Notes under the pieces: model-generated | What the model was told of the DNA's origin: nothing | What the model saw: the letters and a program-made list of their open reading frames with translations, nothing else | Database searches by the model: none | Shown here: positions 1-34,404 of the stretch, piece after piece | How the letters are laid out: every line of letters begins with the position of its first letter | Position numbering within the stretch: the stretch's first letter is position 1 | Position numbers and translations under genes: made by a program | NCBI GenBank assembly: GCA_948442015.1 | Contig: CAOJRP010000016.1 | Coordinates: 1-34,404 of the forward strand | DNA length: 34,404 nucleotides | Reading direction: 5' to 3' | DNA from: an uncultured Erysipelotrichaceae bacterium | GTDB lineage: Bacteria; Bacillota_I; Bacilli_A; RF39; UBA660

Positions 1-99
1 TTCTATCAAAATTTGTAGAATATTTCTTATCTAGTTTTTATTATAAGAGTCTTTCATACTTAATTTTAAAACTATTAGAGGAACTATTTATGTCACTTA

Positions 100-726
100 T
101 TAAAATTTTAAATTTATTTCCTTAGGATTAAACTTTATATCTAATATTTCACAATCTCTAATTCTTTTTAAATGAAATTGTCTCATATCATCTTTTTCTT
201 CCCAGTATGCTGAGACCCACCACTCATTTTGAAATAAATATAATCCTAGAGGATAGATAGTTCTTATCGACTCACCATGTTTTAAATTATAATACTTTAT
301 TTTAAGTTTTAAGTTATTTTTATAGGCATTATTCACTTTATTAAAAATATTTAATTCTTCATTATCAGAAAAAATAATCTTTTTGTTCTTTTCTTTATTA
401 TTTAAGTTTAAAGTAATTTTAGAATTGATATTTAATAATTCTTGTTTTAGATGAGAATCATTTATTAAATTGCTAGCTTTGGTAATAATATCTATATCCT
501 TATTATTAAGGTTTAAATAGGGAATGTTAAAATCTTTATTTAAAACGTAACCGCCATAAATTCCTTTTATAGTATCTATAAATATCCCCGCATATTCTAA
601 TTCTTCTTTATACTTTCTAATCATTCTTTCCGATACTTCAATTTTTTCTGCTAATTCTTTAATACTATACTTTCTTCCATTTTGAAGTAGTTGGAGCATT
701 AAAAGTGTATTTGATAACTTTGACAT
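100..726 (-). CDS. WYL-domain HTH transcriptional regulator
   Basis: Predicted cytoplasmic DNA-binding regulator of the DeoR/YafY-like class. Residues 1-60 form a winged helix-turn-helix (SIKELAEKIEVSERMIRKY, with the recognition helix around 28-40). The C-terminal half carries a WYL-type ligand domain, with the IRTIYPLGLYLF strand followed by WWVSAYW and the HLKRIRDCEILD segment typical of the family. At 208 residues it is shorter than usual WYL regulators (about 300), mainly because the linker is short. The ATG at 726 has an excellent GGAGG Shine-Dalgarno. It is the last gene of a minus-strand run after the acetyltransferase, 85 bases away, with an imperfect palindrome between them that could be its own operator. 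The effector and targets are unknown. Confidence 0.88.
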   Translation of the reverse strand: MSKLSNTLLMLQLLQNGRKYSIKELAEKIEVSERMIRKYKEELEYAGIFIDTIKGIYGGYVLNKDFNIPYLNLNNKDIDIITKASNLINDSHLKQELLNINSKITLNLNNKEKNKKIIFSDNEELNIFNKVNNAYKNNLKLKIKYYNLKHGESIRTIYPLGLYLFQNEWWVSAYWEEKDDMRQFHLKRIRDCEILDIKFNPKEINLKF

Positions 727-762
727 ATTTTTTCCTCCTTTTTAACTATTTGATTAATTAAC

Positions 763-792
763 GGCAAAAACGGGATTAATCCTATTTCTGCC
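763..792. repeat. Imperfect palindrome upstream of the WYL regulator
   Basis: The arms GGCA-AAA-GGATT and AATCC-TTT-TGCC match around the centre GGATTAATCC, with interruptions at symmetric positions. There is no T-run next to it on either side, so it does not look like an intrinsic terminator. Its place just upstream of the regulator's Shine-Dalgarno suggests an operator or an mRNA hairpin. This is inferred. Confidence 0.45.
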
Positions 793-811
793 AGAAAATA
801 TAATCTCACTA

Positions 812-1408
812 TTACAAATATTTTCCAAGCCTCATCATTAAATCAGATTCTAAAAAATCACTCCATTCTTCATCTTCTTTTTCCATTTCTTTTTCTCTCA
901 TTTCTTCATATTCTTCATTTGTCATAAAAATTATTGGAAAATCGTTCTTTTCTTTTTGTCCATTCCACATAAAATGAATATTATCACTAGAAGTAAATCC
1001 TAAACTTCTTAAATATCTATTTTTTCTATAATAACAAGTAAGAAATACATCTCTATTTTCATTAGATGCAATTTTTAGAGCAATTAATGTTAATAATTTA
1101 CCATAACCTTTACTTCTTTCTTCTTTTTTTACAGCAATATGACCTAAATACATGTTGCTATAAGATATATAACAAGATAAATAACCAATACAAATATTAT
1201 TTTTTTCTAAAACTAAAACTGCTTCAGTTTTACATTCTCCATTAATTATCTTTCTAATAATTTCTTCAAATTGATAAGCACTAGGTCTTAAAGAGCTTGT
1301 TTCAAAATCACAATTAAAACTATTTTCATCAAAATATTTTAGAACATAGAGAATATCTTTTTCTTCGATAGTTCTTACAATTACATTATTCTTTTCATAT
1401 AAGACCAT
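812..1408 (-). CDS. GNAT family N-acetyltransferase
   Basis: Probable acetyl-CoA-dependent N-acetyltransferase of unknown substrate. The core shows the central beta strand YLGHIAVKKEERSKGYGKLL, which is GNAT motif A with the Q/RxxGxG pyrophosphate loop written here as RSKGYG. It is followed by a helix and the CYYRKNRYLRSLGF segment of motif B. The C-terminus (from about residue 165) is very acidic and charged (EEMREKEMEKEDEEW) and is probably a tail outside the fold. The ATG at 1408 has a GGAGGT site 6 bases upstream. It lies 45 bases downstream of the NUDIX gene on the same strand and is likely co-transcribed with it. Confidence 0.85.
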   Translation of the reverse strand: MVLYEKNNVIVRTIEEKDILYVLKYFDENSFNCDFETSSLRPSAYQFEEIIRKIINGECKTEAVLVLEKNNICIGYLSCYISYSNMYLGHIAVKKEERSKGYGKLLTLIALKIASNENRDVFLTCYYRKNRYLRSLGFTSSDNIHFMWNGQKEKNDFPIIFMTNEEYEEMREKEMEKEDEEWSDFLESDLMMRLGKYL

Positions 1409-1453
1409 AAAATACCTCCATTAAATAATAAAATGTATTATAAAAAAATAAAA

Positions 1454-1921
1454 CTAAGATGTCAAACCACTTAGTTTCTCTTCTAATTTATTTAAAAAAT
1501 AAACTTGATTCTTTAATATTTTTTCTTTAGCAATATTTATATCTATCCATTCTACTTTGTCAATCTCTTTAAATTCTTTTATTATTCCACTACCTTTTGG
1601 CCACTCCAATGTAAAAGTATTACTTGTTGTTTTATTAGTATCATAGTCACTTTGTGAATAAAATATAATTATTATCTTATTATTGGGAACTTTTTTACTA
1701 CTTAAATAATTTAAATCTTCTGGAGCCATTAAACCTGTTTCTTCCATAAACTCTCTTTTAGCAGCATTGATACATGTTTCATTTTTAAATTCCCCTTTTG
1801 GAATAGACCAACTACCATTTAAGACATCTTGCCAATAAGGACCACCCATATGACCTAGTAAAACTTTAATAGTATTATCTTCAATTTTATAAACTAAAAT
1901 TCCAGCACTTCTTTTTATCAT
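1454..1921 (-). CDS. NUDIX hydrolase (COG4119-like)
   Basis: Predicted cytoplasmic NUDIX pyrophosphohydrolase of 155 residues. The N-terminus KRSAGILVYK, the following GHMGGPYW and SWSIPKGEF are characteristic of the COG4119 group of predicted NTP pyrophosphohydrolases. The Nudix box reads GEFKNE-x7-REFMEETGL. The REFMEETG metal-binding helix is intact, but the loop between the first Gly and the first Glu is one residue shorter than the GX5E consensus. The ATG at 1921 is preceded by GGTGATTGA. It begins 15 bases after the diguanylate cyclase gene stops, so the two are probably one transcript. The substrate cannot be told from sequence. Confidence 0.9.
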   Translation of the reverse strand: MIKRSAGILVYKIEDNTIKVLLGHMGGPYWQDVLNGSWSIPKGEFKNETCINAAKREFMEETGLMAPEDLNYLSSKKVPNNKIIIIFYSQSDYDTNKTTSNTFTLEWPKGSGIIKEFKEIDKVEWIDINIAKEKILKNQVYFLNKLEEKLSGLTS

Positions 1922-1936
1922 TCAATCACCAATTTA

Positions 1937-2815
1937 TTATATCGAAATAGAATAACGATTCTTTCCAGCTTCTTTAGCTTTATACAATTCTTTATCGGCA
2001 GTACTATATAAATAGTTAAAATTAATTACTTTATTATAATTACTAATTAAAGTACCACCAATTGATACAGATGTTCTAAAATCTTTTAAATCTTCAACAT
2101 GTATTTTTGCTACTTTATTTAAAATACTTTTAGCAATTATTTTATTTTCTTCCATATTTTTAACTTCAGGTATTAAAATAGCAAATTCATCTCCCCCTAA
2201 ACGACATATTAAGCCATTTTCTTTAATGACTTCTTTAAAAGTATCTGCCACTTTTATTAGTATTTCATCACCTACAGTATGACCATAATTATCATTAACA
2301 GATTTAAATTTATCAATATCAATTATAAAGAAAGAAATTGGTACTTTTTTCTCTAAATAACTATTAATAGTTTTAATAAAAGGTTCTCTACGGAGTAATC
2401 CCGTTAAATCATCATATATAGCTGTATTTTCTAAAAATTTGATTTTATCTTTATACTTTTCTTCTAATTCTTTCTCTTTGTTTGATAAGAAAAGAGAGTT
2501 ATTAGGAGTAAACATTTTAATAGTTTTATAGCCATTAGGCGATGTCATAATAAGGGAATAAACAATTATTATATGTTCATCTTTCGTTTTTAAGCGATGT
2601 TCTAAAAGTTTTTCTTTCGTTATTTTATTAAATTCATCAAAATAAAAATCTTTATTATCTGTAGGAAATAAATCCATTAAATAAATATTACTTTTTTTAA
2701 TTTCTCCTTTATTATATCCTGTAATCTTTTCAAAAATGTTATCAATTTCGATAATTCGAAAATCATCATCTAAAGTATAAGTCGCAAATGAAATATTTTT
2801 AATACTATTATTCAT
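1937..2815 (-). CDS. PAS-GGDEF diguanylate cyclase
   Basis: Predicted c-di-GMP synthase with a sensory N-terminus. Residues about 10-120 look like a PAS domain (IIEIDNIFEKITGY, then IYLMDLFP). A short coiled stretch leads to the GGDEF domain (about 130-290), which has DDLTGL, DIDKFKSVND, and an intact GGDEF active loop at residues 207-211. The inhibitory RxxD I-site is absent; KENG stands at that position, so product inhibition through that site is unlikely. The open frame extends upstream to 2905, but the ATG at 2815 has a perfect GGAGGT five bases ahead, so I start there (292 residues). No membrane segment is seen. It is the first gene of the run leading to the NUDIX gene. Confidence 0.9.
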   Translation of the reverse strand: MNNSIKNISFATYTLDDDFRIIEIDNIFEKITGYNKGEIKKSNIYLMDLFPTDNKDFYFDEFNKITKEKLLEHRLKTKDEHIIIVYSLIMTSPNGYKTIKMFTPNNSLFLSNKEKELEEKYKDKIKFLENTAIYDDLTGLLRREPFIKTINSYLEKKVPISFFIIDIDKFKSVNDNYGHTVGDEILIKVADTFKEVIKENGLICRLGGDEFAILIPEVKNMEENKIIAKSILNKVAKIHVEDLKDFRTSVSIGGTLISNYNKVINFNYLYSTADKELYKAKEAGKNRYSISI

Positions 2816-2971
2816 ACTGTACCTCCAATTATTCTTATTATAATTATTGCTTAAAATAGAGAAATTATCAAGTAAATGTTTTTTATTTATACGATAATTA
2901 TACAAATTAATTATATTACAAAAAGGATATTTTAGAATACTAAGATAATAATACTAAAACCAAATAAAAAT

Positions 2972-2980
2972 TGGTATAAT
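2972..2980 (+). promoter_or_regulatory. Extended -10 promoter of the PAP2 gene
   Basis: TGG-TATAAT, an extended -10 with a perfect hexamer, lies 18 bases before the PAP2 start codon. No convincing -35 is visible at 17 bases, as is common with TGN promoters. Confidence 0.5.
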
Positions 2981-2998
2981 ATATTAGAGAGTGATGAT

Positions 2999-3592
2999 AT
3001 GATAAAAAAAATTAATGTAGTACTAATATCTTTATTAATTATATTTGTTTTTTTTGTTTGTGAAGTAGTTACTAATAATATTTTAATTTATGACAATGCT
3101 ACCTATAATTTTATAATAAATACTTTTGCAAGTGATATTATGACCAAAGTTCTAAAGCTTATTACCCAACTTGGTGGAGTATTGTATTTTACTATTCTTT
3201 CTTTTTTAGTAGTAGTTTTAGCTAAAAGGAAAAAAACAAAGCTCCTTATTCCGATAAATATAGGTTTAGTCACAATTATTAATTTAATCATTAAAGAAAT
3301 TATTAAAAGACCTCGACCTGGTGTTACAAGACTTGTTAATGAATCTGGATATAGTTTTCCATCGGGTCATGCCATGACTAGTATAGCTTTTTATGGCTTT
3401 CTTATCTATTTAATTTATAAAAGGATTCAAAATAAATATTTGAAATGGGCTTTAATAATAGTTCTTTGTATATTAATCTTTTTAATAGGATTTAGCAGAA
3501 TATATTTGGGAGTACATTACGCAAGTGATGTAATATCTGGTTTTATAGCAGGAGCTATTTATTTAATTATTTTTATCAAAATTAGCAAATAA
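2999..3592 (+). CDS. PAP2 family membrane phosphatase
   Basis: Integral membrane phosphatase of the PAP2 superfamily, probably acting on an isoprenyl or lipid (di)phosphate at the outer face of the membrane. All three catalytic motifs are present: K99-x6-R106-P107, PSGH at 121-124, and SR (166-167) with H173 and D177. Hydrophobic helices lie at about 7-27, 58-76, 84-100, 126-141, 150-165 and 175-195, giving the usual six-helix layout. The length of 197 residues is normal for bacterial members. Undecaprenyl pyrophosphate phosphatase (BcrC-like) and phosphatidylglycerophosphatase are both possible. The gene is transcribed alone and ends in a shared terminator facing the TasA-like gene. Confidence 0.9.
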   Translation: MIKKINVVLISLLIIFVFFVCEVVTNNILIYDNATYNFIINTFASDIMTKVLKLITQLGGVLYFTILSFLVVVLAKRKKTKLLIPINIGLVTIINLIIKEIIKRPRPGVTRLVNESGYSFPSGHAMTSIAFYGFLIYLIYKRIQNKYLKWALIIVLCILIFLIGFSRIYLGVHYASDVISGFIAGAIYLIIFIKISK

Positions 3593-3617
3593 AAATTCAA
3601 GTTTTTTTCTTGAATTT
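3593..3617. terminator. Bidirectional intrinsic terminator between convergent genes
   Basis: A 9-bp perfect stem (AAATTCAAG / CTTGAATTT) has a seven-T loop. The minus-strand read gives the better T-rich tail (TTTTTATTT). It covers the stop codon of the TasA-like gene and follows the PAP2 stop directly. Confidence 0.75.
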
Positions 3618-4197
3618 ATTTTGTTGCACTAGTATCGATTACTATTTTTCCTTTATAAGTTTTATTGGAAGAAGTTTCTAAAGGAGCATCTTCATCTAAC
3701 CACATTCTAAGTGCATATGACTTAGTTTCTCCAGCAGCAAGGGTTCCAGTTTTTAAGTTTTTAGCTTCAATTGCATCTTTAATAGTCGTATCAACCGAAG
3801 TCATATCGGAAAGTAAGGAAGGTGTCTCATTATCAATAGATACTTTGATATTACTTAAGGCTAAATCAGTATCTTGTAAACTTTCGAGATTAACATTATA
3901 ATTAGCAGTAAGAGAACAAGTATTTTCTATCGTAAAAGTATATGGTGTCATTGTTGCTCCTTCAGCATCAGTAGAAGGGAAGGCATCAGCTAAATTAATA
4001 GCATTGCCATTTTCTGTGAATGTTGTATTAAAGCAACCTGTTTGGATTACATTTGTATTTGTAGCCGTGTGGAGAATTGTCCATACAGCATAACTTATGC
4101 CACCTATCATAATAAGACCTGCAATTAATAAAACAGGAAAAATATATTTACTTTCTTTTATTCCTCTTCTTTTTTCTTCATTTTCATAATCTAGCAT
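3616..4197 (-). CDS. TasA/camelysin-like exported protein
   Basis: Predicted cell-surface protein. A charged N-terminus (EEKRRGIKESK) precedes a single hydrophobic segment at about 19-40 (FPVLLIAGLIMIGGISYAVW). This resembles the long signal sequences of SipW-dependent TasA/camelysin proteins. The exported part is Ser/Thr/Asn-rich and beta-type, with two cysteines (in TGCF and NTCS) that could form a disulfide, and the PYTFTIENTC-x-NYNVNL motif of a beta-sandwich. The ATG at 4197 is preferred over the GTG at 4206 because AGGTGA lies just upstream of it. It is the last gene after the 398-residue protein. No SipW-like signal peptidase is in the window. The role (surface fibre or adhesin) is inferred. 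Confidence 0.7.
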   Translation of the reverse strand: MLDYENEEKRRGIKESKYIFPVLLIAGLIMIGGISYAVWTILHTATNTNVIQTGCFNTTFTENGNAINLADAFPSTDAEGATMTPYTFTIENTCSLTANYNVNLESLQDTDLALSNIKVSIDNETPSLLSDMTSVDTTIKDAIEAKNLKTGTLAAGETKSYALRMWLDEDAPLETSSNKTYKGKIVIDTSATK

Positions 4198-4241
4198 AAA
4201 AATCACCTGTTAGTATTATGAGAAGAAAAATAATTTTTATA

Positions 4242-5438
4242 CTATAATTTTTCGATAATTTTTTCTTTTCTTTCTTTTTCAAAATAACTATGGATAGTAT
4301 CTATTATGTCTTCTAAAAGTCGATTACTAATTTTCTTGCCATTTTTAACAATACTAAAATGCAGTGATGTATCTTTTTTCATTGGTAAGTCAGTTATTTT
4401 GTAATCGCTAAATATTTCTTCTAAGTATTTAAAATTTTTAACTAATTTCGTATTTTTTTCATCAATAATTTTTTCGTGTTCATTAAGCATTTTCTTTAAA
4501 GTAGCTATCTTCGTAATTGCTTCATCAACTTTAAATTGCTCATTTTTGGCAATTGCTTCATCATATATTTTCGTGTTTTTAGCAATACTTTTGTAGCAAG
4601 ATATTTCAAGTCCATTATATTTGTTTATAAAAATAGTGGGAACAACAAACTCATTAATGCCTCTTTCATGCATAATACTAGTTGCTATAAGTAAAGATAT
4701 GATTTCGTTGTAATTTATTTCGTTAGTTTTAATTCCTTTTCTTAGTAAGTTTTTGATACTAATTTGATAGCTTTCTAATTCTGCAAGATATTCTAAGTCA
4801 TTAGTAAGTTCTTTTTTGATAGCTCTTTCTTCTGTTTCTATTACTTCAAAAACAAAGCCTTTTCCATCATAAATACTAGCTTTTACACAAGGAAAATCAT
4901 AGTAATAGCTTTTTCCGTTTATATTTCTTTCAATACTTACTTGAAGTGAATAAGGAGTAGTGGAAGTAATATTTTCTTTAGAAATAACAACAATTAAATT
5001 TCCACATAACGAATCTATATATCCTAAATCTTTTCTTTGCTCAAAGTCTTTTAATCTTCCATTATTAAGAAAAATAATTTCTCTTTCAAAAAATAATGCT
5101 AAATCATCAAAGTCAGAAAGTAACATATTAGAAAGGCGATTATATAAAATAAATTTTTGCGGATTTTGGACTTTTTTCTGGTTTATTTCATTTCCATAGA
5201 AAATAAGAGCACTTTCTAAATATTTAAAGATAATTTCATTAAGTTTGTTTCGATTTATAATAACTAAATTTGGTTCAAATATATTAGGATAAAATCTTTC
5301 AATAAGAGCTATAGGCATTAACTTGGAATCTTTCTTTTCGTAAGTATTAAATAATAATGGTAAATAGTTTCCAGTTAAAACTTCGCCATTTTTTGCCTCA
5401 TTAATTATTTCATCTAAAACACTGATATTTCTATCCAT
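4242..5438 (-). CDS. Unknown 398-residue soluble protein
   Basis: I do not recognise this protein. It has no membrane segment or signal peptide, and no nucleotide-binding or metal motif stands out. The N-terminal half mixes helices and strands (NLVIINRNKLNEIIFKYLESALIFYG). The middle has beta-type patches (SYYYDFPCVKASIYDGKGFVF). Residues about 290-345 form a Lys/Glu-rich helical, possibly coiled-coil stretch (ITKIATLKKMLNEHEKI), and the C-terminus is a charged helix. The ATG at 5438 has AGGTGG four bases upstream, inside the end of the preceding small gene, which suggests translational linkage. The neighbours are membrane or exported proteins, so a role at the cell surface is possible but unproven. 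Confidence 0.7.
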   Translation of the reverse strand: MDRNISVLDEIINEAKNGEVLTGNYLPLLFNTYEKKDSKLMPIALIERFYPNIFEPNLVIINRNKLNEIIFKYLESALIFYGNEINQKKVQNPQKFILYNRLSNMLLSDFDDLALFFEREIIFLNNGRLKDFEQRKDLGYIDSLCGNLIVVISKENITSTTPYSLQVSIERNINGKSYYYDFPCVKASIYDGKGFVFEVIETEERAIKKELTNDLEYLAELESYQISIKNLLRKGIKTNEINYNEIISLLIATSIMHERGINEFVVPTIFINKYNGLEISCYKSIAKNTKIYDEAIAKNEQFKVDEAITKIATLKKMLNEHEKIIDEKNTKLVKNFKYLEEIFSDYKITDLPMKKDTSLHFSIVKNGKKISNRLLEDIIDTIHSYFEKERKEKIIEKL

Positions 5439-5446
5439 TTTACCAC

Positions 5447-5635
5447 CTATTTTCTATTTAAAAAAGTATGCATAATTATATAAATAATAAGAAATACTCC
5501 TACAATTAGAATTATTTTAGCTAATTGTTCTCCAACTAAGTTACAAATACTTTGATAAAACTCTGTAGCACTTCTTACTATACTAACTCTAATATTATTA
5601 AAGAAAGTTTTAAATTGTGTGATTATAGTATCCAT
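5447..5635 (-). CDS. Small single-pass membrane protein
   Basis: A 62-residue protein with an amphipathic N-terminal half and one strong hydrophobic helix near the C-terminus (residues about 40-58, KIILIVGVFLIIYIIMH), followed by a short basic tail (LNRK). No family is recognised. The ATG at 5635 is chosen over the GTG at 5644 because AGGGTGA is well spaced for it. It is the first gene of a three-gene minus-strand run with the 398-residue protein and the TasA-like protein, and it is divergent from the tRNA-His promoter. Confidence 0.6.
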   Translation of the reverse strand: MDTIITQFKTFFNNIRVSIVRSATEFYQSICNLVGEQLAKIILIVGVFLIIYIIMHTFLNRK

Positions 5636-5687
5636 ATACTTCACCCTAGTATAATTATAATATATCTTTATATTTTCTTCAATAGAC

Positions 5688-5716
5688 TTGCATTTTAGTT
5701 ATTTTTTTGGTATCCT
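5688..5716 (+). promoter_or_regulatory. tRNA-His promoter
   Basis: TTGCAT (5688-5693), a 17-base spacer and TATCCT (5711-5716) stand just upstream of the tRNA. The expected start would be around 5723, a few bases before the mature 5' end. Confidence 0.65.
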
Positions 5717-5727
5717 ATTTAAGACAT

Positions 5728-5804
5728 GGCGGAATTGGTGAAGTGGTTAACACGCCGGATTGTGGCTCCGGTATGCGTGGGTTCGATTCCCACATTTCGC
5801 CCCA
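5728..5804 (+). tRNA. tRNA-His (GTG)
   Basis: A full cloverleaf. The acceptor stem is GCGGAAT / ATTTCGC (5729-5735 with 5794-5800, one G-U pair). The anticodon stem CCGGA/TCCGG encloses TTGTGGC with anticodon GTG, and the T arm is GTGGG-TTCGATT-CCCAC. The histidine identity elements are present: G at -1 (5728) faces discriminator C73 (5801). CCA is encoded (5802-5804). It has its own promoter upstream and a terminator downstream, so it is a single-gene tRNA unit. Confidence 0.97.
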
Positions 5805-5815
5805 TAATGAATTTT

Positions 5816-5837
5816 AAGCACATTTTTGTGCTTTTTT
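5816..5837 (+). terminator. Intrinsic terminator after tRNA-His
   Basis: A 7-bp stem AAGCACA / TGTGCTT with a TTTT loop is followed by a T-run. The AGGAGG Shine-Dalgarno of the next gene begins one base after the T-run, so read-through transcripts would still translate that gene. Confidence 0.8.
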
Positions 5838-5850
5838 AGGAGGAAAAGCA

Positions 5851-6261
5851 ATGGATGCTTGGAAGGAAAAAATTATAGATTATAAAATTTATTGCAAAGA
5901 AGAAAAAAGAGATTTGTGGGTTAATGATATTTTAGCATTGGACTCTACAAAATTTGCTGATTTACCTGCTGCTTTTGAAAATCAAAAAAAGAGTTTTATC
6001 AAAACTGCTGAAATTATGAAAGCTTTGGATGAAGGAGAAACATGGGAACAAATTGGTCATCGAATTATGGAAGGACATGAATATTGTCAATATCCAATAG
6101 GAGTAATCGGACACATGATGCTTAAATATTCTAGACATGGTATAGAATTTGTTAGACTTGCAATTGGTGATGGTATTGAATTGATGACTGCTTTAAAGGA
6201 AGAATTTTATCAAGAATTAGAACAAGAAAATAATAAAGGAAATAATAACGTTTTAAAATAA
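5851..6261 (+). CDS. Unknown 136-residue helical protein
   Basis: I recognise no family. The protein is soluble and mainly helical, with an N-terminal lysine-rich helix, a central segment GETWEQIGHRIMEGHEY containing several His and Glu residues, and a Glu/Asn-rich tail that looks disordered (QELEQENNKGNNN). The start is fixed by AGGAGG seven bases before the ATG. There is no separate promoter that I can see between the tRNA terminator and this gene, so it may depend on read-through from the tRNA-His promoter. It converges on the chaperonin gene. Confidence 0.65.
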   Translation: MDAWKEKIIDYKIYCKEEKRDLWVNDILALDSTKFADLPAAFENQKKSFIKTAEIMKALDEGETWEQIGHRIMEGHEYCQYPIGVIGHMMLKYSRHGIEFVRLAIGDGIELMTALKEEFYQELEQENNKGNNNVLK

Positions 6262-6292
6262 TATTTTGTTATTTTTAATATTTATTTATCAA

Positions 6293-7846
6293 TTATATAT
6301 TCCCATATTCACTAACTTTATCTAAATTATTTTCTCTTTCATTGATAATTAAGCTAGTTGTTGTAATAAGCATACTAGCAATGGAACAAGCATTAATTAA
6401 AGAATAAGTAATTACTGATAATGAATCAATTACATTTGTACTTTTGATTTCTTCATATTTTTGACTATGAATATTATAAACTAATTCATAGTTTTTTTCG
6501 GCAATATTTTTCTTTATAATACTTATATCTTCTCCTGAATTTTCCATTATTTGAAGAAAAGGTTTTTGTAATGCAACTTTAAATATTTTAGCGGCTATAC
6601 TATCATTATTTATAGTACTTGCAATTTTTAGAAAAGTTATACCACTACCAGGTAAAACTCCATCTTTAGCACTAAAAGTAGCACAAATGGCATCATCTAA
6701 ACGCATTCTTTTTTCGTGTAATTCTATTTTGGTAGGTGAACCAATAACTAGTTCAATAATTCCTTTTTTAAACATAGCTATTCTTTTTAAATAAAATTCT
6801 TTTTCATAGCTATCATTTATTCTTTTCTCTTCTTTTTTGATATTATCAATATGAGTTTTTATTTTTTTATTATAATCAAAATCAATTCTTGTTGTATCTT
6901 TTTCAATATAAATATTTTTGGCAAAACCTAAATCATTAAGAGATATATTTTTTAAATCTCGTACAATTTTACTATTTGTAATAATCTCTAAATCATTAAC
7001 AATATCATTTTTTTTAAGTCCATATTCGCTTACTTTTAAAAGAATTATATTTAATCCTTCATTGAGATTTAAAGATAAGACATCATTGATAAATTCAACT
7101 CCATAATCATTAGCAAATATAACAAGATTACTATTCTTTTCCATGATAAAATTAAGAACATTACCAATCTCGTTTATATCGATTAAATCGTTATTATAGA
7201 TTAATACATAGCTATCTTTCAAAGTTATATCATTATTGTTTTTAAAGAAATAGGGTGAAGCTACCGAAGTATCTAAATAATATCCTTTTAAAAGTTTATA
7301 TCTTAAAGTATTTTCTTCTACTTCTTTAATGACAATACTATTTTTATTTTCGACATACTTATAAATATCACTTACTAAAGAGCCAATTTCATTATCATTA
7401 GCTGAAATACAAGCTATTTTCTTTAAAGTATCTTTTGAAGGTTTTATTTTATAATTATTTAATTCTCTTAAAATTTCTTGTAAAATACTCTCTAATTCTT
7501 TCTTCAATATAATCGGATTTTCGCCTTTTTTAATATACTCCATACTAGAATTATAAATACTTTGTAGTAACACTAAAGTAGTTGTCGTTCCATCTCCTAC
7601 AACTTCATTAGTTTTGATAGATGCCTCTTTAGCAATTTCTAAAATTGTATTAATTGTTTCATCATCACTTTCGATATTTTGGGCAATTGTAACACCATCA
7701 TTAGTTATAAAAGGTGTAAAACTTGAGTGGTCAATAATGATATTATTACCCTTAGGACCCAAAGTCTTTTTGACTGTATCACAAAGTAGGTTAATTGCTT
7801 CGCTCATTTTTTCTTCTAATTTTTTTCCGCTTATTACTTTTCTCAT
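6293..7846 (-). CDS. Divergent GroEL-like (Hsp60) chaperonin
   Basis: A 517-residue group I chaperonin homologue. ATPase features are kept: TLGPKG at 28-33, ITNDG at 47-51, GDGTTT at 84-89 (Asp85 aligning with E. coli Asp87), the catalytic Asp of RLDDA at 385 (E. coli Asp398), and Asp474 of VIDS (E. coli Asp495). The hinge Gly-Gly-Gly is reduced to PGSG at 399-402. The apical domain (about 185-365) is very diverged, and the C-terminal Gly-Gly-Met tail is missing. No groES is adjacent. The ATG overlaps the stop of the DUF4130 gene (ATGA), so it is translationally coupled to the radical SAM/DUF4130 pair. It may be the cell's general chaperonin that has drifted, or a specialised copy for its operon partners. 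The sequence alone cannot decide. Confidence 0.9.
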   Translation of the reverse strand: MRKVISGKKLEEKMSEAINLLCDTVKKTLGPKGNNIIIDHSSFTPFITNDGVTIAQNIESDDETINTILEIAKEASIKTNEVVGDGTTTTLVLLQSIYNSSMEYIKKGENPIILKKELESILQEILRELNNYKIKPSKDTLKKIACISANDNEIGSLVSDIYKYVENKNSIVIKEVEENTLRYKLLKGYYLDTSVASPYFFKNNNDITLKDSYVLIYNNDLIDINEIGNVLNFIMEKNSNLVIFANDYGVEFINDVLSLNLNEGLNIILLKVSEYGLKKNDIVNDLEIITNSKIVRDLKNISLNDLGFAKNIYIEKDTTRIDFDYNKKIKTHIDNIKKEEKRINDSYEKEFYLKRIAMFKKGIIELVIGSPTKIELHEKRMRLDDAICATFSAKDGVLPGSGITFLKIASTINNDSIAAKIFKVALQKPFLQIMENSGEDISIIKKNIAEKNYELVYNIHSQKYEEIKSTNVIDSLSVITYSLINACSIASMLITTTSLIINERENNLDKVSEYGNI

Positions 7847-8589
7847 AGTTCATCTTCCATTTCTATTAAATATTTCCAATATCTTTTGGGCATAAAATTC
7901 ATTCGACATCTATCATTTTTTCGTTCTTTAATACCAATCGTTTTATAAAATAGTTGCCACATTTCTTTTATTTCTTTCTCTTCATTACTAATTGTAAAAT
8001 CTTCTAGTTTAAAATTTTCTTCTGGGATAATATAAAAATTCTTCTTATCATAAACACTAAATAATTTTCTTTGCACATCTTTAATAATCCAATATTCATT
8101 TTTTAGTCTTTTTTCAAAATGCTTTGATACTAATTCTAAAATATTATTTACAGGTTCTATCTCGGCATATAAAATGTTATTATTAATTTCCTTAAATCTT
8201 GTAAAGCCTTTCATTTTATGAGTTTCATGACTTACATATTCGGCTATTCTTAGTGTTTCATGAACACATTTTAAATTCCGCATATAAGTTATTTTCTTCC
8301 GATATTTAATAGCATTTAAAATAAAGTAGTAGATAATTAATTCTTTAAATTCATTAGTAGACAAATAAACATAATAGACACACCTAAAAGCATAATACCC
8401 AAATTGTTCTATAATATTATTAATATCTTCTTCCTTACTTTTTAAACAAAAGAAAATACATTCTTCAAATAAATTAGGATTATAACTTACATCTTTGATG
8501 TTTGAAGGCTTAATATTGTTTTTTAAAAGATAAAATATTAAACTAATTAGTTCATTAAAACTATCATTATATAGATAAACATTATTCAT
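7843..8589 (-). CDS. DUF4130 DNA-metabolism protein (radical SAM partner)
   Basis: A 248-residue protein of the family called 'probable DNA metabolism protein' (TIGR03915, DUF4130), which is found next to a dedicated radical SAM protein and in other species is fused or linked to uracil-DNA glycosylase. Typical signatures are seen: HKMKGFTRFKEI followed by ILYAEIEP, WIIKDVQRKLFSVYD around 165-180, and the C-terminal IKERKNDR-x5-FMPKRYWKYL. No UDG domain is attached here. The start overlaps the end of the radical SAM gene by 8 bases, and its stop overlaps the chaperonin start. The biochemical reaction is not known for the family as far as I know. Confidence 0.88.
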   Translation of the reverse strand: MNNVYLYNDSFNELISLIFYLLKNNIKPSNIKDVSYNPNLFEECIFFCLKSKEEDINNIIEQFGYYAFRCVYYVYLSTNEFKELIIYYFILNAIKYRKKITYMRNLKCVHETLRIAEYVSHETHKMKGFTRFKEINNNILYAEIEPVNNILELVSKHFEKRLKNEYWIIKDVQRKLFSVYDKKNFYIIPEENFKLEDFTISNEEKEIKEMWQLFYKTIGIKERKNDRCRMNFMPKRYWKYLIEMEDEL

Positions 8590-9796
8590 TAAATAAACCC
8601 AACTGTTCTATTTTATTGTTTTCTATGCTTTTATCTTCTAAAACGATATTTGCTTCAATAAAATCTTTCTTAAAGTAACTCGAATTCATAAAATATTTGC
8701 CATTACAAGTTATAAAGTACTTAGCTCTTTTTAAAACAACACCTAATTTTTTTAAATCATTAAATGTAATCGTAAAATTTCTTCTAGCTTGCAAAATTCT
8801 TTTAGCTGATTTTACTCCGATACCAGGAATTTTAAGTAAGTCATAATAAGAACACTTATTGATTTCTTTAGGGAAAAATTCGATATTTCTTAATGCCCAA
8901 TCGGTTTTCGGGTCGACTAGAATATTGAAATTAGGATTATTTTCATTTAGTAAATCATTTACTTTAAAGTTATAATATCTAAGTAACCAGTCCGCTTGAT
9001 AAAGGCGGTTTTCGCGGACTAGGGGCGGTTTCTCTAAAGTAGGCAATAAATTATCTTTATTAACAGGAATATAAGCTGAGTAAAAAACTCTTTTTAATTT
9101 GTAATTATCATACATTGAAGAACTTTTTGAGATAATTTCTAAATCACTTTCTTTTGTTGCTCCAACTATCATTTGGGTACTTTGACCAGCTGGGACAAAC
9201 TTTCTATTTTGATTTTCTTTAACATAAGACATAATTTTATCAACTTTGTTTGAATCTTTATTTGGAGCCAGTAACTTTAAACCATTTTCTGTAGGTAACT
9301 CTATATTAGCACTTAATCTATCTACTGAGGAACCTAACTTCTTCAATAAAATTTCACTTGCTCCGGGAATTGCTTTTGCATGGATATAACCACCGAAATG
9401 GTATTTGTTTCGAAGTAAAGTTATTGTTTTTATCATTAGTTCCATTGTGTAATCAGGACTTTTAATAATTCCCGAACTTAAAAATAATCCTTCAATATAA
9501 TTTCTTCGATAAAAATTTATCGTAATTTCACAAATTTCTTCGGGAGTAAAAATTGCTCTTTTGATATTATTACTTTTTCTATTTAAACAATACTTACAAT
9601 CAAAAATACAACAATTAGTCATTAAAATTTTTAAAAGAGAAATACATCTGCCGTCAGTTGCAAAAGAGTGGCAAATACCGGCAATTGCTGTATTACCTAA
9701 ACCATTTTTGCTTGTTCTATTACTGCCACTAGAAGAGCAAGATGCATCATATTTTGCACTATCAGCTAAAATTTTTAATTTTTCTTTTAGTTCCAT
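8582..9796 (-). CDS. Putative DNA modification/repair radical SAM protein
   Basis: Radical SAM enzyme of the TIGR03916 type ('rSAM_link_UDG'), predicted to act in DNA modification or repair. Cys63-x3-Cys67-x2-Cys70 (CIFDCKYC) is the [4Fe-4S]/SAM site, preceded by the family's TDGRCISLLKILMTN segment. The C-terminus has a helix-hairpin-helix DNA-binding motif (LLKIPGIGVKSAKRIL). The frame is open to 9841, but the ATG at 9796 has GGTGG at good spacing, and the longer start would lie upstream of the predicted promoter, so I use 9796 (404 residues). It is the first gene of an overlapping operon with the DUF4130 protein and the GroEL-like protein. The target lesion or base is unknown. Confidence 0.92.
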   Translation of the reverse strand: MELKEKLKILADSAKYDASCSSSGSNRTSKNGLGNTAIAGICHSFATDGRCISLLKILMTNCCIFDCKYCLNRKSNNIKRAIFTPEEICEITINFYRRNYIEGLFLSSGIIKSPDYTMELMIKTITLLRNKYHFGGYIHAKAIPGASEILLKKLGSSVDRLSANIELPTENGLKLLAPNKDSNKVDKIMSYVKENQNRKFVPAGQSTQMIVGATKESDLEIISKSSSMYDNYKLKRVFYSAYIPVNKDNLLPTLEKPPLVRENRLYQADWLLRYYNFKVNDLLNENNPNFNILVDPKTDWALRNIEFFPKEINKCSYYDLLKIPGIGVKSAKRILQARRNFTITFNDLKKLGVVLKRAKYFITCNGKYFMNSSYFKKDFIEANIVLEDKSIENNKIEQLGLFNE

Positions 9797-9812
9797 AAGT
9801 ACCACCATTAAT

Positions 9813-9841
9813 AGTATAAACCAATAATGTAAAAAATACAA
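9813..9841 (-). promoter_or_regulatory. Promoter of the radical SAM operon
   Basis: On the minus strand TTGTAT (9836-9841), a 17-base spacer and TATACT (9813-9818) precede the start codon. The predicted start near 9806 leaves a leader of only about 10 bases, which holds the GGTGG ribosome site. Confidence 0.5.
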
Positions 9842-9929
9842 TCATTTGTTTGACTTTGCTAAAAACTTCCAAAATCAAAACTTTAAAAATAGGGTATTTG
9901 CAAGACACTTAATAGCAAGACTTATTATT

Positions 9930-9938
9930 TGCTATAAT
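9930..9938 (+). promoter_or_regulatory. Extended -10 promoter of the 179-residue gene
   Basis: TGC-TATAAT is an extended -10 with a perfect hexamer 57 bases before the start codon. No clear -35 is visible. Confidence 0.5.
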
Positions 9939-9995
9939 ATTTTCGAAGTAAAAAAGGCGTAAATTTCGTTAGATGTAAAAGGAGAAGTAAAAACA

Positions 9996-10535
9996 ATGTT
10001 GAAAGGGATAGTATATCATGGGAGCATGGAAGATAATATAGAAATTTTAACTCCTCAAATAGGAACTCATCGAAAAAAATGTGTCTATGCGACTAGAAAT
10101 AAATGTGTTTCTTTGTTATTTGCGAATCGTGGCAACAAAGATTTAGATACGATGATTGGAACTATTAATGGTAAACTTATTGTTGTTGAAAGAAGAGAAG
10201 GAGTTTTAAAAGAATTATATGACCATAAAGGATATATTTATGTGCTTGATGATAAGACTTTTTCGCATTATAAATACTTATGGAGTAAAGAATTAATATC
10301 TTTTTCTTCTGTAAAAGTAAAAAATAAAATAGAAGTTCCTAATATTTTAAAGAAGTTAGAAAATGAAGAAGTTAAAAAGCATATTAAAATCTATCGTTAT
10401 CCTGATAGACCATCTAGTGTTCCTCTTGATAATAGTGATTTAATAACAAAGTACAAAATATTTGAAGAAAGAGGCCTTAAAGGCTCAATAGATAAATTGT
10501 TAAGTGTTTATCCAGAATTTAAAGATAGATTATAG
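9996..10535 (+). CDS. Unknown 179-residue protein with YHGS...YAT motifs
   Basis: A soluble protein I cannot assign firmly. The N-terminus IVYHGSMEDNIEILTP followed by CVYATRNKCVSLLFA resembles the first strands of ADP-ribosyltransferase-like folds (YHGS ... VYAT ... A-xx-FA). A catalytic Glu cannot be placed with confidence, so this is only a fold-level suggestion. The rest includes GYIYVLDDKTF, a helical stretch and IYRYPDRPSSVPLDNSDLI, which look like strongly conserved family segments. The ATG has a purine-rich AAAGGAGAAG upstream. It is followed at 45 bases by the frameshifted gene on the same strand, with a TATAAT between them. Confidence 0.65.
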   Translation: MLKGIVYHGSMEDNIEILTPQIGTHRKKCVYATRNKCVSLLFANRGNKDLDTMIGTINGKLIVVERREGVLKELYDHKGYIYVLDDKTFSHYKYLWSKELISFSSVKVKNKIEVPNILKKLENEEVKKHIKIYRYPDRPSSVPLDNSDLITKYKIFEERGLKGSIDKLLSVYPEFKDRL

Positions 10536-10579
10536 TTTAATACCATAAAATATAGTATAATATTTTAAAGGTGGTCGTT

Positions 10580-11052
10580 ATGGGAAATAAAAATATTGCA
10601 ATTATTAATGACAAAAAAAAGAGAAGAAAACTCTTGCCGAAATATTAGGAATGATATCTAATGATAAAAATAGTATTTTAACGGAAGAAGAGGTTATAAG
10701 ACTTGCAGAAATAGGAAATCTTATTAGCCGAGAAAAAAAGATTTCCTTATCCTTTGAAGGATTAAAAACTTTTTTATTAAAAGCCATGAATTATAATGGT
10801 TTTCAATTAGAAGAAGATGAAGAAACACGTTTTAAAGAATTTTTAAGTGTTGTTACTGATGAAGAGATTTTAGCATTATATGATACCTTAGAAAACTATG
10901 ATGCAAAAAATCTAGCAAGTGTTAGTAGCTTTATTGAAAAAAGTGATATAACTAGAACTTTTGGTATGCAACTTAATGAGCAAGGGAATGGTATTTTACC
11001 TACAATTACCGAAGAAAGTCGTAAAAAAGTAGCAAAGAGTTTAATAAGATAA
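10580..11052 (+). CDS. Unknown protein requiring a -1 frameshift
   Basis: Translation should start at the ATG at 10580, which has AGGTGG upstream. That frame stops after 22 codons at 10646-10648. Shifting to the -1 frame at the A AAA AAG heptamer (10615-10621) joins the first 14 residues to the long downstream frame and gives a continuous 157-residue protein (...NDKKK-EKKTLAEILG-MIS...). The ATG at 10651 has no well-spaced ribosome site of its own, but it lies two bases after the TAG stop, so reinitiation is possible. The product is helical and acidic, of unknown function (RLAEIGNLISREKK, then FIEKSDITRTFGMQL). The alternatives are a homopolymer error in the A8 run, a true frameshift mutation, or programmed slippage. 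Confidence 0.6.
10615..10621 (+). other. A AAA AAG slippery heptamer
   Basis: Within an A8 run, the heptamer sits in the correct phase (A_AAA_AAG in the frame of the 10580 start) for tandem -1 slippage, the same heptamer used in E. coli dnaX. A weak 5-bp hairpin, AAGAG/CTCTT (10619-10623 with 10631-10635), overlaps it. No strong downstream pseudoknot or upstream Shine-Dalgarno-like stimulator is evident. Confidence 0.5.
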
Positions 11053-11053
11053 A

Positions 11054-12433
11054 TTAATTATTAAAAAAATTTGCCCAAGCATCTTTTTTCTTAAGTCTTT
11101 CTTGCACATTTTTTATGGTAATACTTTGTGGTTTAATTAAATCTAACTCTTTCCATGAAATAGGACAAGACACAGGAGCATTGTCTTTTAGCCTTATCGA
11201 ATAAGGGCAGACACTAGTTGCTCCTTTTTTATTGCGAAAATAATCAATAAATATTTTGCCCTCTCTTTTTTCTTTACGCATATTAGTTGTGTATTTGGAA
11301 GGGTTATTGCTAACCATTAATTCGGATATATCACTTGCAATCTTTTCTGTTTTATCCCACGAAGTTGTTTTAAGCGGCACAAAAACGTGATAACCTTTAC
11401 CACCACTAGTTTTTAGGTAAGCTTTTAATTTTAATTTATCTAAAACTTTTTTTAAATCTTTTACCCCATCTCGCAATTTTTTTAGACTTAATTTTTCATC
11501 AGGGTCAAAGTCAAAAACTAGTAAATCAGGTTTATTAGAACTATTCTGTTTACAACCCCAAATATGGAATTCATAACTATTCATTTGTACTTCCTCGATT
11601 AAACCTGTTGCATTTTTAATATAGTAATAATCTTTACTTTGATTTTCCTTATCTTTGACTAACTTTTTCCCAATATTTTTACTATCAGTATTTAAATGTT
11701 TCATATAAAAGACTTCACCATTAATTCCATCTGGGCACCTAATTGTACTAATTAAGCGATTCTCTAAAAAAGGAAACATTCTTTTCGCAACTAATTTATA
11801 ATAGTTTATAATATTTTCTTTTGTAATCTTACCCTTAGGAATAATTACTTTGTTAGGATGAGTTATTTCGATATCATCTAAATCTTCTTTTTTTTCATTA
11901 TTGCTTATCTCATCCATTGTTCTGTCTGTTTTAATACTTGTTTTAAACTTTGTAATTTTGACGTTACTTACAAACTCATCTTTTTCTTTAATCAGCAACC
12001 AATTATCATCTTTAAACTTAACTAATGTATAATCGCCTTTAATTCTTTCACCATTAATAGAAAACTTAATTGGACCTTTTTTAAAATCGGGTTTAAAATG
12101 TGGTTCCCAAGTTCCTTTATCCCATAACATTACTGTTCCGCCACCATATTCACCTTTAGGGATTGTTCCTTCAAAATTTCCATAACTTAAAGGATGGTCT
12201 TCAACTTTGACGGCTAGTCTTTTATCTTTTGGGTTAAATGATGGACCTTTAGGGACAGCAAAACTTATAAAAACACCATTGTATTCTAGTCTTAAATCGT
12301 AGTGTTCTCTTCTAGCCATATGATGTTGAATAATATATTTCAGTTTTTTACTCTTTCCACTATTTTTATTTCCATAAGGTTCTTTTGTTTTCTTAAAATC
12401 TCTTTTTTTATTATATTCTTTTAAATCACTCAT
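11054..12433 (-). CDS. ligD: LigD-type 3'-phosphoesterase/polymerase fusion
   Basis: Two of the three LigD domains joined in one protein, for end processing and fill-in during bacterial non-homologous end joining. Residues about 30-170 are the 3'-phosphoesterase (HHMARREHYDLRLEYNG with the His, His, Asp, Arg metal residues, then VEDHPLSYGNFEGTIPKGEY). Residues about 195-455 are the archaeo-eukaryotic primase-type polymerase, with the catalytic DFDPDE, KTSGGKGYHV and the later FIDYFRNKKGATSVCPYS segment. The ligase domain is absent and encoded by the gene just upstream. The ATG at 12433 is placed five bases after GAGGTGA, which itself contains the ligase stop codon; the in-frame GTG at 12442 is less likely. 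It ends one base from the convergent frameshifted gene. Confidence 0.93.
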   Translation of the reverse strand: MSDLKEYNKKRDFKKTKEPYGNKNSGKSKKLKYIIQHHMARREHYDLRLEYNGVFISFAVPKGPSFNPKDKRLAVKVEDHPLSYGNFEGTIPKGEYGGGTVMLWDKGTWEPHFKPDFKKGPIKFSINGERIKGDYTLVKFKDDNWLLIKEKDEFVSNVKITKFKTSIKTDRTMDEISNNEKKEDLDDIEITHPNKVIIPKGKITKENIINYYKLVAKRMFPFLENRLISTIRCPDGINGEVFYMKHLNTDSKNIGKKLVKDKENQSKDYYYIKNATGLIEEVQMNSYEFHIWGCKQNSSNKPDLLVFDFDPDEKLSLKKLRDGVKDLKKVLDKLKLKAYLKTSGGKGYHVFVPLKTTSWDKTEKIASDISELMVSNNPSKYTTNMRKEKREGKIFIDYFRNKKGATSVCPYSIRLKDNAPVSCPISWKELDLIKPQSITIKNVQERLKKKDAWANFFNN

Positions 12434-12438
12434 CTTCT

Positions 12439-13329
12439 TCACCTCAAACTATAATTTTTAAAGATAGGATGTCTTAAATGACCACTTTTAGTTCTTTCCA
12501 AATATTCCACAAAACAAGTAAGAGAAGGCTTAACATAATTAGCTTCTTCTTCTAAGTTGCAAAAACCATTTTTCTCTTTTTTCATTTTTATTAATTTTAA
12601 AGCAATGTCTTGTCTTTTCCCAACACTTACTTTTCCGACGTAATAAAGTTTATTATCTTTATATTCTCCTAAAAGAATAGATAGTGTATTTTCTTTTTCA
12701 ATATATCCTCCAATATAAAATTCATCTCGATTGTTATTTTTTATTTTAATAAACTCATCAGTTCTCGAATTAATGTAATAAAGTCCTTTCTTTTTCTTCG
12801 CCACAATTCCTTCTAAGTTAAGTTTCTTTATCTCTTTAAAAAGGTTAATGCCTTTATTTTCAATGACTTTTGACTTAACAAAATATTCTGTATCTTGATA
12901 TTTATTTAAATGTTTTTTTCTTTCTTCTAATGGAAGTTCTGTTAAATCTTTATTTTCATATAAAATATCAAAAGCCATAAAAGTAACTGGATTATTGTGT
13001 TTTGCTAAATCAATAGAAGTTTTCTTTTTTAAATGACTTCTTTGTTGTAACTTAGCAAAAGAGGGAACTCCTTCATCGGCTAAAATAATTTCCCCATCAA
13101 AAATGACATTATCTTTAACAAGCTTTTTAATACTTTGTAATTCGGGATATAAATAAGTGATATCATGAATATTCCGACTTTGGATTTTTACCTCTTTCGG
13201 ACTTGCAAAAATTAATGCCCTAAAACCATCAAATTTTACTTCAAAAAAATAATCATCACTATCAAAAGGCTTTCTAATTTCTTCTAAAAGCATTGGTTTA
13301 AAATCTCTATTGTTCCACAAATTTTTCAT
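12439..13329 (-). CDS. ligD: Stand-alone LigD-type ATP-dependent DNA ligase
   Basis: A 296-residue ATP-dependent ligase matching the ligase module of LigD. The adenylation motif is EVKFDGFRA (Lys in KxDG near residue 29). Further nucleotidyltransferase motifs are DGEIILAD, FMAFDILY, LEGIVAKKK and the final FIKIKNNNRDEF. A short OB-fold follows (FYIGGYIEKENTLSILLGEY). It should seal breaks held by Ku. It overlaps the Ku gene by 4 bases and ends inside the ribosome site of the phosphoesterase-polymerase gene, so the three are translationally linked. In the better known systems this domain is fused to the polymerase. Confidence 0.94.
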   Translation of the reverse strand: MKNLWNNRDFKPMLLEEIRKPFDSDDYFFEVKFDGFRALIFASPKEVKIQSRNIHDITYLYPELQSIKKLVKDNVIFDGEIILADEGVPSFAKLQQRSHLKKKTSIDLAKHNNPVTFMAFDILYENKDLTELPLEERKKHLNKYQDTEYFVKSKVIENKGINLFKEIKKLNLEGIVAKKKKGLYYINSRTDEFIKIKNNNRDEFYIGGYIEKENTLSILLGEYKDNKLYYVGKVSVGKRQDIALKLIKMKKEKNGFCNLEEEANYVKPSLTCFVEYLERTKSGHLRHPIFKNYSLR

Positions 13330-14072
13330 TTTTTCTTTAAACTCTTTTCTAAAGCAACCATTAAATCAGTAATTTGCTTTTTACTCTTCTTCTTACTTTT
13401 CGTAATTTTTTTACCATCAATTTTATCATCAATCGCCTTTTTGATATTATCTTGATATTCATCTTTGTATTTTTCGGGCTCAAATTTTCCTTTTAAATTG
13501 TCAATTAATTTGATTGCCATGTTAAGTTCTTCTTCGCTGGTATTTGCTTTACTAGTGGAATTACTAATAAATATTTCTTCTTCAAAATAAAGGGTAGTCA
13601 TAATAATTTTAGCTTCAAAAAATCGTAGAATACAATAATAAAACTTTGTTCCAATTACTGTTTTAGCAACAGCTACTAACTTACTTTCCTTTAATGCCTC
13701 ACAAAATAAATTATAAGCTTTACCTTTCCCTTCAGTTTCTAAAATATAACTTTTTTCAAAATACATTGGGTCGACTTCACTCATTGGTACAAAAGAGACA
13801 ATCTCAATTTCTTTGTCTTGTTCAGGTTTTAACTTGTTTAACTCCTCTTTAGTAAAAGTTATATACTTATCATCTTCATATTCATATCCTTTAATGATAT
13901 CTTTTTCTTTTAAATTAACTTTACAATGAGGACAATACTTGACATAACTTATTCTTTCTTGACACTTAGTATGCAACTGATTAAAAGAAGTATCATTATT
14001 TCTAATAATAGTGTTCATAATTATGGGAATATTAACTAAACCAAAAGAAATACTACTATGTATATTGGGCAT
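13326..14072 (-). CDS. ku: Ku DNA end-binding protein
   Basis: Bacterial Ku homodimer subunit that binds broken DNA ends and recruits the LigD proteins. The family signature SISFGLVNIPI is at the N-terminus. There follows a Cys-containing loop (CQERISYVKYCPHC) that could bind zinc, as in several Bacillota Ku proteins, then GYEYEDDKYITFTKEEL and the core FVPMSEVDPMYFEKSYIL. The C-terminus is Lys-rich (KKITKSKKKSKKQ), which usually contacts DNA or ligase. The ATG at 14072 has AGGTGA six bases ahead; the GTG at 14081 is not used. It is the first NHEJ gene of the operon and overlaps the ligase gene by 4 bases. Confidence 0.95.
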   Translation of the reverse strand: MPNIHSSISFGLVNIPIIMNTIIRNNDTSFNQLHTKCQERISYVKYCPHCKVNLKEKDIIKGYEYEDDKYITFTKEELNKLKPEQDKEIEIVSFVPMSEVDPMYFEKSYILETEGKGKAYNLFCEALKESKLVAVAKTVIGTKFYYCILRFFEAKIIMTTLYFEEEIFISNSTSKANTSEEELNMAIKLIDNLKGKFEPEKYKDEYQDNIKKAIDDKIDGKKITKSKKKSKKQITDLMVALEKSLKKK

Positions 14073-14133
14073 TTTAATCACCTAATAGTAGTATTTTCTA
14101 AAAATTAAAATTTTATGTAATAACTATATATCT

Positions 14134-14724
14134 TTATTCCATATTTTTAATATATTGAAAAGTTTCTGTTTTAGTAAATTCTTTAACTGCTTCTGTGTCC
14201 CTTTCATCATGAGCGTCATCTAGAGCATTATATAAAGTTTCATCAAGAGGTGGAGAAACTTGGACTAAATTATCATAATAATAGTAAATATTAGTAATTC
14301 CACCATTAAACTTTCTAGTTGTTTGTTCTTTTATTTTTTTGAAATATCCATCTTCATCATATAAAATCGTTGAGTTCATTAAATTATTACTTCGTGCGCT
14401 ATCAGAAGGATTTAAATCGAATGTTGTGTACTTATTAGGATTATCAACATTTAAATATATTTGAAATCCTAATTCATCTATTGTATTCTGTTCTTGATAT
14501 GATTTGTTATACTCATCAAGTATTTTATGAAAGTCGACATCTTCATGATTATCTCTTACCAATGTAACTAGTATAACGTTGCCTTCAATTTCATCTTCTA
14601 ATCCATTATAGGGTGCAAAATAAATACCTTTAATATTATTATCTTTTCTGAATTGATATGTTAACCTTGCTAGTTCTTGACATAATTTATTTCTTTGTTC
14701 TTCTGTTATTTGTATTGTTTCCAT
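14134..14724 (-). CDS. Unknown 196-residue protein upstream of Ku
   Basis: A soluble acidic protein without a recognised family. The N-terminal helix (ITEEQRNKLCQELARLTYQF) is followed by strands (KGIYFAPYNG, GNVILVTLVRD). Near residue 110 the segment NNLMNSTILYDEDGYFKKI faintly recalls nucleotidyltransferase-like proteins (the 'ILYDxDG' strand), but no GS-x10-DxD metal motif is found, so I do not call it one. The ATG has AGGAGG 14 bases ahead, a long spacing. It lies 61 bases upstream of the Ku gene and may share its transcript. Confidence 0.65.
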   Translation of the reverse strand: METIQITEEQRNKLCQELARLTYQFRKDNNIKGIYFAPYNGLEDEIEGNVILVTLVRDNHEDVDFHKILDEYNKSYQEQNTIDELGFQIYLNVDNPNKYTTFDLNPSDSARSNNLMNSTILYDEDGYFKKIKEQTTRKFNGGITNIYYYYDNLVQVSPPLDETLYNALDDAHDERDTEAVKEFTKTETFQYIKNME

Positions 14725-14777
14725 CTTTTATAAAACCTCCTAATTTTAGAACTAAATATGAAAAAGTTCTTTTTTTT

Positions 14778-14786
14778 ATTATAACA
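14778..14786 (-). promoter_or_regulatory. Extended -10 promoter upstream of the 196-residue gene
   Basis: On the minus strand TGT-TATAAT is a perfect hexamer with an extended -10. The leader downstream can fold a 6-bp hairpin AGAACT/AGTTCT ahead of the ribosome site. It could drive the 196-residue gene and possibly the NHEJ genes. Confidence 0.5.
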
Positions 14787-14811
14787 TCATTTCTTATTAT
14801 TTTAATAAAAA

Positions 14812-15777
14812 TTATTCTGCTTTATCTTTATAAGACTCTAAATTTATATTCCATTTTGGTGGATAAAAATAATCAATCTTACCTTTTTGGATATATTTTT
14901 TCTTTATCTTTGTTCTATTACTTTTTAAATCAGGATATTTAGCACGACAATATTTATCAATTTCACAAAATAAATTTTGACAATCTATATATTGCAATTT
15001 TCTTGTTCCTAATTTTTTAAAGTCAAGACCAAGTCTTTTAAATTCTTCCTCTTGGTGTTCATACATCCACTTTATAACTTCTTCTTTACTCATTTCACCA
15101 ATATCATAAAAACATTTTTTTATACCTCTTATAGAACCTGGTCCAACGACAGTAAATTCTGTTTCAGTAAAATTTGTAACTTCACTATAATTAATATCTG
15201 TAATTAATTGATAAGCCATAAAATTTCCAATTAAGGGATATGCTTTTAAATGGTGAAAGGCTTCTTCCATACTTTTAGAATTTATAATTTTTTCTGGTAA
15301 ATTATCTTCAATAAACATTTTGTGTAATAATGCCAGGTGATTTTCATGTTTTTTATCAAAGCCAAAAGCTTTAGTAGGGCAAGAAATATATGCATCATTA
15401 TATATTTTAATATTATTAAGAGTTGCTTTTTCTAATATTTTTTGACATTTATTAAAATCAAAATTATGAAGTTTTATATCACCCATTTTAGATACTAACA
15501 ATTCCCAAGTACTTTCTTTATTAAATATTTTAAATAGAATGATTCTAAATATCATATCTTCATCGCTATACTTATGACCATTGTAAATTACATTTTTTAT
15601 TAAATATTGAGAAACTCTATCACTCGCTCGATAAGCATTACAGAATTTATATTCTTGTAAAATGGGGTCATCTGTCCACGGTTCTTTCTTTCCATTTAAT
15701 TTATTATAAAATATGTTTTGTCTTTCAAAAGCAAAATACCAATATAAATCATAAACTTCTTGCCTTATTTTTAACAT
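14812..15777 (-). CDS. Putative DNA base hypermodification protein (HMUDK_hel family)
   Basis: A 321-residue protein that matches the helical domain of predicted 5-hydroxymethyl-dU DNA kinases and alpha-glutamyl/putrescinyl-thymine enzymes of phages (HMUDK_hel, PF18723). The family hallmarks run through it: FAFERQNIFYNKL with EPWTDDPILQEYKFCNAYR and ASDRVSQYLI, then LFKIFNKESTW, YPLIGNFMAYQLITDINYS, FTVVGPGSIRGIKKCF and the closing LQYIDCQNLFCEIDKY with YFYPPKW. No separate P-loop kinase domain is present. The ATG at 15777 has AAGGTGG close by. Phage members act in thymine hypermodification; what a chromosomal member does is not established to my knowledge. Its place beside the Ku/LigD operon suggests DNA repair or defence, which is inference. 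Confidence 0.8.
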   Translation of the reverse strand: MLKIRQEVYDLYWYFAFERQNIFYNKLNGKKEPWTDDPILQEYKFCNAYRASDRVSQYLIKNVIYNGHKYSDEDMIFRIILFKIFNKESTWELLVSKMGDIKLHNFDFNKCQKILEKATLNNIKIYNDAYISCPTKAFGFDKKHENHLALLHKMFIEDNLPEKIINSKSMEEAFHHLKAYPLIGNFMAYQLITDINYSEVTNFTETEFTVVGPGSIRGIKKCFYDIGEMSKEEVIKWMYEHQEEEFKRLGLDFKKLGTRKLQYIDCQNLFCEIDKYCRAKYPDLKSNRTKIKKKYIQKGKIDYFYPPKWNINLESYKDKAE

Positions 15778-15807
15778 ATATCCACCTTCTTTTACCAATT
15801 TAAATAT

Positions 15808-15835
15808 AATATATCAAATTTTAAAAAGTTTTCAA
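15808..15835 (-). promoter_or_regulatory. Possible promoter of the base-hypermodification gene
   Basis: On the minus strand TTGAAA (15830-15835), a 16-base spacer and TATATT (15808-15813) stand about 31 bases before the start codon. Confidence 0.4.
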
Positions 15836-15894
15836 ACTAATATGTTTCGTTGTTTATATAAATAGTAGTTTCAGTAGAAATTTCCTATTTGTTT

Positions 15895-15903
15895 TGATAT
15901 AAT
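15895..15903 (+). promoter_or_regulatory. Extended -10 promoter of the short-chain dehydrogenase
   Basis: TGA-TATAAT, a perfect -10 hexamer with TGN extension, lies 33 bases before the ATG. No convincing -35 is visible. Confidence 0.5.
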
Positions 15904-15935
15904 TATCAAGTGTAAAATTGTAGGAGGAATAAGCT

Positions 15936-16652
15936 ATGACTTTAAAAAATAAAGTTGCTATAGTAACAGGAGGAAGTAGTGGAATTGGTGAGGCAATTGC
16001 AAATAAATTAATAGAATTAGGTGCCAAAGTAATTATTTTCGATATAAAAGAACCAAAATCATCATTATTTAATTATTATAAAGTAGATATAACTAAAGAT
16101 AATGAAATCAAAAAAGCAGTTAAGTTAATAGATAAAGTAGATATATTAGTAAATAATGCAGGAATATATTTTGAAAAGTATATTGAAGAAACAACTGATG
16201 AAGATATCGATAAAATGGTTGATATAAATATAAAAGGTACTTTTAAAGTTACGAGAAATTTAATTAATAAATTAAAAGAAAGTCAAGGTTGTATTATAAA
16301 TATTGCTTCTTGTTTAGGTTTAGTTCCAGAATTAACATCGCCTTTATATTGTACAACAAAAGCTGGAATTGTAATGTTTACTAAATGTTTGGCACAAGAA
16401 TATGCCGATTTAGGAGTTAGGGTGAATTGTGTTTTACCGGGACCAATTTTAACAGAATTATTAGAGGATAGTTTTAAAAATGAAGAACAAAAAATAAAAT
16501 GTGCTAAAAGAATTCCTGTTAGAAGAATTGGAAAACCAAGCGAAGTTGCAAATGTAGTAGCTTTTTTAAGTAGTGATGAGACTTCATATGTTACTGGTGG
16601 CATTTATACTGTAGATGGGGGAGTTTCTACTTCTAGTATTTATTCTAAGTAA
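15936..16652 (+). CDS. Short-chain dehydrogenase/reductase (FabG-like)
   Basis: Classical SDR of 238 residues, an NAD(P)H-dependent oxidoreductase of the cytoplasm. The cofactor motif TGGSSGIG is at 11-18, NNAG at 73-76, and the catalytic Ser125, Tyr138 and Lys142 (YCTTK) are all present. The C-terminal RVNCVLPGPILTEL and the closing YVTGGIYTVDGG are typical. Asp36 after the second strand (IIFDIKEP) suggests NAD(H) rather than NADP(H). FabG-like 3-oxoacyl-ACP reductase is possible, but no fatty-acid genes are next to it, so a stand-alone oxidoreductase of unknown substrate is the safer call. AGGAGG precedes the ATG. Confidence 0.92.
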   Translation: MTLKNKVAIVTGGSSGIGEAIANKLIELGAKVIIFDIKEPKSSLFNYYKVDITKDNEIKKAVKLIDKVDILVNNAGIYFEKYIEETTDEDIDKMVDINIKGTFKVTRNLINKLKESQGCIINIASCLGLVPELTSPLYCTTKAGIVMFTKCLAQEYADLGVRVNCVLPGPILTELLEDSFKNEEQKIKCAKRIPVRRIGKPSEVANVVAFLSSDETSYVTGGIYTVDGGVSTSSIYSK

Positions 16653-16708
16653 TTAGTTTAAACTTTTAATTATTCAATAAATAAATGGTAGCAATTTTAT
16701 TTCCTTTT

Positions 16709-16717
16709 TGATATAAT
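16709..16717 (+). promoter_or_regulatory. Extended -10 promoter of the lipoprotein
   Basis: TGA-TATAAT, 28 bases before the lipoprotein ATG, has the same extended -10 form as the promoter of the dehydrogenase upstream. Confidence 0.5.
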
Positions 16718-16745
16718 AATTTCATTAAGGAGAAGGAGATTTTAT

Positions 16746-17297
16746 ATGAAAAAATTATTAGCTATTTTATTGTGTAGCACCTTTATTTTAGGAATTGCTA
16801 CTGGTTGTGGAAAAGATGAAGAAAAGGATACAAAAAAACCTGAAGTACAAGAAAAATCAAAAGGTAAATGTGAAGTTGCTGAATGTATGAAAGAACTAAA
16901 ACCAGAAATGAAAGTAGAAGAAATTAATGAAATAATTGGTTTTGAAGGAGAAAAAGAAGAAGATAAAGAAAACTATATATGGCAATTAACAGAAAAAACT
17001 AAAATAGAAGTTGAATATACTAATGGTAAGGGAAGTATTGATGCAACTTATAATAAAGAAGATTTAAAAAATGAAGATGTAAAAATATCTATATGTTATG
17101 ATATAGTAAACAACATTAAAGAAAAAACATATACTTATGAAGAAATGGTTGAAAAACTTGAAGGAGTTGAAGGAAATTTAGAATCTTATTCTTCGACTTC
17201 TAAAATGTATTCTTGGGTTAATAAAGATGGCCAAACTTTTAGAGCAACTTTTTCTGAAAGTTTAAAAGGTAAAGCTTCTATAGTATCTATAAGATAA
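16746..17297 (+). CDS. Lipoprotein with tandem BLIP-like (SmpA-type) repeats
   Basis: Exported lipoprotein. A positively charged start and hydrophobic helix (MKKLLAILLCSTFILG) end in the lipobox IATGC, with Cys21 as the lipidated residue. A charged linker follows. Two related modules can be seen: about 46-105 (ELKPEMKVEEINEIIGFEG ... YIWQLTEKTKIEVEYTNGK) and about 130-183 (YEEMVEKLEGVEG ... YSWVNKDGQTFRATF). Each has the 'helix, turn, YxW strand' pattern of BLIP/SmpA-like (DUF3862-type) domains. In known proteins these domains mediate protein-protein contacts. The ligand here is unknown. The gene has its own promoter and a strong terminator. Confidence 0.82.
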   Translation: MKKLLAILLCSTFILGIATGCGKDEEKDTKKPEVQEKSKGKCEVAECMKELKPEMKVEEINEIIGFEGEKEEDKENYIWQLTEKTKIEVEYTNGKGSIDATYNKEDLKNEDVKISICYDIVNNIKEKTYTYEEMVEKLEGVEGNLESYSSTSKMYSWVNKDGQTFRATFSESLKGKASIVSIR

Positions 17298-17321
17298 AAA
17301 ATATAATAATATTTAATTAAT

Positions 17322-17374
17322 ATTCTATTGTACATTTTTAAATTTTTTTGATTTTGTGCAATAGAATTTTTTTC
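17322..17374 (+). terminator. Intrinsic terminator after the lipoprotein gene
   Basis: A 13-bp stem ATTCTATTGTACA / TGTGCAATAGAAT with one G-U pair and a long T-rich loop is followed by a run of T. Confidence 0.8.
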
Positions 17375-17403
17375 TTTTCAAATAAGTAGTTTTGCTATAT
17401 AAT
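17375..17403 (+). promoter_or_regulatory. Promoter of the 493-residue gene
   Basis: TTTTCA (17375-17380), a 17-base spacer and TATAAT (17398-17403) come directly after the terminator, with a GGGGGG-containing ribosome site just downstream. Confidence 0.5.
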
Positions 17404-17427
17404 AAATTCTCGTTAGGGGGGATTACT

Positions 17428-18909
17428 ATGGCTTTTTTTCCAACGGATTATTTAAAACAAGGTAAAGTAGATTTTGTTTTTGGACTAACGCCTTATGATT
17501 ATGAACATTTAGTGGAACTTGTTCGTAATGATGTAGATAATAATGCAATTATTAAAGGATTTCTGCCAAGTTTATTAGATAATTATAGTAGCTTTTGTTT
17601 TGCTATTATTTATGATAACGATGAGTTTGAAAAAGAAACAAAGTATTTATTGTCTAAAGGTTTTAAATTAAGCGATGAACAAATTATTAATGTTTTAAAA
17701 AATACTACTTGGGGAAAAGAATATGTCTATGATAATCGCAATAAAATTATCCCTTTTCTTAAAGATGAAACAATTAATGAATTATTTAGTATAGTTTTTA
17801 GTAAGTTTAATGACTATCAAGATTATATTGCTTATTTTAAAATTCATCAAAACCTTCACATCAGATATTTATTTATGAAATTTATTGTCGAAAATGAGCC
17901 ATATAAATTATCTTTTATCTATGATAACTTTTTAAATTACTTAACAAGTTATACTCGTCAAGAGTTTGAACAATTAACTTTTTTACCTGAATTAATGGAT
18001 ATGTTTGATATATCATCGCTTGCATATAGTATTTTTAAATCAAAACTTGATAAACAATATTTCTCTGACTTAAAAGAATATATTTTAACGAATTATGAAA
18101 GTAATGATTTAGCTAAACTTTTATTAGAATCTAAGGAAACCCAAGTTGATCCTGCAACTTGGATAGGAAAACAAGACCAAGAAGGAGTAGAAGAATTCAA
18201 AAGTGATGCTAATCGACTTTTTGAAACATCCGCAACTTATAAATTTCGTATTTTAGAAAAATATTCCTCTTTGGTTAAAGATGAAATTTTAAATGATTTT
18301 GCTAAGAAAATGCGAATATTTAGAAAAAAAGACAATTCTACTTTAGACCATTTATTTTATTATAATTTAGGAAAATATATTTTAGAATATATTGATAAAT
18401 ATCTTTCATTAAGTAAAGATGAAACTTGTGAGTATTTAAATAAAGGGACAACTGCAACTGTATATCGGATAGGAGACTTTGTTTTGAAACTAATTAGGAC
18501 AAAATGGTCTTATGAAGATATTATTTGTCCTAATAGGTATTTTATTATTAAGAATTTAGAAGAACATTATGTAAGAAATGATAGAGGAATTGTGAGTGCT
18601 GGACTTGAAGTAGAACAATATTTAAAAAGAGATGTTAGTGATGTTCCAAAATATATTTTTAACTATCTTTTAGACGCTATAGAAAAATCAGGTTTACTTT
18701 GGACGGAAAGATATCGCAGTGGTGCTTGGATGGAAAATTGCCGCCTTTTAAATTCCTATTTAGATGCTGATTGTCATAATCATAACAACTTACCAGATTG
18801 GTTTAAAGAGTATCCAGCTGTTGTTATAGATAGGGATAGATTCTATCCTAATATCAAAGGACCAGATGGTAGGGTTTATATTAAACAATTACAAGAAAGT
18901 CTTGATTGA
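17428..18909 (+). CDS. Unknown protein with kinase-like N-lobe signature
   Basis: A 493-residue soluble protein of unknown function. The first two thirds are helical, with many aromatic residues. At 335-356 the segment EYLNKGTTATVYRIGDFVLKLI looks like a protein-kinase glycine-rich loop followed by the beta-3 lysine (Lys354). It continues with a helix containing LEEHYV and the E-V-E of SAGLEVEQYL. A proper HRD catalytic loop and DFG are not found; AVVIDRDRF near residue 460 might hold a metal Asp, but this is weak. The ATG at 17428 has AGGGGGG seven bases ahead, so the longer frame from 17392 is rejected. The next gene has its own promoter overlapping this stop codon. Confidence 0.7.
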   Translation: MAFFPTDYLKQGKVDFVFGLTPYDYEHLVELVRNDVDNNAIIKGFLPSLLDNYSSFCFAIIYDNDEFEKETKYLLSKGFKLSDEQIINVLKNTTWGKEYVYDNRNKIIPFLKDETINELFSIVFSKFNDYQDYIAYFKIHQNLHIRYLFMKFIVENEPYKLSFIYDNFLNYLTSYTRQEFEQLTFLPELMDMFDISSLAYSIFKSKLDKQYFSDLKEYILTNYESNDLAKLLLESKETQVDPATWIGKQDQEGVEEFKSDANRLFETSATYKFRILEKYSSLVKDEILNDFAKKMRIFRKKDNSTLDHLFYYNLGKYILEYIDKYLSLSKDETCEYLNKGTTATVYRIGDFVLKLIRTKWSYEDIICPNRYFIIKNLEEHYVRNDRGIVSAGLEVEQYLKRDVSDVPKYIFNYLLDAIEKSGLLWTERYRSGAWMENCRLLNSYLDADCHNHNNLPDWFKEYPAVVIDRDRFYPNIKGPDGRVYIKQLQESLD

Positions 18910-18933
18910 GAATTTTTAAAAAGATGTTATAAT
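18906..18933 (+). promoter_or_regulatory. Promoter of the 350-residue gene
   Basis: TTGAGA (18906-18911), a 16-base spacer and TATAAT (18928-18933) with TGT extension. The -35 overlaps the TGA stop of the preceding gene. Confidence 0.6.
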
Positions 18934-18957
18934 ATTTATATCAAGGGAGGTTACTTT

Positions 18958-20010
18958 ATGATTAAAGCCATAGACAAAAAATATTGTAGAGGAAATTTAG
19001 TACAACTTATGCCGATTACGAGTTATTGCCATTTAATAACAAGTGCTGATGAAATAATATTATTAAAAATAGGGGATAAAGTTTTAGTTAATAAATATAT
19101 TAATCATCCAAAAAGAGATTTTTTTCCTTATAATGAAAAAGAACAAAATGATAAAGAACATTTTACAGAACTATTTGAGTATAATAAAACATATTTGAAT
19201 TTTAGATTTTCTGTAAGAAGGGGATTTTCTGTTTATAAAGATTACTTTTTTAAGGGAAGTAAAAGAGCATTATGGTTAGAAGAATCTTTACAAGTTGATG
19301 ATAGATATGCTCAAGAAAAATTTACGGAGTTAAATCGAAATTCTTTGGAAAGGATATTTGATAGTAGTAATTATGACTCGATGTATGTTATTGATATAAA
19401 TAGAGGAATAATATTTGCAAGAAATGATAAAGAAAAAATTCATATTGGAGAAAATATTATTCCAAGTAATGATAAAATTGTTAAAATGGACTTAGAAAAA
19501 AGACAAGTAAATTATAGTATATCCAAGGCTTTAACAGACGGAAATTATACTGAAGAAAGTTATCAAGAAGCGAATACTCCAAAGACAGTTGATGAAATAA
19601 AAAATTTAAAAATTTATAAACCATTAAGTTTTTTCTCCAAATATTCTCATTTGTTGTTAACCATTAGAGATGGAAAATTTGATTTAACATGGTTTAGAAT
19701 TGACTTTATTGAAAAAGATAAATTTAAATTCACATTCTCCCCAATAACCATAACCGAACCAACAGTTGATGATGTTATGGGATATGCTAATAATAATGAG
19801 ATTGAAAATACTCCTGAGCCTTCAAAACCAACTCCAACTTTTGCACAAGTCCATACTTTAAAAAATCAAGAAATGGCTATGAATACTACAAGTGATTTAA
19901 ATGCTGATATAAATGGCCAAGAACAAGAACAATCAGCAAGTAGTGAAAATGGTGTTTTTATGAGATTACAAAAAATGTTTAAAAGATATAAACCTAATGA
20001 TAAAAAATAA
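18958..20010 (+). CDS. Unknown 350-residue protein with disordered linker
   Basis: No family is recognised. Residues 1-255 look like a compact alpha/beta domain. It has strands such as SADEIILLKIGDKVLVNKYI, an aromatic-rich patch (YLNFRFSVRRGFSVYKDYFF) and a short motif MYVIDINRGIIFARND. Residues about 270-325 are Pro/Glu/Asn/Gln-rich and probably disordered (NTPEPSKPTPTFAQ, NGQEQEQSASSE). The last 20 residues form a basic amphipathic helix (RLQKMFKRYK) that could contact membrane or nucleic acid. There is no signal peptide or membrane helix. A GGGAGG ribosome site, its own promoter and a terminator define a single-gene unit. Confidence 0.65.
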   Translation: MIKAIDKKYCRGNLVQLMPITSYCHLITSADEIILLKIGDKVLVNKYINHPKRDFFPYNEKEQNDKEHFTELFEYNKTYLNFRFSVRRGFSVYKDYFFKGSKRALWLEESLQVDDRYAQEKFTELNRNSLERIFDSSNYDSMYVIDINRGIIFARNDKEKIHIGENIIPSNDKIVKMDLEKRQVNYSISKALTDGNYTEESYQEANTPKTVDEIKNLKIYKPLSFFSKYSHLLLTIRDGKFDLTWFRIDFIEKDKFKFTFSPITITEPTVDDVMGYANNNEIENTPEPSKPTPTFAQVHTLKNQEMAMNTTSDLNADINGQEQEQSASSENGVFMRLQKMFKRYKPNDKK

Positions 20011-20033
20011 GCGTTTAACTTTTACCTTAATTT

Positions 20034-20056
20034 ACCTAAGAAATTAGGTTTTTTTT
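20034..20056 (+). terminator. Intrinsic terminator before addB
   Basis: A 6-bp stem ACCTAA / TTAGGT with GAAA loop and a T7 tail. The extended -10 of the addB promoter follows within two bases. Confidence 0.8.
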
Positions 20057-20057
20057 A

Positions 20058-20066
20058 TGCTATAAT
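20058..20066 (+). promoter_or_regulatory. Extended -10 promoter of addBA
   Basis: TGC-TATAAT lies 19 bases before the addB ATG. The predicted start near 20073 would leave about 13 bases of leader carrying the AGGGTG site, which resembles the very short leader proposed for the radical SAM operon. Confidence 0.45.
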
Positions 20067-20085
20067 TCTTATAGGGTGTTTAAAA

Positions 20086-22467
20086 ATGAAGTATGAAAAC
20101 AAAACAATTTTAATAGTTGAATCTCTAGTTAAAAATAATATTTTATTAGAAATAAATAATCAAAAAGAATTACTTGATATAAAAGTTTTTACTTTGAATG
20201 AGTTTATTCATAAATTCTATTTTGATTACAATGAAGAAACAATTTTTTATATAACAAAAGAGTATCACGTAAAACCAGAAATAGCGAAAATATATTTAGA
20301 TAATTTATATTACTTAAATGATTCTGTTTTTGATAATCCGAAATTAAATTTTTTGCAAGAGTTAAAGAAAAAGTTAATAACTAAGAACTTATTAACAACT
20401 AATAAAATGTTTAAAGAGTACCTAAAGAATTACGGGATAATTTTTTATAACATCAAACCTAGTAAATATAATCTTTCTATTTATCACGAATTATCTAAGA
20501 TATATATTACTAAAATATATAATACAAAACTAAATGAATATAACCATCAAGTATATCATATTGATACTTTAGAAAATGAAGTAATATTTGTATCTAACCA
20601 AATATGTGAGCTTGCAAGTAGAGGAATAAATCTTAATCACATTTATTTAGCTAATTTATCCGATGAAGCAAGAATTTATATTACAAAATATTTCACTTTA
20701 TTTAAAATACCAGTAGAACTAAAGAGTGATACTTCCATATATGGAACAAATATTGTTAAAAAATTTATTAAAAATTATCAAAGTGACATTACAAAGACCC
20801 TAGATTCGATTAAAGATTTAATTGTTAACGAAGAAAGTGAAACTGTTTATGAACAAATAGTAACAATTATCAATAAATACTCTTTTGTTAGTGATTATGA
20901 AGAAGTAAAAGAATTAATTATTTGGGAATTAAAAAAAGCAAAAAGAAGAAAAGAGAAGAGTGCTCTTGCTGTTAGAGAAGTTAATTACTTAGAAGAAATA
21001 TTTAGCGAAGATGATTATGTTTTCTTATTTAATGTTAATCAAGGTAGTGTTCCTAAAATATATAAAGATGAAAATTATTTAGAAGATAAGATAATGAATT
21101 GCTTAGGATTTGATGATTCAAATGACAAAAATAAATTAGAGAGTTTAAGAACAATTGTTAAGATTAAAAATATCAAAAATTTATACTTAATGTATATTGA
21201 TTATTCTTTGGAAGGAAAGCTATATAAATCAAGTATTATTGATGAACTAGGTTTAGAAGTTATAACTCCTAAAAAGGAAACTTTTTCCTATTCGCATGCT
21301 TTTAATAAACTAGCTCTTGCTACTTATTTGGAAGATTATCAAAAATATAACATTGTCAATGATTCTTTAAAAATACTTCATAGTAATTATAAATTAAATA
21401 AGTATGATAATAGTTTTAAAGGCCTTAATAAAGAAACTCTCCATAAATATCTTGATAACAAGCTAGTTTTATCATATTCTAGTCTAGACTACTACTATAA
21501 ATGTGCTTTTCGATACTATTTAAATAATATTTTAAAAATAAATATTTATGAAGAAACTTTTATGCAAGTAGTAGGAAATATCTTTCATTATGTCTTAGAA
21601 AATATCTTTAAAAATGAAAAGTCTTTTGATGAGTTATTTCTGGAAGCAAAAAACAAAGAACCATACGAATATACTATTAAAGATAACTTCTTTTTAAGAA
21701 AATTAAAAAAAGAACTTTTATTTATTGTCGAAACCATTAAAGAACAAAATAATTATAGTAATTTAACTAATGAGTTATATGAAGAAAAAGTAGTTACTAA
21801 TATTCCTGGTAATATCAAAATAGAATTTAAAGGACTAATCGATAAAGTAAAGTACAAAGAAGAAAATGGCAAAACTATTTTAGTTATTATCGACTATAAA
21901 ACGGGTAATTCAAGTATTAATTTAAATAATATTGTCTATGGATTATCACTTCAACTTCCCATTTATATTTACCTTGCTAAAAATAATCCGAAGTTTACTA
22001 ATGTCGAAGTAGCAGGTTTTTACTTACAAAAAATTCTTAATGATGAAGTAGTAGCAGAACCTAATAAAACTTATCTTGAACTTAAAAAAGATAATTTGAA
22101 ATTACTTGGGTATAGTAATGAAAATTTTGAAGTAATTAAAGAATTTGACAATACTTTTATGGATAGTAAAGTAGTAAAAAGTTTGAAAGTTAGTAGTAAA
22201 GGTTTTTATTCTTATAGTAAAGTATTATCAAGTAAGAAGATGGAGCAATTAGAAAAGTTAGTTGAAGGTAAAATAAGGGAAGGAGCTAAGAACATTGAAG
22301 AGGGGAATTTCCCAATTAACCCGAAAAAGATGAAACATATATTAATTGGATGTGAATTTTGTAAGTACAAAGATATTTGTTTTAAAGAGGAAAAAGATAT
22401 TGTTGAGTTAAAAGAATATAAAGATTTAGAATTTTTAGAAGGTGATGAAGATGCGAAATTGGACTGA
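20086..22467 (+). CDS. addB: AddB, helicase-exonuclease subunit B
   Basis: Subunit of the AddAB helicase-nuclease that resects double-strand breaks for RecA. The C-terminal nuclease has IIDYKTG at 601-607 (Asp603, Lys605). The four iron-sulfur cysteines typical of AddB can be placed: Cys473 (KCAFRYYL) and Cys756, Cys759 and Cys765 (CEFCKYKDIC). No Walker A motif is seen at the N-terminus, where the domain is degenerate; Chi recognition is thought to sit there in other species. At 793 residues it is clearly shorter than the Bacillus subtilis protein (about 1,160). The last 17 bases overlap the addA start, so the two are translationally coupled. Confidence 0.93.
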   Translation: MKYENKTILIVESLVKNNILLEINNQKELLDIKVFTLNEFIHKFYFDYNEETIFYITKEYHVKPEIAKIYLDNLYYLNDSVFDNPKLNFLQELKKKLITKNLLTTNKMFKEYLKNYGIIFYNIKPSKYNLSIYHELSKIYITKIYNTKLNEYNHQVYHIDTLENEVIFVSNQICELASRGINLNHIYLANLSDEARIYITKYFTLFKIPVELKSDTSIYGTNIVKKFIKNYQSDITKTLDSIKDLIVNEESETVYEQIVTIINKYSFVSDYEEVKELIIWELKKAKRRKEKSALAVREVNYLEEIFSEDDYVFLFNVNQGSVPKIYKDENYLEDKIMNCLGFDDSNDKNKLESLRTIVKIKNIKNLYLMYIDYSLEGKLYKSSIIDELGLEVITPKKETFSYSHAFNKLALATYLEDYQKYNIVNDSLKILHSNYKLNKYDNSFKGLNKETLHKYLDNKLVLSYSSLDYYYKCAFRYYLNNILKINIYEETFMQVVGNIFHYVLENIFKNEKSFDELFLEAKNKEPYEYTIKDNFFLRKLKKELLFIVETIKEQNNYSNLTNELYEEKVVTNIPGNIKIEFKGLIDKVKYKEENGKTILVIIDYKTGNSSINLNNIVYGLSLQLPIYIYLAKNNPKFTNVEVAGFYLQKILNDEVVAEPNKTYLELKKDNLKLLGYSNENFEVIKEFDNTFMDSKVVKSLKVSSKGFYSYSKVLSSKKMEQLEKLVEGKIREGAKNIEEGNFPINPKKMKHILIGCEFCKYKDICFKEEKDIVELKEYKDLEFLEGDEDAKLD

Positions 22468-25400
22468 GGAACAAAAAGAAGCCATTTATAAAAGTGGAAC
22501 AAATATCATTGTTTCAGCAGGGGCTGGAAGTGGGAAAACAGCTGTTTTAACTGAAAGAGTAATTGAAAAGTTAAAAAGTGGTGTCCATATCAATGAACTT
22601 TTAATTTTAACTTTTACTAAAGCAGCAGCAGGAGAAATGAAAGAGAGAATTAGAAAAGAAATAAGTAAGATACCTTCCCTAAAAGAAGAACTTGATTTGA
22701 TTGATTCTTCGTATATCACAACTTTCGACTCTTTCTCTTTATCTGTTTTGAAAAAGTATCACTATGCTATAAATGTCACTAATAGCATTAATATAAGTGA
22801 TAGCTCGATTATTATCTTAGAAAAGAAAAGAATTATTGATGAGATATTTTTAGAGTACTACCAAAGTGAAGATGAGAGTTTTAGTAAGTTAATCTACGAT
22901 TTTTGTGTTAAAGATGATAAAAATATCAAAATGAGTCTTATTAAAATTGGCGATAAATTAGAACTTAAAATCGATAAAGAAAAATATTTAAGCGAGTACA
23001 CTATTAACTATTTTAGTGATAGCTTTATGACTCAAGTAAAAAAAGATTACCAAGATTTAATTAAGAGGAGAAAACAAGATATTGAAGAGCAACTAGAAGA
23101 ATTATCTTATCTCGTCCCTAGTGAGTATTACTTAAAACTTTCGGTTTCTTTAATGAATTTACTTAGTGAAGATGAAATTGACAATATTACTATCAAACTA
23201 CCACCACTACCTAAAAATAGTGATGAAGAAACTAAAAAAAGTAAAGATTTATTAAAAAAGAAAATTGATCAATTATTAGAACTTAAAAATTATGGTAATT
23301 TAGAAGAAATAGAAGAAGATATAAACCTTACTAAAGATACAATTAGGATTATAATTGAGATATTAAAGAAATACTTTACTCGTTTAGATGCTTATAAAAG
23401 GGAAAGAGGTATATACGATTTTCAAGATATTGCTTTAATGAGTATTAAACTTTTACAAGATAATCCAAGTATCAAAGAAGAGTTAAAGAATAGTTTTAAA
23501 GAGATTATGGTTGATGAGTATCAAGATACTAATGATATAGGGGAGACTTTTATCTCTTTGATAAGTCAAAATAATGTTTATATGGTGGGAGACATTAAAC
23601 AAAGTATATATCGTTTTCGTAATGCTAATCCTTATATTTTTAAGAGTAAATATGATAGTTATGCTAAAAACGTTGATGGTATTAAAATTGATTTGTTAAG
23701 TAATTTTAGAAGTCGAGATGAAGTTTTAAACAATATCAATAAGATTTTTAACTATATTATGGATGATACATTAGGAGGAGCAGATTACTTAAACGCTCAT
23801 CAAATGCGCTATGGGAATAAGAGCTACATAGAAGAAGGGAAGACTCTCCAAGACTATAACATGGAGTTTTTAGAATATGATAATGATACTATTTATTCTA
23901 AAGAAGAAATAGAAATCTTTACGATTGCTAAAGATATAAAGAATAAAATCGAGAATAAGTATCAAGTATTTGATAAAGATACAAAGACACTTCATGATGC
24001 CACATATAGTGATTTTGTAATCTTACTTGATCGTAGTACTGATTTTGATTTATATAAAAAGATTTTTGAATATTTATCTCTTCCTTTAGTTCTATTAAAA
24101 GATGAGAAACTAAATGATAGTAATGACTTTTATATTATTAAAAATATTATTGATTTATTAATTCATATTAAAGAAGAGAATTTTGATACGAAGTTTAAAT
24201 ATGATTTATTAAGTCTATCTAGAAGTTATCTTTATAGTTTTACTGATGATGAGATATTTTCTACTTTTATGAATAATAATTTTAAAGAATCACAAGTTTA
24301 TCAAGATTTAGAGATACTTTCTAAAAGTATTGATTATCAAACAATTGATGAGATTTTAGAATGCGTTATAAATAAACTTCAATTTTATGAAAAAATAACT
24401 TCAATTTCGGATGTTCAAAAAAGTATGATTGTTATTCATAAGTTACTTGAAACAGCTAAGAATTTAGCTAGTACTGGTTATACAATTTATGATTTTAATG
24501 ACTATTTACAAGCTATATTAGATGAGAATTATCCATTAAAATATAGTACTTTTGAAAATGATAACAATGCAGTTAGAATTATGACTATTCATAAATCAAA
24601 AGGATTAGAGTACAATATTTGTTATTTTGCGGGTTTAAAGAAATCTTTTAATATAGATGATTTAAAAGAAAGGTTTTTGTTTGATAATAATTATGGAATA
24701 GTCATACCTTTATTTAAAGAAGGAATTAGAGGAACTATTTTAAAAGAACTAGTTCGTGAAAAATTTATCGAAGAGGAAATATCAGAGAAAATAAGACTTT
24801 TCTATGTGGCTTTAACAAGAGCTAAAGAAAAAATGATCTTTGTCCTTCCTAGTACAGTAGAAAGAGCAATGCATAAAAATGGTGATGGAGTAATATCTCT
24901 GCCAACAAGAAGTAAATATCGTAGTTTTCTAGATATTGTTGTTTCCATTAAGCAAGAATTAAAGTCTTATATAAGGCATATTGATATAGAAAAGTTAAAT
25001 ATAACTAGAGATTATTTATATCATAAAGAAAATATTTTTAAAGGTGCAGATAATACAAAGTTAGAAGTTCAAGAGTTAAGTATCATAAATTCTAAAATTA
25101 CTAGTCAAAGTTTCTCGAAGAAGAGTAATGAAGTAATAACTAAAGAAATTAAAAATAACATGAATTTTGGCTTAAAAATGCATGAGGCTTTAGAACTTAT
25201 TGATTTTAAGGAACCAAATTTTAGTTTAATAGATGATAATTTTATTAAGAATAAGATAACTAAGTTTTTAAGTTTTCCTCTTTTAAGTAATATAAAGCAA
25301 GCTAATATATATAAAGAATATGAATTTATGTATCTTGCTAATGAAGAGGAGTATCATGGAATTATTGATTTGATGATAGAATATGATAGCCATATTGACA

Positions 25401-25549
25401 TTATTGATTATAAACTTAGTAATGTTTTAGATGAGGGGTACATAGAACAATTAAATGGTTATAAGGCTTATATAAGTACTCTTACAAATAAGCCAATAAA
25501 TCTTTATTTGTATTCGATTATTAAAGAAGAAATAACACCTCTTACTTAG
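22451..25549 (+). CDS. addA: AddA, helicase-exonuclease subunit A
   Basis: UvrD/Rep-type helicase with a C-terminal nuclease, the motor of AddAB. In order: Q-motif (NWTEEQKEAI), Walker A SAGAGSGKT at 22-30, DEYQDT at 355-360, SNFRSRDEV, MTIHKSKGLEY from 711, and RLFYVALTRAKE at 782-793. The nuclease has GIIDLMIEY and DIIDYKLS with Asp986 and Lys988. With 1,032 residues it is about 200 shorter than the Bacillus protein. The ATG at 22451 follows AAGGTGA and matches the usual family N-terminus; the GTG at 22442 and ATG at 22445 are less well placed. Recombinational repair by AddAB is the alternative to the Ku/LigD pathway encoded 7 kb away. Confidence 0.95.
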   Translation: MRNWTEEQKEAIYKSGTNIIVSAGAGSGKTAVLTERVIEKLKSGVHINELLILTFTKAAAGEMKERIRKEISKIPSLKEELDLIDSSYITTFDSFSLSVLKKYHYAINVTNSINISDSSIIILEKKRIIDEIFLEYYQSEDESFSKLIYDFCVKDDKNIKMSLIKIGDKLELKIDKEKYLSEYTINYFSDSFMTQVKKDYQDLIKRRKQDIEEQLEELSYLVPSEYYLKLSVSLMNLLSEDEIDNITIKLPPLPKNSDEETKKSKDLLKKKIDQLLELKNYGNLEEIEEDINLTKDTIRIIIEILKKYFTRLDAYKRERGIYDFQDIALMSIKLLQDNPSIKEELKNSFKEIMVDEYQDTNDIGETFISLISQNNVYMVGDIKQSIYRFRNANPYIFKSKYDSYAKNVDGIKIDLLSNFRSRDEVLNNINKIFNYIMDDTLGGADYLNAHQMRYGNKSYIEEGKTLQDYNMEFLEYDNDTIYSKEEIEIFTIAKDIKNKIENKYQVFDKDTKTLHDATYSDFVILLDRSTDFDLYKKIFEYLSLPLVLLKDEKLNDSNDFYIIKNIIDLLIHIKEENFDTKFKYDLLSLSRSYLYSFTDDEIFSTFMNNNFKESQVYQDLEILSKSIDYQTIDEILECVINKLQFYEKITSISDVQKSMIVIHKLLETAKNLASTGYTIYDFNDYLQAILDENYPLKYSTFENDNNAVRIMTIHKSKGLEYNICYFAGLKKSFNIDDLKERFLFDNNYGIVIPLFKEGIRGTILKELVREKFIEEEISEKIRLFYVALTRAKEKMIFVLPSTVERAMHKNGDGVISLPTRSKYRSFLDIVVSIKQELKSYIRHIDIEKLNITRDYLYHKENIFKGADNTKLEVQELSIINSKITSQSFSKKSNEVITKEIKNNMNFGLKMHEALELIDFKEPNFSLIDDNFIKNKITKFLSFPLLSNIKQANIYKEYEFMYLANEEEYHGIIDLMIEYDSHIDIIDYKLSNVLDEGYIEQLNGYKAYISTLTNKPINLYLYSIIKEEITPLT

Positions 25550-25559
25550 TTTACTTTTA

Positions 25560-25602
25560 TTGACACACTTACTTTCTTAAAAATGTAAACATATGTTATA
25601 AT
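25560..25602 (+). promoter_or_regulatory. Conserved promoter region of HExxH peptidase 1
   Basis: TATAAT (25597-25602) with TGT extension, preceded 31 bases upstream by TTGACA (25560-25565) and, between them, the block TTTCTTAAAAATGTAAA. The same elements at the same spacing precede the second peptidase. TTGACA is too far for a normal -35 of this -10, so it may be an activator or repressor site or a second promoter. Confidence 0.6.
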
Positions 25603-25630
25603 GGTGTATATAATCTGTGAGGTGATTTTC

Positions 25631-27328
25631 GTGTTTGACATTATCATAAAGGATGGAAAAAAAGAAAGTTATATAAAGTTAAATGGTAATAAGCTAGAGG
25701 GATTTAATGCTCAAAATGGAGTTATAACTCCATTAACAATAGAAGAAGTTAATAGTATTAACTTGCTTAAATTAAGTGATAATAGAAAGTATTTAGGTAA
25801 AGATAATGAATACGATGTTTATTTAGATAACAATTCAGGTTTAAAACATTATTTTAAAGATGGTAAGGAAGATATTAAAGCTACTTGGGAACATAATGGT
25901 GAAGATGCTTTACTTTATAGTGGAAATAAAATAAATAAAGTTATAGATAAAATAAAGAAACTAACATTAAAAGACAAAATCATTTTAATTTCTCAAATGG
26001 CAATGTTAGCTGTTGCTGCATCTAATTTTGCTTTTGAAGTTCACGATTTAAAAACTCAAGAAATTAGAACAGCACTAAGTAATTATTATTACGATTCTAA
26101 TATCGAAGATTTGACTGAAATATCAAAAAAATATTATGATTATGCAAATGATGTAACTTTAGAACAGATAGAAAATTATATAAAAGAAAATGAGAATTTA
26201 ACAGAAGAAGAAAAAGAAATGTTTTATAATGAAAAGCTATTGCAAGATATACTTCCATATTATGAGGATACTAATATGAATTTATTAATACCATTAAAAT
26301 TTGAGGACTTGCAGATAGAATATTGTTATGAAGAACCAAAACAAGAAGATGAAGAAAAGGACACTAACGGATATGAAAGTGTAAGGTCAGCATATTATAA
26401 TGCTCTTACACCTAATCGATTATATATTAACACCTATTTTGGTACTGAAGATAGATATGATGATAAAGCCCATGAATATGTTCATCTTTTACAAGCTGTT
26501 CATGAATACCAATATATAAAAGAGGCATGTGCAGAGATAATATCTTGTGAGTACGATAAAAAATGTGTAAATAAATCTTACTTAGAACCTGTTAACAATA
26601 CAAAAATATTAATGGAAATTGTGGGACCAGAACCAGTATGGAAGCTAAACTTTAGTGGAGATGATACTGATTTAGTTAATGTTATAAGAGAAAATTTAGA
26701 AGAAGAACAAGCTGATAAATTAATTAGTTTATTAAAAGAAAAACCAGGAAAAAACCAAATAGAAGGATTAGATACAGATATTACCGATTTATTATCGCAA
26801 ATGTATCAAAATATGTATGGAGAAGATATGAGAAACAATCCTTTTATAGATTGTTTACTCGGTAATGGAAAAATGAATAGGCGTTATTATTTTAATAGTG
26901 ATTTAATAGAAAAAACCTCACCTTATAGAATAATAGAAGTAACTACTTTACCCGCAAATTATACTTTTTGGTATGTTTATGTTTTTTCTTCTAATTATTA
27001 TTTAAATCCCGAAATTGATATAAAAGATTATATATATAATAAAGATGTTGGTATGGTATTTATGCTTTCCAAAAATCAGCTTCAATGTAATGATTTAAGA
27101 GCTATTGAAGAAGATGTGTTTTTAAAAAATGAAATAAAATTTTATTATCATGGAGAAGAATTTACGAAAGATAATTTTGATTTATCTAAATATGAAGAAA
27201 TTCCTTTTAACTTTGTAGGAGGAATAAACCCTGAAGTAAAAACTGAAATAAGAAATATTTACTATCCAACTATTTACGAGACATTTCCAAGCCAAAGAAT
27301 AGGAAAGACTTCATCTATAACAAAATAA
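25631..27328 (+). CDS. Predicted membrane-anchored HExxH metallopeptidase, copy 1
   Basis: A 565-residue protein, paralogue of the gene at 28095. Residues 1-95 are a strongly conserved domain seen in both copies (FDIIIKDGKKESYIKLNG ... NEYDVYLDNNSGLKHYF). A hydrophobic stretch around 113-133 (IILISQMAMLAVAASNF) could be a membrane anchor. The larger C-terminal part carries His281-Glu282-x-x-His285 (AHEYVHLLQ) and Glu302 in CAEIIS, an HExxH-x16-E pattern expected of zinc gluzincin peptidases. I match it to no named family, and the substrate is unknown. The start is GTG at 25631 with GAGGTGA upstream; the paralogue begins with ATG at the same codon. Transcribed alone after addA. Confidence 0.7.
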   Translation: MFDIIIKDGKKESYIKLNGNKLEGFNAQNGVITPLTIEEVNSINLLKLSDNRKYLGKDNEYDVYLDNNSGLKHYFKDGKEDIKATWEHNGEDALLYSGNKINKVIDKIKKLTLKDKIILISQMAMLAVAASNFAFEVHDLKTQEIRTALSNYYYDSNIEDLTEISKKYYDYANDVTLEQIENYIKENENLTEEEKEMFYNEKLLQDILPYYEDTNMNLLIPLKFEDLQIEYCYEEPKQEDEEKDTNGYESVRSAYYNALTPNRLYINTYFGTEDRYDDKAHEYVHLLQAVHEYQYIKEACAEIISCEYDKKCVNKSYLEPVNNTKILMEIVGPEPVWKLNFSGDDTDLVNVIRENLEEEQADKLISLLKEKPGKNQIEGLDTDITDLLSQMYQNMYGEDMRNNPFIDCLLGNGKMNRRYYFNSDLIEKTSPYRIIEVTTLPANYTFWYVYVFSSNYYLNPEIDIKDYIYNKDVGMVFMLSKNQLQCNDLRAIEEDVFLKNEIKFYYHGEEFTKDNFDLSKYEEIPFNFVGGINPEVKTEIRNIYYPTIYETFPSQRIGKTSSITK

Positions 27329-27350
27329 TAACACCAATATAGGTGTTATT
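27327..27350. terminator. Bidirectional terminator between convergent genes
   Basis: A 9-bp stem AATAACACC / GGTGTTATT with a six-base loop overlaps the stop codons of both converging genes. The flanking T-runs are weak. Confidence 0.6.
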
Positions 27351-27699
27351 TAAAGCATTTACTTGTACTTATACTGCAATCCCATTTTTCATCGTGAATC
27401 ATACAAATTGTACATCGTTCATAGTCAGGATTACTTATTACTTCTTCATTTTTTTGAATTTCATAACTAAAATGACAAGTATATTTGTAAACATCTTCAT
27501 TATAATGTACTTTACTATCAAATTCACACTTCAAATTATCAACGTTTTTAAACGTTTTTTCTATACCTACTAATAAATCAGCATTACTTGGCATTGTATT
27601 GACTTTATGTTTACTTGATATGTAAAGTAAAACAATTAAAACTATAACTATTAAGCTAAGAAATAGTACTAATTTATGAGTCATAATGAACTTTTTCAT
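27346..27699 (-). CDS. Small Cys-rich membrane-anchored protein
   Basis: A 117-residue protein with one N-terminal hydrophobic helix (residues 9-27, KLVLFLSLIVIVLIVLLYI). A polar exported part follows with six cysteines (CEF, CHF, CTIC, CSIS, CFK), suggesting disulfides outside the cell. No lipobox is seen. AGGAAGTGA lies well upstream of the ATG. It sits between the two HExxH peptidase genes on the opposite strand. A functional link such as substrate or inhibitor is possible, but nothing in the sequence proves it. Confidence 0.6.
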   Translation of the reverse strand: MKKFIMTHKLVLFLSLIVIVLIVLLYISSKHKVNTMPSNADLLVGIEKTFKNVDNLKCEFDSKVHYNEDVYKYTCHFSYEIQKNEEVISNPDYERCTICMIHDEKWDCSISTSKCFK

Positions 27700-27749
27700 A
27701 TAGTCACTTCCTGAATGTTAGTATAGCACTAATTATCTTTTATGTAAAA

Positions 27750-27959
27750 TTATAGATGATTTTTAAATCTTTCTTCATCCTCTTCATACAAATTTTGTTC
27801 AATACCAGCCTCAACTTGATCGGTTAATTCTTCTTTATAAGTTTCTTCTGTTGTACTAGATAAAGAATTTATATAGTCTTCTAATTGTAGCTCCTCTTTT
27901 GTAGGCAAAGGTCTAATTTTAACTTCTTCACTTTTGATTGCTTTTTTCTTTTCTTCCAT
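27750..27959 (-). CDS. Small acidic protein of unknown function
   Basis: A 69-residue hydrophilic, highly charged protein (EEKKKAIKSEEVKIRPLP, later ETYKEELTDQVEAG), probably helical or disordered, with no cysteine or membrane segment. The ATG at 27959 has AAGGA nine bases ahead. The in-frame ATG at 27968 touches that site and is less likely. It lies 50 bases upstream of the Cys-rich membrane protein gene and may be co-transcribed with it. Confidence 0.5.
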   Translation of the reverse strand: MEEKKKAIKSEEVKIRPLPTKEELQLEDYINSLSSTTEETYKEELTDQVEAGIEQNLYEEDEERFKNHL

Positions 27960-28028
27960 AATGATCATTCCTTACTATAGTAAAAGAATATCATATATTT
28001 GATTTTATTACCATTTACTAGACAATAT

Positions 28029-28071
28029 TTGACACAATAAATTTCTTTAAAATGTAAATATGTAGTATAAT
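28029..28071 (+). promoter_or_regulatory. Conserved promoter region of HExxH peptidase 2
   Basis: TTGACA (28029-28034), the block TTTCTTTAAAATGTAAA and TATAAT (28066-28071) are at exactly the same spacing as upstream of the first peptidase gene. Sequence between these elements differs, so the elements themselves appear to be kept. Confidence 0.6.
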
Positions 28072-28094
28072 GAAATAAAATAGAGGTGTTCTAT

Positions 28095-29777
28095 ATGTTT
28101 GATATTATTATAAAACAAGGTAAGAAAGAAAGTTTTATAAAGTTAAATGGTAATAAGCTAGAAGGCTTTACTGCCTTGAGTGGAAATGTATTTCCACTAA
28201 CAGAAGAAGAAGTTAATACAATTAACTTGCTTAAACTAAGTGATAATAAAGAATACTTAGGGAAAGATAATGAATATGACGTATACCTAGATAATAATTC
28301 AGGTTTAAAACATTATTTTAAAGATGGTAAGGAAGATACTTACGCTACTTGGATACATAATGGGGAAGATGCCCTACTTTATAAAGGTAATAATAGAAAA
28401 GAACAAGTAAAAAAAATACGATTAAAAAGTGTTGTTTTCATAATTAATTTGATGATTTTTGGATCAATTCTTGACTTAGGATTAGGAAGTAATTTTAAAT
28501 CTTCTTCAAATATGAAAGAGGCAGATGATGAAATCCTATATGATTTGACCATAACTGTAGAAAATGATTTTTCTTTAAAAAAAGAATTTGTTTTAAAAAA
28601 AGAAATTATTGATACAATTCCTTTAGAACCTTTAACAGTTTCTACCATAGAAAATTATATTCAAGAAAATGATAAATTAACAAAAGAAGAAAAAGAAATT
28701 TATAATAACGAAAAATTGTTACAAGATGTGCTTCCTTATTACGAAAATACTAATATGAAAGTTTTAATACCTTTAAAGTTTAATGGCTTGCATACAAAAT
28801 ATTTTTATGAAAGACCTAGTGAAGAAGGGGCCATTACAAATGCTTATTATAATCCTCTAGAATTTAATAGTATTTTTGTAAATACATGTGATGTAGATTT
28901 AACTAGACCTAATAGCTTATTAAATTATGATAAAGAAAGTAAAGACTATCATGATAGAAAGGCACATGAATATATACACCTTTTACAAGCTTCTTATGAA
29001 TATCGCTATATAGTGGATGCATCAGCAGAAATAATATCTTTTGAATATGATGAAGAATGTAGAAACGACGTTTATTTATATCCTATTAAAAATACAAAAA
29101 TATTAATGGAGATAGTTGGACCTCTTCCAATATGGAAGTTAAATTTTAGTGCGGATGATACTGATTTAGTAAATGTTATAAGAGCTAATTTAAGTGAAGA
29201 AAAGGCTGATAAGTTAATTAACTTATTAAAAGAAATTCCAAATGAATTAGATAAAGAAAATGATTTAAATATTACAAATTTATTATCGCAAATGTACACA
29301 AACATGTATGGAGAAGATATGAGAACTAATCCATTTATAGATTGTTTACTTAATAATGTAACAATTAATAATCGTTATTATTTTAATAGTAATTTAATTG
29401 AAAACAAATTACCATATACAGATTATCAAACTTTTGATTTTTGGCATGCTTATACAGTATCAAATACGCAAGTAATAGATGTTTTAAACGATTTTCATAA
29501 TGAAGCAAGCGAAGAACTATATATACTATTTAAAAACGATGTAGAAGTTACTAACATAAGTGAATTAACAGAAGATTTCTTAAAAGAAAAAGAAGTAAAG
29601 TTTTACTTCCATGGCAAAGAAATAAGTTTTGATAATGTTGATTTAGAAAAATATAAAAATGTACCAGTAACTTATCAAGGTTATGTTCCTCTAGAAGGTA
29701 ATGTAGTAAATTACTATCCAACAATTTATGAGTCCTTTCCTGATCAAAAAGTAGGAGCAAAAGAATTTTTTAAATAG
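28095..29777 (+). CDS. Predicted membrane-anchored HExxH metallopeptidase, copy 2
   Basis: A 560-residue paralogue of the gene at 25631. The N-terminal 95 residues are nearly identical (IKLNGNKLEGF, YLGKDNEYDVYLDN, KHYFKDGKED). The hydrophobic segment at about 107-127 (VVFIINLMIFGSILDLGLG) differs in sequence but not in place. The peptidase signature is His291-Glu292-x-x-His295 (AHEYIHLLQ) with Glu312 at the same 16-residue distance. Other shared blocks are NTKILMEIVGP, WKLNFS-DDTDLVNVIR and MYGEDMR-NPFIDCLL. Both active-site sets are intact, so neither copy looks decayed. Loops before the HExxH differ most, which could mean different substrates. The ATG at 28095 has AGAGGTG six bases ahead. 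Confidence 0.7.
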   Translation: MFDIIIKQGKKESFIKLNGNKLEGFTALSGNVFPLTEEEVNTINLLKLSDNKEYLGKDNEYDVYLDNNSGLKHYFKDGKEDTYATWIHNGEDALLYKGNNRKEQVKKIRLKSVVFIINLMIFGSILDLGLGSNFKSSSNMKEADDEILYDLTITVENDFSLKKEFVLKKEIIDTIPLEPLTVSTIENYIQENDKLTKEEKEIYNNEKLLQDVLPYYENTNMKVLIPLKFNGLHTKYFYERPSEEGAITNAYYNPLEFNSIFVNTCDVDLTRPNSLLNYDKESKDYHDRKAHEYIHLLQASYEYRYIVDASAEIISFEYDEECRNDVYLYPIKNTKILMEIVGPLPIWKLNFSADDTDLVNVIRANLSEEKADKLINLLKEIPNELDKENDLNITNLLSQMYTNMYGEDMRTNPFIDCLLNNVTINNRYYFNSNLIENKLPYTDYQTFDFWHAYTVSNTQVIDVLNDFHNEASEELYILFKNDVEVTNISELTEDFLKEKEVKFYFHGKEISFDNVDLEKYKNVPVTYQGYVPLEGNVVNYYPTIYESFPDQKVGAKEFFK

Positions 29778-29786
29778 AGAGTTCTT

Positions 29787-30503
29787 TTATTTTAACTTAG
29801 AAAAAACATTTCCTAAAGAGTCATTAATAACTAAATTAGCTATATTATTCAAAGTAGTTGTATCACGATTAATAATAACTAAGTATTTACCTCTAAAGTA
29901 ATTGATAAAAGACGCTGCAGGATAAACAGTTAAACTAGTACCACCAATTATTAGAAGATCAGCCTTACTTATTAAATCGATACTTTTAGTTATAACTTTT
30001 TCATTTAGAGGTTCTTCATATAAAACAACATCAGGTTTAATAACTCCTCCACAACTACACTTAGGAATCTCTTTACTTTCAAATACATCTTTAGCGTCAT
30101 AAGATTTATGGCAATTCATACAATAATTACGATAAATACTTCCATGCAACTCATAAACATTTTTAGAGTTAGCTTTAGTATGTAATCCATCAATGTTTTG
30201 GGTAATTATTCCTTTTAATTTGCCACTTTCCTCTAATTTTGTTAAATATTTATGAGTTATGTTAGGTAAAGTATCTAAACAATTTAACTTATCTTTATAA
30301 AACTGATAAAATTCTAAAGTGTTATTAATAAAAAATGTATGGCTTAATATTTCTTCGGGAGGGTAGTCATATTTCATATTATAAAGACCATCCACACTTC
30401 GAAAATCTTTAATCCCACTTTCAGTACTAACACCAGCTCCACCAAAAAAAACAATATTTTCACATTCATCGATATATTTTTGTAACAAATTTATTTTTTC
30501 CAT
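29787..30503 (-). CDS. SIR2 family NAD-dependent protein deacylase
   Basis: A 238-residue sirtuin, cytoplasmic, removing acyl groups from lysines with NAD consumption. The NAD-binding FFGGAGVSTESGI is at 19-31, TQNIDGLH at 101-108 and catalytic His120 in ELHGS. The zinc site is Cys128, Cys131, Cys149 and Cys151 (the last pair CSC, one residue apart). The closing GGTSLTVYPAASF is typical. The length is normal for bacterial CobB/SrtN-type enzymes. No acetyltransferase or acetyl-CoA synthetase is next to it, so the target cannot be inferred. AAGG stands upstream of the ATG. It is convergent with the second peptidase gene and divergent from the membrane protein gene. Confidence 0.95.
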   Translation of the reverse strand: MEKINLLQKYIDECENIVFFGGAGVSTESGIKDFRSVDGLYNMKYDYPPEEILSHTFFINNTLEFYQFYKDKLNCLDTLPNITHKYLTKLEESGKLKGIITQNIDGLHTKANSKNVYELHGSIYRNYCMNCHKSYDAKDVFESKEIPKCSCGGVIKPDVVLYEEPLNEKVITKSIDLISKADLLIIGGTSLTVYPAASFINYFRGKYLVIINRDTTTLNNIANLVINDSLGNVFSKLK

Positions 30504-30555
30504 ATCTATTTACCTTCTTTTATATTATAATAATAGCATAAGAAAGGAGTAAACG

Positions 30556-31335
30556 ATGAAAAAATTTGGAACAGTTGTAATTTCGATAGTTATGTTTTTT
30601 AGTATTCTTTCATTTACAGCACTTTTTTCCTTAAGAAATGTTTTTTCTAAAAACGGTTTTATTAAAATTTTAGAAGTTGGTTTTAAAGATATTGAAATAG
30701 ATTCTCTAGTAGATGATATTTTTAATTCCAATGAAGATACTAAAGAATTAGGCGAGTATGTTGATAAAAATGAATTTAAGAATGCTTTTACAGATTACGT
30801 AGCTGAGTATTTTGTTTATGCTTTTAGTGAAAATAACAAACAACCTAGTTCAGAAAAGCTAAAAGAAATATTATCTCAATCTTTGGAAAAATATGAAAAA
30901 GATAACGACGCTACTTTAAATGATAATATTATTAATGAAGTATTTGATACTTTTGACAAAGAAATGGAAGAATCGAAAACAGAAATTACTGCTGATAATG
31001 ATGTAAGGGTTATCTTTGATTTTGTTTATGGGAACTATTATTTAGTAGCCTTAGGTATTAGTATAGTTTGTTTAATTTTAATATTTATAATTAATATGAG
31101 TATTAAGCCTGTTTTTACTTCTCTAGGTATAGTATCTATTATTAGTGGTGTCTTTGTCTTTTTAATAGCAGTAGGTTTAAAAGTGATGTTGGAAACAGAA
31201 GAAGAAATTAAAGCTTTAGGTAATGTTATTAGTTCACCATTTAAGATAGCAGCAATTATATCTATAGTGCTAGGTATTGTGTTATTAATAACAAAAACTT
31301 ATATTAAAGATAAACCAAAAGAAGAAGTATATTAA
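30556..31335 (+). CDS. Multi-pass membrane protein of unknown function
   Basis: A 259-residue protein with a hydrophobic N-terminal helix (residues 6-24, VVISIVMFFSILSFTALFS). An acidic, Lys/Glu-rich domain of about 120 residues (25-150) probably lies outside the membrane. Three C-terminal helices follow at about 155-177, 182-208 and 225-245. The last eight residues are basic and acidic (IKDKPKEEVY). I recognise no family. The ATG has AAGGAG seven bases upstream. It appears to be transcribed alone from the short gap shared with the sirtuin gene. Confidence 0.7.
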   Translation: MKKFGTVVISIVMFFSILSFTALFSLRNVFSKNGFIKILEVGFKDIEIDSLVDDIFNSNEDTKELGEYVDKNEFKNAFTDYVAEYFVYAFSENNKQPSSEKLKEILSQSLEKYEKDNDATLNDNIINEVFDTFDKEMEESKTEITADNDVRVIFDFVYGNYYLVALGISIVCLILIFIINMSIKPVFTSLGIVSIISGVFVFLIAVGLKVMLETEEEIKALGNVISSPFKIAAIISIVLGIVLLITKTYIKDKPKEEVY

Positions 31336-31406
31336 TAATGGATGTTTCTTTTTTGATGAAAATTTAAAAGCAATACAAAAAATATGCTATTAGACAAATA
31401 AATATT

Positions 31407-31446
31407 TATTCCGAGAATTTTCGCATTTGCGAAAAAATTCGGAATA
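31407..31446. repeat. 40-bp inverted repeat upstream of the AAA_14 ATPase
   Basis: Two 19-base arms (TATTCCGAGAATTTTCGCA and the complement of TGCGAAAAAATTCGGAATA) match at 16 of 19 positions around a 2-base centre. No T-run follows on either strand. It lies about 56 bases before the ATPase start and could be an operator, an mRNA hairpin, or a recognition site of a mobile element. No second copy was noticed in the window. Confidence 0.7.
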
Positions 31447-31501
31447 GAACTATTTACATTATTAAATATCTATAATATAATTTTAGTAGAGGTGTTTCTT
31501 A

Positions 31502-32755
31502 ATGAAAGAGATAAAAAGAGATTTCTACTTGAATCAATTGATAAAAAAAGATGGTAATGGTCAAATTAAAGTTATAACTGGTATAAGAAGATGTGGTAAG
31601 TCTTATTTGCTAAAAAAAATATTTTATAAATATTTGTTAAAAAATAATGATAGAGATCATATTATATATATTCCTTTAGATATTAAAGAAAATGAACCTT
31701 TATTAGATGGAAATAAATTTTTAGAATATGTTAAATCATTAATTAAAGATAAGAAAAAATATTATTTATTAGTAGATGAGATACAAAAAATGGACGATTT
31801 TGTACCTGTTTTAAATACTTTTCTTTATGAAGATAATATAGATGTTTATGTAACTGGTTCTAATGCTAAATTATTATCAAAAGATATAATAACTGAGTTT
31901 AGAGGAAGAGGAGATGAAATACACGTTTATCCTTTAAGTTTTATTGAATATATGAGTGTATTTGAAGGAGATCAATATGAAGGATATGAACAATATAGTA
32001 TCTATGGCGGGCTTCCTTATACATTATCATTTGAAAATGATAATGAACGTTCTAAATATCTGAAATTATTATTTGAAGAAACATATATAAGAGATATTTT
32101 AGAAAGAAATAAAATAACTAATATTGATGAATTAAATGAATTATTAAATATAGTTTCATCACAAATAGGTTCCCTAACTAATCCCTATAATTTGCAAAAT
32201 ACTTTTAAAAGTAAAAAAAATATTAATTTAACAGATAAAACAATAAGTAAATATTTAGATTGCTTTGAAGATGCTTTCTTGATTAATAAAGCTGAAAGGT
32301 ATGATATTAAAGGAAAAAAACACATTAATTCTCCTTATAAATATTATTTTGAAGATTTAGGATTAAGGAATGCCAGATTAAATTTTAGACAGATAGATAA
32401 AGGTCATATTATGGAAAATATTATCTATAATGAATTACTAAGAAGAGGATATAATGTTGATGTTGGTATAGTTGAAGTAAATGAAACAAATAAAAATGGT
32501 GTTCGTAATAAACCACAATATGAAGTAGATTTTGTTTGTAATTTAGGTAGTAAAAAAATATATATTCAAGTAAGTTATGAAATGAATAGCTTAGATAAAG
32601 AGATACAAGAAAGAAAGTCATTAATCAACATAAAAGACTCTTTTAAGAAAATAATAATTGTCGGTGATATTAGTAAACCAAGAATGGATGATAATGGAAT
32701 AATAACAATGGGTATCTATTACTTTCTATTAAATGAAGATAGTTTAGATAAATAG
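31502..32755 (+). CDS. AAA_14/DUF4143 ATPase
   Basis: A 417-residue ATPase of the AAA_14 plus DUF4143 type, common in many copies in anaerobes and of uncertain function. Walker A is GIRRCGKS at 27-34 and Walker B is LLVDEIQ at 89-95. The sensor segment VYVTGSNAKLLS and the FRGRGDEI box are present, followed by YPLSFIEY. The C-terminal DUF4143 part has YKYYFEDLGLRNARLNF, with HIMENIIYNELLRRGY and EVDFVCN, the last resembling a nuclease-like fold. The ATG is preceded by AGAGGTG. The gene stands alone, with a TATAAT (31471-31476) and the large inverted repeat upstream. These genes are often found as mobile-looking singletons. Nothing here proves transfer. Confidence 0.9.
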   Translation: MKEIKRDFYLNQLIKKDGNGQIKVITGIRRCGKSYLLKKIFYKYLLKNNDRDHIIYIPLDIKENEPLLDGNKFLEYVKSLIKDKKKYYLLVDEIQKMDDFVPVLNTFLYEDNIDVYVTGSNAKLLSKDIITEFRGRGDEIHVYPLSFIEYMSVFEGDQYEGYEQYSIYGGLPYTLSFENDNERSKYLKLLFEETYIRDILERNKITNIDELNELLNIVSSQIGSLTNPYNLQNTFKSKKNINLTDKTISKYLDCFEDAFLINKAERYDIKGKKHINSPYKYYFEDLGLRNARLNFRQIDKGHIMENIIYNELLRRGYNVDVGIVEVNETNKNGVRNKPQYEVDFVCNLGSKKIYIQVSYEMNSLDKEIQERKSLINIKDSFKKIIIVGDISKPRMDDNGIITMGIYYFLLNEDSLDK

Positions 32756-32757
32756 AT

Positions 32758-33015
32758 TTATTCATCATCAAGATCTTGTAATAATAGTGATATATGAATA
32801 TCTAACTTTTCAGCTATTAAAGATAAGGTATTTAGAGAAATCGTTCTAAAAGTATCACTTTCTAAATCGCTTATATAACCAACACTAAGAAAACATAAGT
32901 CAGCTAGCTCGGCTTGAGTTATGTTTTTTTTAATGCGATATTTTTTGATATTTTTACCCACTATATAGTAAATATCATTATGATTTTTAGAGAAATCTTT
33001 GTACTTCTTTTCCAT
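32758..33015 (-). CDS. XRE-family HTH transcriptional regulator
   Basis: An 85-residue protein consisting mostly of a helix-turn-helix of the Cro/CI type. The domain runs from IVGKNIKKYRIKKNITQ through AELADLCFLSVGYISDLES to LNTLSLIAEKLDIHISLLL. The first 15 residues are a charged extension and the end is acidic (LDDE). The ribosome site is weak. It converges on the ATPase gene with only two bases between stops. A palindrome at 33065-33087, about 50 bases upstream of its start, is a candidate operator. Targets are unknown; autoregulation is likely by analogy with similar regulators. Confidence 0.88.
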   Translation of the reverse strand: MEKKYKDFSKNHNDIYYIVGKNIKKYRIKKNITQAELADLCFLSVGYISDLESDTFRTISLNTLSLIAEKLDIHISLLLQDLDDE

Positions 33016-33064
33016 ATAATCAACTTCACTATCTAAAAGTATTTTTTCATAATTTAGGGGAAAA

Positions 33065-33087
33065 GTACTTCGACAAGCTGTCGATAC
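33065..33087. promoter_or_regulatory. Inverted repeat upstream of the first XRE regulator
   Basis: TCGACA-AGC-TGTCGA (33070-33084) is a perfect 6-3-6 inverted repeat. Flanking GTA and TAC extend it with a one-base bulge. It lies 50 bases before the regulator start and may be its operator. The half TTGTCGAA on the minus strand also resembles a Spo0A box, but this is probably chance. Confidence 0.45.
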
Positions 33088-33246
33088 AAAAATAATAGAG
33101 TATATGTTAATATATAAATATGAAATGTATTACAAAGAAAAGTGAAAAAAATATAAAATAATTCTTGTATCTTTGTTTTGTTTGTGATATATTGATATTG
33201 TGATGGTAAGGGACGAATACTTCACATGATTTAAGTAGAATAGAAT

Positions 33247-33276
33247 AAAAAAACTTAAACCCGCCAGTTTAAGTTT
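33247..33276 (-). terminator. Intrinsic terminator of the second XRE regulator
   Basis: A 10-bp perfect stem AAACTTAAAC / GTTTAAGTTT with loop CCGCCA. On the minus strand it is followed by TTTTATTC. It begins 12 bases after the regulator's stop codon. Confidence 0.8.
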
Positions 33277-33287
33277 ATAAATAAGAA

Positions 33288-33536
33288 CTATTCCTTTAAA
33301 AAATCATCTAAAGGTCTATTAAAAAGAATACTAAATTTGATTAATAATTTTAAAGAACAAGTTTTAACCAAGTCATTTTCGGATTCTACTCTTCTTAAAT
33401 AATCATAGGATACATTTAGTTTTTCAGCAACTTGAATAAGTGGAATGCCACTTTCTTTTCTGAACTTTTTAATGTTTCTATAAATGATAGGCATATAATT
33501 CTTATCTAATAATTTTTGAAGTTGTTCTTCTTGCAT
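33288..33536 (-). CDS. XRE-family HTH regulator
   Basis: An 82-residue regulator. After a short Glu/Gln-rich start, the helix-turn-helix domain spans IYRNIKKFRKESGIPL, QVAEKLNVSYDYLRRVESE and LLIKFSILFNRPLDDFL. It is distinct in sequence from the other XRE protein. The ATG at 33536 has GGGTGG four bases ahead, so the longer frame from 33551 is rejected. Its leader holds the palindrome GGACAA-A-TTGTCC (33562-33574), which suggests that it represses itself. It is divergent from the surface-protein gene and could control that gene. Confidence 0.85.
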   Translation of the reverse strand: MQEEQLQKLLDKNYMPIIYRNIKKFRKESGIPLIQVAEKLNVSYDYLRRVESENDLVKTCSLKLLIKFSILFNRPLDDFLKE

Positions 33537-33561
33537 AGAACCACCCTTCATATTTATTTTA

Positions 33562-33599
33562 GGACAAATTGTCCCTAAAGTATGTATTATAATCGTCCC
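33562..33599. promoter_or_regulatory. Palindrome and half-sites around a TATAAT, candidate operator
   Basis: The perfect palindrome GGACAA-A-TTGTCC at 33562-33574 lies in the regulator's leader. TATAAT on the plus strand (33588-33593) reads as ATTATA-type on the minus strand, within the self-complementary ATTATAAT. A second half-site CGTCCCAAA (33594-33602) repeats the GTCCCTAAA of the palindrome edge. The arrangement of two GTCCC sites around one -10 fits an autorepressor site. Inferred. Confidence 0.5.
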
Positions 33600-33656
33600 A
33601 AACTCATTTTTAAATAATTTTTATATTCAAAAGTAAAGGAGTAATTGGAGTAATTA

Positions 33657-33713
33657 ATGCAAAGATTTAATAGGAAAAAAGAAAAAACTAGTAATGATAA
33701 AAGAAATATTTAA
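33657..33713 (+). CDS. Possible 18-residue leader peptide
   Basis: ATG with GGAG seven bases ahead opens an 18-codon reading frame (MQRFNRKKEKTSNDKRNI) that ends before the promoter of the surface-protein gene. It is Lys/Arg-rich and unlike a signal peptide. It may be a real small peptide of a transcript from the upstream TATAAT, or simply a chance frame. Confidence 0.25.
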   Translation: MQRFNRKKEKTSNDKRNI

Positions 33714-33723
33714 GTAATATTAA

Positions 33724-33753
33724 TTTTGTTTAAACAAAAAAGTTACGTATAAT
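33724..33753 (+). promoter_or_regulatory. Surface-protein promoter with palindrome over the -35
   Basis: TTGTTT (33726-33731), a 16-base spacer and TATAAT (33748-33753). A perfect 16-base palindrome TTTTGTTTAAACAAAA (33724-33739) covers the -35 and could be an operator. The leader of about 92 bases can form a 7-bp hairpin (TGCTTAA 33784-33790 with TTAAGCA 33806-33812), or instead pair TTAAGA (33787-33792) with TCTTAA (33815-33820). Confidence 0.55.
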
Positions 33754-33851
33754 ACAAAAAATTATAGAAGAAATATTTAACAATGCTTAAGAAGAGTAAC
33801 AAATGTTAAGCAAATCTTAAATGAATTAAATAGAAAGTAAGGAGAGTAGTA

Positions 33852-34404
33852 ATGAAAAAGATAAAAAAAATAATGCCAATAGTAATAGCATTTATAATAG
33901 GAATAAGTACAACAGTAGGAGCAACAACAATATTTAATAGTAAGGATATAACATATAGTAGTGATAAGACTAGTAAAACAAATGTCAAAGATTCATTAGA
34001 TGAATTATATAGTAAATTAGGGAAATGTCCAGAAGGACAATATTGCTATCCAACACCAAAACCAATATCATTAGTTGAAGTAGGAGATTACATAAGAATG
34101 ACCCCAACAAGTACAAGCTATACATTAGCAAATGAATTATCAGGATGTGATGGGACAAGTAATACATGTATACAAAATACGATCAATCCAAGTGAGCTAA
34201 ATATATGGCGAGTAATAAAGAAGAATGAAGATGGAACAATAGAAGTAGTATCAGAATATGTGTCAAGTGAACCAGTTTTTCTATATGGTAAAGTAGGGTA
34301 TATGAATTATGTAGGAGCATTAAATACAGTAGCAGCCCAATATACAAATGAAAAATATGTAGAAAGAACAAGACATATGGGTTATAGCAACCAAATAGAA
34401 TATT
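33852..34404 (+). CDS. Surface protein with signal segment, partial at window end
   Basis: An open frame from the ATG at 33852 runs off the end of the window, so only the first 184 residues are seen. GGAGAG lies upstream. A basic start and a hydrophobic stretch (IMPIVIAFIIGISTTVGA) form a signal or anchor. The segment DITYSSDKTSKTNVKDSLDELYSKL resembles the 'NVxDALDELY' motif of exported proteins in gut Bacillota. The rest (ELNIWRVIKKNEDGTIEVV, then GYMNYVGALNTVAAQY) is an extracellular domain with several cysteines. Codon use is odd: nearly all Ile codons are ATA, and Thr, Val, Ala, Gly and Pro strongly prefer NNA, unlike the rest of the window. This suggests recent transfer or a special mutational history. 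Confidence 0.75.
   Translation, partial: MKKIKKIMPIVIAFIIGISTTVGATTIFNSKDITYSSDKTSKTNVKDSLDELYSKLGKCPEGQYCYPTPKPISLVEVGDYIRMTPTSTSYTLANELSGCDGTSNTCIQNTINPSELNIWRVIKKNEDGTIEVVSEYVSSEPVFLYGKVGYMNYVGALNTVAAQYTNEKYVERTRHMGYSNQIEY

Follow-up and report, generated by a model that had tools for sequence, protein, structure and literature searches.

The window analysed here, a stretch of 34,404 nucleotides from a 1.5-Mb draft genome assembled in 48 contigs (G000), carries between 10580 and 11052 a small gene whose reading frame breaks shortly after its start. An ATG at 10580-10582, directly behind the ribosome-binding site AAAGGTGG, opens a frame that terminates after 22 residues at a TAG (10646-10648). 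A second frame, one base back from the first, stays open for 146 codons from 10612 to a stop ending at 11052, and is homologous to an intact protein in the single other genome of the same genus that was examined (G001); the break is therefore present in the assembly. The sequence-only reading had described one split gene, with a well-initiated first frame and a -1 frame running on to a product of 157 residues, and on all of these points it holds, with 14 codons before the switch and 143 after it making up the frame-restored protein. The features of the locus, with the basis for each in brackets, are as follows.

10566 to 10579, forward strand: leader with the ribosome-binding site AAAGGTGG (sequence; the aligned G001 leader is nearly identical)
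10580 to 10648, forward strand: initiated frame, 22 codons and TAG (frame translation)
10612 to 11052, forward strand: long open frame with homology to the G001 protein of 158 aa (frame translation, homology)
10613 to 10620, forward strand: run of eight A, with an in-phase A AAA AAG at 10615-10621 (sequence; register of homology to G001)
10651 to 11052, forward strand: 133-aa ORF from an in-frame ATG, a possible reinitiation product (ORF listing; Met also in G001)
10930 to 11049, forward strand: conserved C-terminal tail, common to G001, G159 and G264 (tail comparison and search)

The open frame and the register of homology confine the break to 10612 through about 10633; the A8 run falls inside these limits and is its likeliest site. 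As had been noted from the letters, a dnaX-type heptamer lies inside the run in the correct phase: A AAA AAG has the X XXY YYZ form in the phase of the zero frame and falls where the two frames overlap. Equally, the TAG does stand two bases ahead of an ATG of the long frame, at 10651, which is the first ATG of that frame.

Orthologue, distant homologues and the encoded protein

In the congener G001 the orthologue reads through as one frame of 158 aa, begins at the same start codon and lies between the same two neighbouring loci, and the leader upstream of the gene aligns nearly identically between the two genomes. The G001 stretch matching the A8 run is an A-run interrupted by G and so differs in composition, which means that the congener attests the intact frame and not the ancestral run length. 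G001 also has a methionine (M26) at the position of ATG 10651, so this start codon did not arise with the break. Within a close-range comparison that comprises this one congener, and hence two genomes, the break appears to be private to the window's genome.

More distant homologues were sparse. A family-wide search matched 7 of 291 genomes, including the window's own and G001: the match to G159 covers nearly the full length and its frame is uninterrupted, G264 has only the C-terminal tail in common, within an uninterrupted ORF of 79 aa, and in G035 and G117 it is the central part that matches, again in uninterrupted ORFs; a match in G156 (E 1.5e-4, within a 1153-aa frame) was dropped as likely chance. 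A search across the class gave matches in 4 of 395 genomes, own genome included, and added G129, where an uninterrupted ORF begins with a similar MENKNI; going by this start, the part before residue 26 appears to be partly conserved rather than wholly unconserved. Here, too, one match, in G383 (E 8.3e-4, within a 726-aa frame), was dropped as likely chance, and a search with the tail only matched 5 of 282 genomes, the fifth of which (G277) was weak and is not credited. Whether the break is conserved across relatives was a matter that the sequence-only reading had left to an alignment, and it is not: the gene is one frame in G001, and all five credited homologues beyond it (G159, G264, G117, G035 and G129) are uninterrupted.

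The gene is lineage-specific and fast-evolving and encodes a small protein. The best weak family match, to ribosome recycling factor, was rejected as falling below cutoff (Pfam E 0.0039 and score 17.5 against a cutoff of 29.7 for the window protein; E 0.017 for the G001 protein; NCBIfam scores of 16.2 and 17 against a cutoff of 149.1). Neither PHROGs nor PADLOC returned anything useful for this protein, no match was found in phage and plasmid collections or among viral contigs, and the best hit of a PDB profile search, a fragment of a Mediator subunit (E 0.0054), was not credited. An AlphaFold2 model of the G001 orthologue, built from two sequences and with a mean pLDDT of 59.2, assigns residues 1-17 a pLDDT below 50 and predicts, at low confidence overall, a helical region at about residues 19-108; our guess is that the product is a small, mostly helical cytoplasmic protein. 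The window's long frame and the G001 protein are 73% identical, and dN/dS between the two genomes is 0.35, where seven neighbours have 0.07-0.21; evolution is thus faster here than in the surrounding genes. Changes polarised with an outgroup fell 10 on the G000 branch and 8 on the G001 branch; in these small numbers no relaxation or decay since the break is visible on the G000 branch, and the long frame may therefore still be in use.

Frame breaks, A-runs and heptamers across the genome

Genome-wide counts of A-runs and ORFs were taken from samples of both genomes (stretches L011-L110), that of G000 amounting to 814 kb with 24.2% G+C. The G000 sample holds 173 A-runs of at least eight, 99 of them with a homologous stretch in the G001 sample. 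When a run was scored as open if it lay in an ORF of 80 aa or more on the strand concerned, 52 of the 99 paired runs were open in both genomes, one, that of the gene described here, was open in G001 only, and 46 were uninformative; 52 of the 53 runs lying in a G001 ORF were thus also within an open G000 ORF, with this gene as the sole exception. The corresponding counts for A-runs of at least seven were 315 and 6, of 516. In the reverse direction they were 68 and 2, of 114, for runs of at least eight (68 of 70 informative runs open in both); of the two exceptions, one is an artefact at the edge of the stretch retrieved and the other lies in a gene broken at several points. With 52 of 53 informative G000 runs open in both genomes, the idea that homopolymers are widely damaged, or the assembly systematically wrong, was rejected. 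As only this gene fails the paired test, its break is an isolated event, which a single mutation and a single sequence error fit equally.

A paired scan of whole genes, which cannot register a break within roughly the first 15 codons and passed over this gene, turned up 4 breaks, plus 15 alignments containing in-frame stops, among 325 G001 ORFs matched in G000, and 4 breaks and 28 such alignments among 328 G000 ORFs matched in G001. It probably overstates the damage, because several of these stops fall right where the match begins, and the start codon chosen there may be too early.

The heptamer was counted in the same samples. The 682 ORFs of G000 that reach 100 aa contain 139 in-phase copies of A AAA AAG, and 944 ORFs of G001 contain 178; with so many copies, and with 87 A-runs of exactly eight in the G000 sample, its presence alone is unremarkable. 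A-runs of at least eight fall within the first 60 nt of ORFs more often than expected (15 versus 6.1 in G000; 25 versus 10.9 in G001), and those of at least seven are enriched there about twofold (96 versus 43.8 and 132 versus 67.6, respectively).

Origin of the frame break

The headline of the sequence-only reading was a dnaX-type programmed -1 ribosomal frameshift, which would make the 157-residue protein in a regulated ratio. In its favour are the in-phase A AAA AAG inside A8 and the fact that the homologous frame is the -1 frame, and it is mildly favoured by the scarcity, in intact ORFs, of the heptamer in phase at the 3' end of an A-run of at least eight (4 of 92 runs in G000; 9 of 168 in G001). 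Sites of the dnaX type typically lie late in a long gene, however, whereas this heptamer lies near the start of its gene, and beyond the heptamer itself the likeness ends: the break is absent from the congener and the five other homologues, RNA structure downstream does not exceed that of shuffled sequence (z -0.69 over 100 nt and z -0.29 over 46 nt, for folds without pseudoknots), and no Shine-Dalgarno-like stimulator lies 6-17 nt upstream of the heptamer among the motifs GAGG, GGAG, AGGA, GGNGG and AGGKG, sought by the criteria set out in PMC4066793. Even the best motifs of this class shift at only about 0.3% in E. coli when unstimulated, by the figures given there. We consider a programmed frameshift highly improbable; what stands of the earlier reading is the split gene, together with reinitiation and sequence error, which it had named as alternatives. 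The caution to be drawn is that A AAA AAG in phase turns up too often in a genome of 24% G+C to be taken as a sign of recoding, and that a slip or an error is the better reading of a break that the nearest relative lacks. It is also very unlikely that the break is kept on purpose, with slippage at A8 setting the amount and the nearby ATG the N-terminus, so that one gene would give products of 157 and 133 residues; if it were true that strains of the species keep the break, it would be a small case of homopolymer-tuned expression.

A variable A-run, either a phase-variable poly(A) tract or a site of slippage, is unlikely as well. The run falls in the first 14 codons, a placement like that described for inlA (PMC2831843), poly(A) runs in AT-rich genomes are known to give transcriptional slippage (PMC5009743, PMC5574713, PMC1088944), and in some AT-rich endosymbionts it is described as restoring frames (PMC5009743). 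The gene shares with those cases an AT-rich genome and a poly(A) run at the frame break, but its run of eight is short, run avoidance typically becoming evident at nine (PMC1088944); moreover, a transcriptome-wide survey of Buchnera, as summarised in PMC5574713, reports no frame-restoring transcription error, the run of the congener is interrupted by G, and A-runs near gene starts are common in this genome. More serious, though doubtful, is an error of sequencing or assembly at the homopolymer, in which case the living organism has one uninterrupted gene. The window belongs to a single draft genome, the break is a lone one and the only congener is intact; the long frame shows no visible decay, its dN/dS of 0.35 going with balanced changes on the two branches; and a large survey, in its general treatment of lone breaks with intact homologues, regards them as mostly sequencing errors (PMC3711429). 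Against such an error, the other 52 informative A-runs of at least eight lie in open frames, and homopolymers are therefore not a general problem of the assembly. The break is of an ordinary kind either way, be it an error in the sequence or a real mutation, fixed or switching.

On balance, we think it probable that the gene has undergone a private, unprogrammed one-base slip in the length of its A-run, and that its 133-residue core is probably still made by reinitiation. A true one-base change of the poly(A) tract near the gene start, rather than an error in the sequence, would cause the initiated frame to stop after 22 codons, and the break would fall in a weakly conserved N-terminus that is predicted to be poorly ordered. 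Termination at the TAG followed by reinitiation at ATG 10651 would then probably yield the core protein, and the full-length product would arise only in trace, from unstimulated ribosomal or transcriptional slippage. The 133-aa product is plausible because its ATG follows the stop by two bases, a gap at which, for the three E. coli gene pairs described in PMC10666635, reinitiation was cut by only 5, 20 and 70%; it would plausibly keep most of the predicted helical region as well as the conserved tail. The proximity of stop and start is that of termination-reinitiation (translational coupling), but the arrangement departs from the usual one in lying inside one gene, not between two, and in a second ATG with no Shine-Dalgarno motif at a workable distance before it. 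As a whole, the picture has its closest precedent in the 5' poly(A) tract of Listeria inlA, where, in the isolates described in PMC2831843, an A7/A6 change leads to a stop after residue 8 and other isolates carry a G-interrupted run. Both cases combine a poly(A) run in the first codons, a one-base change in its length, probable here, an early stop and relatives with a G-interrupted run in frame; unlike inlA, the gene described here encodes an uncharacterised small protein, has an in-frame methionine two bases past the stop, and is represented by one genome of its species.

Neighbouring genes in the window and at a homologue locus

In G264 (L008) the 79-aa protein that shares the tail (1489-1728, reverse strand) is encoded directly upstream of a gene (736-1485, reverse strand) whose product we take to be a Fic protein, from a motif recognised by eye. 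A Fic-antitoxin role for the small protein was dropped, since the Fic-like protein presumably carries its own inhibitory motif and no Fic-like neighbour occurs in the stretches listed for the other homologue loci.

Upstream of the split gene, a 179-aa gene (9996-10535) is intact in the window; in G001 (L002, about 1060-1380) it has ACG in place of the ATG and lacks its middle part, so that within the genus this locus is in the course of losing genes. Downstream, 11054-14081 holds a non-homologous end-joining set spread over three genes, encoding Ku, an ATP-dependent DNA ligase and a fusion of LigD phosphoesterase and primase-polymerase, in a small genome of 24% G+C. Further along, 14812-15798 strongly matches the helical domain of 5-hmdU DNA kinase (PF18723, E 1.2e-105), here on a bacterial contig. 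At 6293-7846 lies a Cpn60-type chaperonin gene (PF00118), 93% identical to the G001 copy and possibly a divergent extra copy.
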